A stretch of DNA of 55,339 bases from NCBI GenBank assembly GCA_947588745.1, contig CANPYW010000012.1:1-55339 (forward strand). Direction: 5' to 3'. The notes under the pieces are model-generated. The model had not been told where the DNA came from. It was given only the letters and a program-made list of their open reading frames with translations, and did no database searches. Origin of the DNA: Candidatus Gastranaerophilales bacterium. Its GTDB lineage: Bacteria; Cyanobacteriota; Vampirovibrionia; Gastranaerophilales; Gastranaerophilaceae. The number at the start of each line of letters is the position of its first letter. The stretch's first letter is position 1. Made by a program: the position numbers and the translations under genes. Positions 1 through 55,339 of this stretch are shown here, in pieces.

Positions 1-512
1 CTTCTGTCCGTCTGTTCTTTTTTCAAAATTAACAGGTCTTCGTCTTCAGCTATTCTATTGTCAAGGTTCTAATTAAGAATTTTCATTCGGGCTTCTCTTT
101 AACCGCAAACTTTCATATCGCATGTGAATTAAGCTCAACTACTCATTCCTTAGTTCTTTACCAATCTTATCACCTGATTTTACTTTGTCAACAAATTTTT
201 TGTTTAGTATTAGGTAATTTGTTGGTTAACCACATCCATTAGATGCAACCGATAAAAAATTTAAAATATTTAATTATATTAGATTTTAATCGGTTTGGGC
301 ATTGCCCACTTAGACAATATAATTTAAAAAAAAAATAAAATCAACCCTTTTTTTTAATATTTTTTTAGTAATTTTATTATTTTTTTATTTTAATATTTAA
401 AATGCTTAATTTCACGGCATTTTAGACTGTTAAAAAAAATTAATAATTTGCAGTTTTTTATTTATTCTTTTATAATATTTGTTTGTATATCTATTTTGAA
501 AGGATTTAATTT
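1..512. other. Non-coding left edge, possible minus-strand rRNA leader
   Basis: No convincing reading frame is visible here. On the minus strand there is a promoter-like pair, TTGACA at 191-186 and TAAGAT at 169-164 with a 16-nt spacer. Further along (70-41) the minus strand reads AACCTTGACAATAGAATAG, which resembles the conserved AACCTTGAAAACTG.ATAG block that lies shortly before 23S in cyanobacterial rRNA spacers. A 23S gene just outside the window to the left would fit, but no rRNA sequence is seen inside the window. The right part (about 300-500) is very A/T-rich and holds the upstream region of the gene at 513. Confidence 0.35.
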
Positions 513-683
513 ATGGCTAGAATTGTAAGACCTGTTTGGGCTATCAGATGTGTTCAATCTTCTTGCAGATGTTTATTTGAAGTTGCAGTTCTTGAAAATA
601 ACAAGCAACAGGAAGTTGTATGTCCTAATTGCGGTGAACATTATGTTTATCCTGCCCTTAATGATGAACCTTCCAAAGAATAA
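513..683 (+). CDS. Small zinc-ribbon protein (56 aa)
   Basis: A 56-residue protein, MARIVRPVWAIRCVQSSCRC..., that ends with a stop overlapping the next start by one base (TAATG). The start follows a good SD, GAAAGGA, 6-7 nt upstream of the ATG. Two cysteine pairs are visible: C13/C18/C20 near the N-terminus and a CPNCG knuckle at 37-41, so it probably binds one zinc in a rubredoxin-like or zinc-ribbon fold. No catalytic domain is present. Translational coupling to the radical SAM gene suggests a shared transcript. It is too short to name; an RNA- or protein-binding ribbon is the likeliest role. Confidence 0.7.
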   Translation: MARIVRPVWAIRCVQSSCRCLFEVAVLENNKQQEVVCPNCGEHYVYPALNDEPSKE

Positions 684-1612
684 TGTTTTTTTATAATTCC
701 AATTTGCGTTATAACAGATTCAGCGACCATCTTAGACATCTTTACGGTGTTAAAGTATATAAAGTAACTCTCGATGCGGGTTTTACCTGTCCAAATCGTG
801 ACGGCACAATTTCTTATGAAGGTTGCGTTTTTTGTGATAACGGCGGAAGTTTTTCTCAGCTTTATCCCAACAACATTTCAATTAAACAGCAATTGGATAT
901 CGGTATCAATCTTTCAAAACAAAAATACAAAGCACAAAAGTTTCTTGCATATTTTCAAGCCTATTCCAATACCTACAAGCCTGTTAATGAACTTAAATCC
1001 ATTTATAATCAAGCACTGGCACATGATGATGTTATAGGCATGTCTATCGGCACAAGGCCGGATTGCATTGATGAACAAAAACTTGATTTAATTGCTTCTT
1101 ATACCGAAAATCATTATGTTTGGCTGGAATACGGGCTTCAAAGCGTTCATGACAAATCACTTAAATTTATAAATAGAGGTCACACATTTAAAACTTTTAA
1201 AAATGCACTTGAATTAACACAAAAACACAATATTAATGTTTGTGCACACATTATCCTCGGTTTACCTAATGAAACAAGAAATGACATGCTTGAAACGGCA
1301 AAAGTTCTTGCCGATTTAGGAGTTAACGGGGTTAAAATTCATTTATTATGTGTTCTTAACAACACAAGGCTTGCCAAATTATACTTTCAGGGAAAAATTC
1401 CCATAATGGAAGAAGATGAGTATGTTGAAACGGTCTGCGACTTTCTTGAATTATTACCGTCCGAAGTAACAATTCACAGGTTAGCGGGAAACGGCTTAAA
1501 ACCGAACATGCTTGCACCCGGCTGGCTAAGTAAAAAATTTGTCGTCCTCAATAAAATTGATAAACTTTTAGAATTAAGGAACTCTTATCAGGGGGCAAAA
1601 CTAAAAAATTAG
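683..1612 (+). CDS. Radical SAM protein, YhcC/TIGR01212 family
   Basis: A 309-residue protein, the usual length for the YhcC-like radical SAM family. The [4Fe-4S] cluster motif is the family-specific long form, C36-x11-C48-x2-C51, inside TCPNRDGTISYEGCVFC. Later family blocks are also visible: SIGTRPDCI, YGLQSVHDKSL and HIILGLPNET. The substrate of this family is not firmly established; homologues are listed as Fe-S oxidoreductases possibly acting on RNA. The start overlaps the stop of the zinc-ribbon gene by one base, so the two are translationally coupled. A hairpin with a T-run follows the stop. Confidence 0.88.
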   Translation: MFFYNSNLRYNRFSDHLRHLYGVKVYKVTLDAGFTCPNRDGTISYEGCVFCDNGGSFSQLYPNNISIKQQLDIGINLSKQKYKAQKFLAYFQAYSNTYKPVNELKSIYNQALAHDDVIGMSIGTRPDCIDEQKLDLIASYTENHYVWLEYGLQSVHDKSLKFINRGHTFKTFKNALELTQKHNINVCAHIILGLPNETRNDMLETAKVLADLGVNGVKIHLLCVLNNTRLAKLYFQGKIPIMEEDEYVETVCDFLELLPSEVTIHRLAGNGLKPNMLAPGWLSKKFVVLNKIDKLLELRNSYQGAKLKN

Positions 1613-1639
1613 TAATTTTGAATGAATATTAATCAAAAT

Positions 1640-1663
1640 AACGGCTTGCCGGTTTTTATTTAA
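1640..1663 (+). terminator. Probable terminator after the radical SAM gene
   Basis: AACGGC-TT-GCCGGTT forms a short, slightly bulged GC stem and is followed by TTTATTT. It lies between the convergent radical SAM gene and aldolase gene. Confidence 0.5.
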
Positions 1664-1693
1664 TCACCCAAACTCATAATTTTTACAAACAGT

Positions 1694-2311
1694 TTATTTT
1701 GCCATTTGTTTAAGATTAATTAAATCCTTAATATCATTTTGGTCAAGCAATTTTGCACCGCCCAAAAATTTTGTATAAAGAGTTACTTTTGCCCAATATT
1801 CTGCCGTTTCCATTTTTAAAAAAGCATGTTTTAAGCTGTCTGCGGCAGCTACAGCACCATGATTTGCCATCATTACAACATCTCTGTTCAACATGCAACT
1901 GACTGTATTTTTAACAAGTTTTTCGGATGAAGGCATTGCATAAGGAGCAACGGGAATATCCTCAAAATATAATATATTTTCAGACATTATAGGCTCGTTA
2001 AGTTCTTTATGACAGACCGCAAAGCTTGTTAAATATTCGGGATGAGTGTGTATTATCGCATTTATGTCATTTCTTTGCTTATATATTTCAACGTGCAGCA
2101 TTTTTTCGGATGATGCTTTTTTATTACCCGATTCTTTTCCGTCAAAATCGATTAACACAATATCATCCTCATTCAAAAAGCCCAGTGCCGTGCCTGTTCC
2201 CGTAATATATATTCCGTTTTGCGTTTTAACACTAATGTTTCCGGAAGTACCTACTGTCAAATTTTTGTTATAAAGCAGCTTACCTACGTCTATAATTTCT
2301 GATTTTATCAT
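1694..2311 (-). CDS. Class II aldolase / L-fuculose-phosphate aldolase family
   Basis: A 205-residue cytosolic zinc aldolase of the AraD/FucA superfamily, which cleaves or epimerises sugar phosphates. Family features are visible in order: the GTSGNIS phosphate-binding loop (about 21-27), the SSEKMLH block with the likely catalytic Glu (about 68-73), HTHPEY supplying zinc ligands H88 and H90, and NHGA later. The longer frame begins at 2341, but AGAGG lies 6 nt before the ATG at 2311, so that start is preferred. The specific substrate (fuculose-1-P, rhamnulose-1-P or methylthioribulose-1-P) cannot be told from sequence alone. It stands alone, convergent with the radical SAM gene. Confidence 0.85.
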   Translation of the reverse strand: MIKSEIIDVGKLLYNKNLTVGTSGNISVKTQNGIYITGTGTALGFLNEDDIVLIDFDGKESGNKKASSEKMLHVEIYKQRNDINAIIHTHPEYLTSFAVCHKELNEPIMSENILYFEDIPVAPYAMPSSEKLVKNTVSCMLNRDVVMMANHGAVAAADSLKHAFLKMETAEYWAKVTLYTKFLGGAKLLDQNDIKDLINLKQMAK

Positions 2312-2371
2312 ACTAACCTCTTTAATATGTTTATTATACATACTAATTTTTTATCAGTCTATAATTTTCCG

Positions 2372-3706
2372 TTAATCGGAATTTTCTGTTTTTAACTGTT
2401 TATGTACTTCTTTTAATATTTGACCGAATTTTTTGGCTGAATTTTTGTATTCCCAACAGCTTTTATAATATGCATTTAAAATATTTTGTTCTTTTTCCGT
2501 TAATGTTTCACCCTGTATTTGTTTGGCAAATAACACTCTTATCAATGGATTGTTATCTCTCAAGGATTTTGCGTACTCGTTCAACTCGGGCATTTGTTCT
2601 CTTGCAAGCTTTGGAGCGAGTGTCATTCTTTTTCTGTATTCTTCATCTTCAGCCCAGAGTTTTCTTATATTCTCGGACATGAATTCGGAAAATTCTTTTG
2701 TTGACATTCTGTCCATCATTTTTTGTCTGTATTCAGGATTTTTCCATCTTTCTATTCCTGCTTTTCTATATGCTTCTTTAACTTCAGGCGAATTTATTTT
2801 TCTGATTTGTTCCGCTCTTTTTTCTTCATCCTGCCAAAATGCCTTGCAAGCCTCTGATATATGCATTCTTACAGATTTATCGGACATAATTCTTTTTGCA
2901 TTTTCACTTCTTTTTTTTCTTATTTCTTCGGTATTCATTTTTTCCCGATATTCGGGATTTTTCCACCTTTCCGAAAGCAGCTTTGACATTCTTTCTCTGT
3001 ATCCGTCCGACTGCCATAATGCAAGTGAAGATTCTCTCATTTTTTCTTTATTTTCGGGTCTGTTTAACTTTTCAACAATTCGGCTTGAAAATTCTTCATC
3101 ACTCCACCTTTCTAATGCAAGTTTGCTTAACCTTTCACATCTTTCGGGCATATTACTTCGCACCAAAAATGAATATTTTTTACCCATTAACGGAATTCCC
3201 AAATTTTCAGCCAATCTTCTTAATGTTCTGCCATCCGTATCTTTTTCATCTTCCAATGCATATATATATTTTAATATATGCAAAGCCACTCCACCCTCCG
3301 GGGCTTTTTCTTCACCCAATAATATCCTTCTGTATTTTCCTCTTAATTGTTTCTTTTTTACATCATCCATTTCTTCAAATTCTTTTACATCTCTGAATTC
3401 CGGATAATATTTTTTCGCTTCATCCAATGTTTTTGCTTCTTTTAACATTGCATATACTTCACTATGGATTTTATACGGTTCATAAAGATTATCGCCCATT
3501 CCATTTTGTATTGACCTGTTTATTTCATCCGATATACGTTGAGGAACACCCTCATTTTCCATACTTTTCAAAAAATTATTGTATGTAACTTTCTTTTGAC
3601 CGAAAGAAACGGTATCACCATAATTATTATATTTACGGTTTAGTGCATTCAATCGATTAGAGGATTGAAAATAATTTATTCCAAATTTATTAACATTAAT
3701 CATCAT
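2372..3706 (-). CDS. Trp-repeat protein of unknown function (about 444 aa)
   Basis: Not recognised as a named family. The C-terminal half carries a highly charged repeat of the form ERWKNPEYREKM. In the longest frame the Trp positions are 215, 245, 262, 305, 335 and 365, so several fall on an exact 30-residue period. This recalls the small helical DNA-binding repeats (NUMOD-like) of homing endonucleases, but no nuclease domain is present. The N-terminus contains DTVSFGQK, an S-F-G motif also echoed in the protein at 45135 (IPFRGN). The frame can be extended to 3748, only 3 nt from the divergent recF start. The Met cluster at 3712-3703 is a better start because it leaves room for a promoter. 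Confidence 0.7.
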   Translation of the reverse strand: MMINVNKFGINYFQSSNRLNALNRKYNNYGDTVSFGQKKVTYNNFLKSMENEGVPQRISDEINRSIQNGMGDNLYEPYKIHSEVYAMLKEAKTLDEAKKYYPEFRDVKEFEEMDDVKKKQLRGKYRRILLGEEKAPEGGVALHILKYIYALEDEKDTDGRTLRRLAENLGIPLMGKKYSFLVRSNMPERCERLSKLALERWSDEEFSSRIVEKLNRPENKEKMRESSLALWQSDGYRERMSKLLSERWKNPEYREKMNTEEIRKKRSENAKRIMSDKSVRMHISEACKAFWQDEEKRAEQIRKINSPEVKEAYRKAGIERWKNPEYRQKMMDRMSTKEFSEFMSENIRKLWAEDEEYRKRMTLAPKLAREQMPELNEYAKSLRDNNPLIRVLFAKQIQGETLTEKEQNILNAYYKSCWEYKNSAKKFGQILKEVHKQLKTENSD

Positions 3707-3739
3707 ACTCATGTTAAAATATATAAATATTTTTTTTGC

Positions 3740-3745
3740 TATAAT
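3740..3745 (+). promoter_or_regulatory. -10 box of recF (leaderless)
   Basis: A perfect TATAAT ends 6 nt before the recF ATG, so transcription would start at or next to the A of the start codon. No SD sequence is present and the -35 is weak. Confidence 0.5.
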
Positions 3746-3751
3746 CATTGT

Positions 3752-4885
3752 ATGTTTATAAAAAAATTACAGCTTAAAAATTTTAGAAATTATACCGACG
3801 CAGATATTGAATTTTCCAAAAAGAAAATTCTTTTTATAGGTAAAAATGCTCAAGGTAAAACAAATTTGCTTGAAGCTGTTTTTTATTTATCATCGCTCAA
3901 TTCTTTCAGAGCAAAATCTGATTTTGAGCTTATTAAGTGGAATGAAGAATTTTGCAATATTAAAGCCGAAATAAACAAGTATGACATTAATTCGGAATTA
4001 GAAATTAATATTCCGCTTCAAGGCAGAAAAAAGTTAAAAGTTAACGGTATTAATAAAAGTAAATTTTCGGAATTTATCAGTAATATTTCAACTGTTTGTT
4101 TTACAACAAACGATTTACTGCTTTTAAGGGGAACACCGGACGACAGGCGTAAATGGCTTGATTTGGCTATCTGTCAAATTTTCCCTTCCTATATCGAACG
4201 TTTAAATAAATATAACAAAATAAAAACACAAAAAAATAACTACTTAAAAACACTTAAGGGGAATATACAATCAGACCTTTCGTTACTTGATGTTTGGAAT
4301 GAGCAGCTTGCAATTACGGGAAGTAACATTACCTATATAAGAATTAATTTTTTACACGAATTACTTAAAATAGCAAAAGATAAGCATCAAAAAATTTCAT
4401 CGGACGAAATTTTTACCATGAATTATAATTCCTCATTTCTAAATGATATTGAGCTTGAGAGCAAATATCCCAATACTATTGAATACATTCTTGAACAATT
4501 TACGTTACAACTTCAAGAAAAGAAACAAGATGAAATTATAAGAGCTCAATCCCTTACAGGCCCGCACAGAGATGACATTACCTATTTTATCAACAGCATT
4601 GAAGCAAAAAAATATGCTTCACAAGGGCAGCAAAGAACGATTGTTTTGGCGTTAAAGCTCGCAGAGCTTCAATTAATAAAAGAAAAAATCAATACCAATG
4701 CAATTTTGCTTTTGGATGATGTTCTTGCAGAACTTGATGATATCAGACAGAATTACCTTCTGGATGCAATTGGCGATGATACTCAAACCATCATCACCTC
4801 GGTTGATACTCTGCATTTTCAACATGAATATCTAAAAGACGTTGAAATTTTTGAAATTAAGGATAATATCATTATTAAAAATTAA
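3752..4885 (+). CDS. recF: DNA replication and repair protein RecF
   Basis: A 377-residue SMC-like ATPase that loads RecA at single-strand gaps with RecO and RecR. The Walker A loop GKNAQGKTNLLE is at 30-41. The C-terminal half shows TGPHRDD, the ABC signature region SQGQQRTIVLALKLAE, and Walker B LLLDDVLAELDD. The frame extends 29 codons upstream, but the family starts at MFIKKLQLKNFRNY, and a TATAAT box ends 6 nt before this ATG, so 3752 is chosen. Unlike many bacteria, recF is not beside dnaA, dnaN or gyrB; dnaA lies about 36 kb away in this window. Confidence 0.95.
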   Translation: MFIKKLQLKNFRNYTDADIEFSKKKILFIGKNAQGKTNLLEAVFYLSSLNSFRAKSDFELIKWNEEFCNIKAEINKYDINSELEINIPLQGRKKLKVNGINKSKFSEFISNISTVCFTTNDLLLLRGTPDDRRKWLDLAICQIFPSYIERLNKYNKIKTQKNNYLKTLKGNIQSDLSLLDVWNEQLAITGSNITYIRINFLHELLKIAKDKHQKISSDEIFTMNYNSSFLNDIELESKYPNTIEYILEQFTLQLQEKKQDEIIRAQSLTGPHRDDITYFINSIEAKKYASQGQQRTIVLALKLAELQLIKEKINTNAILLLDDVLAELDDIRQNYLLDAIGDDTQTIITSVDTLHFQHEYLKDVEIFEIKDNIIIKN

Positions 4886-4953
4886 TTTTCTTATTATCAG
4901 TTTATCTAAAAGTTCACTATATGCAATTACAGTAATTTATATACATTATCATA

Positions 4954-5145
4954 TTAGCAATATGTTCCACAAGGTACACACTTTGGAGTATAATATTGCG
5001 GAGGATGAACAGGACAAGAACATCCGTAATTACATTTTGCGATTAAAACACTTTCACCGCTTTCAACCATATCAGAATATAATGATAATATTTCATCATC
5101 CGTCAGACCATCCAAAGCATTTTCATCTAAATTAATTTCGTCCAA
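4954..5145 (-). CDS. Cys-rich small peptide, candidate RiPP precursor
   Basis: A 63-residue peptide starting at TTG with a strong SD, AAGGAG, about 6 nt upstream. It divides naturally into an acidic helical leader-like part (residues 1-36, containing LDGLTDDEILSLYSDMVE, no positive charge) and a core-like tail (37-63) with six Cys and several Pro, Tyr and Gly. The tail begins KCNYGCSCPVHPP and ends CVPCGTYC. This architecture matches ribosomally made, modified peptides; a small metal-binding protein is the alternative. It lies 14 nt downstream of an ATP-grasp gene on the same strand. I do not recognise the precursor family. No transporter or protease gene is adjacent. Confidence 0.65.
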   Translation of the reverse strand: MDEINLDENALDGLTDDEILSLYSDMVESGESVLIAKCNYGCSCPVHPPQYYTPKCVPCGTYC

Positions 5146-5159
5146 TGTATTCTCCTTGC

Positions 5160-5984
5160 TTAAATTTTAAGCATTTTTCCAAGTTTCAAATTCACATTTT
5201 TATCCATCTTGCAATAGCCCGAAAAAGGCGTAAATGTCATTTCATTAAAATATACTTTTTGGTTATATAATAACCAATCAACTCTTACTAATTTAAAACC
5301 ATTCGCAAGTATTTTCGATTTTTCTACAGCTTCTTTTAATATTTCTTGAGCAGGTTCATATTTTTTACTGTACATTAAGTTGAATACTATATCGCTTTCA
5401 CTGTAATCTTCATTATATACAGAGCATAAGGGAGGCAGAGAATAAACTATTTTTTGATATATCTTTGGCTTGCCGTTAAAACAATATATTTCATATTCTA
5501 TAGGATTTACATCGTCTATCAATAAGGGTTCTATTAATATTTGAGGCTCAATATCCTTATACTGCATTTCAAAACCTGCATAAGGGAAAAACGTCTGCTT
5601 CATCCACCCGTCAAATCTCTTTTTTACAACATTTACAACCACTTTATTTTTGATAAAATCGTCTTTATTTTTTATTTTAAAATGCCACTTGCAACCATTA
5701 TTTGCTTTTATCATAAATTTTTGAGGCAGAATGTCAAAAGGAATATCATCAAATTGTTTTCCGACCCACAATACGGGTTTTAAATACTCTTCTCCGATTT
5801 TTTCCTTTACCCAATCCCTTACCAACACCTTATCGGTCAATCGTGTTTTTAAAGGTGTACAATCATATATCTTTAACCACTGTATTTTTTCATTAAAAGT
5901 TTTTGGATTTCTTAAATGCAAATCTTCATTTGTCATCAGTTTGAAAAACTTTTTTAAATATTGAGGATACTCTTTTTCATCCAA
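5160..5984 (-). CDS. TupA-like ATP-grasp protein, 5' end out of frame
   Basis: A 274-residue frame matching the ATP-grasp_TupA family (teichuronopeptide/polysaccharide-associated amide ligases). Visible blocks: LRNPKTFNEKIQWLKIYD (family N-terminal signature), KANNGCKWH, ILIEPLL, EYEIYCFNGKPK, VRVDWLLYNQKVYFNEMTFTPFSGY with the metal-binding E/N region. The only start in this frame is a TTG at 5984 without an SD. The natural start is the ATG at 6067, which has GGAAG 4-5 nt upstream, but a run of ten G (6010-6019) puts it in another frame and it stops after 25 codons. One extra G gives a continuous protein of about 302 residues. The gene is therefore probably phase-variable and off in this sequence, or the run is miscounted. 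It is followed by the Cys-rich peptide. Confidence 0.75.
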   Translation of the reverse strand: MDEKEYPQYLKKFFKLMTNEDLHLRNPKTFNEKIQWLKIYDCTPLKTRLTDKVLVRDWVKEKIGEEYLKPVLWVGKQFDDIPFDILPQKFMIKANNGCKWHFKIKNKDDFIKNKVVVNVVKKRFDGWMKQTFFPYAGFEMQYKDIEPQILIEPLLIDDVNPIEYEIYCFNGKPKIYQKIVYSLPPLCSVYNEDYSESDIVFNLMYSKKYEPAQEILKEAVEKSKILANGFKLVRVDWLLYNQKVYFNEMTFTPFSGYCKMDKNVNLKLGKMLKI

Positions 5985-6067
5985 GTTTACTATAAAATCG
6001 TATTCATACGGGGGGGGGGAGGTGACAATACCTCAGGTTTAAATAATTTTTTGAATAAATTGTGCAT
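5985..6067 (-). other. Out-of-frame 5' end of the ATP-grasp gene
   Basis: The ATG at 6067 (SD GGAAG; possible -10 TATACT further upstream) encodes MHNLFKKLFKPEVLSPPPP, then RMNTIL and a stop at the present tract length. With 11 or 8 G it would continue as PPPPPYEYDFIVNLDEKEY into the downstream gene. Confidence 0.65.
6010..6019. repeat. Poly-G tract (10 G on plus strand)
   Basis: A mononucleotide run in an AT-rich genome, lying inside the 5' coding part of the ATP-grasp gene (read as C on the coding strand). Such tracts change length by slipped-strand mispairing and act as on/off switches in contingency genes. Confidence 0.85.
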
Positions 6068-6166
6068 ATTACTTCCAAATATTACAATGGTAGTATAACG
6101 TGTTATTTTTGGATTTAATACACATAATATTTTTTTTGTAAAATTTATTTACATAAGTTTTATAAA

Positions 6167-6195
6167 TAAAAAATGGAGAGCTTAAAGCTCTCCAT
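6167..6195 (-). terminator. Strong terminator after rplR
   Basis: ATGGAGAGCT and AGCTCTCCAT (6173-6182 / 6186-6195) form a perfect 10-bp stem with a 3-nt loop. On the minus strand it is followed by a run of T. It ends the ribosomal operon 22 nt past the rplR stop. Confidence 0.9.
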
Positions 6196-6217
6196 GCTTA
6201 AACACTAATTAAAAAAA

Positions 6218-6586
6218 CTAGAAATTAAGTCCGGCTTCTCTTGCAGCTTCTGCTAATGCAGCAACACGTCCGTGGTATAAAAAACCGCCTCTGTCAAAAA
6301 CTACGTCTTTTATTCCTGCCGCTAATGCCTTCTTCGCAATAGCTTCACCTACAGCTTTTGCACTTTCAACATTTCCGCCGTGAGCTAATTTTTCTCTCAT
6401 ATCTTTATCTATGGATGAAGATGATACAAGAGTAACACCTTTAACATCATCTATAATTTGAGCATAAATATGCTTTGTGCTTCTGTATACCGCTAATCTC
6501 GGAGCCTCGGAAGTACCCGATAATTTTGCTCTTAATCTTTGATGACGCTTTTGTGTAGCTTGTTTTTTATTTGTTTGTTTAATCAT
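6218..6586 (-). CDS. rplR: 50S ribosomal protein L18
   Basis: About 122 residues. L18 binds 5S rRNA in the central protuberance. Recognisable segments are [24 protein letters not shown] and the C-terminal [24 protein letters not shown]. The ATG at 6586 follows AAAGGA at suitable distance; a TTG at 6607 is an upstream alternative. This is the last gene of the operon. The genes that normally follow in the spc cluster (rpsE, rpmD, rplO, secY) are absent and a terminator comes next. A 175-nt gap separates it from rplF. Confidence 0.95.
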
Positions 6587-6761
6587 TTTATTTTTCCTTT
6601 CACCCAAACCTTCTTATTTTCATAAGGGTTTATTCTGGCATGTTTCTTATTTACATATCTTAAGTCTTGAAATTCTTTCCCGCTATCACCGCAGGCAAGT
6701 GCATCTTTTATTTTTACCCGCCCCGGTTCTCGTTCACAAGCTTTACTTTGAATGAATTTCT
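6587..6761 (-). other. Unusual 175-nt gap between rplF and rplR
   Basis: Other ribosomal genes here are mostly spaced by under 20 nt. On the coding strand this gap contains a GC-richer patch (about 6670-6730) with a hairpin, CTTgCCTGC / GCGGGaAAG. It also has one frame open across nearly its whole length, containing ALACGDSGKEFQDLRYVNKK and ending near the rplR start, but with no ATG, GTG or TTG at its beginning. It may be an RNA regulatory element, a decayed small gene, or chance. Confidence 0.45.
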
Positions 6762-7301
6762 CTATTTCTTACCTGTCTTACCTGCTTTTCTTCTGATGTA
6801 TTCGCCCTCATATTTTACACCCTTGCCTTTATATACTTCAGGCGGACGTTTGCTTCTGATTAAAGCGGCAACATCTCCGACGGTTTGCTTATTTGCTCCG
6901 GATACCTTTATCTTTGTGTTTTGATCTACAACGATTTTAATTCCTTCCGGAGGAACTATATTAATAGGATGTGAATATCCTAACGCCAAGTTCAATGTAT
7001 TACCCTGCATGGAAGCACGATAACCTACACCAACGATTTCCAAACTCTTTGAAAATCCTGTCTTTACACCGTTTATCGTATTTGCAACCAATGTTCTTGA
7101 TAAACCATGTAACGAACGTGACTTTCTTTCGTCGTTTTCTCTCGTTAATACTACTTTATTTTCATTCTTTTCTACTTTTATTTCGGAACGTATTGTTACT
7201 GATTCCGTACCCAAAGGCCCTTTTGCCGTAACTGTTTGTCCGTCTATTGTTACTTCAACACCATCGGGTATAACTATTGGTAATTTACCTATACGTGACA
7301 T
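6762..7301 (-). CDS. rplF: 50S ribosomal protein L6
   Basis: 179 residues, the standard length. MSRIGKLPIVIPDGVEVTI is the typical N-terminus and RSKRPPEVYKGKGVKYEGE the conserved C-terminal rRNA-binding motif. L6 sits near the factor-binding site of the large subunit. It is part of the minus-strand ribosomal operon, after rpsH. Confidence 0.97.
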   Translation of the reverse strand: MSRIGKLPIVIPDGVEVTIDGQTVTAKGPLGTESVTIRSEIKVEKNENKVVLTRENDERKSRSLHGLSRTLVANTINGVKTGFSKSLEIVGVGYRASMQGNTLNLALGYSHPINIVPPEGIKIVVDQNTKIKVSGANKQTVGDVAALIRSKRPPEVYKGKGVKYEGEYIRRKAGKTGKK

Positions 7302-7361
7302 TTCTTTTTCTCCAATTTTTGCTTTACTGTTCTTCTTTGTATTTCGTTTTCAACGCATTTA

Positions 7362-7763
7362 CTACCATACATAACAAAGGACTTCACCACCGACGTTCTC
7401 TTTTCTTGCACGTCTGTCCGTTAATAATCCTTTACTTGTTGATACTATTGCTATACCCATACCGCCCAATACTTGCGGCATATTCTTTGCTTTACAATAA
7501 CTTCTTAAACCCGGCTTCGATACTCTCTTTAAGTTCGATATTACAGGCTTTGATTTTTCATCATACTTTAATGTTATCTTTAATGTCTTAAAACTGCTGT
7601 TTTCTTTTTGGAAAACATTATAGTCCTCAACATATCCTTCTGATTTTAATAATTTGGCTAACTCTATCTTTAGCTTTGAACAAGGCATATCTACTTCTTT
7701 TAATGACACCATGTTCGCATTTCTTATTCTTGTCAGCATATCTGCTATCGGATCTGTATTCAT
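7362..7763 (-). CDS. rpsH: 30S ribosomal protein S8
   Basis: 133 residues, standard length. The start MNTDPIADMLTRIRNA and the C-terminal GIAIVSTSKGLLTDRRARKE are diagnostic. S8 is a primary binder of 16S rRNA and in E. coli is the repressor of the spc operon. The gap to the upstream rpsN gene (109 nt) is longer than usual in this operon. Confidence 0.97.
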   Translation of the reverse strand: MNTDPIADMLTRIRNANMVSLKEVDMPCSKLKIELAKLLKSEGYVEDYNVFQKENSSFKTLKITLKYDEKSKPVISNLKRVSKPGLRSYCKAKNMPQVLGGMGIAIVSTSKGLLTDRRARKENVGGEVLCYVW

Positions 7764-7872
7764 TATCTTTTTCCTTTACTTTTTAAACGGATTTACCGCT
7801 AACTACTTACTAAAATTTATCTAGCAGTATAGAAAAGTCTTTCGGATTGAATTCTCTCTAAGGATATATTCA

Positions 7873-8079
7873 CTACCAACTTGCTTTTACTACACCGGGC
7901 AATAAACCTTGATGAGCCATTTTTCTTAAGCACATTCTGCAAATACCAAAATCTCTGTGAAATCCGTGAGGTCTACCGCATATCGAACATCTGTTATGCA
8001 ATCTTACTCTCGGATACTTCCCTTTTGCCGCTAATGCTTCTCTCTTCAGCTCTTTGTCTATCATTGATTTCTTAGCCAC
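7873..8079 (-). CDS. rpsZ: 30S ribosomal protein S14, zinc type
   Basis: 68 residues, slightly longer than the usual 61-residue zinc form. C31-x2-C34 and C47-x2-C50 in [12 protein letters not shown]...CRMC bind a zinc ion. This is the C+ paralogue found in Gram-positives and many deep lineages rather than the 100-residue E. coli form. It lies between rplE and rpsH as in the canonical spc order. Confidence 0.96.
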
Positions 8080-8096
8080 GTTATATACTCCTTTTG

Positions 8097-8648
8097 TTAT
8101 TTTTTAAATGGCATTCCAAGTGCTTTTAATAATGCTCTCGCTTCTTCATCGGTATTTGCGGTTGTTATTATTGATACGTTCATACCATGCACCGCATCCA
8201 ATTCATCGTACGAAATTTCAGGGAATAATGATTGCTCCTTTAAGCCTAATGTATAGTTTCCTCTGCCGTCAAAACTCTTTGAGCTTACACCTCTAAAGTC
8301 CCTTATTCTCGGTAATACTACACATATTAACTTTTGAAGAAAATCATACATTCTCTCCCCTCTTAACGTTACCATAGCACCTACAGGCATGCCCTCTCTT
8401 AATTTAAAAGCAGCTATAGATTTCTTAGCCTTTGTAGATAATGCTTTCTGACCTGCAATCTTTGTAAGCTGTTTTACTATGGATTCCGCTAATTTGGAAT
8501 TATGACATGCTTCACCAACCCCCATATTTAAAACAATTTTGCTTAATTTTGGAATTTGATGAACATTTTCATATTTGAATTCTTCTTGAAGTGCTTTTAC
8601 CACTTCTTCTTTATATTTATCTCTTAAACTCTTTGTTACTACTGACAT
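8097..8648 (-). CDS. rplE: 50S ribosomal protein L5
   Basis: 183 residues. [18 protein letters not shown], the [15 protein letters not shown] block and [20 protein letters not shown] are typical. L5 binds 5S rRNA and contacts the P-site tRNA. The SD ACGGAGGG is strong. The 138-nt gap upstream contains two hairpins. Confidence 0.97.
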
Positions 8649-8786
8649 TTGTTTTCCCTCCGTAGAATGTATTCCCTCTCGGAATACCCATACTTTCTCT
8701 TTTTATTCAATTATATTAAAACGAATATTAAAAAAATTTGCCATTAATTTTCGCTTCCATACAATTAAAATTCTTTGCAAAGAATA
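8649..8786 (-). promoter_or_regulatory. Structured gap between rplX and rplE
   Basis: Two perfect hairpins lie in this 138-nt gap: ATTCTTTGCAAAGAAT (8770-8785), directly after the rplX stop and followed by TTTTAATT on the coding strand, and GTATTCC/GGAATAC (8669-8687) shortly before the rplE SD. The first could attenuate transcription; the second could affect rplE translation. The role is inferred only. Confidence 0.4.
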
Positions 8787-9125
8787 CTAATCAAGCTTTT
8801 CTCCGCATTTTTTACAAACACGAACTTTTTTATTATCTATTACTTCGTATTTTATTCTTGTAGCTTTTTCGCAAGCACTGCAATATAACATAACCTTTGA
8901 AGAATCCATAGGAGCTTCAACTTTAATTAATCCGCCCTGATTTCCACCTTGAGGTTTTTGTGCTTTAGTTACAATGTTTGCACCTTCTACTATTACTTTA
9001 TTTTCGGCTGTTATAACTTTCTTTACGGAACTTACTTTGCCTTTGTCTTTTCCTGAAGTTACAACAACTTTATCTCCGCTTTTAACATGTATTGGGTGTC
9101 TTTCAACCGGTTTCTTACTTCTCAT
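8787..9125 (-). CDS. rplX: 50S ribosomal protein L24
   Basis: About 112 residues, with a KOW motif (VKSGDKVVVTSGKDKGK) that nucleates large-subunit assembly. The C-terminal part has two Cys pairs, CSAC and CKKC, forming a zinc ribbon as in many bacterial L24 proteins. The ATG at 9125 has AGGAGA upstream; a GTG one codon earlier is possible. Confidence 0.96.
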   Translation of the reverse strand: MRSKKPVERHPIHVKSGDKVVVTSGKDKGKVSSVKKVITAENKVIVEGANIVTKAQKPQGGNQGGLIKVEAPMDSSKVMLYCSACEKATRIKYEVIDNKKVRVCKKCGEKLD

Positions 9126-9135
9126 CACTTTTCTC

Positions 9136-9504
9136 CTATATTACTTCCGGAGCAAGAGAAATAATTTTCATAAAGTTCTTATCTCTAAGCTCTCTGGCTA
9201 CCGGGCCGAATACACGTGTTCCTCTCGGATTACCATCTTTATTGATTATTACAGCTGCATTTTCATCAAATCTGATTACACTGCCATCGGCACGCTTAAT
9301 GTCAGCTTTTGTTCTTACAACTACAGCTTTTACTACTTCAGATTTCTTTACAGCCATATTTGGTGTAGCATCCTTAACAGCTGCTACTATAACATCTCCT
9401 ACATGTGCATATTTCTTGTTTGAACTTCCCATTACTCGGATACATAACAATTCTTTAGCACCTGTATTATCTGCTACTTTTAGTCTTGTCTCTTGCTGTA
9501 TCAT
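9136..9504 (-). CDS. rplN: 50S ribosomal protein L14
   Basis: 122 residues, exactly the usual length. [22 protein letters not shown] and [23 protein letters not shown] are diagnostic. L14 forms part of an intersubunit bridge and contacts ribosome silencing factor. Confidence 0.98.
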
Positions 9505-9533
9505 TTCTATTTTATCCTTTGAAATTACTTCAC

Positions 9534-9779
9534 TTATTTTACTTTTTCCACAATTTCAGACACAACCCAATGTTTCCCGCCTGAAATCGGTTTTGATTCA
9601 ACTATTTTTACAATATCCCCTTCAGAACATTGGTTTTGTTCATCATGAGCTTTATAATTCTTCGTTGTTTCTATGATTTTTTTATACTTCGGATGTTGGT
9701 TATATGAAGCAACTCTGACCACTGCGGTTTTATCCATCTTGTTACTTACAACAACACCTTGCTTTTCCTTTTTAGGCAT
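9534..9779 (-). CDS. rpsQ: 30S ribosomal protein S17
   Basis: 81 residues. [28 protein letters not shown] is the conserved OB-fold core that binds 16S rRNA near h11. The start overlaps the rpmC stop by 8 nt, which suggests coupling. Confidence 0.97.
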
Positions 9780-10008
9780 TTTGTTTTACCTCTTGCTTTT
9801 CTGACTCTTTTTGAGTAATTACAGTCTTTACTCTTGCTATTGTCTTTCTTATCTCTTTCATTTGAGAGTTTGCTCTCCCTAAATCAGTAGAATTATCATA
9901 CTTATTTGTATTCTTCTTAAATCTTAAATCAAATAATTGTTTCTTATAATCCAAAATCATTTCATTAAGTTCTTGTACTGATTTTTCACGAATTTCTTCT
10001 ATTTTCAT
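9772..10008 (-). CDS. rpmC: 50S ribosomal protein L29
   Basis: 78 residues, a two-helix protein near the exit tunnel. KIEEIREKSVQELNEMILDYKKQLFDLRF is the family signature. It follows rplP by 2 nt and overlaps rpsQ by 8 nt. Confidence 0.96.
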   Translation of the reverse strand: MKIEEIREKSVQELNEMILDYKKQLFDLRFKKNTNKYDNSTDLGRANSQMKEIRKTIARVKTVITQKESEKQEVKQNA

Positions 10009-10010
10009 CG

Positions 10011-10424
10011 TTATTCACCTGTCTTCTCAACAATTTTTACTCGGATTGGAAGTTTTTGAGCAGCCAATTCAAGTGCGTGAATAGCTACATCTCTTTGCGG
10101 ATAATCAAGTTCAAATAATATTCTTCCCGGTTTAACAACGGCTACCCAATATTCGGGATTGCCTTTTCCGCTTCCCATACGAGTTTCTGCGGGTTTCTTT
10201 GTTATAGGTTTATCGGGGAATATCTTTATCCAAACATTTCCGCCTCTTTTTATCTCACGAGTCATTGCCCTTCTGGCTGCTTCTATCTGTCTGCTCGTAA
10301 TCCATGCAGGATCTAAAGACTTTAAACCGTATGAACCTGAATGTAATTCAGTACCTCTGGTTTCATGTCCTGACATTCTGCCTTTCATCATTTTACGATA
10401 TTTAGTTTTCTTAGGCATTAACAT
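10011..10424 (-). CDS. rplP: 50S ribosomal protein L16
   Basis: 137 residues. [17 protein letters not shown] matches the family N-terminus, supporting the first Met rather than the third residue. [24 protein letters not shown] is the conserved loop near the A-site and peptidyl transferase region. Confidence 0.97.
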
Positions 10425-10455
10425 TTTTGTTTTTCGCTCCTAATTTCTTTGCTTA

Positions 10456-11211
10456 CTAATTATTTTCTTCTTCAGCTGCAACTTGTTGCGGAGCTGATTT
10501 CTTCTTTCTTCTGCCGCCAACGGGTTTCTCTTCAAATGTGTTAGCGCCTGCTTTTTTTGCTTTGATGTTTTGGTCTGCCATTTCCCCGGGTAACAAGTTA
10601 CCTTTGAAAATCCATACTTTTACACCAATTTTACCCATTATAGTATCAGCTTCAGCAAATCCATAATCAACGTTTGCTCTTAATGTTTGCAAAGGTATTC
10701 TGCCTTCTTTTGCCCATTCGCTTCTTGCTATTTCAGCACCGCCTAAACGACCGGATACCATTACTTTTACACCTTGAGCTCCACCACGCATTGCTCTTTG
10801 CATTGCCTGCTTCATGGCTCTTCTGAATGCTATACGTTTTTCTAACTGTAATGCAATTGACTCTGCTACAAGCTGAGAATCAACATCAACTCTTGCAACT
10901 TCAACAACATCAATGGTTACTGTTTTATTTATTAACTTCGCTACTGCTGCCTTTAATTCTTCAATTCCTTGACCGCCACGACCCACAACAACTCCGGGTT
11001 TAGCTGTTACAACAGTAACTGTTACGTTCTGAGCCTTACGTGCTATCAATATTCTTGATACACCGGCTGCATATAATCTCTTTTTAACAAATTTTCTTAT
11101 TTTTGCATCTTCAGCCACAAATTCAGGGTAATCTTTTTTGGCAAACCATGTACTAAACCAAGGTTGTATTATTCCTACTCTAAATCCGGTCGGATGTGTC
11201 TTTTGTCCCAT
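10456..11211 (-). CDS. rpsC: 30S ribosomal protein S3
   Basis: 251 residues. [22 protein letters not shown] begins the protein, followed by a KH domain ([16 protein letters not shown], about 70-90) and the C-terminal S3 domain. S3 lines the mRNA entry tunnel. A charged tail of roughly 35 residues ([12 protein letters not shown]...EEENN) follows the conserved domain, a mild lineage-specific extension. Confidence 0.98.
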
Positions 11212-11223
11212 GTCTATTACCCT

Positions 11224-11562
11224 CTACTTTGTTTCTTTTGTTACTTTTACCGTTAAATGAGATGTACGTTTAACTCTTGCATACATTCTGCCCTGAGCTC
11301 TCGGTTTCCCTCTCTTTAACGTTCTGCTCTCATCTGCATATATCTCTGATATTTTCAAAGATTCTGCAGTTGCACCAAACTTTTCCGTTGCATTTGCCAC
11401 TGCGGCTGTTATGTTCTTTTCTACAATACGAGCTGCAAAATACGGCATAAACTTCAACATACTCATTGCGTCTGCTGCTGATTTGCCTCTTACAAGATTT
11501 ATTACTCTGCGTAACTTTCTTGCCGGCATCGTTATATCTGTTTGTCTTGCCTTAGCTTCCAT
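11224..11562 (-). CDS. rplV: 50S ribosomal protein L22
   Basis: 112 residues. PARKLRRVINLVRGKSAADAM and the C-terminal GRMYARVKRTSHLTV hairpin region, which lines the exit tunnel, are clear. It is separated from rpsS by 3 nt. Confidence 0.97.
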   Translation of the reverse strand: MEAKARQTDITMPARKLRRVINLVRGKSAADAMSMLKFMPYFAARIVEKNITAAVANATEKFGATAESLKISEIYADESRTLKRGKPRAQGRMYARVKRTSHLTVKVTKETK

Positions 11563-11565
11563 ATC

Positions 11566-11856
11566 CTATTTCCTTTTCGCTGTTTTATCTTGCCCTGCGT
11601 GGCCTCTAAACATTCTTGTAGGTGCAAATTCACCTAATCTGTGTCCTACCATGGGTTCAGATATATATACGGGTACATGTGTTTTACCGTTATATACAGC
11701 TATTGTATGTCCAACCATGTCAGGATTTTCAGGAGTAATCATAGACGCTCTGGACCAAGTCTTTATTACTCTCTTTTCTTTATTAGCATTTAGTTTATCT
11801 ATTTTTGCCTTTAAAGAGTCGTGTACATATACACCCTTTTTTAGTGAACGTGTCAT
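11566..11856 (-). CDS. rpsS: 30S ribosomal protein S19
   Basis: 96 residues. [15 protein letters not shown] and the conserved [33 protein letters not shown] block are visible in order. S19 sits in the head of the small subunit next to S13. Confidence 0.98.
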
Positions 11857-11871
11857 TAATTATCTCCTTTA

Positions 11872-12699
11872 TTAGCGTTTTCTTCTTCTGACTATTAATT
11901 TATCAGATAATTTCTTTACTTTTCTTGTCTTATGCCCTAATGCAGGTTTACCCCATGGAGTCTTTGGATTTCCTCCCGGCCCTGTTTTACCTTCACCACC
12001 ACCGTGTGGGTGATCGCAAGGGTTCATTGTTACACCTCTAACAGTAGGTCTTATACCTAAATGACGTGTACGTCCTGCTTTTCCTAATTTTAAGTTTTTA
12101 AACTCGGCATTACCTAAAACGCCTACTGTAGCTAAACACTCTTTTCTTATCATTCTCATTTCGGAACTTGGCATCTTTACAGTAACATAATTACCTTCTT
12201 TAGCCATTAATTGAGCACTTCCGCCAGCAGTTCTAACTAATTTTGCACCACGTCCCGGTATTAATTCGATATTATGTACCATTGTACCTAATGGAATTAA
12301 TTCTAACGGCAATGCATTACCATTTTGTACTTCTGCCTGAGGGCCTGATACTATTACATCTCCTACTTTTATATTTTCCGGAGTTAATATATATCTCTTT
12401 TCACCATCAGCATAAAATACCAATGAAATTCTTACATTTCTGTTTGGGTCATATTCGATAGTTTTTACTGTTCCCGGTATACCGAATTTATCACGTTTGA
12501 AATCTATAATTCTATATGATTGCTTATGACCGCCGCCTTTATGACGACACGTAATTCTTCCGGTATTATTTCTGCCGGCTGTCTTTTTCTTTGACCTTAA
12601 TAATGATTTTTCCGGAAGCATTGTTGTTATTTCGGAATAATCACTTTTCATCATACCTCTTTGTCCCGGAGATGTCGGATTAATTTTTCTTATGCCCAT
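11872..12699 (-). CDS. rplB: 50S ribosomal protein L2
   Basis: 275 residues. The RNA-binding [26 protein letters not shown]-terminal region and the C-terminal [17 protein letters not shown] loop, with the functionally essential His, are both intact. L2 contacts the peptidyl transferase centre and an intersubunit bridge. Confidence 0.98.
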
Positions 12700-12704
12700 G
12701 GCCT

Positions 12705-13007
12705 CTATACTCCTGCTAATTCTTCAATCGGCTCGCCTTCTATTGTGACAATAGCCTTTTTACCTGACTGTGTTCTGCCGACTGAGTATCCTACTCTTTT
12801 CGCATGAGAAGGCATATACACAGTTCTTACTTTTTTTACCTTTCTGCCCGGAAATGCCAATTCTATTGCTTGTGCGATTTCTGTTTTAGTTGCATCTTTT
12901 ACAACTTCAAACGTATATTGCGAATTTGCAGTAGCTGTCATTGATTTTTCCGTTATTATCGGTCTTTTGATTATATCGTATAATCTTGCTTTATTCTCTG
13001 TACTCAT
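12705..13007 (-). CDS. rplW: 50S ribosomal protein L23
   Basis: 100 residues. [16 protein letters not shown] and [17 protein letters not shown] mark L23, which forms the docking site for trigger factor and SRP at the tunnel exit. Its start overlaps the last base of the rplD stop. Confidence 0.97.
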
Positions 13008-13642
13008 TATTTTGATAACCTCTCAGTTATTTCTAATATTGCTGCTTCCGTCATTACCAAGCTGTCTGCTTCCAATAAATCTTTTACGTTTAAGTTTAAC
13101 GGTAATATGATTTTTACATTCGGAAGATTTCTTGCGGCTAACTCTAAATTGCCGTTTTCAGCCGCTTGAGTATTGGCAATAATTAATATTTTACCTTCAG
13201 CCTTTAATGCTTTTAATGATTCAACCACTAATTTAGTTTTTGCTTCCGTAATTTCTGAAAAGTCTTTTACTAAAATGGTATTTTCCAATCTTGCGGACAA
13301 GGCCGACTTCAATGCCAATCTTCTTACTTTTTGGGGCATATCAAACGAATAATCTCTCGGCTTAGGCCCAAAAATTACACCACCACCGGCAAACAAAGGA
13401 CTTCTTATTGAACCTGCTCTCGCACGTCCCGTTCCTTTTTGTTTCCATGGTTTTCTTCCTCCGCCCGATACTTCTGCTCTTGTTTTAGCACAAGCATTTC
13501 CGCTTCTTGAGTTATTTAATTGGCGTCTTAATGCCATGTGCATTACGTGCAAATTCGGCTCTACTCCAAATACTTTATCATCAAGAGCAATCTGTCCGAC
13601 TTGCTTTCCGCTTGTATTTAATATTGAAATTTCTTTTGTCAT
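13007..13642 (-). CDS. rplD: 50S ribosomal protein L4
   Basis: 211 residues. NARSGNACAKTRAEVSG-like loop, PWKQKGTGRARAGSIRSPLF and GVIFGPKPRDYS are family hallmarks. L4 lines the exit tunnel; in E. coli it also represses the S10 operon. Confidence 0.97.
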   Translation of the reverse strand: MTKEISILNTSGKQVGQIALDDKVFGVEPNLHVMHMALRRQLNNSRSGNACAKTRAEVSGGGRKPWKQKGTGRARAGSIRSPLFAGGGVIFGPKPRDYSFDMPQKVRRLALKSALSARLENTILVKDFSEITEAKTKLVVESLKALKAEGKILIIANTQAAENGNLELAARNLPNVKIILPLNLNVKDLLEADSLVMTEAAILEITERLSK

Positions 13643-13716
13643 AATTTATTTCCCTTATTTTTGGTTTTTATTTTCGAACTATATTCCCTCGAATTTTCGT
13701 TCGTTAAAAAACCTGA

Positions 13717-14352
13717 CTAATTCCATTTAACTCTTGATGGTACGACTGTTACTAATTTACCTTCCGGCCCAGGTACAGAACCCTTTATCAACAACAAATT
13801 GTTTTCTTTATCGACTCTGACAACTGTCAATTTTGTTATTGTTACACGTTCATTGCCCATGTGTCCGGCCATTCTTTTACCTTTAATTACTCGTCCTGGT
13901 GTTGTACCTGCACCAATAGAACCCGGTTCTCTATGATTTTTTGAACCATGAGCCATTGGCCCACGTCCAAAATTCCATCTTTTTACAGTTCCTTGAAATC
14001 CTTTTCCGATTGATGTACCGGTAACATCAACTTTTATACCTTCTGAAAGTATACTAACATCTATTTTTTGACCTACAGCATACTTTTCAGGATCATCAAG
14101 TCTAAATTCTTGTAAATGTCTAAAATTTTCTAATCCGTTTTTCTTTAAATGACCTAATTCAGCTTTTGTTAAATGTTTTTCTTTTCCCGGTTTTAAACCT
14201 ACTTGTATAGCATTATAACCTTCTGAATCAACAGTTTTTATTTGTGTTACTGTTAACGGATCAACTTTTATTACTGTTACGGGAATTGCAAGACCCTCTT
14301 GATTGAATACTTGCGTCATCCCAAGTTTTTCACCTATTACTCCCAGTGTCAT
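13717..14352 (-). CDS. rplC: 50S ribosomal protein L3
   Basis: 211 residues. GEKLGMTQVFNQEGLAIPVTVI at the N-terminus and the RWNFGRGPMAHGSKNHREPGSIGAGTTPGRV extension that reaches toward the peptidyl transferase centre are clear. A 105-nt gap separates it from rpsJ. Confidence 0.98.
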   Translation of the reverse strand: MTLGVIGEKLGMTQVFNQEGLAIPVTVIKVDPLTVTQIKTVDSEGYNAIQVGLKPGKEKHLTKAELGHLKKNGLENFRHLQEFRLDDPEKYAVGQKIDVSILSEGIKVDVTGTSIGKGFQGTVKRWNFGRGPMAHGSKNHREPGSIGAGTTPGRVIKGKRMAGHMGNERVTITKLTVVRVDKENNLLLIKGSVPGPEGKLVTVVPSRVKWN

Positions 14353-14457
14353 ATTTCACCTTTCTTTTGTGAGCGCTACGTTCTCTGCTTGCCTCGTAGA
14401 TCACATTCAATTTATTTGGAGTTTCCTCTATTAAATTGTATGTGTCTGTTAAAACTT

Positions 14458-14775
14458 CTACAGTTTAACCTCGATATCTACTCCGGCAGGCAAATCCATT
14501 CTCGTCAGTTCTTCTGTTGTTTGTGCTGTCGGATCATATATATCTATGATTCTCTTGTGTATTCTCATCTCGAAATGTTCTCTTGACTTTTTGTCAACAT
14601 GCGGAGATCTTAATACACAATACAAACGACGCTTTGTTGGTAAAGGAACAGGCCCTGCTACTCTTGCTTCTGTTCTTTTTACAACATCTACGATTTTGCT
14701 TGCAGATAAATCAATCAATTTATGATCGTATGCTTTCAAACAAACTCTGATTCTTTGTTGCTTGCTTTCGTTCAT
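14458..14775 (-). CDS. rpsJ: 30S ribosomal protein S10
   Basis: 105 residues. [23 protein letters not shown] and [26 protein letters not shown] are diagnostic. S10 is the first gene of the operon. The usual upstream genes (rpsL, rpsG, fusA, tuf) are not adjacent here. SD AAAAGGAAG precedes the ATG. Confidence 0.98.
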
Positions 14776-14873
14776 TTCAACTTCCTTTTTACTACAACTT
14801 TGCTTCGGCTTATTATGTTTCCTAATTCATCTGTTTTCGGCAGAAAAGCACACATTTACACCTTAGCTATTTT

Positions 14874-14902
14874 ACTCTATATTAAACATTTTCTATAGTC
14901 AA
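14874..14902 (-). promoter_or_regulatory. Promoter of the S10 ribosomal operon
   Basis: On the minus strand TTGACT (14902-14897) and TAGAGT (14879-14874) are separated by 17 nt. This gives an mRNA leader of roughly 90 nt before rpsJ. The -10 matches the consensus at four of six positions. Confidence 0.5.
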
Positions 14903-15042
14903 TAAATATTTTCCTTAACTCAATATTTTACTTAATATTTCTTCATTTTATCAAAAAACTCTTGACATTTAGGACAACAATCTGTTTCCTTTACTCAATA
15001 AAGTTTTTAGTTTTATATATAAGAATTTTTGTTAATTTATTT

Positions 15043-16287
15043 TTAAACTCTGTTTCTTACGACCAATACGTTACTTACAGAGGCAGAATATTTAATATTA
15101 GTTCCGTTATGGACTTTTCCGCTTTCATACATTACTGTAGAGCTGCCGCCATCCAAATTTATCGCTTCATAGCAGCCTAAATTTTCCATTATTTTGGCAA
15201 GTTCAGCCAATGTAACTCCGCTGCTTCCTTCTTTTCGCCCGTCAATTGTTACTATTATCAAAACATTATTTTTTGTATATCCCAAAGCTGTCCGAGGATT
15301 TCGTCCTTTTATGGAATTTAATTTTTCTGCAGCAGCATCAATATATATTTTTCCCTTTTTTAACAAATATGGGCCGCCGCTTATTATATTACTAACATCA
15401 AGCCACTGCGGATTTAAGCTGTATTCAGCCTTAATCGTTTCTCCCAATTCAAATTTATCTGCAATTTCTTTAGGGGCAGATACAGCATAACCGTCAGAAG
15501 GAATTATTACCGGATAGCTGGAAATTGCCACTATCACATCATCTTTAACCGCAATATTTTTTATTGATTTATCGGATTTAGGAGAACGCACACCCCATTT
15601 ATTTGTGTACAAAATAACTTCATTATGCATCATTCTTGGTCTGTTAATATTGTTTATGGTTGCTTTTATTTTATTACTGCTTAATATACCGTTAAATCCT
15701 ATTCTCTCGGTTTTATAGCAATTATCACCTATGCCAAATGCAGCTCTGTTATATATAGGCCCGGATATTATCTCATTATTTATAACCAGTGTACCTAAAG
15801 GAGTACCAGTATCCTGCTTAAAATATGTTCCGTTGACGGCTAATATTGCTTTTGTTCTGTTTGCAATAACACCTATATTTGATTTTGAATGCATTTTATC
15901 TGATGATAATTGCGGTAAAACTTCAAGTTTAGGATTTACATTTCGATTTATTTCAGAAACATTGATTAATACCCTTCTTGAATTTATGTATTTAACCAAT
16001 TTTACATAGACAACACCTTTTGAAAGTTCTTTTATCTCGTTTTTTCCGTACTTAGCCCTTAATTCATTTTTCCAATTTATTTCCGACAAAAAAAGAGCAT
16101 CATCAGATTGCTCTTTCAATATACTATTTTTCTGTATATAACCTTCCAACAAAGTTCCTGCTTCATACACATCTTTGGTCATACTTTGAGCGGAGAAAAT
16201 CACTATCGACACAAATAATAACCATATTTTTAAAGTAACTTTCCCATAGCTGAATATTCTTATGTTCGGCTGCAAGTATGAAAGCAT
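15043..16287 (-). CDS. Phosphodiester glycosidase (NAGPA) family, membrane-anchored
   Basis: 414 residues with an N-terminal hydrophobic segment (about 19-35, KIWLLFVSIVIFSAQS) that acts as a signal or anchor. The C-terminal domain (about 150-410) belongs to the NAGPA / exopolysaccharide family (PF09992). Conserved blocks are AVNGTYF, RNPRTALGYTKNNVLIIVTIDGR and YEAINLDGGSSTVMY. Members hydrolyse GlcNAc-1-phosphodiester-like bonds, and bacterial forms act on cell-envelope glycans. It lies alone between the ribosomal operon and a divergent gene. The substrate is unknown. Confidence 0.85.
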   Translation of the reverse strand: MLSYLQPNIRIFSYGKVTLKIWLLFVSIVIFSAQSMTKDVYEAGTLLEGYIQKNSILKEQSDDALFLSEINWKNELRAKYGKNEIKELSKGVVYVKLVKYINSRRVLINVSEINRNVNPKLEVLPQLSSDKMHSKSNIGVIANRTKAILAVNGTYFKQDTGTPLGTLVINNEIISGPIYNRAAFGIGDNCYKTERIGFNGILSSNKIKATINNINRPRMMHNEVILYTNKWGVRSPKSDKSIKNIAVKDDVIVAISSYPVIIPSDGYAVSAPKEIADKFELGETIKAEYSLNPQWLDVSNIISGGPYLLKKGKIYIDAAAEKLNSIKGRNPRTALGYTKNNVLIIVTIDGRKEGSSGVTLAELAKIMENLGCYEAINLDGGSSTVMYESGKVHNGTNIKYSASVSNVLVVRNRV

Positions 16288-16428
16288 TTTTTATTCCTTA
16301 TACTACAATTGTAACATATTTTTGATATTATTTCCAGTGTTTTTTGTGATTTATGAAGAAAAAATAAGAGATTATTAAAAACAAATATTCGTAGTAAAAT
16401 ATATTTTATATAGTCAGTGAGAGAAATT

Positions 16429-16845
16429 ATGAGAGATATAGCAGCAAAATATTTTAAAGAAGGATATTCCTGTTCAGAATCAATAGTACAAGCAGCAATT
16501 GATAAGGGTTATACACCCAAAGAGTTTTTATGTGCCGCAACACCTTTTTCGGGTGGAATGGGCGTTAGATGTTTATGTGGATCTGTTGCCGGTTCACAAA
16601 TAGTAATTGGTTCTTTGTATGGCAAAAATGACAATTCCGACGGGATGAAAGCAAGAAAAATTGCGAAAGAATTTAATGAAAATTTTGCAAAAAAATATAA
16701 AGTTAATTGCTGTAAAATACTTTCCTCCGGATTTGAGTTTCATTCTAAAGAAAGAAAAGCTCATTGTTTGAATATAATAATCGATGCAGCCGATATATTG
16801 GAAAAAGTAATAGAAAATGCCAAAATAGAAGTTCCCAGCAAATAG
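16429..16845 (+). CDS. C-GCAxxG-C-C family (Cys-rich redox) protein
   Basis: About 138 residues. The family cysteine pattern is visible: C15 in GYSCSESI, C35, C48 and C50 in GVRCLCGSVAGSQIVIG, C94-C95 and C113. These proteins are thought to bind a redox metal cofactor and often sit near oxidoreductases or cytochrome-type systems; their reaction is unknown. An upstream GTG at 16417 is in frame, but the ATG at 16429 fits the family start. It is followed closely by a methyltransferase gene. Confidence 0.85.
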   Translation: MRDIAAKYFKEGYSCSESIVQAAIDKGYTPKEFLCAATPFSGGMGVRCLCGSVAGSQIVIGSLYGKNDNSDGMKARKIAKEFNENFAKKYKVNCCKILSSGFEFHSKERKAHCLNIIIDAADILEKVIENAKIEVPSK

Positions 16846-16858
16846 GAAAGGTATTATA

Positions 16859-17566
16859 ATGGAATATTCTTACAATTATAAAGAAGCTTTAAAACTTCTG
16901 GAACTCATCGCAAATAATTACAATAAGTTTATTATTAAATTAATTTCAGGGGCAATTAAACAATATAACTGCTCTCATATTTTAGACTATGGTTGTTCAG
17001 ACGGATTTTTTATAAGAGAATTAAACAAACAAATAAATAATATTCAAATTGAAGGTTTAGAGCCGGATAATAATTCAAGAATAGAATGCAGCAAAGCAAA
17101 TATCAAAACATACAAAGAATTATCGGACTGCGAACAAACTTTTGATATGATTTATATGTTAAGCGTTTTGGAACACATTCAAAATGATATTGCTGCATTA
17201 AAAGAAGTTTATAACAAGCTGGAAAAAAATGGAGTTCTTATTATATATGTTCCCGCTTTTATGTTCTTATTCTCATCTATAGACAGAAAATCAGACCATT
17301 ATAGACGCTACACCCTCAATGAATTAAAAAGCAAAATAGAAAATGCGGGTTTTACAATTAAAGAAATCAAATATTGTGACTCTGTCGGTATATTAGCAAG
17401 TATATTATATAAATTGAAAGAAAAATTTTTTGGGGACAATAATGGTGAATTTGCAGACTGGCAGGTAAAAATATATGATTTTTTGTATCCTTTAAACAGG
17501 ATACTAGATAAATTATTCTTCTCACAGCTGCTAGGGAAAAATATATATGCAATAGCTGTTAAATAA
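16859..17566 (+). CDS. Class I SAM-dependent methyltransferase
   Basis: 235 residues. The Rossmann SAM-binding motif HILDYGCSDGFFIREL is at about 40-55, followed by EGLEPD (acidic ribose contact) and the YMLSVLEHIQND motif typical of type-11/23 methyltransferases. The C-terminal part (YRRYTLNELKSKIENAGFTIKEI) is also typical. The substrate cannot be deduced. AGGAAAGG-type SD is present. It precedes a membrane protein gene by 14 nt, so the two may act together, for instance on a lipid or glycan. Confidence 0.85.
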   Translation: MEYSYNYKEALKLLELIANNYNKFIIKLISGAIKQYNCSHILDYGCSDGFFIRELNKQINNIQIEGLEPDNNSRIECSKANIKTYKELSDCEQTFDMIYMLSVLEHIQNDIAALKEVYNKLEKNGVLIIYVPAFMFLFSSIDRKSDHYRRYTLNELKSKIENAGFTIKEIKYCDSVGILASILYKLKEKFFGDNNGEFADWQVKIYDFLYPLNRILDKLFFSQLLGKNIYAIAVK

Positions 17567-17580
17567 AATAGGGAAATATT

Positions 17581-19074
17581 ATGGATAAATTGAATAACAA
17601 TAAAAGTTTTTTAATTTTAAAGTATTTATTCATATTAGCAACATTTGTTTTCATAATCTATGCCACCGTTACTTGCAGGGGAATATATGAAGACGGTGCT
17701 ATGATTATACTTGAGCAATTAAACAATCTTTCTCACAATGTTTATCAACATCACATAGGTTACTGTGAACATCCACGCTATATAATAGGATATATCACTA
17801 TTATACCTGTATGGATATCTAATATTATAGGATTTTCAGGTAAAAAAACCATTCTTATGGTATACTCTTTTAATCTATTCTTTTTACCCGCATTAATTTT
17901 ATATTGGAATTACCGGATTTCACAAAGAACTAATCGCATTGATATATTCTTTTGGCATTTATTTACATACTGTTTAATGCTCTTAACATTTTCAATATTT
18001 GCCTGCGTTGAAATATATATCGGAGCGGGATTGCATTTTATTATATGGAATTATTTAGCTTCTGAAATACAAATAAAGAAAAGAGATTTGGCTGGTATAT
18101 TATTCTGTCTGGTATGTATGTATGCCACCTATGAATATGTTGTATTTTTAGGCATTATTATCTTTTTGGCACATTTTAGGTATGTTCTTAAAAGTACATC
18201 ATTGAAAAACCAATGCTATAAAACTTTTATAGGCTTTGCCTCACTTGGTGCTTCTCTTTATAATATTTATTATATGATGAACGTTTCAGGCGAAAGCGGT
18301 GAAATCAACAGATTTTTCAAAGAATGTTATGATTTTATGCCGTTTATTTTCAATTTATGCAGTCTGTTTTCAATAATAACAATTATATTACTATTGATTT
18401 TTGTTTGGAAAAAAACACAAATCAATGTAATAACAACTATAGCACTATCATTTATTTATGCTTTGGCATTTTACAGACTTTTAACAATTCCAACAGAATC
18501 AATTTATCCAATGTGGGAACAACATTTTAGAAGCATACCATGCTGGGCTTTACCGCTTATATTCATAATTATGAGTTTATATGACATACTCAAGAAAGAA
18601 ATTAATTATATAAGATTTACAAATTTGATATGCATTGTTTTATTATGCGGAATAACTCAAACAATTTGGCAGATGATAAATACATACTATTGGAACAAAA
18701 ATATCGAATATATGAAAAAAGAAATGGAAAACTGCAAAGAATTATTATATGTTCCCGCTCAACACGAAGAGATTTCGTCGTTCCACAATCAATCATTGAG
18801 AAGATATATCTGGCACGGGGTTTATACCCCTACAGCTTTATTATTTTCGGATGATTATGAACAAAAAACATTACTAATGGTATATGATGTTCAACTCGAT
18901 GAAGGTAATGTTCTAAAACGTGATGCATTATTTGTAAGACACGATAATTCAGGTGTGATGTCCATGACATTTGACAGTATAGTCGATATCAAAAACAAAT
19001 ACTGGGATTTAACAAATTGTGCAAAAGCACTCGATGAATATAACAAAAAAAATCATATTAAAACTAAAGAATAA
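17581..19074 (+). CDS. Polytopic membrane protein of unknown function
   Basis: 497 residues. Many hydrophobic helices fill residues 10-370, for example YLFILATFVFIIYATV, ILFCLVCMYATYEYVVFLGIII and FSIITIILLLIFVW. A soluble C-terminal part (about 380-497) rich in charged residues follows. The overall shape resembles GT-C-type or O-antigen membrane enzymes, but no conserved catalytic motif (such as a clear DxD in the first loop) is certain. EDGAM at about 36-40 lies where a GT-C acidic motif would sit. Unknown; envelope glycan work is only a guess. Confidence 0.6.
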   Translation: MDKLNNNKSFLILKYLFILATFVFIIYATVTCRGIYEDGAMIILEQLNNLSHNVYQHHIGYCEHPRYIIGYITIIPVWISNIIGFSGKKTILMVYSFNLFFLPALILYWNYRISQRTNRIDIFFWHLFTYCLMLLTFSIFACVEIYIGAGLHFIIWNYLASEIQIKKRDLAGILFCLVCMYATYEYVVFLGIIIFLAHFRYVLKSTSLKNQCYKTFIGFASLGASLYNIYYMMNVSGESGEINRFFKECYDFMPFIFNLCSLFSIITIILLLIFVWKKTQINVITTIALSFIYALAFYRLLTIPTESIYPMWEQHFRSIPCWALPLIFIIMSLYDILKKEINYIRFTNLICIVLLCGITQTIWQMINTYYWNKNIEYMKKEMENCKELLYVPAQHEEISSFHNQSLRRYIWHGVYTPTALLFSDDYEQKTLLMVYDVQLDEGNVLKRDALFVRHDNSGVMSMTFDSIVDIKNKYWDLTNCAKALDEYNKKNHIKTKE

Positions 19075-19080
19075 ATCTGA

Positions 19081-19086
19081 TATAAT
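19081..19086 (+). promoter_or_regulatory. -10 box of tilS (leaderless)
   Basis: A perfect TATAAT ends 6 nt before the tilS ATG; TTAAAA lies 17 nt upstream as a weak -35. No SD is present, so the transcript probably starts at the start codon. Confidence 0.5.
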
Positions 19087-19092
19087 GATATT

Positions 19093-20466
19093 ATGGAAAA
19101 AACTGTAGAAAATATAATAAAAAAATATATTGATATTTCTTGCGAATCTACATTCATAGTTGGATTTTCAGGCGGTTGGGATTCAATGTGCCTGTTAGAT
19201 ATTATGAATAAACTATCTAAAAAATATGGTTTTTTGCTTGTTGCAGCTCATCTAAACCACAATTGGAGAGGAAAAGAATCTGAAGCAGAAAAAGAAAGAT
19301 GTTTAGCATTTTGCGAAGAAAACGATATAACATTTATTAGTGATACTTTAGACAAAAATATAAAAGCTTCTGAACTTGTTGCAAGAGAACTCAGATATGA
19401 TTTTTTCAAAAAATGTGCCGAAGAATTTGAAGCAGATGCAATACTAACGGCACACACAAAAAGTGACAATGCAGAAACCATTTTATACAGAATTATTAAA
19501 GGTACAGGATTAAACGGGCTTGAAGGTATCAGAGAGTTAAGAGAACTGGGGAATTTTAAAATCATCAGACCTATATTAAATTTTTCAAGAAAAGATATAG
19601 AAGAATACTGCATAAAAAATGAGCTGTATCCAAACAATGACTCAAGCAATAAAAACACAAAATATGCAAGAAATAACATCAGACATAACATCATGCCCGC
19701 ATTAAGGCTTATTAATCCCAACATTGAGAATTCCTTAATTACCCTTGCCGATATTGCAGCAGGTAATAACAGAGTTATTAATGAATTAATGCAGAATATT
19801 GAAAATCAAATTACAGTAGGTAACAAATGGTTTACGCAAAACTTTTTAATATTAAATTCAGCCATTAAGCAGCATTTCATATACAAATTACTTTTGAATA
19901 ATGAACTTGAACCGAGTTTTGCCCGCATACAGGAACTTCTTAATTTTATTGCAGATAACCAGCAGTCAAAATCGGGCAAGACATTATCCGTTTCAAACGA
20001 AAAACGATTATTTGTTTCACACAAATACATTTATTTTATTAATATAAAAGACATAGAAATAATAACGGAAAATATTCAAATTAATAAACCGGGCGAATAT
20101 GTTTTATCAAATACATATAAAATAACAATCCAAGAATTTAATGAAAAAATCGATAAATTTCCGAAATCAACAAACAACTTTTTATATACCGATTTAAGCA
20201 ATATTGAATTTCCTTTAACATTGAGAACAAGACAGAATGGTGATATTATCCAGCCTTTCGGTATGGAAGGGAAAATGAAACTAAAGAAATATTTTATAAA
20301 TAAAAATATACCGGAACACAACAGAAACAGCATATTATTATTATGTAAAGATAAAGAAGTGCTGTGGGCAAGCGGAATTGGTCTTAGCGAAAAGCTCCGT
20401 TCAAATGGAAATACACCTAAATACAAAATAACTTTGGAGAAAATTAATAATGCCGACATTAGATAA
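19093..20466 (+). CDS. tilS: tRNA(Ile)-lysidine synthetase TilS
   Basis: 457 residues. The PP-loop GFSGGWDSM (about 24-32) binds ATP; the Trp in place of the usual hydrophobic or polar residue at x is tolerated in the family. Further blocks: AAHLNHNWRGKESEAE, ARELRYDFF, TAHTKSDNAET, GLEGI and NDSSN...YARNNIRHNIMPAL. The C-terminal TilS domains end with the RSNGNTPKYK region. The enzyme makes lysidine at C34 of the AUA-reading tRNA. It overlaps hpt by 17 nt, the classic tilS-hpt pairing. Confidence 0.95.
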   Translation: MEKTVENIIKKYIDISCESTFIVGFSGGWDSMCLLDIMNKLSKKYGFLLVAAHLNHNWRGKESEAEKERCLAFCEENDITFISDTLDKNIKASELVARELRYDFFKKCAEEFEADAILTAHTKSDNAETILYRIIKGTGLNGLEGIRELRELGNFKIIRPILNFSRKDIEEYCIKNELYPNNDSSNKNTKYARNNIRHNIMPALRLINPNIENSLITLADIAAGNNRVINELMQNIENQITVGNKWFTQNFLILNSAIKQHFIYKLLLNNELEPSFARIQELLNFIADNQQSKSGKTLSVSNEKRLFVSHKYIYFINIKDIEIITENIQINKPGEYVLSNTYKITIQEFNEKIDKFPKSTNNFLYTDLSNIEFPLTLRTRQNGDIIQPFGMEGKMKLKKYFINKNIPEHNRNSILLLCKDKEVLWASGIGLSEKLRSNGNTPKYKITLEKINNADIR

Positions 20467-20995
20467 ACCTTTATCCGATTTAAAAATATTGATTACCGAG
20501 CAAGAAATACAATCAAAATTAACTGTATTGGCACAAGAAATTGAAAAAATTTATCCTCAAGATGAAGAAATATACATAATTTGTGTATTAAAAGGTTCTG
20601 TAATGTTTTGTGCGGATTTGGTTAAACACTTTAAACACAATGTACAAATGGAATTTATAAGAATTTCGAGTTACGGGCATGAAACAAAATCTACAAATAA
20701 TTTGCAGGCAATAGATTTAACACTGCCTAATTTACAGGATAAAAACGTACTAATAGTAGAAGACATTATAGATACAGGACTGACAGCCCGTTTTTTAACA
20801 GATTTATTTAAAATAAAACATCATCCTAAAAAGCTGGCTTTCGTTTCATTACTTAATAAAAAATGTGCAAGACAAATTGAAATAGAACCTGATTTATACG
20901 GTTTTGAAGTTGACGATAAATTTCTTGTAGGATACGGACTTGATTATAAAGGATATTACAGGAACTTACCTTATATAGGATACTTTCCTGTTTAA
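20450..20995 (+). CDS. hpt: Hypoxanthine-guanine phosphoribosyltransferase
   Basis: 181 residues, typical length. The PRPP-binding motif VEDIIDTG is at 103-110, with CVLKGSVMFCADL upstream and LVGYGLDYKGYYRNLPYIG at the C-terminus. It salvages hypoxanthine and guanine to IMP and GMP. Its start lies inside the 3' end of tilS, so it is probably co-transcribed from the tilS promoter. Confidence 0.95.
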   Translation: MPTLDKPLSDLKILITEQEIQSKLTVLAQEIEKIYPQDEEIYIICVLKGSVMFCADLVKHFKHNVQMEFIRISSYGHETKSTNNLQAIDLTLPNLQDKNVLIVEDIIDTGLTARFLTDLFKIKHHPKKLAFVSLLNKKCARQIEIEPDLYGFEVDDKFLVGYGLDYKGYYRNLPYIGYFPV

Positions 20996-21165
20996 TCAAA
21001 GAAATTTTTAAATTGAAACAATATAAAACCTATACGGGAACGTATTAATTCATTATTACATATTATTTGCTTTTTAGTAATTTTATGTTTTTGGGCGTAA
21101 TCTTTTATATTAGATTTTATACGGTTCAAATCGCTAAATAAAATTAATTCAGAACTTACCGACAT
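20992..21165 (-). CDS. Possible small protein (57 aa)
   Basis: An open frame of 57 codons, MSVSSELILFSDLNRIKSNI..., converging on hpt with a 3-base overlap of stop regions. Its sequence is Lys/Ile/Asn-rich with two amphipathic helix-like parts and an aromatic C-terminus. The only SD-like sequence (AAGG) is about 13 nt before the ATG, which is too far. It resembles no family I know. The rest of this 323-nt region (21166-21318) is A/T-rich with no other signal. Confidence 0.3.
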   Translation of the reverse strand: MSVSSELILFSDLNRIKSNIKDYAQKHKITKKQIICNNELIRSRIGFILFQFKNFFD

Positions 21166-21318
21166 ATTATAAATAAAACCTTACTCCACATTCATATATT
21201 AATAAAGTAATTTAATATAAAAAATTTAACAAATTTTAAGCAAATTGTTACAAAGATTAAATAAAAATTCAATCATAATAATGATTGAATAAAGATAGAT
21301 GGAATGGATAGTTGATAG

Positions 21319-21978
21319 TTAAACGAGATTAGATTTTACCGCCAAAACAGCAGCCTGAACTCTATCTTGCACGCCCAGTTTTTGAAGTAGACTGCATACG
21401 TGTGCTTTAGCGGTATGAACACTAACAATTAATTTGCGGGCAATTTCAACATTGCTGTCACCGTTAACAAGATGTTTTAAGACTTCCTTTTCTCTGGAAG
21501 TCAGATGTACATTAATTTTGGAATGCAAATTAGAATGCCTAAACATATTTAGTGCTGTTTCAGAAGCTTCAGGGTCAACCCAACAAACACCTTTAGCCAC
21601 ATTACGAATAACAACTGATAAAGTATCGGGAGAAATATTTTTATTACAATAAGCATTCGCACCGGAGCTTAAAACAGACATCACAACATTTGAACTGTTA
21701 TGTTCAGTTAAAACAATAATTTTAGTATCTTGAGATATTTTTTTAATCTTTTCCATAGATGATTGAATATTTTCACCAAGAGTATAAAAATTCATCAAAA
21801 TAATATCAGGTTTATAATTTTGGGTTAAATTAAAAGTATTAGATAGAGTATCAGCCTCGCCGACAATGACAATATTTTTAAAAGAACTTAATACCTCACG
21901 AATGCCGATACGGGAAATACTACAGCTTTCTACCAATAACAGAGATATCGGTTCATCATTTTTATCAGATATACGCAT
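21319..21978 (-). CDS. NarL/LuxR-type regulator with degenerate receiver
   Basis: 219 residues: a CheY-like receiver domain (about 10-125) and a LuxR helix-turn-helix (about 155-215, LTSREKEVLKHLVNGDSNVEIARKL...VKAHVCSLLQKLGVQDR). The phospho-acceptor Asp is replaced by Asn63 in IILMNFYTL, and the first acidic pocket reads VESC instead of the usual acidic pair. Phosphorylation is therefore unlikely, and activity may be set by expression or another ligand. The frame runs to 22032, but the ATG at 21978 matches the domain start. A hairpin at 22038-22070 lies in its leader. It is divergent from the cI-like gene. Confidence 0.88.
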   Translation of the reverse strand: MRISDKNDEPISLLLVESCSISRIGIREVLSSFKNIVIVGEADTLSNTFNLTQNYKPDIILMNFYTLGENIQSSMEKIKKISQDTKIIVLTEHNSSNVVMSVLSSGANAYCNKNISPDTLSVVIRNVAKGVCWVDPEASETALNMFRHSNLHSKINVHLTSREKEVLKHLVNGDSNVEIARKLIVSVHTAKAHVCSLLQKLGVQDRVQAAVLAVKSNLV

Positions 21979-22037
21979 TATAAAATTAATCTCCCCAATT
22001 ATAATAAACAAGTTGCAATAACGGCAACTCAAACGTT

Positions 22038-22070
22038 ATACAAGAAAAACCAAAACCGTTTGGCTTGTAT
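22038..22070. promoter_or_regulatory. Inverted repeat between divergent regulators
   Basis: ATACAAG ... CTTGTAT encloses CCAAA/TTTGG, an imperfect hairpin with a 5-nt bulge. It lies between the NarL-type gene and the cI-like gene and could be an operator or leader hairpin. Confidence 0.35.
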
Positions 22071-22165
22071 GACAATTTTTATTAATGTGCTAGAATTATC
22101 TTACCTAGTGTATAGTACAACTAAGTCGTTTCTATGTCAATAATTTTTTATTACAAGAGGTGAAA

Positions 22166-22825
22166 ATGAAAGATAAAATTAAGCAAATTAGATTGGAACT
22201 TAAAATGTCACAAGGGGATTTTGCCCGGAAAATTAATATTATTCAACAGCAGCTTAGTAAATATGAACGGGGCGAAAATAAACCTTCGGCAGAATTTTTA
22301 ACAAAATTAGTAAAAGAAATAAATGTTAATATCAACTGGCTGCTTACAGGAGAAGGTGAAATGTTTATCACGCCAAAATTCAATCCCGATGTAGTGGAAA
22401 TTGAATATTATGAAAATCCGGCTTTAACTGATATAATCAGAAATCCAGATATTAAAAGTGTTTGGCTTGATAAAAATTTAATCAGAAACATTTGGAGAAA
22501 AAACGAAAAAAATCTTAAAATTTTACAAATGCCGGGTGATTACATGCGAGGCAGACTCAATGATTTTACAATAAACAACAAGGACATAGTATTAATTGAT
22601 ACTTCATCCACAAATGTTTCTTTATCCGGAATTTATGCTTATACAACGCAAAATGAACAATTTCTTTTCATTAAAGCAATTCAGCGTCTGGCAAACGGAG
22701 CTTTAAAATTTAATATAAATAACGAAAATTATCAATGCAGCACATATTATCCTGATGAATTAAAGAAAATAGACTTTAAAGTTTTAGGGCGAGTCGTTAA
22801 AAATCTTTCCAGTTATCTGGATTAA
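22166..22825 (+). CDS. cI/LexA-like repressor with inactive S24 domain
   Basis: 219 residues. An XRE helix-turn-helix fills about 1-62 (MSQGDFARKINIIQQQLSKYERGENKPS), followed by an S24/peptidase-like domain (about 118-215). The region corresponding to the catalytic GDSM reads GDYM (Tyr126), so the Ser nucleophile is missing, though a Lys (K170 in FIKAIQR) sits at the dyad position. It should bind DNA but not self-cleave. The ATG at 22166 has AAGAGG 5 nt upstream; a GTG at 22160 is rejected. No other phage genes are near, so this looks like a host regulator. Confidence 0.85.
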   Translation: MKDKIKQIRLELKMSQGDFARKINIIQQQLSKYERGENKPSAEFLTKLVKEINVNINWLLTGEGEMFITPKFNPDVVEIEYYENPALTDIIRNPDIKSVWLDKNLIRNIWRKNEKNLKILQMPGDYMRGRLNDFTINNKDIVLIDTSSTNVSLSGIYAYTTQNEQFLFIKAIQRLANGALKFNINNENYQCSTYYPDELKKIDFKVLGRVVKNLSSYLD

Positions 22826-23514
22826 TCTGAAAATCTATATTTAATCAATGCAAAAATAGCGTGCAAACCATCTTTCCAATTTATTTTTTTGCCCTCATCA
22901 TGGCTTCGTCCTTTATAGGAAATAGGCACTTCTTTAAATTTTAATTTTTGTTTTAATATTTTAGACGTAATTTCAGGTTCAAAATCAAAACGATTAGATT
23001 TTATGCTTATATTTTGAATATACTCACGCTTAAATGCTTTATAGCACGTTTCCATATCTGTAACACAAGAACCAAATAATATATTGGTCAAAAATGTAAG
23101 AAATTGATTGGCTATTTTATTTTTTAACATAAAATGTTCAAGATTTTCTTTGCTTAAGAACCTTGAACCATATACCACATCTGCTTCATTATTTATTAAT
23201 AAAGGCAAAAGCCTGTCATAATCATCAGGTTGATATTCAAAATCAGCATCCTGAATTACTACATAATCACCCGTTGCTTCTTTTACCGCTGTTCTTATTG
23301 CTGCACCCTTACCTTGATTTTTAGCATGAAATAATACCTTATATTCATGTTGCATTTCACGCAAAATTTCGGTACTTCCGTCGGATGAAGCGTCATCAAC
23401 AAGTATAATTTCTTTGGTTAATCCGCAAAATTGAGCTTTTTCAACCATTTTTACAAGTTCTTTCAGCGTATCTTTTTCATTATAAACAGGTATAATTATT
23501 GAAACTTTCTGCAT
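22822..23514 (-). CDS. Glycosyltransferase family 2 (dolichyl/polyprenyl-P type)
   Basis: 230 residues. The GT-A fold is shown by VSIIIPVYNEKDTLKEL, VDDASSDGSTEIL, NQGKGAAIRTA and the metal-binding QDADFEYQP. TDMETCYKAFKREYI and RFDFEPEIT are typical of DPM1-like enzymes, which move a sugar from a nucleotide donor to a polyprenyl phosphate. There is no C-terminal membrane domain. It ends 4 nt inside the convergent cI-like gene. Confidence 0.88.
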   Translation of the reverse strand: MQKVSIIIPVYNEKDTLKELVKMVEKAQFCGLTKEIILVDDASSDGSTEILREMQHEYKVLFHAKNQGKGAAIRTAVKEATGDYVVIQDADFEYQPDDYDRLLPLLINNEADVVYGSRFLSKENLEHFMLKNKIANQFLTFLTNILFGSCVTDMETCYKAFKREYIQNISIKSNRFDFEPEITSKILKQKLKFKEVPISYKGRSHDEGKKINWKDGLHAIFALIKYRFSD

Positions 23515-23583
23515 TTTTCATTTTCTATATTAAATCTGATAAATATATTGTATAATATTTATGTTAGTTTGTTAAGGATAGTT

Positions 23584-25446
23584 ATGGTAAAAAAACAAGC
23601 AGAAATTTTTACTGAGGACACAAATTCGCTAGAAAAAGCAGAATCAGCCTTATCTGATTCGCTGGTTTTTATCTCATCTCAAAATTACAAAGAAGCTGCT
23701 AATAAATTATCTCTTGCCCACAAGCTATTTTTAGCACATAAAAATATAGACAAAGTTTCAATTTGCCTTTCTTTAACAGCTCTTTTAAAATACATCATCA
23801 AAGAAGAAAACTATTATAAGTCATTACTTTTGCTTGAAGATTCAAAATTTTTGGCAGAAAGTTCAAACAATAAGTTTGCTATATCCATTAACAAATTTGC
23901 ATTTGCTCAAATATATTTTTTGGAAAAAAAATTTAATGATGTAATAATTTCACTCGCAGATTACATATACCAGCTTGAAAAAATTCCTTTCATATTTGTC
24001 AAAGCATTGAATTTAATGACTATTACTTATCTTAATTTAAAAAATCCGCAAAAGGCTAAAATATATTTTGAACAGGCAATTCACTATTCAAAAATTTATA
24101 ATTTAAAACAACAATATGAAGAATTAAATAAATTATCAGAAAATTTTACTAACTTAAATACAAATAATAAATCATACGTCAAACAAAATTCGACATTAAT
24201 ATATGCACTATCAACAATCGCAAGAAGTGTAAACACGCAAACAAACCTTGATAAACTGCTCAATATAATTGCCGAGCAAACAAGGATTGTGCTTAATGCC
24301 GACCGTTGCAGCGTTTTTCTTTACGATAAAAAAACAGACGAACTTTGGTCTAAAATTGCACTTGGTATAGGCAGTGAAGAAATAAGATTTCCGGCAAATA
24401 AAGGATTTGCGGGACACGTTTTTCAGACAGGAGAAACAATTAGGATTAAAGACGCCTATAAAGATAAAAGATTTAATAAGGATATTGATAAACATACAGG
24501 CTACAAAACATATAATATATTATGTATGCCAATCAGAAACATAAAATTTGAGATAATTGGCGTATTTCAGGTTTTAAATAAGAAAAACGGTGATTTTACA
24601 ACATCGGATGAAGATATTCTGCTTGCTATAGGTACAAATGCCGGAATAGCGATTGAAAATAATTTATTATTTAAAATTCAGCAGCAAATGCTTGAAGAAC
24701 AACAACAGCTGTTTGCAGAATTCATAGATACACTTGCCGCTTCAATAGATGCAAGAGATAAAATTACATTAGGTCATTCCACAAGAGTTAAAATGTATGC
24801 GGAATTAATTTCAAAGCAGTTAAATTTAACTAAAGATACCGCAGAAATTATAGCAAAAGCCGCAATGCTGCATGATATCGGCAAAATAGGAATAAAAGAT
24901 GCCGTATTACAAAAAAAGGGTGCTTTAACAAAAAAAGAATATGAACAAATTAAAGAACACGTAAAAATCACTTACGAAATTTTAAGAAAAACTAATCTAA
25001 ACTCATTTTTTAAGGAAATTGCGGAAATAGCTGCATCTCACCACGAAAAATATGACGGAACAGGTTATTTCAGAGGTTTAAAAGGAGAAGAAATTCCTTT
25101 TGGAGGAAGAATACTTGCCGTTTGTGATGTATTTGATGCCATAACATCAGTAAGGCATTATCGTGACAGAATGCCGATGAAAGAAGCACTTAAAATATTG
25201 GATGACGGCAGAAATAAACATTTTGACGGTAATATAGTCGATGCATTTTTTTCGATTTCCTGCGACAATATAATGGATGTATTAATAAGTGATTATGAAA
25301 CGGAAATTCAGGAAAAAGACCGTAAAATACTTTCAGATATAACATTAGGCGAACTTTTTAAAATATTTAACAAAGAAAACCCGGCAAAAAAAGAATTAAA
25401 CATCATAAATATGTTTAATTCGTATTATTTGAGAAACAATTCTTGA
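23584..25446 (+). CDS. TPR-GAF-HD-GYP cyclic-di-GMP phosphodiesterase
   Basis: About 620 residues. The N-terminal part (20-190) is helical and TPR-like. A GAF domain follows (about 205-365, NADRCSVFLYD, GFAGHVFQTGE), then an HD-GYP domain (about 385-550) with H430-D431 in MLHDIGKIG and HHEKYDGTGYFRGLKGEEIP from H486. HD-GYP enzymes hydrolyse c-di-GMP; key residues look intact, so it is probably active and controlled by the GAF ligand. The ATG at 23584 follows AAGGAT; an upstream ATG at 23548 overlaps a TATAAT promoter. It is followed after 7 nt by a response regulator. Confidence 0.9.
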   Translation: MVKKQAEIFTEDTNSLEKAESALSDSLVFISSQNYKEAANKLSLAHKLFLAHKNIDKVSICLSLTALLKYIIKEENYYKSLLLLEDSKFLAESSNNKFAISINKFAFAQIYFLEKKFNDVIISLADYIYQLEKIPFIFVKALNLMTITYLNLKNPQKAKIYFEQAIHYSKIYNLKQQYEELNKLSENFTNLNTNNKSYVKQNSTLIYALSTIARSVNTQTNLDKLLNIIAEQTRIVLNADRCSVFLYDKKTDELWSKIALGIGSEEIRFPANKGFAGHVFQTGETIRIKDAYKDKRFNKDIDKHTGYKTYNILCMPIRNIKFEIIGVFQVLNKKNGDFTTSDEDILLAIGTNAGIAIENNLLFKIQQQMLEEQQQLFAEFIDTLAASIDARDKITLGHSTRVKMYAELISKQLNLTKDTAEIIAKAAMLHDIGKIGIKDAVLQKKGALTKKEYEQIKEHVKITYEILRKTNLNSFFKEIAEIAASHHEKYDGTGYFRGLKGEEIPFGGRILAVCDVFDAITSVRHYRDRMPMKEALKILDDGRNKHFDGNIVDAFFSISCDNIMDVLISDYETEIQEKDRKILSDITLGELFKIFNKENPAKKELNIINMFNSYYLRNNS

Positions 25447-25453
25447 GGTTGGA

Positions 25454-26098
25454 ATGTACAAAATATTAATCATTGAAGATCACGCTTTAACAAGGTTTGG
25501 CTTAAAAACAGCTTTAGAATCAAAGCCATATATTAGCGAAATTTTTGAAGCTTCAAACGCTGAAGATGCAATTGAAATCATTAAAAATACTCATATTGAT
25601 ACCGTTGTGATGGATTTAGGCTTGCCCAATATGAACGGAATTCAAGCTTCTGAAGAAATACACAAAATTAATAAAGACATTAAAATTATTATATTAACAT
25701 CACATAATAACAAGCAAGAAGTACTTAACTCAGTTAAAGCGGGAGCAAGAGCATACTGTTCAAAAGATATAAACCCGGAACAGCTTGCGGATGTTCTTCT
25801 TTCCGTTACTGAAGGTGCAATCTGGTTTGATTCAAAAGTTGCGGATGTTATTCTGGATGAGCTTTTAAAAGATAACAATCTTTATTCTGTTAATATTTCA
25901 GATGAATACAACCTTACGGACAGAGAAAAAGAAGTGCTTAACTTTATTTGCAACGGATTAAACAACAGTGAAATATCAAAACTCCTTGATGTAAGTGTAA
26001 ATACGGTTAAAGTTCACGTCAGCAGTATTATCCAAAAATTAAATGTAGAAGACCGAACACAAATTATAGTTAAGGCTTTTAAAGGCAGCTTAATCTAA
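25454..26098 (+). CDS. NarL/LuxR-family response regulator
   Basis: 214 residues. The receiver has the full acidic set (IIEDH, D54 in VVMDLGLPNMNG, Lys in CSKDI) and a LuxR HTH at about 150-210 (LTDREKEVLNFICNGLNNSEISKLL). It is closely related in sequence to the regulator at 21319, e.g. the shared SSIIQKL/SLLQKL...VEDR/VQDR ending, but keeps its phosphorylation site. It lies 7 nt behind the HD-GYP gene. No partner histidine kinase is adjacent. Confidence 0.92.
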   Translation: MYKILIIEDHALTRFGLKTALESKPYISEIFEASNAEDAIEIIKNTHIDTVVMDLGLPNMNGIQASEEIHKINKDIKIIILTSHNNKQEVLNSVKAGARAYCSKDINPEQLADVLLSVTEGAIWFDSKVADVILDELLKDNNLYSVNISDEYNLTDREKEVLNFICNGLNNSEISKLLDVSVNTVKVHVSSIIQKLNVEDRTQIIVKAFKGSLI

Positions 26099-26102
26099 AT
26101 CC

Positions 26103-26148
26103 AAAAAATTTAACTTCCCCTTATAATAAGAAGAAGTCAAATTTTTAT
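26103..26148. terminator. Bidirectional terminator
   Basis: An imperfect stem, TTTAACTTC..CTTAT / ATAAG..GAAGTCAAA, is flanked by A-runs on the left and T-runs on the right. It lies between the convergent response regulator and asnS. Confidence 0.7.
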
Positions 26149-26168
26149 TATCTATTCAAAACAAATAT

Positions 26169-27452
26169 TTACGGTCTTATTCTATCCATTAAACGTGGGA
26201 ACGGAATAGTTTCACGTACATGCGGTAAACCACAAATCCACGCAACGGTTCTTTCTATACCAAGCCCAAAACCGGCATGGGGAACGGAACCATATTTTCT
26301 TAAATCAAGATACCAGTCAAATGTTTCCTCCGATAACCCTTGTTCAATAATTTTAGCCTTTAATTTTTCAAGGTCATCTTCTCTTTGACCGCCGCCAATC
26401 ATTTCTCCGTAGCCTTCAGGAGCAATAACATCAACGCATGCCGCTTTATTGCCGTCCTGCTTCATATAAAACGCTTTAACCGCCATAGGATAATGATGTA
26501 TCATAACAGGCTTATCAAATTCTTCGGAAACAAGAGTTTCTTCATCACCGCCAAAATCCTCACCCCAGGGGGTATCATTACCTTTTTTATGAAGAATTTC
26601 AATCGCTTCATCGTAAGAAATTCTGGGGAACGGACGTTTTATATTTTCAAGTTTCGAAATATCACGCTCTAAAGTCATTAAATCGGCTCTGTTATGTTCA
26701 ACAACCAGACCTACAATATATTCGATAAATTCTTCGGCTAAATCCATGTCATCATAGATATCTGCGAATGCCATTTCGGGTTCAACCATCCAAAATTCCG
26801 TAAGATGACGTCTTGTTTTGGATTTTTCGGCTCTGAACGTAGGTCCGAAGCAGTATGCCTTACCGACTGCCATTGCGGCGGCTTCCATATATAATTGTCC
26901 GCTTTGAGAAAGATAAGCTTTTGTATCAAAATAATCGGTTTCAAAGAGCGTGGTTGACCCTTCACACGCATTAGGCGTGAAAATGGGAGCATCCACAAGC
27001 GTAAACCCATGATTATCAAAGAAATCACGAATAGATTTAATAATTCTGTGGCGTATTCTTAATATTGCATTTTGTTTTAAAGAACGAAGCCACAAATGAC
27101 GATGTTCCATAAGGAAATGTGTTCCGTGTTCTTTCGGGGTTATGGGATAATCCTTGGCTTCACAGATAACTTTTACATCAACGGCATCTATTTCATATCC
27201 GATTTTAGAGCGGTCATGTTTTTTAACCGTACCTTTTATTTCAACGGAGCTTTCTTGCGGAATTTTATCTGCGAGTTCAAAAACCTCCGGAGAAACATTC
27301 CCCTTAAAAACAACTGCCTGGATTTCGGCTGTTCCGTCACGCAGTTCAAGGAAATGAAGCTTTCCGCTTGAACGATGGTTATACAGCCATCCTTGAATTG
27401 TCACTTCTTTTCCGTCATATTCTTTAATATCACGAATCCAAATTTTTTTCAT
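26169..27452 (-). CDS. asnS: Asparaginyl-tRNA synthetase
   Basis: 427 residues. An N-terminal OB-fold anticodon domain (about 1-110) precedes the class II catalytic core. Motif 2 shows [21 protein letters not shown] and motif 3 [27 protein letters not shown]. The AsnRS-specific ending [12 protein letters not shown] distinguishes it from AspRS. The ATG at 27452 has AGAGGGG 5 nt upstream; the longer frame to 27470 is rejected. Because asnS is present, Asn-tRNA can be made directly. Confidence 0.96.
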
Positions 27453-27525
27453 ATTAACCCCTCTTTGCAATCTGACGGGTTAATAATATCACATTATAAA
27501 GCTAAATAAAATATCATTTTATCAA

Positions 27526-27747
27526 CTATAAATTATTTATAATTTTTTGAATATCACTATTTGTTTCATCGCAAAAAACACTTCTTAAAACCCTGTTAAT
27601 TGATTCTGCTGGTATTTCATCATCAGAATTTGATATATTATTTTGTGACGAATTTTCAAATAAATACCGCTGAATAGCTTCAATAGTCGATTTAGTATCC
27701 CCAATAATATTTTTATATAAAGAACCTATTCTGTTTTCATCCGTCAT
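27526..27747 (-). CDS. Small acidic protein of unknown function (73 aa)
   Basis: MTDENRIGSLYKNIIGDTKS begins a small acidic, helical protein with no recognised motif. The ATG at 27747 has TTGGAG 8-9 nt upstream and the frame to 27771 is likely too long. It lies between asnS and the tandem CheW gene, all on the minus strand. Confidence 0.55.
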   Translation of the reverse strand: MTDENRIGSLYKNIIGDTKSTIEAIQRYLFENSSQNNISNSDDEIPAESINRVLRSVFCDETNSDIQKIINNL

Positions 27748-27844
27748 AATAATACTCCAAGTTAATAACATTATTGTTATATCGACAGAAAAAAAATATA
27801 CTTTAGCAAATTTTTTTATTTGTAATAATTCTTAACCTATAAAA

Positions 27845-28876
27845 TTAATAATTTATATATAAACTTTCATCATTTATGATTTTTTCAACATTTAGAATAC
27901 TATATAATGTATTATTTTCTTCAAATTCAGCCAAAATAAAACTTGATAAATTCTTATCGGAATTTACAAAAGACTGCTGTTTGAGAGTTTTTATATATTT
28001 TATATCATCTACAAGAAAAGCGATATTATAATCATTTCCTTTAATAACAATAATTTTGGCTGTTTCGCTGTTTTTAACACATTCATCGTTTAAAAAACAT
28101 TTTAAATCAAGCACAACAAGAAATTCTCCACGTATGCTTACCAAACCTTTTATAAATTTCTTTGTGTAAGGCAGGGGAGTTATACTTTCCGAATTAATTG
28201 AAACAAATTCTTTTACGTATTTAATATCCATAAAATAGCTATGACAGCCTAAATCAAACATTATATATTGATTTACGGTATGTTGATTAATAGAGAAAGC
28301 AAATACATCATTGTTTTCTTTAAATTGATTAGTTCTGTCATTCAGTATTTTTAATGAATTTTCATCACTAGGCAGATAAACACTGTAATCAATCTCACTT
28401 TTAACAGATTTATTATTTTCCAATGTTTTTTCAAGTGAGACAACATCTATAATATTTATGAAAACATCATCATTTTTATAAACGCTGCTTATAAATGAAT
28501 TTTCTATGCCAAAAGGAAACGGACTAAGGTCTAATCTATTAATTCTAATGATATTTTCAATATATTCAGTATGAATAGCACCAAAATTTCCGTCTACAAC
28601 AAATATTATCAGCTGATTATTAACTGAAAATTTATTTGTGGGTATGCCGATTAAAGGACACAAATCTATTGCTTTTATAATCATTCCGTTATAATCAAAC
28701 ATACCAATAACACCTTTAGGCGAAGCAACAGGCATTGTTATATAAGGTATGTTAACGACTTCAATAACATGCTGTATATTAATGGCATATTTATGCGAAT
28801 TTAAACAAAAAACAATATACGAATCGTAATTTAATTCGTCATTTTTTAAAACCGTTAGTGTATTTTTATTGTTCAT
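27845..28876 (-). CDS. Tandem CheW-domain protein
   Basis: About 343 residues with two CheW-like SH3 domains, one at about 17-150 (YDSYIVFCLNSHKYAINIQHVIEVVNIP...) and one at about 205-340 (NQYIMFDLGCHSYFMDIKYVKEFV...LVSIRGEFLVVLDLK). CheW couples receptors to CheA; a fused pair could bridge two units in an array. The TTG at 28885 is an alternative start. It is divergent from the signalling protein and CheA genes, so the three form one chemosensory locus. Confidence 0.85.
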   Translation of the reverse strand: MNNKNTLTVLKNDELNYDSYIVFCLNSHKYAINIQHVIEVVNIPYITMPVASPKGVIGMFDYNGMIIKAIDLCPLIGIPTNKFSVNNQLIIFVVDGNFGAIHTEYIENIIRINRLDLSPFPFGIENSFISSVYKNDDVFINIIDVVSLEKTLENNKSVKSEIDYSVYLPSDENSLKILNDRTNQFKENNDVFAFSINQHTVNQYIMFDLGCHSYFMDIKYVKEFVSINSESITPLPYTKKFIKGLVSIRGEFLVVLDLKCFLNDECVKNSETAKIIVIKGNDYNIAFLVDDIKYIKTLKQQSFVNSDKNLSSFILAEFEENNTLYSILNVEKIINDESLYINY

Positions 28877-28958
28877 TTTTAACAAAACCTATATAATAAT
28901 AATACTATAAATTGATTATTATAAAAAGATATAAAATATCTTAATGAAGGAGCTTAAT

Positions 28959-29993
28959 ATGGCAGATACAAGCATTATAAATCGTTTAGCGAAAAAGAAT
29001 ATAAAAGATACTTTAATATTAGGAATTGCGACTGTTATAATAACGGCAATTGTTATTTTCATAACAGATAAAACAATAATGATATTATCGGCAATTGCAA
29101 CATTATTATTTTATTTTGTACAGTATCAAATTTCCAGAAATGAATTATTAAAATCTATGGATAAGCTTGTTGATAATGAACTTCGGGAATTTCAAAAAAT
29201 ATCCGTTAAAGTATTACAGCTAAGTGAAAAACAAAGACAACTCACCCACAAATATACGGAAATGCTTGAAAGTTTGGTACAATCAGCGAAATTATTTAAA
29301 AATGGTGCAATGCAAACAAAAGATAAGACACAAAATGTTGTAGCAAAAGTACAAAAGACTTATGAACATTCTAATCAGGAGTCAAAATCATTAGATTCGA
29401 ATATTGCGGTAATGCAAAATTTAAAAAATAAAGTACAGGCAATCGCAGAATTAATTATAGAACTAACAGAATACATAAAACAAATAGGTTCAACGGTAAA
29501 CATTGTAGAAAATATATCGGAGCAAACAAATATGCTTGCACTTAATGCGGCAGTTGAAGCAGCAAGAGCCGGTGAATACGGAAAAGGATTTGCGGTTGTA
29601 GCGGGGGAAATCAGAAAACTTGCGGATGAGTCTAAACAAGCCACAAATAAGATTACGTCACTTGTATCAGATATTGAGCAGACAACATCATCAACTATTA
29701 TGGCAGCTGAGGACGGAGCAAAGGCAATTGAAAACAGTGTAAAATATGCTTCTGATATAAGCAGTGATATTACGGCATTATCAGATAATATCAAATTATT
29801 AGGTCATGATTTGGATGATATTTTCAATTCAACCGTCGAACAGCAATCTATAACAAACGATGTATTAGAATCAATCGGTAATATGCAGAAAATCATTACG
29901 GATACAATTAACACACTTGAAGAAAACATAGAAAACATACGAGCTTTCTCCGAAATTTCAACAAACATTAAAGATAATATAGGTAATAACTAA
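28959..29993 (+). CDS. Methyl-accepting signalling protein without sensor domain
   Basis: 344 residues. Two hydrophobic helices (about 17-36 and 39-57) with almost no loop between them anchor the protein, and the remainder is a cytoplasmic coiled-coil signalling domain. The conserved tip [40 protein letters not shown] lies at about 185-225. There is no periplasmic or cytoplasmic ligand domain and no HAMP. Input may come through membrane state or partner proteins. AAGGAG precedes the ATG at 28959. It is followed by cheA after 13 nt. Confidence 0.9.
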
Positions 29994-30006
29994 TTAAGAG
30001 ATAAAA

Positions 30007-32658
30007 ATGCAATATAATCCTGAAGAGTTTGATGAAATATTAAATATTTTTAATTCCGAGAGTGAAGAAATTATTCAAGAACTTAATGATAATTTCATGG
30101 CACTTGAAAAAGATGTAAACGATAAAACACCTATAAAAAGATTGCTCCAATTATCTCACTCTTTAAAAGGCTCTGCAAGAATGCTGGGGTTTAACAGCAT
30201 TCAAAATCTTGCACATAAACTTGAAGATATTCTTTCTTACTGGTCAAAAGAAAATATTAAAATAAATAAACTAGCTTTCACAACGATTTATGAAACCTGT
30301 GATTATTTAAGCAAATTAATTAATAAATGTGTACAAGCCAAAAACAATTATGAGGATGAAAGAAATAATACTCAATTAAACAAGCTTGATGAGATTTTAT
30401 CATCCAATGATGATACAAATCAAGCTCAGAAAGAGAGTAATAATATCAACTATTTAAAAACAAAGAACATGGATATAAACGCTATTGTTCTTGAACTTAT
30501 GTTAGTTATAGAAAAAGATGATGATGATGTATTATCTGTTTTAACCGATAATCTTAAAGAACTTGAAAGTATATTTTCGAAAACAAACTTTTTAAGTATT
30601 AAAAACGAACTAGCTCTTCTAATAAAAAACTTAAGTGAAGAAAATAGCGAAGAAAATAAACTGGAATATTTAAAAGAAAACATTCCAAAATTAAGAAACA
30701 ATATTTATAATCTTTTAAAAACTTTCAATATCAAATCTTCAAATAAAAATAATGCAAAAACAAAAAACCAGAAGCAAGAGTCAGTTCAAAAGCCTGAAAA
30801 ACAAATAAATCCGGATGATGAACTCATCAAAAAATTCGATTTTGCAATAGAAAATCTCAAAAAAACTAAATACGATATTTCATACGCAGATGAAATCACA
30901 GGATTTCTTCAAACCATTAATCCGCAAACGGAACACGAAAAAAATATATTACAAAAGACAATTAATATACTTAATTTATACAAAGATAAAAACATACAGC
31001 TAAACAATGACTGTTATCTCGTAATTTTGCAATGCATTTATACTCTCAAACGAATATACTTAAAAGACGAGAACTTAAACATTAATAATATTGATTTTCT
31101 CATGCAGCGATTAAACGTTGTAGAAGATATGTTTAATATTATGAATAATGAAAAAGCACAAGTGACTGTCAATGAAGAAAAAAATGTAATCAAACCCGAT
31201 AGTTTTTCTGATTTAAAGAAAAATTTAACAGGCATAGATTTTCAGGAAATAAAAACACTGCGTGTTGATACATATAAGCTGGATAATTTAATTTCTCAAA
31301 CGGGAGAATTATTAATAAACGGCATTAAAACCAAAAATCATCTGCTGGAATTATCTAAAATTAATACTGAACTAATTAAATTCAGCGGAGAAAATAAAAA
31401 AATATTGAATTATTTAAAATATCTGGAAAAAAAAGGATTTTTTACTCAAAGTGCAGATGATAACATTACGGCATTCTATAAAAAAGTTCAAAGCTTCTTT
31501 AGTGAAAATTCGATAATCATACATGAAGTAAATAAAAAGGTAAACAACCTTTATAATACAATGTTTACCGATGATAACAAACTATGCCAGAATACAATGG
31601 AAATAGATGTTTTAGCAAAAGGAATAAGAGTGCTGCCGCTGGCAACAATATTTCATTTATTCCCACGCATGGTAAGAGATATAGCCCAAGAGAACAACAA
31701 ACAAATTAACTTTATAGTTACAGGAAGCGATACTACCATTGATAAAAAATTAATGGAAGAAATAAAAGTACCATTAATCCATTTGTTAAGAAATGCGGTT
31801 TCTCATGGTATAGAATTGCCGGAAGAACGTATAAAGAAACATAAAGATGCAATGGGTACAATAAAACTTTCGGCTAAACAAGAAGAAAATTATGTAATTC
31901 TGACAATAGAAGATGACGGCTTTGGGATAGATATAGAGAAAGTAAAAAAGATTTCCTTACAAAAAGGAATATTAACAAAAGAAGAACTTGAAAATATCGA
32001 TAACGAACACCTTGTAAAACTGTTATTTTTACCCGGATTTTCGACTTCGGAGTCAATTGATGAAATATCAGGTCGAGGCGTAGGATTAGACGTTGTAAAA
32101 ACGAAAATACACAATCTAAACGGCGAAATATTTATTGATTCAGCCATAAATCAAGGCTGTAAAGTAACGATAAAGCTTCCTTTATCTATGTCTACAATAA
32201 AAACATTCATCTTGCTTATAGGCAATCAAAAATATGCAATGCCGATTAATACAATAAAATATGTAAAAACTATAAACAAAAATGAGATATATAAAAAAGA
32301 CAATCAACAATGCATAATATACAATTCTCATTCAATCCCCATATTTTCATTGTCCGAAATATTAGAAAATAATACACAGCAAAAGAATAACAGTGATATA
32401 TTAACAATTGTAATAATAGAAATAAGAGGACAAGAAGCCGCATTTATGGTGGACGGTTTAATTAACGATCAGGAAGTTTTCCATAAAAAACTGGTAGCCC
32501 CTATAATAAAAATAAAAAATATAAGCGGATTTACAACACTATCAAACGGCGAAATTTGTTTAATTTTAAACCCTTACGAATTAATGAAAAACTACATTCA
32601 GGATAAATATATTAATAATGTGGTAACAAAGTTAATATCCACCGATAAAATTGAATAA
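30007..32658 (+). CDS. cheA: Chemotaxis-type histidine kinase CheA
   Basis: 883 residues. The Hpt domain (about 1-105) contains the phospho-acceptor H51 in LSHSLKGSARMLGF. A long Lys/Asn-rich stretch (105-405) replaces a recognisable P2 domain. Then come the dimerisation helices (about 415-545), the ATPase (HLLRNAVSHGIELPEER at about 590, DDGFGID about 635, GRGVGLDVVK about 688) and a C-terminal CheW-like domain (about 740-875). Kinase residues look intact. No CheY, CheR, CheB or flagellar genes are nearby, so the output could be something other than flagellar motion, such as type IV pili. Confidence 0.93.
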   Translation: MQYNPEEFDEILNIFNSESEEIIQELNDNFMALEKDVNDKTPIKRLLQLSHSLKGSARMLGFNSIQNLAHKLEDILSYWSKENIKINKLAFTTIYETCDYLSKLINKCVQAKNNYEDERNNTQLNKLDEILSSNDDTNQAQKESNNINYLKTKNMDINAIVLELMLVIEKDDDDVLSVLTDNLKELESIFSKTNFLSIKNELALLIKNLSEENSEENKLEYLKENIPKLRNNIYNLLKTFNIKSSNKNNAKTKNQKQESVQKPEKQINPDDELIKKFDFAIENLKKTKYDISYADEITGFLQTINPQTEHEKNILQKTINILNLYKDKNIQLNNDCYLVILQCIYTLKRIYLKDENLNINNIDFLMQRLNVVEDMFNIMNNEKAQVTVNEEKNVIKPDSFSDLKKNLTGIDFQEIKTLRVDTYKLDNLISQTGELLINGIKTKNHLLELSKINTELIKFSGENKKILNYLKYLEKKGFFTQSADDNITAFYKKVQSFFSENSIIIHEVNKKVNNLYNTMFTDDNKLCQNTMEIDVLAKGIRVLPLATIFHLFPRMVRDIAQENNKQINFIVTGSDTTIDKKLMEEIKVPLIHLLRNAVSHGIELPEERIKKHKDAMGTIKLSAKQEENYVILTIEDDGFGIDIEKVKKISLQKGILTKEELENIDNEHLVKLLFLPGFSTSESIDEISGRGVGLDVVKTKIHNLNGEIFIDSAINQGCKVTIKLPLSMSTIKTFILLIGNQKYAMPINTIKYVKTINKNEIYKKDNQQCIIYNSHSIPIFSLSEILENNTQQKNNSDILTIVIIEIRGQEAAFMVDGLINDQEVFHKKLVAPIIKIKNISGFTTLSNGEICLILNPYELMKNYIQDKYINNVVTKLISTDKIE

Positions 32659-32692
32659 GAATTTTAAGTGGTACTGAATTAGCAAAGTGTAT

Positions 32693-32702
32693 GGGGGGGG
32701 GG
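32693..32702. repeat. Second poly-G tract (10 G)
   Basis: A run of ten G lies 34 nt after the cheA stop, followed by a G/A-rich stretch with repeated TGGGAAA-like units (to about 32750). It is intergenic: no frame of useful length begins at or crosses it. The strong purine/pyrimidine strand bias is unlike the surrounding DNA. Confidence 0.8.
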
Positions 32703-32812
32703 TGGGAAAGATGGGAAAATGAAAAGGTGGAAATGGGAAAAGTGAGAAGTGCAAGCGAGAGAACGGTTTTTAACATAAAATAAACCCATAAAATTTATAT
32801 TTAATATTAAAA

Positions 32813-32974
32813 GCCCTATGCAAGCACGATTTTGTTACCTGTGAATGCTCCACAGGTGGGTAAGTGCCTTATTAAATCCGTTTCCTATTACAAGATAGGT
32901 CTACTGCATTAATATTAGAGTCAACTTTCCCTATTAATCAAGATGTAGGAACAAAATAAATACCCGCATAGAGC
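32813..32974 (-). ncRNA. Structured RNA, candidate 6S RNA
   Basis: On the minus strand the ends pair perfectly over 9 bp: GCTCTATGC (32974-32966) with GCATAGGGC (32821-32813). A perfect TATAAT (32986-32981) lies 6 nt upstream of the 5' end and four T follow the 3' end. Inside, ACCTGTG/CACAGGT forms a 7-bp hairpin enclosed by GCAC/GTGC. A length of about 162-166 nt, a closing stem joining both ends and a large open middle fit 6S RNA, the RNA polymerase-binding regulator. Sequence identity to known 6S cannot be shown here. The gap 32659-32995 holds no protein gene. Confidence 0.5.
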
Positions 32975-32980
32975 AATTAC

Positions 32981-32986
32981 ATTATA
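32981..32986 (-). promoter_or_regulatory. -10 box of the candidate 6S RNA
   Basis: TATAAT on the minus strand, placing the start at the first base of the closing stem (32974). The -35 is weak and lies inside the 3' end of the ctpA-like gene. Confidence 0.5.
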
Positions 32987-32995
32987 ACACCATAA

Positions 32996-34237
32996 TTATT
33001 TTTTTTCATTATACGATTTAATTAACTCGATTGCTTTTTTCATTTGTTCATCATTGTTAAATGAAAAAGGCAAAATGAAATCGGGAATAAGTCCCTTCTT
33101 ATGGATATCATAACCGTTTGGTAAAATATATTTATCTGTAGTCAAAATTAAACCCGTTTGATTATATAGCGGAATAATTTGCTGAATAGAATTTTTTCCG
33201 TAAGAATTTTCACCGACGAGAACAGCATTCAAATTATCTCTTAAAATTCCCGCAAAAATTTCTGCCGCACTTGCAGTATATTTGTTTATGAGAATAACAA
33301 TCGGTTTATCTTTAAATATTTTTCCGTTTTCTGCATAAATTTGATATTTTTTATTATCTCTTGCTTCAATGCTTATTAATTCTTTACCATCCACCATAAA
33401 ATCAGCCATTTGAATTGCATTTGCGAGGATACCGCCATAGTTATTTCTCAAATCAATAATTAAACCGGAGGTATCGTTGGTTTTTAAAATAATATCCTTA
33501 AAGTCATCAACGGCTTTTTCACCCATGATATTATAAAGCGAAATTATACCTATATTATCTTTTGTAATATCATAGTACATTGTTTTAATATAAATTTCTT
33601 CTTTTGTTAACTCTTTTTCGATTAACTTATCATCTCTTTTAATAACAATTTTAACTTTATCGGTTGTACCGTTTACGACGGAGTCAATAAGTTCATCTAT
33701 ATCGCTGCTGTCGGCATGTTTTCCGTTAAGACTTACAATAGTATCACCCGATAAAATATTTGCAGCCTTTGCGGGCGAATTATCAAGAACATGATTTACT
33801 ACGATTTTATCACCCGTTCTGTCGAATAAAAGCCCCACACCCGTAATTTTAGAATCGACAATGACTTTTCGCTTTGAATAACTGCTTGATTTTAAAAACT
33901 TTGTATACGGATCATTAAGACTTGCAAGCATGGTATTAATGGCAATATAAGCATCATCAAGCGTCTTAATTTGTTTAAAATACCTGTGTTTCCAATAAGT
34001 CCATGTTTGATTGTTCAAACTTTTATCAACATAATAGTTTCTTGTAATTCGCCAAACGTTAACAAATAAACGTTTAGGCGAAATATTTTGAACTGCGGTG
34101 ATTTTTTGAAAATATTTATCCAAAAAATCAAATTTGAAATATAATTTCGGTTCTAAAAACAAATCAGCCGAAATTATAATAAATAGAGTTACAATAGAAT
34201 AAAATACTACTTTTTTTACATTAATATCATTGTTCAT
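32996..34237 (-). CDS. C-terminal processing protease (S41, CtpA family)
   Basis: About 413 residues. One N-terminal membrane segment (about 11-29) exports or anchors the protein to the envelope. A PDZ domain (about 120-200, ITGVGLLFD...VLDNSPAKAANILSGDTIVSLNG) precedes the S41 peptidase core. The Ser nucleophile is in NKYTASAAEI (S323) and the general-base Lys in NSYGKNSIQQI (K348). Such proteases trim or degrade periplasmic proteins by their C-termini. A start at 34246 is possible. Confidence 0.9.
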   Translation of the reverse strand: MNNDINVKKVVFYSIVTLFIIISADLFLEPKLYFKFDFLDKYFQKITAVQNISPKRLFVNVWRITRNYYVDKSLNNQTWTYWKHRYFKQIKTLDDAYIAINTMLASLNDPYTKFLKSSSYSKRKVIVDSKITGVGLLFDRTGDKIVVNHVLDNSPAKAANILSGDTIVSLNGKHADSSDIDELIDSVVNGTTDKVKIVIKRDDKLIEKELTKEEIYIKTMYYDITKDNIGIISLYNIMGEKAVDDFKDIILKTNDTSGLIIDLRNNYGGILANAIQMADFMVDGKELISIEARDNKKYQIYAENGKIFKDKPIVILINKYTASAAEIFAGILRDNLNAVLVGENSYGKNSIQQIIPLYNQTGLILTTDKYILPNGYDIHKKGLIPDFILPFSFNNDEQMKKAIELIKSYNEKK

Positions 34238-34292
34238 AGTATACATCCAGGTTATATTTTATACTCTTTCCATTTTAAAAACAATTATTTTT

Positions 34293-34320
34293 TTGAGATA
34301 TAACGATTATTTGATATAAT
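34293..34320 (+). promoter_or_regulatory. Promoter of the metallophosphoesterase gene (leaderless)
   Basis: TTGAGA (34293-34298) and TATAAT (34315-34320) are separated by 16 nt. The ATG at 34327 begins 7 nt after the -10, and no SD is present. Confidence 0.6.
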
Positions 34321-34326
34321 TTGGTT

Positions 34327-35286
34327 ATGAAAAAAATATTAAAAAATTTTCTGTTACTATTTTGCACACTGATGATACTGCCCGTTATATGCGATGAACA
34401 GGCATTAGCATTCGGGAAACAGTTAAATTTTGTTCAATTATCGGATACGCATTATTCACTTACAAGAGGGGATACGACATACAAACTGTTAACAAAGTCA
34501 AAGCCGTTATTGGAAGATGCCATAAAACAAATTAACGAGAGAAAAAAAATAAATTTCGTGATATTAACCGGTGACGGAATAGACATACCCGAAAAATATG
34601 ACATTTGTTCACTTGCGGACGACTTAAATACGCTTAAATATCCCTGGTATTTTGTTATAGGTAATCACGATACATCAAGTTATACGGATATTAACAAAAA
34701 AAACATAATAAAAATAATTAATGAAAAAAATCACGATTACACTTTTAATTCAACTTACTATTCATTCAGACCCAAAAAAGGATTTAAAGCAATAGTGCTT
34801 GACGGGGCTGTAAACGAGGGAAGAGCTTCAAGCGGAATAATTCCAGAAGAAGAACTCAATTGGTTAGATGATGAAATGAAAGACGTAAAGCGGAACGAAA
34901 CGGTTTTAATTTTTATACATTTTCCGATATTACCGCCTTATGACTCGAAAAATCACGAAATAGTCAATGTGCAAGATGTAAAAAATATTTTATACAAATA
35001 CAAAATGCCCATTGCAATATTTTCGGGGCATTATCACATGACAAAAATAACAAAAAGAGGAAACATTTTACACGTTTCCACTCCGTCATTAATAGGCTAT
35101 CCTAATGCATTCAGAATAGTAGAAGTTGAAAACACACGTAAAGAAACAATATTCAAAATTGAGTTGGTTGAAACCGGACTAAAAGAACTTCAGTCAAAAA
35201 CAAAAATTATGGCTTTAGGTGGAGCGTTATACTACGGCAGACCAAAAGACAGAAACGCAGTAATTGTAATTAATAAAAGGAAATAA
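34327..35286 (+). CDS. Exported calcineurin-like metallophosphoesterase
   Basis: About 319 residues with a signal peptide (MKKILKNFLLLFCTLMILPVICDEQALA). Metal-binding motifs are in the expected order: QLSDTHY, LTGDGID, IGNHDTSS, FIHFPILPP and FSGHYHMT. It hydrolyses phosphoesters in the envelope or outside the cell; the substrate is unknown. The frame begins with a TTG at 34321, but the ATG at 34327 is favoured by promoter spacing and by the signal peptide. It is followed after 10 nt by an MBL hydrolase. Confidence 0.88.
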   Translation: MKKILKNFLLLFCTLMILPVICDEQALAFGKQLNFVQLSDTHYSLTRGDTTYKLLTKSKPLLEDAIKQINERKKINFVILTGDGIDIPEKYDICSLADDLNTLKYPWYFVIGNHDTSSYTDINKKNIIKIINEKNHDYTFNSTYYSFRPKKGFKAIVLDGAVNEGRASSGIIPEEELNWLDDEMKDVKRNETVLIFIHFPILPPYDSKNHEIVNVQDVKNILYKYKMPIAIFSGHYHMTKITKRGNILHVSTPSLIGYPNAFRIVEVENTRKETIFKIELVETGLKELQSKTKIMALGGALYYGRPKDRNAVIVINKRK

Positions 35287-35296
35287 AGGCACACAA

Positions 35297-36232
35297 ATGA
35301 AAAATTCCGATTTTAAAGTAAAATTTTGGGGTGTAAGAGGGTCATACCCCGTTGCAGACAAAAATTTTTATAAATATGGTGGAAATACGTCATGTATTGA
35401 AGTTCAAACCGGAAATCACAGAATAATTTTAGATTGCGGAACGGGTATAATTCCGTTGGGCGATAAGATATTTAAGGAGCATATCTCATCATCAAACAGC
35501 GTATTTGACAGAGAACCTATGAATATTACCGTTTTACTCAGTCATATTCATCAAGACCACATACAGGGCTTAAATTTTTTCAAACCGCTGAATGTATTAA
35601 CAACAAAATTAAATATGTTCGGATACAGCGGTTTTGACATACATTTGAAAGATGCATTATCAGAACTTGTATTCGGAAAATCTTTTCCAATTAATTTGTA
35701 TGACGTAAAAGCCGAATGCAATATAATGGATATTACGGAAACTAATACTGTAATATTAGGGAAAAACAACGAACCTGTACTAAAAAGGATAACAAAAGCG
35801 GAAGATACAATTCCAAAAGGAAACGAAACTGTAATATCATTTATGAAATCCAATTCACATCCCAATTACGGGGTAATGTGTTTTAAAATTTCGTATAAAG
35901 ACAAGAGTATTGTATATGCGACGGATACGGAATGTTATAAAGGCGGGTCGAGAAAGCTTGAATTATTTGCAAAAGATACCGATTTATTAATACATGATAG
36001 TCAATATACAACGGAAGATTACTTATCAAACATAGTACCCAAGCAGGGGTTCGGGCATTCAACATTTGATATGGCAAATGAAACAGCCGTAAATACAAAT
36101 TCAAAAAAACTTGTATTCTTCCATTTTGACCCTTCATATAATGATGAAAAGCTGACGGAACTGGAAAATTATTATAAAAAAGAAAACAAAAACAGTATTT
36201 TTGCAAAAGAAGGTATGGAAATTTGTCTTTAA
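35297..36232 (+). CDS. MBL-fold metal-dependent hydrolase
   Basis: 311 residues. FWGVRGSYPV at the N-terminus and H83-x-H85-x-D87-H88 in LSHIHQDHIQGL are typical of the subgroup related to RNase Z and PhnP-like phosphodiesterases. Later motifs are SHPNYGVMCFKI, YATDTECYKGG, HDSQYT and FFHFDPSY. It probably cleaves phosphodiesters in the cytosol, as no signal peptide is present. It overlaps the next gene by 10 nt. Confidence 0.85.
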   Translation: MKNSDFKVKFWGVRGSYPVADKNFYKYGGNTSCIEVQTGNHRIILDCGTGIIPLGDKIFKEHISSSNSVFDREPMNITVLLSHIHQDHIQGLNFFKPLNVLTTKLNMFGYSGFDIHLKDALSELVFGKSFPINLYDVKAECNIMDITETNTVILGKNNEPVLKRITKAEDTIPKGNETVISFMKSNSHPNYGVMCFKISYKDKSIVYATDTECYKGGSRKLELFAKDTDLLIHDSQYTTEDYLSNIVPKQGFGHSTFDMANETAVNTNSKKLVFFHFDPSYNDEKLTELENYYKKENKNSIFAKEGMEICL

Positions 36233-36777
36233 AAAAAGCTGTAATAATTATCATTATTGCAATAATATTCCAATGCGGAGCAAAAGCGGATGAAACCATA
36301 AAAGCCGAAAATAATGCGTATCTTCATAACAATAAAGGTCTGCTGTATTTAAAAGAAGAATATTACTTCGGTGCAATAAAAGAATTTGAAATGGCAATAG
36401 ATTTACTGCCAAACGAACAGGCGAGTGCAACGTTTTATGTGAATTTGGGAACAACGTACGAAAAAATAGGATACCCCGAGTTGGCACGACCATGTTTTGA
36501 AAAGGCAGTAAGTATAAACGTATTAAATTTTGATTATTATAAAAAGCTTGCAGAGAATTATAAAAAATTATCATTGGTTGACGAAAAACTAAACGCATAT
36601 TATAACGACACCACATCACCGCTAAACGATGTAATGACAGGACTTTTATATATTCAAAAAGGTGAAATCGAAACCGGAATAATTGTTTTAGATGATTTTT
36701 GCAATAAAGAACCCAATCTGATAATAACAGAGGGGATAAAAGAATATTTAAAAAACATAACAAAGGAAAAACTATAA
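36223..36777 (+). CDS. Exported TPR protein
   Basis: 184 residues starting at TTG, with AAGAAGG 8-9 nt upstream, inside the end of the MBL gene. The N-terminus, LKKAVIIIIIAIIFQCGAKADE, is a signal peptide; the Cys (FQCGA) could make it a lipoprotein. Tetratricopeptide repeats follow (YLHNNKGLLYLKEEYYFGAIKEFEMAIDLLP, FYVNLGTTYEKIGYPELARPCFEKAVSI). It is likely a scaffold in the envelope; the partner is unknown. Confidence 0.75.
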   Translation: MSLKKAVIIIIIAIIFQCGAKADETIKAENNAYLHNNKGLLYLKEEYYFGAIKEFEMAIDLLPNEQASATFYVNLGTTYEKIGYPELARPCFEKAVSINVLNFDYYKKLAENYKKLSLVDEKLNAYYNDTTSPLNDVMTGLLYIQKGEIETGIIVLDDFCNKEPNLIITEGIKEYLKNITKEKL

Positions 36778-36818
36778 AAAAGAAAATATTAATTGTATAA
36801 TTTTCATAGAGGGAGTAA

Positions 36819-37670
36819 ATGAAAACGTACATAAAAGATTTATTATTTTTAACAATAGGTGCATTGATATACGCATTCGCAATTGAGGGATTTTTAGTTC
36901 CCAGCCAGATAATTGACGGCGGGATAACCGGTATATCAATGATATTAAACAAATTGACGACTACGCCGTTAGGTATTTATATCATATTGATAAATCTGCC
37001 GTTTATAATTCTTGCGATGAAAAAATTAGGTAAAAGATTTGTTATAGCAACATTATATTCGATAATAATATTTGCATTCGGAGTAACCGTATTTGGCAGA
37101 TGTTTGCATGGACATTGTGTAATAGACAATTTAGAATTGTTTTTGGCTGCAATATTCGGTGGATTAATATTGGGAACGGGCGTAGGGCTTGTAATAAGGA
37201 ACGGTGCTTCACTCGACGGAACGGAAATTATGGCAATATATGCAACAAAAAAGATACCGTTTTCCGTCGGCGAAATAATAATGTTCATAAACGTATTTAT
37301 ATTTACGATTGCAGGGTTTGTATACGACTGGCAGCACGCTTTATATTCGATAGTCACATACTTTGTGGCATATAAAACAATGGATGTTGTAATCGAAGGT
37401 TTAAACGAGTCAAAATCCGTATTTGTCATAACCGATTATTCAAGCGAAATCGGAACGGACATAATGGAAAAAATGGATGTAAGCGTAACGTATATAGATG
37501 CACAAGGCGGGTACAGCGGTGCAAAAAAGAGAATTGTATATTGTGTCATTTCACGTATACAGGTTCAAAAATTAAAAGAAATAATAAAAAATATTGACCC
37601 GAGAGCTTTTATAGCGATAGAAAATGTATATGAAGTAGAGGGTGTAAGAATAAAAAAACGAAAAGTATAA
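36819..37670 (+). CDS. YitT-family membrane protein
   Basis: 283 residues. About five hydrophobic helices fill residues 5-190, with GALIYAFAIEGFLVPSQIIDGGITGISM and GGLILGTGVGLVIRNGASLDGTEIMA typical of the YitT (DUF161) family. A soluble C-terminal DUF2179 domain follows (about 205-283, YIDAQGGYSGAKKRIVYCVISRIQVQKLKEII). The family is probably a transporter with a cytoplasmic regulatory domain; its substrate is not known. Confidence 0.92.
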   Translation: MKTYIKDLLFLTIGALIYAFAIEGFLVPSQIIDGGITGISMILNKLTTTPLGIYIILINLPFIILAMKKLGKRFVIATLYSIIIFAFGVTVFGRCLHGHCVIDNLELFLAAIFGGLILGTGVGLVIRNGASLDGTEIMAIYATKKIPFSVGEIIMFINVFIFTIAGFVYDWQHALYSIVTYFVAYKTMDVVIEGLNESKSVFVITDYSSEIGTDIMEKMDVSVTYIDAQGGYSGAKKRIVYCVISRIQVQKLKEIIKNIDPRAFIAIENVYEVEGVRIKKRKV

Positions 37671-37739
37671 AATTATTTTGTAAATTTAATATCTTTGAGT
37701 TAAATTTTATATAAAGAAGTGAGAAAATAAGGAAAAAAT

Positions 37740-39518
37740 ATGTTAACGGCTACATCAATGAAAACGCATGGCTGCGGAGAAATAACAAGGAATGAAATAG
37801 GTAAAGAAGTAAAAATAGCAGGCTGGGTATCAGCAGTTAGAGATTTAGGCGGAATAATCTTTGTAGAAGTGAGAGATAAATCGGGATTGTTTCAATTGGT
37901 ATCCGACCCGAAAAAGAACCCTCAGGTATATGATAAATTCCAAAAACTGAGAGATGAATATGTAATAAAAGCAAGCGGTATCGTCACAATAAGACCGGAA
38001 GAAACCTACAACGATAAATTACCTACGGGCGAAATAGAAATTTATCCCGACACATTAGAAATATTATCGACCTCGGCAGTATTGCCGTTCCCGTTAAATG
38101 CGGATGATGTAAGCGAAGATATCAGATTAAAATATCGTTATCTTGATTTAAGACAGGAAAAAGTTCTTAATTGCTTAAAATTAAGACACGAAATTGTTAA
38201 AACAATCAGAAACTACTTAAACGAACATAATTTTATGGAAGTGGAAACTCCGATATTAATTAAAACAACACCTGAAGGTGCAAGAGATTATCTTGTTCCG
38301 AGCAGAGTACAGCCCGGCAAGTTTTACGCATTACCGCAATCACCTCAAATTTTTAAACAATTACTTATGGTTGGCGGAATAGAAAGATATTATCAGATAG
38401 CTAAATGTTTTAGAGATGAAGATTTAAGAGCGGACAGACAACCCGAATTTACTCAGGTAGATATGGAAATGTCTTTCGTTGAACAGCAAGACATCATGAA
38501 TATGGTTGAAGGGTTATTGAAACAGGTTTTCAGACTTGTAGGTTATGAAACCCCCGATAAATTGCCGGTAATGACATATAAAGAAGCTATGGATAAATAC
38601 GGAAGCGACCGCCCTGATTTGCGTTTCGGGCTTGAGTTGTGCGATATCGGCGATATAATTATGCAGTCTAATTTTGAGATAATCAAAGACACATTGAAAA
38701 AAGGCGGAATTGTAAGAGCAATAAAAATTCCGGGTATTGCAAATTATTCAAGAAAAGAAATGGATGATTTAACGAAATTAGCCGTTTCATTCGGTGCAAA
38801 AGCACTTGCAAACATAATGTACCTGGAAGACGGAACGGCAAAATCACCCGTATTAAAGTTTTTGACTGAAGAACAGGCAAAGCAAATACAAGACAGAATG
38901 CAGGCAAAAGCAGGCGATGTTATATTCTTTGTTGCGGATAAACCAAAAATTACTTATGATGTAATGGGAAGATTTAGATTATACTTTGGCGAGCGTTTGG
39001 GCTTAATTGCCCCCGATGCACACGCTTTATTATGGGTTGTGGATTTCCCGATGTTTGAATATTCGGAAGAAGACCAAAGATACGTATCCGTACACCATCC
39101 GTTCACAATGCCGAATGCGGAAGATATCGATAAAATGGAAACTGACCCCGCAAATTGCCGTTCGATAGCTTATGATATTGTTTATAACGGTACGGAATTA
39201 GGTGGAGGAAGCGTAAGAATACATTCTTCCGAAATACAACAAAGAGTATTCAAAGCATTAGGTTTAAGCGATGAAGAAACAAACGAAAAATTCGGATTTA
39301 TGATAAATGCATTTAAGTACGGAACTCCTCCGCATGCCGGATTGGCATTAGGCTTAGACAGAGTAGTTGCAATGCTTGCAAAAACCTCTTCAATAAGAGA
39401 TGTAATAGCATTCCCGAAGAACTCGGCAGCAAAATGTCTGATGACGGATGCCCCCGCAATGGCGAGTGAAGAACAAATGCGAGAATTACATTTAAGATTA
39501 ACAACAAAAGTTAATTAG
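37740..39518 (+). CDS. aspS: Aspartyl-tRNA synthetase (bacterial type)
   Basis: 592 residues, the bacterial length with a GAD insertion domain (about 300-420). The N-terminal OB fold is WVSAVRDLGGIIFVEVRDKSGLFQLV; motif 2 is RYYQIAKCFRDEDLRADRQPEFTQVDMEMS; motif 3 is AGLALGLDRVVAMLAKTSSIRDVIAFPKN. AAGGA lies upstream of the ATG at 37740. Since asnS is also present, a discriminating form is likely. Confidence 0.96.
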   Translation: MLTATSMKTHGCGEITRNEIGKEVKIAGWVSAVRDLGGIIFVEVRDKSGLFQLVSDPKKNPQVYDKFQKLRDEYVIKASGIVTIRPEETYNDKLPTGEIEIYPDTLEILSTSAVLPFPLNADDVSEDIRLKYRYLDLRQEKVLNCLKLRHEIVKTIRNYLNEHNFMEVETPILIKTTPEGARDYLVPSRVQPGKFYALPQSPQIFKQLLMVGGIERYYQIAKCFRDEDLRADRQPEFTQVDMEMSFVEQQDIMNMVEGLLKQVFRLVGYETPDKLPVMTYKEAMDKYGSDRPDLRFGLELCDIGDIIMQSNFEIIKDTLKKGGIVRAIKIPGIANYSRKEMDDLTKLAVSFGAKALANIMYLEDGTAKSPVLKFLTEEQAKQIQDRMQAKAGDVIFFVADKPKITYDVMGRFRLYFGERLGLIAPDAHALLWVVDFPMFEYSEEDQRYVSVHHPFTMPNAEDIDKMETDPANCRSIAYDIVYNGTELGGGSVRIHSSEIQQRVFKALGLSDEETNEKFGFMINAFKYGTPPHAGLALGLDRVVAMLAKTSSIRDVIAFPKNSAAKCLMTDAPAMASEEQMRELHLRLTTKVN

Positions 39519-39528
39519 GTTTAATACA

Positions 39529-39563
39529 AAAGGCTCGGTTTTTTAACAAAAACTTGAGCCTTT
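39529..39563 (+). terminator. Possible terminator between aspS and dnaA
   Basis: AAAGGCTC (39529-39536) pairs with GAGCCTTT (39556-39563), and a T-run/A-run extends the stem inward. There is no long T-run after it on the plus strand, so the call is moderate. Confidence 0.5.
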
Positions 39564-39576
39564 AATAAAAAATTGA

Positions 39577-39582
39577 TATAAT
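39577..39582 (+). promoter_or_regulatory. -10 box of dnaA
   Basis: TATAAT lies 11 nt before the dnaA ATG, giving a leader of about 5 nt. GGGA just before the ATG is too close to be a normal SD. Confidence 0.45.
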
Positions 39583-39593
39583 AAGCTTGGGAC

Positions 39594-41021
39594 ATGGAAG
39601 ACGAATTAATACAAAAAATTTGGGCAGATACGCTTGAAACGGTAAAGGATAAAATTCCTGAAATGACGTATAATACGTGGGTATTACCGTTAGTTCCTCA
39701 TTCATTGGAGGATAATTGTTTTTGTGCTTTAACCGGACACAATTTGGCCATACAGATATTACAAAAGAACCAAAAAGATATATCTTTGGCACTATCGCAA
39801 GTATGCGGAAAAGAGATATATTTTAAAGTAATATATGATGAAGAAACTCATAAACAAATAGAAAGTAAAAGACAAAAAACAAAAAAAGAAGAAGACAGTG
39901 AGTTTATAAAAGGGCTTGAAAACAGAATATCATCAAGATATGACGGCTTAAAACAAATGCAGTCACCCTGCAATTTGAATTTGAAATATAAATTCGATAA
40001 TTTTGTGGTCGGAGCAAGCAATAAATTTGCCTATGCGGTAGCAATGGCAGTGGCAAAAGACCCCGGACATCAGTATAACCCTTTATTTATCTACGGAGGT
40101 TCGGGGCTTGGAAAAACCCATTTACTGCAAGCAATCGGGCATGACATATTATTTCATAAATCCAAACTGAAAGTAAAATATGTAAAAGCGGAAGAATTCA
40201 TTAACGATTTAATAAATTCATTGGCATTGGGAATGGATAAAACGAATGTCAAAAAAAGCAGAAATAATAATAAGATGAATGAATTCAGAAACAAATACAG
40301 AAATACGGATGTTCTGCTTATTGATGATATACAATTAATAGAGGGGAAACCCCGTACGGAAGAGGAGATGTTTAATACATTTGAAAGCCTTCATAATGCG
40401 GGGAAACAGATAGTATTTACATCCGACAGACCCCCCGAAAAATTTGAAAATACGCCGGACAGATTAAAAACAAGATTTCAAATGGGATTGCTTGCGGATA
40501 TTCAAGTGCCTGATTTGGAAACAAGAATGGCAATATTAACAAAGCTTTCGAACGATAATAATATAAAAATGCCTAATGATGTAATAGAGTTTGTTGCAAG
40601 CGTATACAATAAAAACGTAAGAGAGCTTGAGGGTGCATTTAATACGATAAGTGCTTATGCTTCGATTAACGAATTGCCCGTAACGATTGAAACGGTAAAA
40701 AAGATAATAGGATATAGCGAAAAAAAGAATACAATATCAATACAAAATATCATTGATACTGTATCACAATTTTACAATACAACGCAGGAAGATATAAAGA
40801 GTACAAACAGAATTGCCAAAACAGCTTATGCAAGGCAGGTGGCAATATATCTGGCAAAAGAATTGACGAATGAGAGCTACCCGTCAATAGGTGAATATTT
40901 TAACAGAAAACATACAACAATAATTTATTCACATCAAAAAGTCAAAACAGACATAGCTGTTGACAGGCATTTAGCAAAAGATGTAACAGAATTGACCGAA
41001 AAAATAAATAATTCGTTATAA
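39594..41021 (+). CDS. dnaA: Chromosomal replication initiator DnaA
   Basis: 475 residues. Domain I (about 1-80) has the usual IWADTLETVKDKIPEMTYNTWV. The AAA+ core has GGSGLGKT (168-175) and LLIDDIQLI (241-249). The C-terminal DNA-binding helix-turn-helix contains YPSIGEYFNRKHTTIIYSHQKV, close to the family signature with Arg-Lys-His. There is a Lys/Asn-rich insertion at about 211-229 (ALGMDKTNVKKSRNNNKMN). dnaN is not next to it and no cluster of DnaA boxes is seen nearby, so the origin is probably elsewhere. Confidence 0.95.
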   Translation: MEDELIQKIWADTLETVKDKIPEMTYNTWVLPLVPHSLEDNCFCALTGHNLAIQILQKNQKDISLALSQVCGKEIYFKVIYDEETHKQIESKRQKTKKEEDSEFIKGLENRISSRYDGLKQMQSPCNLNLKYKFDNFVVGASNKFAYAVAMAVAKDPGHQYNPLFIYGGSGLGKTHLLQAIGHDILFHKSKLKVKYVKAEEFINDLINSLALGMDKTNVKKSRNNNKMNEFRNKYRNTDVLLIDDIQLIEGKPRTEEEMFNTFESLHNAGKQIVFTSDRPPEKFENTPDRLKTRFQMGLLADIQVPDLETRMAILTKLSNDNNIKMPNDVIEFVASVYNKNVRELEGAFNTISAYASINELPVTIETVKKIIGYSEKKNTISIQNIIDTVSQFYNTTQEDIKSTNRIAKTAYARQVAIYLAKELTNESYPSIGEYFNRKHTTIIYSHQKVKTDIAVDRHLAKDVTELTEKINNSL

Positions 41022-41092
41022 AACCTTATATAATTACAAAATGAATGTTATGTGGTAAAATTAACCTGTATAGTGTTTAAAGGATATATATT

Positions 41093-42460
41093 TTGTTCGA
41101 AAAATTTACCGAAAAAGCAATAGATATAGTAAAAGCGGCACAGATATACGCAATAGAATACAATCATGAGAAAATTTACCCCGAACATTTGTTGCTGGCA
41201 CTTTTAAATGATACAAACAGTATCATAGTTAAAATGTTTTCGATATACAAAATAGATATTATTGAAATTAAGAATGAAATAGAAAATATATTAAATAAAA
41301 GAGCAATAGTTAAACCCGTAGAATTTGTAGTATTCAGCGACTCATCAAAAGAAATATTTGATAAAACACTAAAAATAGCACAATATTTGGGTGGAAGCTA
41401 TGTAAAGCCCGAACATATATTTCTTGCGATATGGGATATGCCTAAACTTGAACTGACACAAGTATTAAAAGAAAAAAACATTGATGTGGATAAAATGAAA
41501 TCTATGTTTTACAATGTATTATCGGCAAAAACCAAGAGAATTAAACATCCGGAAATTATAGAGAAAAGGAAAAGAAAAGACAGCAGCGAAAACATATTTG
41601 AGTTGATTGAAAGTTCCGACAGTGCAAAAATTTTTGACAGAGCAATAGCAAAATTATCCACCTCCAATTATGAAATATTGGGAACAGAGCAGATAATGCA
41701 GTCAATATTGGATGATTCCGGCTCGAATGCTTCGAAAATACTCGGCGAAATGGGTGTAACGGCAGAAATATTTGCCGCCAAATTGGAAGAAATATCATCA
41801 AGACAAGCTGAATTTGATGATAAACAGATAATTTTCACTCCTCACGCATTAAAAACCTTAATAAACGCACTGGATATAGTAAGAGAAGAAGGAACGGCTT
41901 CAATTTTGCCCGAGCATATTATATTGGGTTTATTAAAAGCAAAACAGGGAATTGCATACAATATTTTAAAAGAGCTTAATATAAACGAATATTTGCTTGA
42001 AGAAAAGATATTACAACCGATAGAAAAAGAGAAAAATGAAACATTATATATAATGCGTTTAGCCAAACAAGAGGCAAGACGAATAGGTAATAATGTTGTA
42101 GGAAGCGAATTAATACTTTTGGGCATTGTGCTTGAAGCGAATTCAATGGCGGCAAGGGTTTTGAAAGACCTCGGCGTAATTGTAAAAGATGCAAGAGAAG
42201 TAATAGAAGAATTAATAGGAATATGTGACGAATATCAGAATAATGAAATAACATTCAGCCAAAGGGCAAAACTGATATTGGAAGATGCCTGGAATATAGC
42301 AAAATCACAGAATAAAACAAAAACAACCGCTGATGATTTACTCATTGCAATATGTAATCAGCCGAATTCGCTGGCAATGAAAGCATTAAGCAGATTGGGA
42401 GTAGATGAACTTGAAATCAGACAGGGAATCAGGAACAAACTTGAAGCAAGCAGAGTTTGA
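41093..42460 (+). CDS. Clp-N repeat protein without ATPase domain
   Basis: 455 residues starting at TTG, with AAAGGAT upstream. It is made of six Clp-N motifs, that is, three Clp N-terminal domains in tandem. The EH[LI]xLAL-type helix ends recur at residues 31, 107, 199, 274, 339 and 414, e.g. YPEHLLLALLND and LPEHIILGLLKA. No AAA+ Walker motifs follow, unlike ClpA, ClpB and ClpC. Stand-alone Clp-N proteins in plastids and cyanobacteria (ClpT-like) bind the Clp core, so this may be an adaptor or substrate-receptor. Repeat 3 and repeat 5 are degenerate. It overlaps the next gene by 20 nt. Confidence 0.8.
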   Translation: MFEKFTEKAIDIVKAAQIYAIEYNHEKIYPEHLLLALLNDTNSIIVKMFSIYKIDIIEIKNEIENILNKRAIVKPVEFVVFSDSSKEIFDKTLKIAQYLGGSYVKPEHIFLAIWDMPKLELTQVLKEKNIDVDKMKSMFYNVLSAKTKRIKHPEIIEKRKRKDSSENIFELIESSDSAKIFDRAIAKLSTSNYEILGTEQIMQSILDDSGSNASKILGEMGVTAEIFAAKLEEISSRQAEFDDKQIIFTPHALKTLINALDIVREEGTASILPEHIILGLLKAKQGIAYNILKELNINEYLLEEKILQPIEKEKNETLYIMRLAKQEARRIGNNVVGSELILLGIVLEANSMAARVLKDLGVIVKDAREVIEELIGICDEYQNNEITFSQRAKLILEDAWNIAKSQNKTKTTADDLLIAICNQPNSLAMKALSRLGVDELEIRQGIRNKLEASRV

Positions 42461-44264
42461 ATTGCTTGCTCCGGCAAACAATAAAGAAATCGCAATCAAA
42501 GCAATAAAAGCAGGAGCAGATGCCGTATATATGGGATATTCAAAATACGGAGCAAGAGCTTCAGCCGGAAATTCTCTGGAAGATATAATCGATACAATCG
42601 AATTTGCACATCAATTCAGGGTAAAAGTATATATAACAATTAATACCATTTTAAAAGACGAAGAGTTAAATCAGGCAGAAAAATTAATCCGAAAACTGTA
42701 TAAAATTAAAGCGGACGGGATAATTATACAAGATATGGGGCTTTTGGAATGCAATCTGCCACCGATTAGAATTAGTGCAAGTACGCAATGTCACAATAAC
42801 ACACCGGAAAAAATTAAATTTTTACAGGCAACCGGATTTAACAGAGTAATTTTACCGAGAGAAATAACACTTGATGAGATAAAAGAAATCAAAGCTCAAA
42901 CGGATATAGAACTTGAATGTTTTATACACGGGGCATTATGCGTATCATATTCGGGGCAATGTTATTTGAGTCAAATAATAGGAGGGAGAAGTGCCAATCG
43001 GGGCGAATGTGCTCAGCCTTGCCGAAAAAAGTATTCACTAAAAGATGCAAACGGTGAATATATAGTTAAAAACAAATATTTGTTAAGTTTAAAAGACTTA
43101 AATCTCTCAAACAGAGCGGAAGAGCTAATAAAATCCGGAATAACATCATTTAAAATAGAAGGCAGACTAAAAAATGAAAGTTATGTAATTAACACAACAG
43201 CTTATTACAGAAAACTGACAGACAAAATTCTTAAAGATAATCATTTAAAAAGAAGCTCTCAAGGGAAAATATTTTACGATTTTGAAGCCGATACGTCAAA
43301 AACATTCAATCGGGGATATACGGAATTTAATATAACCGGAAAAAAGAAAGAACTTTCAACATTCAATTACACCTCATCTTTGGGTGAATATGCGGGCATG
43401 GTAAGTGAAGTAAAAAAGAATTATTTCAAGATTAATTCAAATGTGCTGAATAACGGCGACGGGATTTGTTTTTTTACGGATGATGAACTATACGGCACAA
43501 ATATTAACAGAACCGAAGGTAATATAATTTTCCCGAAAGAAATAAAGGGAATTAAACAGGGAATAAAAATATACAGAAATTACAATAAAAACTTTGAAGA
43601 ACAAATTAAAAATTCAAACCTGACAAGAAAAATTACTTTGACATTAAGGGTGAGAGAAACCGATAACGGTTATTTGTTCTTTTTGGAAGATGAAGAAAAA
43701 AATTGTGCATGCCACATTGAGAGCAAGAAATATGAAACAGCAATAAACCCCGAAAAAGCTCTCCAAACACTGGAAACTCAAATTAAAAAATGCGGAAATA
43801 CAATTTTTTCAATAGAAAATACGGATATCAAACTTAACAAAATTCCGTTCATAAAAGTATCAAGAATTAACGAAATCAGAAGAATTCTTATTGAAAAAAC
43901 AGAAAAAATAAGAAAAAAGAATTATAAATATAAAGAGAGATTAACCCCGATAAATACGGTTATTTATCCAGAAAAAGAACTAAATTACAAATCAAATATA
44001 TATAATAAAAAAGCGGAAGAATTTTATAAAAAACGAGGCTGCATAATAAAAGAAAGAGCCTTGGAAGAACAAAAAAGCCCAAAAACAGGCATTGATATAA
44101 TGACATCAAAATACTGCATAAAAAACCAGCTGAAATTATGTCCGAAACAAAATGGTATAAAAAAATACCCCGAACCCTTTATTCTAAAGGACGAATTCAA
44201 CAAGGAATACCTTGTTGAATTCAATTGTAAGGATTGTGTTATGAAAATAAAAAAGAAGGATTAA
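42441..44264 (+). CDS. Peptidase U32-family RNA hydroxylase-like protein
   Basis: 607 residues. Conserved blocks are ELLAPANNKEIAIKAIKAGADAVYMG, SGQCYLSQIIGGRSANRGECAQPCR and FKIEGRLKNESYV. The length and the cysteine-rich middle fit the U32/DUF3656 type such as RlhA, which hydroxylates 23S rRNA, rather than a true protease. The longer frame begins at 42405, but a TTG at 42441 with AGGAA 5 nt upstream gives the family start. The C-terminal tail ends with a CKDC motif (FNCKDCVMKI). Confidence 0.85.
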   Translation: MKQAEFELLAPANNKEIAIKAIKAGADAVYMGYSKYGARASAGNSLEDIIDTIEFAHQFRVKVYITINTILKDEELNQAEKLIRKLYKIKADGIIIQDMGLLECNLPPIRISASTQCHNNTPEKIKFLQATGFNRVILPREITLDEIKEIKAQTDIELECFIHGALCVSYSGQCYLSQIIGGRSANRGECAQPCRKKYSLKDANGEYIVKNKYLLSLKDLNLSNRAEELIKSGITSFKIEGRLKNESYVINTTAYYRKLTDKILKDNHLKRSSQGKIFYDFEADTSKTFNRGYTEFNITGKKKELSTFNYTSSLGEYAGMVSEVKKNYFKINSNVLNNGDGICFFTDDELYGTNINRTEGNIIFPKEIKGIKQGIKIYRNYNKNFEEQIKNSNLTRKITLTLRVRETDNGYLFFLEDEEKNCACHIESKKYETAINPEKALQTLETQIKKCGNTIFSIENTDIKLNKIPFIKVSRINEIRRILIEKTEKIRKKNYKYKERLTPINTVIYPEKELNYKSNIYNKKAEEFYKKRGCIIKERALEEQKSPKTGIDIMTSKYCIKNQLKLCPKQNGIKKYPEPFILKDEFNKEYLVEFNCKDCVMKIKKKD

Positions 44265-44845
44265 GATCTTTTTAAAGAAGAATAAGCGGGATTATTGGCT
44301 ATTAAGTTTTCAATAGAAGTCATTTGATTACCGTCTTTAGCATATAATTTTGATAAATAGTTTAATCTTTTAACCAATTTTGAATCACTGACTTTTAAAG
44401 CGGGATTATATTGAGTAAATGCAACCCATGTTTGAACTTCCGTAGTCCAGGCTTTAACTTCTTCTTCATAAGTTTTGGTATTTTGATGATGAACACTTTC
44501 GTGAGCAATTAAACAAGCGATTGCTTCAACCGGTGCCGTTTTATAATTAGAACTTATTAAAATTACCAATCTTCCGTCTTTAGTTTTAGAAGTAACGGCT
44601 TCACAAGTACCAAAACCTAAAACAGCTAAATCTCTAAACATAATCTTTATAGGTTGATTTGTAGAATTTTGACCTTGAATAACATCTAAAACTTTTCTGT
44701 TATTCATATCTTCCAATTTGTTTAAAGCAGCCTGTAAAACAGGTTGTTTTGTATTAGCACTGAAATCAGCAGCTAATGATATATTTGAAAAACTCATTAA
44801 AACAAATGCACTAAAAAGCACAACTAATTTACTCATAAATTTCAT
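44261..44845 (-). CDS. Exported HESVH-motif (zincin-like) protein
   Basis: 194 residues with a clear signal peptide (MKFMSKLVVLFSAFVLMSFSNISLAAD). Residues 110-140 read ACLIAHESVHHQNTKTYEEE..., a HExxH zinc motif (H115, E116, H119) with acidic residues 127-129 that could be the third ligand as in gluzincins. The rest is not recognised. A similar HESVH segment occurs in the neighbouring divergent gene at 45135. It ends 4 nt inside the U32 gene. Protease activity is inferred only. Confidence 0.7.
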   Translation of the reverse strand: MKFMSKLVVLFSAFVLMSFSNISLAADFSANTKQPVLQAALNKLEDMNNRKVLDVIQGQNSTNQPIKIMFRDLAVLGFGTCEAVTSKTKDGRLVILISSNYKTAPVEAIACLIAHESVHHQNTKTYEEEVKAWTTEVQTWVAFTQYNPALKVSDSKLVKRLNYLSKLYAKDGNQMTSIENLIANNPAYSSLKRS

Positions 44846-45134
44846 AACAGGGAATCCTTCGAGAACAACTATATTAACTATCTTTTACGTTTCCGTTAAT
44901 TTTTTATTAACCTAACACTTTTTTTATCGGAATATAGATTTTCAAACTTTAGCTTTTTTTGAATAATATAAAAAATTTTGTAACATTTCTTAAAATTTTG
45001 CGGAATAAAACATTGAAAACTTCCTGTTGACAATAATTTTGATATTTTAGAAATATAAAGAAATGTTTCCGTTTCAAAAAAAATTGTCAATTTTTATTTT
45101 TTGGAACATTTAGTAATAAAAAAGGAGTATTGTT

Positions 45135-46130
45135 TTGTTATCGGTAAGACCTGATGTTTGCAATGGGAATATGAAAGAAATACCATTCAGAGGTAATAAT
45201 GCCCTTGAAGCGGTTAAACAAGGCGATACATTATTAAATAATAATAAACCGAACGAAGCCTTAAACGCATACAAAAATGCTCTTAACCAATCACCGGATG
45301 ATACAAAAATTATAGGGAAAATAGGTAAAACATACTTTAAATTAAAAGATTATAAATCGGCTGAGGAAAATTTTGAAAAGTATTTGGACTCAAATCCCAA
45401 TGATACGGATTACATTATCGAATTGGGTGAAGCTCAACGTATGGGAGGATACTACGAAAAAGCAATTCAAACATTTGAAAAGGCTTGTAATCAAGACCCC
45501 TCAAACGATTTAGCAAAAAGAAAACTTCTTGAAGCAAAAAATAATTTATTAAGTGTATATAATCCGCAAAGAGCCAAAAACGAGAAAAACGAATATGCAA
45601 CACAAAATCTGAAAACGGCTTTAAATATGACGGTAAATTATATGACACCCGAATATATGTCCGATATAAGAAATTTAACAATTGAATTTGGAAAAACGGC
45701 AGAAATGGGCGGTACGGCAAATATTGCTCAATATGAAGATTCAAGAAAAACTATAACTGTATCCGATGAATATATATATGCCTCCCCGCAGGTTATAGCA
45801 GCATATTTAACACACGAATCGGTACACGCAAAAGATGCAGATTCATATACATCAATAAGAGAAGAACAAGACGCCTACGCTGTTGCTGCACAATTTTGGA
45901 TAAAGAATTCAGGAAAAATAAAAGACCCGGAAATGGATTTTGCGGCAAATTTATACAAAAAATCACCTAACGACCTAAATAAACGGGTTGCGGAAATCTA
46001 TAAACTAAGAGATCCTTCCATTGCGGAAACATCACCAAACCATCCGCAAACAAAAAACGGTTCCCATAAATTAAGAAAGTCAAAATCGGCTTCAGAACAA
46101 CCGCTAAGTAATTATAACGTAATTGCTTAG
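45135..46130 (+). CDS. TPR plus HESVH zincin-like protein
   Basis: 331 residues starting at TTG with a strong SD, AAAGGAG, 7 nt upstream. An N-terminal motif, KEIPFRGNN, resembles the VSFGQ motif of the Trp-repeat protein. Residues 25-140 form TPR repeats (PNEALNAYKNALNQSPDD, KSAEENFEKYLDSNPND). A zincin-like segment follows: YLTHESVHAKDAD (H227, E228, H231) and SIREEQDAYAVAAQFW. The C-terminus is Lys/Ser/Asn-rich and low in complexity. No signal peptide is seen. Confidence 0.7.
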   Translation: MLSVRPDVCNGNMKEIPFRGNNALEAVKQGDTLLNNNKPNEALNAYKNALNQSPDDTKIIGKIGKTYFKLKDYKSAEENFEKYLDSNPNDTDYIIELGEAQRMGGYYEKAIQTFEKACNQDPSNDLAKRKLLEAKNNLLSVYNPQRAKNEKNEYATQNLKTALNMTVNYMTPEYMSDIRNLTIEFGKTAEMGGTANIAQYEDSRKTITVSDEYIYASPQVIAAYLTHESVHAKDADSYTSIREEQDAYAVAAQFWIKNSGKIKDPEMDFAANLYKKSPNDLNKRVAEIYKLRDPSIAETSPNHPQTKNGSHKLRKSKSASEQPLSNYNVIA

Positions 46131-46194
46131 AATACAAGCTTAGCATATTATTTATTGAAAATTTTTTTATTTGATAATTTTTTAATTATCCTAA

Positions 46195-46228
46195 TTGTAA
46201 CGAAATATTACAAGTGTATAATATACAC
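46195..46228 (+). promoter_or_regulatory. Promoter with two overlapping palindromes
   Basis: TTGTAA (46195-46200) and TATAAT (46217-46222) are separated by 16 nt. The -35 is part of the inverted repeat TTGTAACGAAATATTACAA and the -10 sits inside GTGTATAATATACAC, a perfect 6-bp palindrome. Both look like operator sites. Transcription would enter the candidate RNA at 46229. Confidence 0.55.
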
Positions 46229-46361
46229 GATATAAAATTTTAAAGCAGGGAATTATATTATTGTGAGGATAAAATCAATAATAAAAAATTAATAAGTGTT
46301 TTCTCTCTCTGATTCCTCTCTCTGATAAAACAAAGTTGACCGATTTTAATCGGTTTTTTTC
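46229..46361 (+). ncRNA. Candidate small RNA 1 (about 130 nt)
   Basis: This intergenic unit has its own promoter and a strong terminator but no open frame with a usable start. It contains the repeat CTCTCTCTGAT twice (around 46304-46325); the CU-rich sequence between, ATTCCTCTC, could pair with SD sequences. It lies between the TPR/zincin gene and tyrA. Confidence 0.45.
46339..46361 (+). terminator. Terminator of candidate small RNA 1
   Basis: ACCGAT-TTTA-ATCGGT forms a 6-7 bp stem followed by seven T on the plus strand. Confidence 0.8.
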
Positions 46362-46423
46362 TTTAATAAAATAGGAATTAAGTGTAAAATGTACGCAATT
46401 ATTTGTATTATATTCAGAAAAAG

Positions 46424-47236
46424 TTATTTTATGATATTTTTTCCGTCTTTTGAATACATTTCCGTTCGATAACCTTTTATTTGATTATAAATATCTTTAT
46501 TTGTATTATTTTCCAGATATTTTACGGAATTATACAAATCCTCCAATGCGGATTTAATATTTTTTTGGTTGTATTTTCGCATGTCTGATGCCATATCGAT
46601 ATTGGAGGCGGCAAGCCTTGTCATATCTCGAAATCCGCTTGAAGCGAGTTTTAAAGCCAATTTATTATCTTTTGCACAATAAAACAAAGCTTGAGATATC
46701 AAAAGCGGCATGTGGCTTATCAATGCAGCCGCTTTATCGTGTTCTTTTGCGGTTGTAACAATAACTTCCGCACCTGTTTTTTTAATAACATTTTCAGCTA
46801 ATTTTATTAATTCATCATCAATGCCCTCAGGCGGAGTCAATACCCATTTTGCCCCCTCGAAAAGCTCTTTAAACGAAGCGTCAAAGCCACTGAATTCCGT
46901 TCCTGCCATAGGATGAGAACCTATAAATTTATACGGACGTTCTTTTTGCATTACAAATTCTTTTACACTCGCACAATCAAGAACAATACAATCTTTTGAA
47001 ACAACTTTTTCAAGTTTATCCAATATTTCAAGAGTTTTACTCATAGGTGAGGCAACAAAAACAATCTCACAATCTTTTAACGAAAAAATATCATCAGATA
47101 CGTTCTTTGAATATTCTTTAGCCTTTTCAATCGTATCTATATTCCTTGTTACAGCATATATTTCATCAGGATATTCACTTAATTTTTTAAGCAGGGAACC
47201 GCCTATTAAACCTAAACTTACTATGCCTGTTTTCAT
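46424..47236 (-). CDS. tyrA: Prephenate dehydrogenase family protein
   Basis: 270 residues. An N-terminal Rossmann domain (SLGLIGGSLLKKL, about 7-19) binds NAD(P); VASPMSKTLEIL and CASVKEFV follow. GSHPMAGTEFSGFDAS is the conserved active-site block with the catalytic His. The C-terminal helical domain (TTAKEHDKAAALISHMPLLISQAL, GFRDMTRLAASN) completes the TyrA fold. The ATG at 47236 has AAGAGG upstream; the longer frame to 47260 is rejected. It makes the tyrosine precursor 4-hydroxyphenylpyruvate or arogenate-derived tyrosine. There is no ACT or chorismate mutase domain. Confidence 0.92.
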   Translation of the reverse strand: MKTGIVSLGLIGGSLLKKLSEYPDEIYAVTRNIDTIEKAKEYSKNVSDDIFSLKDCEIVFVASPMSKTLEILDKLEKVVSKDCIVLDCASVKEFVMQKERPYKFIGSHPMAGTEFSGFDASFKELFEGAKWVLTPPEGIDDELIKLAENVIKKTGAEVIVTTAKEHDKAAALISHMPLLISQALFYCAKDNKLALKLASSGFRDMTRLAASNIDMASDMRKYNQKNIKSALEDLYNSVKYLENNTNKDIYNQIKGYRTEMYSKDGKNIIK

Positions 47237-47303
47237 TTTTACCTCTTTCGGACAACTCAATTTTATATCAAATGTTACGAAATGTTAACATAAATTTAAA
47301 AAT

Positions 47304-47332
47304 TTGCACTGTTGATAAATATGTGTGATAAT
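47304..47332 (+). promoter_or_regulatory. Promoter of candidate small RNA 2
   Basis: TTGCAC (47304-47309), a 17-nt spacer and GATAAT (47327-47332), with TG-T just before the -10 as an extended element. A motif AATGTTACGAAATGTTAAC lies just upstream (47271-47289). Confidence 0.5.
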
Positions 47333-47338
47333 ACAATT

Positions 47339-47398
47339 AAATTAATAGTCTAACCATTCCTTTCTTGACTTATGCGGCTTAGGTCGCATTTTATTTTG
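47339..47398 (+). ncRNA. Candidate small RNA 2 (about 60 nt)
   Basis: A short promoter-to-terminator unit with no coding capacity between tyrA and the YnbB-type gene, both of which run the other way. It has a CU-rich unpaired part (CCATTCCTTTC). Size and layout recall cyanobacterial Yfr1, but the Yfr1 core sequence is not present. Confidence 0.4.
47372..47398 (+). terminator. Terminator of candidate small RNA 2
   Basis: ATGCGGC-TTAG-GTCGCAT is a 7-bp stem with one G-T pair, followed by TTTATTTTGTT on the plus strand. It has no T-run on the minus strand, so it does not serve the minus-strand gene at 47406. Confidence 0.65.
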
Positions 47399-47405
47399 TT
47401 TGGAA

Positions 47406-48632
47406 TTATTTATAAAGTTTATCGACTATTCCTTTGAGTGCAATTTTTACGTGAGCATAATTTAAACCGCCCTGCATATAAACGGCATAAGGAGGTCTTA
47501 CCGGCCCGTCAGCCGAAAGTTCTATGGTTGAACCTTCTATAAAAGAGCCGCCCGCCATTATTAATTTATTATCATAGCCGGGTACTTCATCGGGAACCGG
47601 AGTTAAATAAGACTCGACAGGCGAGAGTGACTGCAATGTTTTACAAAATTCCATTAAAGGTTCGGGGGCATCAAATCTTATTGTTTGGATTAAATCCGTT
47701 CTTATTTCGTGCGGTTTTGGAGTTGAAATATAGCCCATATCTTCAAACACTTGAGAAGCCAATATTGCACCTTTTACAGCCTCGGATACAACGGACGGAG
47801 CCATAAACAACCCCTGAAAAATCAATCGTGCCTGATTTAACATTGCACCGCCTTCCGTTCCTATTCCGGGAGCAGTTAATCTGTATGCCGTTTGGTCTAA
47901 ATATTCCGCTTTTCCCGCAGCATATCCGCCTGCTTCCACTATTCCTCCGCCGGGGTTTTTTATTAAGGAACCGGCGATTAAATCAGCACCTGCTTCAAGC
48001 GGTTCAAGCTTTTCGACGAATTCACCGTAACAGTTATCAACAAAACAAATACATTTAGGGTTGTTGTTTTTTACTATTCCGATTATTTTTTTTATTGTTT
48101 CAATGTTGAGTGATTTTCTCAGAGAATAACCTCTTGAACGCTGTATTAAAACCATATTAACGGATTTGTCGATTTTTTTATTAATACCGTCAAAATCAAC
48201 ATCCGTATTGTTAATAAGAGGAACTTCGTCGTATAAAATGCCATGACCGGCTAATGAAGCTCTTTTATTTCCCCTTTTACCGATTACTTCTTCCATTGTA
48301 TCGTATGGAGCACCTGCAACGGACACAAGTTTTTCGCCATATCTTAAATTCCCGAACAAACAGCACGCCAAAGTGTGAGTTCCGGAAACGAAATGGTTTC
48401 TTACAATTGCTTTTTCCGCTTTAAAGACCTGTGCAAATACTTTATCCAGCACTTCACGCCCCATATCATCATGCCCGTAGCCCGATACGGTCGAGAAGTG
48501 TTCCAAACCCACTTTATTATCGGTAAAAGCCTTTAAAACTTTTTCCTGATTATATTCTTTTATCTCATCAACTAAATCAAAATACTTTTTAACTTTATTT
48601 TCAGCATTTTGTACAATTTTATTTTTTTCCAT
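47406..48632 (-). CDS. YnbB / aluminium-resistance family PLP enzyme
   Basis: About 408 residues. A fold type I PLP enzyme of the methionine gamma-lyase-like family (PF06838). Family blocks: FSTVSGYGHDDMGRE, AIVRNHFVSGTHTLA, CFVDNCYGEFVE and the PLP Lys K225 in GSLIKNPGGGIVEAGGY. These proteins are annotated as aluminium resistance or Cys/Met catabolism enzymes; the true substrate is unclear. The ATG at 48632 is preferred over a TTG at 48638. Confidence 0.9.
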   Translation of the reverse strand: MEKNKIVQNAENKVKKYFDLVDEIKEYNQEKVLKAFTDNKVGLEHFSTVSGYGHDDMGREVLDKVFAQVFKAEKAIVRNHFVSGTHTLACCLFGNLRYGEKLVSVAGAPYDTMEEVIGKRGNKRASLAGHGILYDEVPLINNTDVDFDGINKKIDKSVNMVLIQRSRGYSLRKSLNIETIKKIIGIVKNNNPKCICFVDNCYGEFVEKLEPLEAGADLIAGSLIKNPGGGIVEAGGYAAGKAEYLDQTAYRLTAPGIGTEGGAMLNQARLIFQGLFMAPSVVSEAVKGAILASQVFEDMGYISTPKPHEIRTDLIQTIRFDAPEPLMEFCKTLQSLSPVESYLTPVPDEVPGYDNKLIMAGGSFIEGSTIELSADGPVRPPYAVYMQGGLNYAHVKIALKGIVDKLYK

Positions 48633-48663
48633 ATACAAATAAAATCATAAAAAAATATCAAGT

Positions 48664-49137
48664 TCAATAAAAAACGGATTGAGATATATATTTTTTTTCA
48701 AGATTAAGAAGTTTTTGTTTAATATCAAGTCCGAAAGCGTAGCCTTTAAGCGTTTTATCGGAACCGATTACCCTGTGGCAAGGTATTATTACGGGAATTG
48801 GATTTTTGTTATTTGCATTTCCGACAGCTCTTGAAGCATCGGGGTTTCCGATTTTCAGTGCAATATCTTTGTATGACAGTGTTGTGCCGTAAGGAATTTT
48901 TAATAATTCATGCCAAACTTTTCTTTGAAATTCACTGCCTTTTGGATTTAAGGGGATATTAAAAGTTTTTCTCATGCCCGAAAAGTATTCGTGAAGCTCA
49001 TTTATAACATTTTGTGTTAAACTGTTTCCGTTAAAAAAGCATAAATCATTAGTAAATCGGATTTGAAGAAGAAAAGCGTCATCATTTTCGATATACAAAT
49101 TTCCGATTGGGGATTTAAAAATTGCATTATAATTCAT
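48664..49137 (-). CDS. ogt: Methylated-DNA-protein-cysteine methyltransferase
   Basis: 157 residues. The active-site IIPCHRVIG holds the acceptor C120, and the HTH-containing GTTLSYKDIALKIGNPDASRAVGNANNKNPIP precedes it. It repairs O6-methylguanine by suicide transfer to Cys. It is divergent from rsmA, with 38 nt between starts. Confidence 0.94.
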   Translation of the reverse strand: MNYNAIFKSPIGNLYIENDDAFLLQIRFTNDLCFFNGNSLTQNVINELHEYFSGMRKTFNIPLNPKGSEFQRKVWHELLKIPYGTTLSYKDIALKIGNPDASRAVGNANNKNPIPVIIPCHRVIGSDKTLKGYAFGLDIKQKLLNLEKKYISQSVFY

Positions 49138-49175
49138 ATATATAAATTAACATATTTTGTAGTATTATAAAAGTT

Positions 49176-50012
49176 ATGAGCTATATTGAACGTGCAAAAA
49201 AATTCAGAGCCAAAAAAAGACTCGGACAAAATTTTTTAACGGATGAAAACACAATTGAAACAATTCTTGATACATCAGACATTACAAAAGATGATGTTGT
49301 GGTTGAGATTGGTTCGGGTTTGGGTTTTGTTACGGAACATCTTGTTAAGCTTGCAAAAAAAGTTTATGCGATTGAACTTGATGAAGATATGGTGCGGGAA
49401 CTTTCCAAAATCGATGTACCTAACCTTGAAATACTTCATAATGACGTTTTAAAAACAGATTTTTCTCAATTCGGAACAAATTTGAAAGTGGTTGCAAATA
49501 TACCTTATTACATAACTTCACCTATTTTGGCACACTTATTGGGAGAAGTTGATGATTTGGATAACAAAAACAGAAATTCAATATCGCAAATTGTATTAAT
49601 GGTTCAGCACGAAGTGGCAAAAAGACTGTGTGCAAACGAGAATTCACCTTCAAAAGAATTCGGGCTTCTGTCTGTCTTGGCTCAATTTTGGGCAGATGTG
49701 GAATTTATACAAAAAGTTCCCGCAAAGTCGTTTTTTCCCGCACCAAAAGTAAATTCCGCAATAATGAAACTTAAAGTGAGAAAAGAACCGCTGTTAACGT
49801 TAAATAATTATTCTTTTTTCAGAAAAGTGGTTAAAGGCTGTTTCGCTACAAGAAGAAAAAATATAAAAAATTCGCTTATGAATGCGGGGTTTGCAAAAAA
49901 TGCGGTTGAACAAACTTTAAAAGACTTAAATATTAATGAAAATTTAAGAGGAGAAGCTCTCTCAATTAATAAAATGGGGGAACTTGCCGAAAAATTGAAG
50001 GAAAATTTATGA
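49176..50012 (+). CDS. rsmA: 16S rRNA dimethyladenosine transferase RsmA (KsgA)
   Basis: 278 residues. RAKKRLGQNFLTDENTI is the diagnostic N-terminus. The SAM-binding VVEIGSGLGFVTEHL is at about 43-56 and the catalytic NIPYYITSPI at 108-117. The enzyme dimethylates two adenines near the 3' end of 16S rRNA. It overlaps ispE by 4 nt, the usual rsmA-ispE coupling. Confidence 0.96.
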   Translation: MSYIERAKKFRAKKRLGQNFLTDENTIETILDTSDITKDDVVVEIGSGLGFVTEHLVKLAKKVYAIELDEDMVRELSKIDVPNLEILHNDVLKTDFSQFGTNLKVVANIPYYITSPILAHLLGEVDDLDNKNRNSISQIVLMVQHEVAKRLCANENSPSKEFGLLSVLAQFWADVEFIQKVPAKSFFPAPKVNSAIMKLKVRKEPLLTLNNYSFFRKVVKGCFATRRKNIKNSLMNAGFAKNAVEQTLKDLNINENLRGEALSINKMGELAEKLKENL

Positions 50013-50866
50013 AAAAAATTCGGATAAAGACTCCCGCCAAAATTAATTTGACACTGGAAGTTTTAAACAAAAGACAAGACGGTTTTCATAATATACAATC
50101 AATCATGCAGACAATCAGTCTGTACGATTATTTAACCTTTGAATTGGAAAATTCTACGTATTTCGAAATAATTTTAAAAGGGAACTCCGACGAAATTCCT
50201 TATGATGAAAGAAATATAGTGTTTAAAGCGGCAAAAAAGTTCTTTGAAAAAATTCGAGTGAATAACATAAAATTAACCGTAACCATAGATAAACGAATAC
50301 CCGTTGCGGCAGGTCTTGCGGGAGGAAGCACAAATGCTGCGGGCTGCATTTTCGCACTTAACCGCATGTTTAACAACATTTTAAATAATGAAGAAATAGA
50401 AAATTTGTGTGCAAGTTTAGGTTCGGATTTAAACTTCTGCTTAACGGGCGGCTGCAAACTCTGTACATCAAGAGGCGAAATTACCCGAAATCTTCCGTAT
50501 TTCAAACAGAGTATTTCGCTTATCAAACCAAAAAATCTCGGAATAAGTGCAAAAGAAGCTTATCAAAGATTTTCTCAATTGCAGGATAAATCCTTTCCCG
50601 ATAATACAAATAAGCTCAAGCAATTATTAACGGAGGGAAAATTTGATAAATCTTTATTATATAACAGTCTTGAAAAAGGATTATTCCCTCATTATAAAGA
50701 ATTGACGGAAATTAAAAATAATGTAAAAAATTCAATAATGTCAGGAAGCGGTTCAACATTTTTTGTATTGGACGGCAAAATCGATACCGTTTTAGACAGA
50801 ACAAACTATGATATTTTTGAAAATCTTACAACAACAGGAAACGGAGTAGAAGAAATTAATGACTGA
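50009..50866 (+). CDS. ispE: 4-diphosphocytidyl-2-C-methyl-D-erythritol kinase
   Basis: 285 residues, a GHMP kinase of the MEP isoprenoid pathway. TPAKINLTLEVLNKRQDGFHNIQSIMQ is the typical N-terminus and IPVAAGLAGGSTNAAG (about 97-112) the ATP-binding loop, with TN in place of the more common SD. GSDLNFCLTGG and MSGSGSTFFV follow. It overlaps murQ by 8 nt. Confidence 0.95.
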   Translation: MKKIRIKTPAKINLTLEVLNKRQDGFHNIQSIMQTISLYDYLTFELENSTYFEIILKGNSDEIPYDERNIVFKAAKKFFEKIRVNNIKLTVTIDKRIPVAAGLAGGSTNAAGCIFALNRMFNNILNNEEIENLCASLGSDLNFCLTGGCKLCTSRGEITRNLPYFKQSISLIKPKNLGISAKEAYQRFSQLQDKSFPDNTNKLKQLLTEGKFDKSLLYNSLEKGLFPHYKELTEIKNNVKNSIMSGSGSTFFVLDGKIDTVLDRTNYDIFENLTTTGNGVEEIND

Positions 50867-51752
50867 TTTAACGGATACCGAGAAAATAAATTTCGATACG
50901 ATTAATATAGATACATCATCGTCATTGGATATCGTAAAAATGATTAATAATGAAGATATGAAAATTGCCGCAGAAATATCAAAACATCTTGAAGAAATAG
51001 CGAAAGCTGCCGATATAATAAGTGATAATTTTTTGAAAGGCGGGAAACTATTCTACTTTGGAGCAGGTACAAGCGGAAGATTAGGAGTATTGGACGCTTC
51101 CGAGTGTCCTCCCACGTTTAATACCCCCTATGATATGGTTCAGGGAATAATAGCAGGCGGTGATAAAGCATTGAGATACGCAATAGAGGGGGCGGAAGAT
51201 TCCGTTGAGGCTGCGGCCGGCGATTTTGAAAATGCAAACATTTCTTGTAACGATACGGTTGTTGCTATATCTGCAAGCGGAAATGCCAATTATGTTGTGG
51301 AAATTCTTAATTTAGCAAAAGAAAAATGTGCTAAGACTATTGCACTCACTTGCAATCCGAAAGCAAAAATATCCAAACTGGCTGATATTTCCATTTGTAT
51401 AGAAACAGGTGCGGAGGTAATAACGGGTTCTACCAGAATGAAAGCCGGCAGTGCTCAAAAAATGGTGTTAAATATGCTGAGTACCTGTGCAATGATTAAA
51501 ATAGGCAAGGTTTACAAAAATTTTATGGTAGATGTAAAACCGACAAATACAAAATTAAAAGACAGAGCCGAAAGAATAGTGGCAGAAATTGCGGAATGCG
51601 ACATTTCAAGAGCAAAACAAATTTTGGAATTTAACGGATACAAAGTTAAAGAAGCCATTCTTGAAATAAAATATTTAATGTCATTTGAAGCGGCAAAAAA
51701 ACTTTTGGACGAAAATAACGGAATTTTAAGAAAAGTTTTCAATAAATTTTAA
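50859..51752 (+). CDS. murQ: N-acetylmuramic acid 6-phosphate etherase
   Basis: 297 residues. The SIS domain contains YFGAGTSGRLGVLDASECPPTF, IIAGGDKALRYAIEGAEDS and VVAISASGNANYV. ETGAEVITGSTRMKAGSAQK is a hallmark. The enzyme removes lactate from MurNAc-6-phosphate in cell-wall recycling or salvage. It is the third gene of an overlapping rsmA-ispE-murQ run. A MurNAc PTS permease is not adjacent. Confidence 0.95.
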   Translation: MTDLTDTEKINFDTINIDTSSSLDIVKMINNEDMKIAAEISKHLEEIAKAADIISDNFLKGGKLFYFGAGTSGRLGVLDASECPPTFNTPYDMVQGIIAGGDKALRYAIEGAEDSVEAAAGDFENANISCNDTVVAISASGNANYVVEILNLAKEKCAKTIALTCNPKAKISKLADISICIETGAEVITGSTRMKAGSAQKMVLNMLSTCAMIKIGKVYKNFMVDVKPTNTKLKDRAERIVAEIAECDISRAKQILEFNGYKVKEAILEIKYLMSFEAAKKLLDENNGILRKVFNKF

Positions 51753-51812
51753 TAATTTGAAAATATTTTAAAAAGTTTATATCATATTACTGATAGTTGA
51801 AAAGGTATAAAT

Positions 51813-52148
51813 ATGAGTTCCGATTGTATATTTTGTAAAATAGCTAATAAAGAATTAAACACCGAATTTATTTATGAAGATGATAAAGTGGTTGCATTCA
51901 ACGATTTATCACCGCAAGCACCCGTTCATTTTTTGGTAATTCCCAAAAAACATTATTCTTCCATGAATGATATAACTTCAAAAGAAGCTTTCGGCGATAT
52001 ATTTTCTGCCATTCCGAAAATTGCGGAAAAGCTTGGAATAAAAGAATACAGAACAGTTGTAAATACGGGAGTTTCCGCAGGACAAACCGTCTTTCATATA
52101 CACGTTCACGTAATGTCGGGACGTGAGTTTACATGGCCCGCAGGTTAA
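51813..52148 (+). CDS. HIT-family nucleotide hydrolase (HINT-like)
   Basis: 111 residues. CIFCKIANKELNTEFIYEDD at the N-terminus and the H95-x-H97-x-H99 triad in VFHIHVHVMSG. HINT proteins hydrolyse adenosine phosphoramidates. AAAAGG precedes the ATG. It is followed after 3 nt by the small repeat protein. Confidence 0.93.
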   Translation: MSSDCIFCKIANKELNTEFIYEDDKVVAFNDLSPQAPVHFLVIPKKHYSSMNDITSKEAFGDIFSAIPKIAEKLGIKEYRTVVNTGVSAGQTVFHIHVHVMSGREFTWPAG

Positions 52149-52151
52149 AAT

Positions 52152-52478
52152 ATGCAATACAGCCGTTGGTATGACAAATATTCAGATTTAAAATCTTTAT
52201 TAACGCTGTTGGAAAATGTTGATAAAGCACATCTTGACGATATAGCACAAGATTTTCTCCAGATTATTTTGTCTAAATATCAGGCAAAATTTGACGAAGC
52301 GATAAAATTAATGTCAATCAATGCACCGCCAAAATACAGCCGCTGGTATGATAAAAATTATAATCTTCATACCTGTATTGAGTTTATAAAAATTTTGGAC
52401 GAGAATGAAAAAAAAGAACTGATAAATGCGTTTATAATGGCACTATTAGATTATGCAGCGAGTGCCGATTATGAATAA
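52152..52478 (+). CDS. Small protein with duplicated YSRWYDK motif
   Basis: 108 residues, no family recognised. YSRWYDKYSDL at about 3-13 and YSRWYDKNYNL at about 62-72 show an internal duplication, each followed by a helical stretch of about 45 residues. The protein is cytosolic with no membrane segment. It is packed between HIT and SDR genes and overlaps the latter by 8 nt. Confidence 0.75.
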   Translation: MQYSRWYDKYSDLKSLLTLLENVDKAHLDDIAQDFLQIILSKYQAKFDEAIKLMSINAPPKYSRWYDKNYNLHTCIEFIKILDENEKKELINAFIMALLDYAASADYE

Positions 52479-53193
52479 AAATATGCTTGTAACAGGTTCA
52501 TCTCAAGGAATAGGGCTTTCCATCGCAAAATATTTTGCAAATAATTTTAATGTTTATATAACCGGAAGATATAAAAATAAACTCGAAAAATTATGTACGG
52601 AAAATAATTTTGCAGGTTTTATTGATATCGATTTATCTGACGACAATGCTGCAGAAATGCTGTATAAAAGGCTGAATAAAAACATTGATATTCTTATAAA
52701 CAATGCGGGAGTTTATCAATATTCCCCCATAGAGAAAATGACTCATAAAGAAATAATTAATTCGGTAATGTTAAATACAATAGCACCTTTTGAACTTATG
52801 AAACATGCCGTTCCCTGCATGAAAGAACAAAAATGGGGCAGAATTATAAATATAGGTTCTATTTCAGGCGTTATGGGAGAAGCAAATGCTTCTTTATATT
52901 CAATGACAAAAGCTTCGCTAACCGGTTTAACCAAAGCAACCGCATTAGAGCTTGCCCTGGATAACATAACAGTTAACATAATAAACCCCGGATGGGTAGA
53001 TACCGATTTAATCAATAATGAAAATTTGGAACGGGATTTTACAAAAGAAGAAATAATCGAAACAATACCCCAAAGAAGATATGTACTGCCCGAAGAAATT
53101 GCCAAAGCATGCGAATATTTAATATCGGACGGGGCAAGAACCGTTACGGGACAGTGCATTAACATTTGTGCAGGTTTATCATTGGGATTTTAA
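52471..53193 (+). CDS. Short-chain dehydrogenase/reductase
   Basis: 240 residues. The NAD(P) loop TGSSQGIG (8-15), NNAG (77-80) and the catalytic S130, Y143 and K147 (YSMTK) are intact. It resembles FabG-type 3-oxoacyl-ACP reductases, but the fatty-acid cluster is not adjacent, so the substrate stays open. The ATG at 52471 lies in the 3' end of the previous gene; a longer frame from 52453 has no support. Confidence 0.88.
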   Translation: MNKNMLVTGSSQGIGLSIAKYFANNFNVYITGRYKNKLEKLCTENNFAGFIDIDLSDDNAAEMLYKRLNKNIDILINNAGVYQYSPIEKMTHKEIINSVMLNTIAPFELMKHAVPCMKEQKWGRIINIGSISGVMGEANASLYSMTKASLTGLTKATALELALDNITVNIINPGWVDTDLINNENLERDFTKEEIIETIPQRRYVLPEEIAKACEYLISDGARTVTGQCINICAGLSLGF

Positions 53194-53199
53194 AAGTAA

Positions 53200-53919
53200 T
53201 TATTTTGCACTCAAAAGTGCCTCATTATTTTCATCAAATGCGAATTCAACAAAATCTTCTTCCTCGTCCTCCGGAAACGCAAGCGTATTAATAACATGAC
53301 TGTTTTTTAGGTTAATATCATCCGCATAAGATTCACTAAAATGACTTAACAGAAAATAGATAAATAAAACCAATATAAAAAAGGCAGTCAAACCCGCAGC
53401 AAAAACAGTTTTCTTACCAAAAAACGAATGCGGAATATTTTTTTCATTCTTTAACGAGTTAATAATTTTTTTGGAATAATTAAAATTAAGCCCGTTTTTA
53501 TAGCTGTCAACGGAATTTTTGATATTATTTTTTAACGAATATGCATTGGATAATTCGCTTCTTGCAGGCTTTGATTTAAGTAAATATTTTCTGAATTTAA
53601 TACTTTCATCATAACAAAGTTCGTCATCAATATACGGCGAAATATTGTTGTAGAATGATTCATATTCCCTAATATTAAACATTTTATTATTCTCTATTCT
53701 GTCAAATTCCGACAAAAGTTTTTCATATTCAAAATGAAGATTGTTTATAATTTCTTTCATTTCAAGATACTTTTGATAACAACTTTCACATTTATAAAAA
53801 TGATTTTCAATAAAAAGTCTGTCACTTTCGCACAATTTATGTTCAATGTACATAGAAAGCATTGATATAACTTTTTTACAAACGGGATTTTCCAATTTAT
53901 TCTCCTTTTTGTTAAACAA
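53200..53919 (-). CDS. Zinc-binding anti-sigma factor, membrane-anchored
   Basis: 239 residues. A ZAS-type motif, H40-x3-C44-x2-C47 in ENHFYKCESC, lies in an N-terminal helical domain. A second similar segment (about 90-125, ISPYIDDELCYDE...) looks like a decayed copy lacking the zinc ligands. One membrane helix is at about 171-193, followed by a short acidic outer tail. It overlaps the sigma factor gene by 8 nt, so it probably binds and silences that sigma factor. Confidence 0.82.
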   Translation of the reverse strand: MFNKKENKLENPVCKKVISMLSMYIEHKLCESDRLFIENHFYKCESCYQKYLEMKEIINNLHFEYEKLLSEFDRIENNKMFNIREYESFYNNISPYIDDELCYDESIKFRKYLLKSKPARSELSNAYSLKNNIKNSVDSYKNGLNFNYSKKIINSLKNEKNIPHSFFGKKTVFAAGLTAFFILVLFIYFLLSHFSESYADDINLKNSHVINTLAFPEDEEEDFVEFAFDENNEALLSAK

Positions 53920-54508
53920 TGTATGGTTTTAAACATTCCTGAAGTTTGTTTCTGGCACGTGAAATTCTTGATTTTACAGTACCTACGTTAGTCTTGGTGA
54001 TTTTGGCAATTTCTTCGTAACTTAACCCTTGCAACTCTCTTAAAATAATCACAATTCTAAAATGCTCCGGCAGCTTGCAAATTGTTTCTCGGATAACATC
54101 CGTTAATTCTTTTCCAATCGTTTTTTCATCGGGTTTAAGCCCGTTATCACAAATATGTAAAACACTATCCTCGTTTTCATCATCGTTATTCCAATAAGAA
54201 TCAATAGAAACAGAATCGGGAATACGCTGCTTTTTTCTGAGTTCATCATAAAAAAGATTTGTAATAATTTGACCCAACCACGATTTAAAATATTTCGGAT
54301 TTTTAAGACTTTTAATATTTTTGGACATTCTTAATAAAGCTTCTTGAGTTAAATCGGAAATATTCTCTTTAGAAGCTCCAAGATAACAAAATGAAGCATA
54401 TATATTCTTTTGTTCACGCTTGATAAGCTCCTCAAGTGCATCATAATTATCAGCTTGAGATTGGCATATTAAATCGTATAAATTCATATCTTTATATCTT
54501 TTGGTCAT
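53912..54508 (-). CDS. ECF-type RNA polymerase sigma factor
   Basis: 198 residues. Region 2 (about 20-95) shows DLTQEALLRMSKNIKSLKNPKYFKSWLGQIITNLFYDELRKK, and region 4 (about 135-190) shows LPEHFRIVIILRELQGLSYEEIAKITKTNVGTVKSRISRARNKL. It directs transcription of an envelope-stress or similar regulon and is paired with the anti-sigma gene. A later Met (54487) is an alternative start. Confidence 0.92.
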   Translation of the reverse strand: MTKRYKDMNLYDLICQSQADNYDALEELIKREQKNIYASFCYLGASKENISDLTQEALLRMSKNIKSLKNPKYFKSWLGQIITNLFYDELRKKQRIPDSVSIDSYWNNDDENEDSVLHICDNGLKPDEKTIGKELTDVIRETICKLPEHFRIVIILRELQGLSYEEIAKITKTNVGTVKSRISRARNKLQECLKPYIV

Positions 54509-54683
54509 TAGCTCGACTCAAATATCCTGTTTGTTTATATCTAATAAATAAGCTAAACTTGAACCGGAACATATAAGCTGAATGGATATACGTGCGGGTA
54601 AATATTAATCAAATTCAGATATAAATTTAAATAAAATACTTGACTATGATTTATGCTTTGGTTAAACTATAAAATATTGATAG

Positions 54684-54756
54684 GCTCCCATCGTCTAGAG
54701 GCCTAGGACACATCCCTTTCACGGATGCGGCAGGGGTTCAAATCCCCTTGGGAGTA
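54684..54756 (+). tRNA. tRNA-Glu (anticodon TTC)
   Basis: A complete cloverleaf. The acceptor stem GCTCCCA pairs with TGGGAGT (one G-T pair), the anticodon stem is CATCC/GGATG with loop CTTTCAC, and the T arm is AGGGG-TTCAAAT-CCCCT. The discriminator base is A and no CCA is encoded. In cyanobacteria-like organisms tRNA-Glu also feeds tetrapyrrole synthesis. Confidence 0.95.
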
Positions 54757-54762
54757 AATTTT

Positions 54763-54788
54763 AAAAAGAGGTTTGTACCTCTTTTTTT
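54763..54788 (+). terminator. Terminator of tRNA-Glu
   Basis: AGAGGT-TTGT-ACCTCT, extended by A/T pairs, followed by a run of T, begins 7 nt after the tRNA. Confidence 0.9.
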
Positions 54789-54804
54789 ATTTTTTTTAAG
54801 CAAA

Positions 54805-54985
54805 ATAAATAAAAAAATAATAAAAAAAGAATGACTTGAAAGGATAATTGAATATCTGTTAACGAGGCATTCGGCAAAGCAAGGCACTGTTTGAACGTAG
54901 TGAGTTTGCCTTGCTTTTTCGCCGAGTTTACAGATATCATTAGCCTTGAACGGAATGATTTTTTATTATTTTTTGATTATTTTTT
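54805..54985. repeat. Long imperfect palindrome (about 180 nt)
   Basis: The two arms match in reverse complement over most of their length. Inner: AAAGCAAGGCA / TGCCTTGCTTT. Middle: ATATCTGTTAAC.. / ..GTTTACAGATAT. Outer: GAATGACTTGAAAGG / CCTTGAACGGAATGATT. Outermost: AAAAAATAATAAAAAA / TTTTTTATTATTTTTT. The centre is near 54895. It could be a miniature inverted-repeat element or a long hairpin RNA. Confidence 0.75.
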
Positions 54986-55084
54986 ATTCATAATCTTTCA
55001 ATTTATCAAAATAAAGGAAAATAAAAATTAAATTGAAATCCGTTATGGAGTGCAATTAAAATTTTTTATCCGAGCGAACTGCGG

Positions 55085-55141
55085 ACGCCCGTCTGTTTGA
55101 ACCCGCCTTATCGTATTTGTTGGCGGGTGAATTACGGGCGT
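55085..55141. repeat. Nested GC-rich inverted repeat
   Basis: ACGCCCGT (55085-55092) pairs with ACGGGCGT (55134-55141), and ACCCGCC (55101-55107) with GGCGGGT (55122-55128) inside it. The patch is much richer in GC than its surroundings. No gene is associated. Confidence 0.75.
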
Positions 55142-55175
55142 TTTGGCGAGGTTAGAAATTTATTGTGCGGAATAA

Positions 55176-55195
55176 CTGTCTTAAAATTTACTTTC
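55176..55195. repeat. 20-bp direct repeat, copy 1
   Basis: CTGTCTTAAAATTTACTTTC, identical to the copy at 55287-55306, 111 bp apart. Confidence 0.85.
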
Positions 55196-55286
55196 TCTAG
55201 AGCCTGTCACTCCTACGACTTCGTCTGTCGTCGTTTCGGCTCTCACTTATTCGGGTTTCACTTTGTTTCACCCTACGTAAATTTCG

Positions 55287-55306
55287 CTGTCTTAAAATTT
55301 ACTTTC
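55287..55306. repeat. 20-bp direct repeat, copy 2
   Basis: Identical to the copy at 55176-55195. The 91 bp between copies are of more balanced base composition than the window (for example the CGTCTGTCGTCG patch) and contain no credible gene. Confidence 0.85.
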
Positions 55307-55339
55307 GGCTAAATCTTGTATCTCCGTTTCAAAAGCCTA

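Follow-up and report, generated by a model that had tools for sequence, protein, structure and literature searches.

Directly behind a gene for a TupA-like ATP-grasp ligase in the window, i.e. the whole stretch of 55,339 nucleotides analysed here, lies an ORF for a short Cys-rich peptide, and the locus raises the question whether this peptide is a precursor on which the ligase acts. The first-pass annotation had answered with a possible new ATP-grasp-modified RiPP, the enzyme of which would be produced in a phase-variable manner. Candidatus Gastranaerophilales, the group to which the DNA is assigned, are gut relatives of cyanobacteria and are known here from metagenome assemblies alone.

The cassette in the rplR-recF interval

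The TTG-started peptide of 63 residues, described earlier as having a Shine-Dalgarno sequence and following the ATP-grasp gene after 14 nt, was recovered as such, with both ORFs on the minus strand (Table 1). Its leader half is acidic and indeed free of basic residues (zero Lys, Arg and His in residues 1–36). The tail had been reported to contain six Cys, five Pro and three Tyr, of which the Cys and Pro counts stand but the Tyr count is four; the core holds zero Asp/Glu, the last Glu being residue 31, in the leader. Searches of Pfam, NCBIfam and PHROGs with the window peptide gave zero matches, and nine other peptides of the family described below gave at most sub-threshold matches in Pfam, e.g. 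to MiAMP1 (E 0.009).

Table 1. Coordinates of the cassette and its surroundings in the window.
Feature	Position	Strand	Remark
Cys-rich precursor-like peptide, 63 aa	4954..5145	-	TTG start; leader relatives found behind TupA genes
Leader half of the peptide, residues 1-36	5038..5145	-	acidic, L-T-D-D-E-I-x-x-L-Y-x-D; from alignments and leader profile
Variable core of the peptide, residues 37-63	4957..5037	-	boundary is a projection from the leader profile
Shine-Dalgarno-like AAGGAG of the peptide	5152..5157	-	six bases 5' of the TTG start
ATP-grasp_TupA-like ligase, 274 aa	5160..5984	-	TTG start as listed; PF14305 E 1.6e-24
Short ATG-started frame entering the poly-C tract	5990..6067	-	off the TupA register in the assembly
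C10 run (G10 on +), candidate tract for phase variation	6010..6019	-	5' of the TupA TTG start
recF-rplR interval with the cassette	4886..6217	-	recF directly after rplR in 10/30 same-genus loci
rplR-like gene	6218-6607	-	upstream of the TupA gene
recF-like gene	3752-4885	+	closes the interval beyond the peptide

The ligase had been called TupA-like, and its match to PF14305 bears this out with 87.2 bits against a curated cut-off of 25; at E<=1 the only other Pfam match was one sub-threshold DUF, and a solved structure related by sequence was not found at the same limit. When aligning the 10 TupA paralogs of the genome from which the window comes (own genome) four residues were invariant, K93, E152, D236 and E248, and across 35 TupA sequences the same was seen for K119, E178, D264 and E276 (first-row numbering); we take the invariant Lys/Glu/Asp/Glu to be candidate ATP/Mg residues. 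Among nine chosen TupA pairs dN/dS was 0.08–0.31 in eight and saturated in one, two of the eight unsaturated comparisons having a dS above 2.7, near saturation; the window gene gave 0.08 against L184 with a dS near saturation, and a saturated value against L147. Judged by these ratios, TupA is under purifying selection.

The C10 tract, a candidate element for the proposed phase variation, is situated just outside the stretch from the peptide to the ligase start. In this assembly the frame opened by the ATG runs into the tract and stops shortly past it, and the conserved TupA frame continues downstream.

From their sequences we take the flanking genes to be rplR and recF. Among 30 same-genus loci with rplR, the facing recF is immediately next in 10 and a TupA gene stands at the junction in four (G000, G022, G033 and G034), the cassette thus being an optional insertion at this site; the remaining 16 show different genes, a different orientation, or an absence of recF within 1.5 kb. 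A leader was found in the same stretch as the TupA gene in three of the four, and for G022 in locus L102.

Ligase-peptide pairs and their distribution

The own genome (2.0 Mb in 63 contigs) contains 11 matches to PF14305, one of them a fragment. Searching it with the window peptide revealed five more matches, all of them weak (E 8e-5 to 0.33) and located just 3' of a TupA gene. A chance ORF, considered for the window peptide, is excluded since these five matches all lie just downstream of TupA and the leader recurs behind TupA genes in relatives as well. Complete pairs of TupA and peptide number seven (contigs C12, C48, C1, C2, C4, C9 and C11); their acidic leaders can be aligned, and their tails, about 10 to 75 residues long and mostly Cys-rich, are unrelated. 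On C2 the 3' end of TupA and the leader are repeated behind the first peptide with 98.7% identity over 239 nt, and a second, truncated peptide follows (L021:4574-5086), an arrangement that looks like the displacement of an older core.

At the other full copies of the own genome (C21, C2a and C29) a leader peptide of the paired kind was not found; C21 and C2a adjoin radical-SAM genes. On C21 (L018) a 52-aa peptide with a Gly/Cys-rich tail and a non-acidic front, unlike the family leader, is placed between TupA (7535-8452) and a radical-SAM/SPASM gene (5886-7298), while C29 (L026:7874-10990) carries TupA followed by a GARS-type ATP-grasp and then a radical-SAM gene, a different ATP-grasp/radical-SAM cluster.

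For counting, a leader profile was first trained on the pairs of the own genome and next on the matches it had itself found, 92 at the retraining, and was run on 109 neighbourhoods (100 from 13 relatives, nine from the own genome) plus the window. A leader ORF was defined by E<0.01 and a length under 400 aa, and a pair as such an ORF behind a same-strand TupA ORF in the range -120 to +400 nt. The neighbourhoods were picked from leader or TupA matches and the pairing counts are therefore not a random sample; since the copies are related, these counts and those of Cys parity and tracts given below are non-independent. With the window included, 80 of 108 leader ORFs lie behind TupA, nine at contig ends and 19 are solo, and the gap between TupA and leader ORF has a median of 1.5 nt, being <=32 nt in 75 of the 80. 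A Shine-Dalgarno-like motif precedes 90 of the 100 family ORFs with 20 upstream bases. Usually, as far as can be read from the gene order, there would be one ligase per precursor, with the copies scattered around the chromosome.

Sixteen of the 19 solo leader ORFs belong to genomes in which pairs, or a TupA of the kind found in pairs, are present as well (G010, G016, G022, G033 and G034), and the other three to G013, the sole TupA of which the tree places away from the paired sequences. In the G013 ORFs (L134-L137), 214-252 codons long, two or three leader-like repeats are followed by a Cys-containing tail. In G010 seven leader matches without an adjacent TupA (L127-L133) were observed together with one TupA gene elsewhere, and a C/G tract within 200 nt upstream of three of the peptides; one enzyme serving many substrates is a possible plan here. 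Conversely, 26 TupA ORFs are not followed by a leader ORF in the count; they include seven pieces of <170 codons, two ORFs at a contig or region edge, and L139 (3861-4826), which has a leader-like ORF below the threshold 18 nt behind it.

A tree of 123 TupA sequences, 47 of them paired, was used for its broad split only, since a fast method was applied to an alignment with several sparse rows. In the tree the genus goes under the label Candidatus Melainabacteria. It places 62 sequences, many of which are from other phyla, in one group with zero pairs (support 82, and 98 for the branch just inside), with 14 further unpaired sequences interspersed among the paired ones; the pair label changes 13 times on the tree as compared with 37.6 times in shuffles.

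PF14305 was found in 42 of 117 related genomes (own included), and leader matches in 28 at E<=0.1 and in 18 at E<=1e-3, all 18 being of the same genus and all containing PF14305. In 24 of the 42 PF14305 genomes a leader match at E<=1e-3 was lacking, and the 75 genomes without PF14305 gave zero matches at this level and four at E<=0.1 (best G116, 0.007). A wide occurrence of the peptide without the ATP-grasp gene, which according to the first-pass annotation would have spoken against its proposal, was accordingly not what these genomes showed. The leader-richest relatives are G022 with 50 and G009 with 39 matches (E<=0.1), their TupA totals being lower bounds (21 of 77 and 21 of 80 candidates scored); with a wider profile, A5, at least 26 leader matches at E<=1e-3 were obtained in G022 when 27 of 78 candidates had been scored. 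Of the genomes sampled, 11 of 286 from the order and four of 292 from the phylum gave matches with the same profile and limit, all of this genus bar one, chance-like, within a frame of 948 codons. Among the best 80 of at least 527 named TupA relatives, 20 carry the leader, 18 of which are labelled Candidatus Gastranaerophilales and two 'Bacterium' (goat, roe deer). As judged by these profile matches, the family is confined to one genus allied to Candidatus Gastranaerophilales among the genomes searched, with the one chance-like exception.

Phage spread of the cassette was also considered and rejected, as 13 viral TupA loci reached at best 37% identity and contained zero leader peptides at E<=0.1. 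One TupA (L258), filed under Fusobacterium sp. CAG:439, clusters with Gastranaerophilales sequences, and its record is possibly mislabelled.

Leaders, cores and homopolymer tracts

The search for the leader beside TupA genes in related genomes, proposed by the first-pass annotation as a check, revealed constant leaders with variable, mostly Cys-rich cores. In 104 peptides (four ORFs of G013 were left out) the leaders consist of 25% Asp+Glu and 0.8% Cys, and the cores of 10% Cys, 10.6% Gly and 10.1% Tyr over 0-127 residues (median 53). The number of Cys is even in 76 of the 104 cores, zero in five of these, and among the 78 cores with at least four Cys 60 are even and 18 odd. In the 26 alignable core pairs, Cys is retained in 151 of 229 Cys columns, and in seven pairs in all of them, which argues that the cores are not random and that some are common to related species. 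Even counts and kept columns would fit a Cys-Cys scaffold. Some copies may be decayed, since cores of 0-17 aa and cores free of Cys (five of 104) exist. An acceptor motif common to the cores was not seen by eye. A C-terminal Lys was observed in 27 of 100 cores as compared with 2.3% at other core positions, to which lineage effects likely contribute.

The divergence of the two halves was compared in those 43 pairs whose enzyme gene reaches 250 codons or more and whose core has 10 residues or more. For enzymes 70-90% identical (12 comparisons) the leader identity is 55% and the core identity 22%, with shuffled cores at 20.1 +/- 9.5, so that leader and core are not equally conserved, contrary to what would be expected of the simple metal-binding protein that the annotation had named as its counter-case. 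Two copies in G017 share 97.9% identity over 966 nt, from near the TupA start through the intergenic stretch and into the leader, where the DNA identity stops at codon 22.7, the sequences being unrelated beyond. Among 17 similar pairs, several of whose loci recur in the set, the break falls at leader codon 20-34 in 11; in five it comes sooner and in one later.

In 804,858 bases (the 109 neighbourhoods and the whole window) 37 poly-C/G tracts of at least 8 were found, 26 of which fall within the 6.9% of the sequence made up of the surroundings of TupA starts and peptides (nominal binomial 3e-22, with related copies being non-independent). A tract is present in 17 of 61 zones 5' of TupA and absent in 44, and it is present at seven of 28 solo or contig-end peptides and absent at 21. 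It is thus in a minority of copies that tracts occur, positioned at the 5' end of the enzyme gene, upstream of the peptide or within it. Tract lengths and frames are uncertain because the assemblies are draft MAGs. By the criterion of a long homopolymer standing where it could affect expression, such copies would be contingency loci, and the phase variation suspected at the window ligase gains from the family-wide enrichment of poly-C/G. Together, the identity break near the junction and the enriched tracts suggest how a host-associated bacterium with a small genome diversifies its peptide arsenal.

Putative function, partner genes and known systems

To identify genes that might act with the pair, the neighbours of 80 TupA loci (the window left out) were surveyed. 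The commonest are rSAM-A at 21 loci, a U32-like gene at 14, rSAM-B at nine, rSAM-C at five and a regulator at five, presumably of the XRE type, while other recurrent clusters in part reflect a shared chromosomal position, e.g. ribosomal-protein genes. On the same strand and within 300 nt behind the peptide, rSAM-A is found at 14 loci, the U32-like gene at 10 and rSAM-B at five; beside the window peptide both kinds of partner, rSAM and U32-like, are absent. Two rSAM-A proteins that were tested matched HxsC best and also AlbA, SkfB and StsB, all below the curated cut-offs, and MoaA, heme-enzyme and general radical-SAM models score about as well as the peptide maturases. For the U32-like gene, the own genome gives a weak match below the cut-off (E 0.001) and L110 one above it. 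With regard to export, one ABC protein with a C39 domain was identified in the own genome, on another contig beside an outer-membrane-efflux-like ORF and unlinked to the pairs; a G[GAS] near the leader end, as in double-glycine leaders, occurs in 24 of 104 peptides and was not seen at the leader end of the window peptide (SGESVLIAK).

The RiPP reading of the first-pass annotation is supported insofar as a leader/core precursor is paired with the ligase, and the whole looks, from sequence comparison, like an undescribed family of enzyme-modified peptides. We consider it probable that these are phase-variable, RiPP-like cassettes, present in multiple copies and making secreted, Cys-scaffolded peptides. 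That they form a new class of RiPPs relying on ATP-grasp ligases of the TupA type, with cassettes that swap cores near the junction and are switched by slippage, is proposed more tentatively, at a little under even odds. We infer that TupA modifies the peptide and that leader docking, export, disulfides, switching and an ecological role belong to the following sequence of events. The leader would dock the precursor on its cognate TupA enzyme, which would spend ATP on activating a carboxylate and thereby make an amide or ester bond on the precursor. Activation of a carboxylate is expected by analogy with the TupA-like domain of Cj1438 in C. jejuni, which makes an amide bond to glucuronate of the capsule at its C6 carboxylate (PMC11800379, excerpt). 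The window peptide could provide the carboxylate at its C-terminus or through an Asp/Glu of the leader, or it could come from a small acid that is added. A second modification by a radical-SAM or U32-like enzyme would take place in many copies, after which the leader would be removed and the core exported and oxidised to a disulfide-rich mini-peptide. Slippage in the tracts would turn single copies on or off, new cores would be gained through exchange near the leader/core junction, and a likely use would be antagonism or defence against changing partners, be it rival bacteria, phages or the host. If this is true, one gut lineage with a small genome would own a library of up to tens of Cys-scaffolded peptides, combinatorial and phase-variable, made by a ligation chemistry, on the C-terminus or a leader carboxylate, unlike that of graspetides.

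TupA could instead modify or tag the constant leader, e.g. as an export licence, leaving the core as an otherwise unmodified, disulfide-rich secreted mini-protein. The leader is indeed the conserved and Asp/Glu-rich part, with cores at shuffled identity and mostly even in Cys. Known RiPP leaders, however, usually serve as a docking site and are then removed, and the rSAM and U32-like partners suggest modification of the core, so that we hold this to be unlikely.

In a graspetide the ATP-grasp enzyme would join Asp/Glu to Ser/Thr/Lys side chains inside the core. Graspetides likewise have such an enzyme beside a leader/core precursor (PMC8939145, excerpt), and at least one Asp/Glu is present in 88 of 100 cores; in the other 12, the window core among them, there is none. 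Provided that the projected boundary is right, a side-chain link within the window core, where zero Asp/Glu follow residue 31, or within the 11 other Asp/Glu-free cores is impossible, and cyclisation of the graspetide kind is unlikely for the window core. For the 88 cores with Asp/Glu such a link may be possible. In addition, a conserved Thr/Ser...Asp/Glu pattern was not seen by eye, and the leader motif Phhx(1,2)h, which occurs in about half of graspetide precursors, was found in six of 104 leaders, the window leader having no Pro at all. The enzyme here is of PF14305, and in the main text of the graspetide survey 'Tup' is absent (PMC8939145). Because of the Asp/Glu-free cores and the rarity of the leader motif the family, though it has the look of an ATP-grasp RiPP, was not classed as graspetide, an assignment that we regard as quite improbable.

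The peptide could also be a small protein that binds metal or forms disulfides, next to which a TupA working on a surface polymer merely happens to stand. This would agree with the group of 62 pair-free TupA sequences, many of them from other phyla, and with the capsule activity of the characterised relative (PMC11800379, excerpt), but TupA and peptide are found together at many different sites of the chromosome and keep close to each other even though cores are exchanged, and the most recurrent neighbour genes are rSAM and U32-like, which leaves this reading hardly credible.

When comparing the cassettes with known systems, graspetides share with them an ATP-grasp gene next to a short precursor whose leader is conserved and whose core varies, as well as the occurrence of SPASM/radical-SAM partners (excerpt of PMC8939145); they differ from the present family, which has a PF14305 enzyme, mostly Cys-rich cores, scattered copies with usually one enzyme to one precursor, and poly-C/G tracts. 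With the TupA-like ligases, i.e. TupA of teichuronopeptide and the C-terminal domain of Cj1438, the ATP-grasp fold is shared and Cj1438C forms amides (PMC11800379, excerpt), whereas the partner here is a ribosomal peptide and not a glycan, and the paired enzymes stand apart in the tree. The described activity of a TupA-type enzyme being on capsule, a link to ribosomal peptides would be a new enzyme-substrate pairing.

Prochlorosin-type families rely on a single promiscuous ProcM-type enzyme. Here, in contrast, most precursors have their own ATP-grasp, G010 with one TupA and seven leaders being nearer to that plan. A constant leader, variable cores and many precursors per genome are common to both, according to an excerpt on prochlorosins and Nif11-type peptides of picocyanobacteria (PMC10783134). 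With the radical-SAM/SPASM RiPPs of the sactipeptide and ranthipeptide kind the likeness lies in the matches of rSAM-A to peptide-maturase models, below cut-offs, and the difference in the TupA gene that precedes the peptide and in the window copy, which is without rSAM.

In the literature searched no description of a TupA-type ATP-grasp together with a RiPP was found, and TupA together with ATP-grasp appeared in capsule work only. A survey of ATP-grasp amidoligases was reportedly made by Iyer et al. 2009. The terms PF14305 and ATPgrasp_TupA were not found in the literature searched, while teichuronopeptide was, e.g. in the excerpt of PMC4431377; the literature searched contained no work on ATP-grasp in Gastranaerophilales and no RiPP of the present type for the group.

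Contingency loci, e.g. of Campylobacter, resemble the family in having simple repeats near the coding starts or promoters of several paralogs, and differ in that the tracts here are on a putative peptide-maturation system (PMC6321876, excerpt). The sole other poly-C/G tract of at least 8 in the window, G10 at 32693-32702, is intergenic between the ORFs 30007-32658 (+) and 32996-34246 (-) and is possibly a second switch. The former ORF we take to be CheA-like and the latter a CtpA-like protease.
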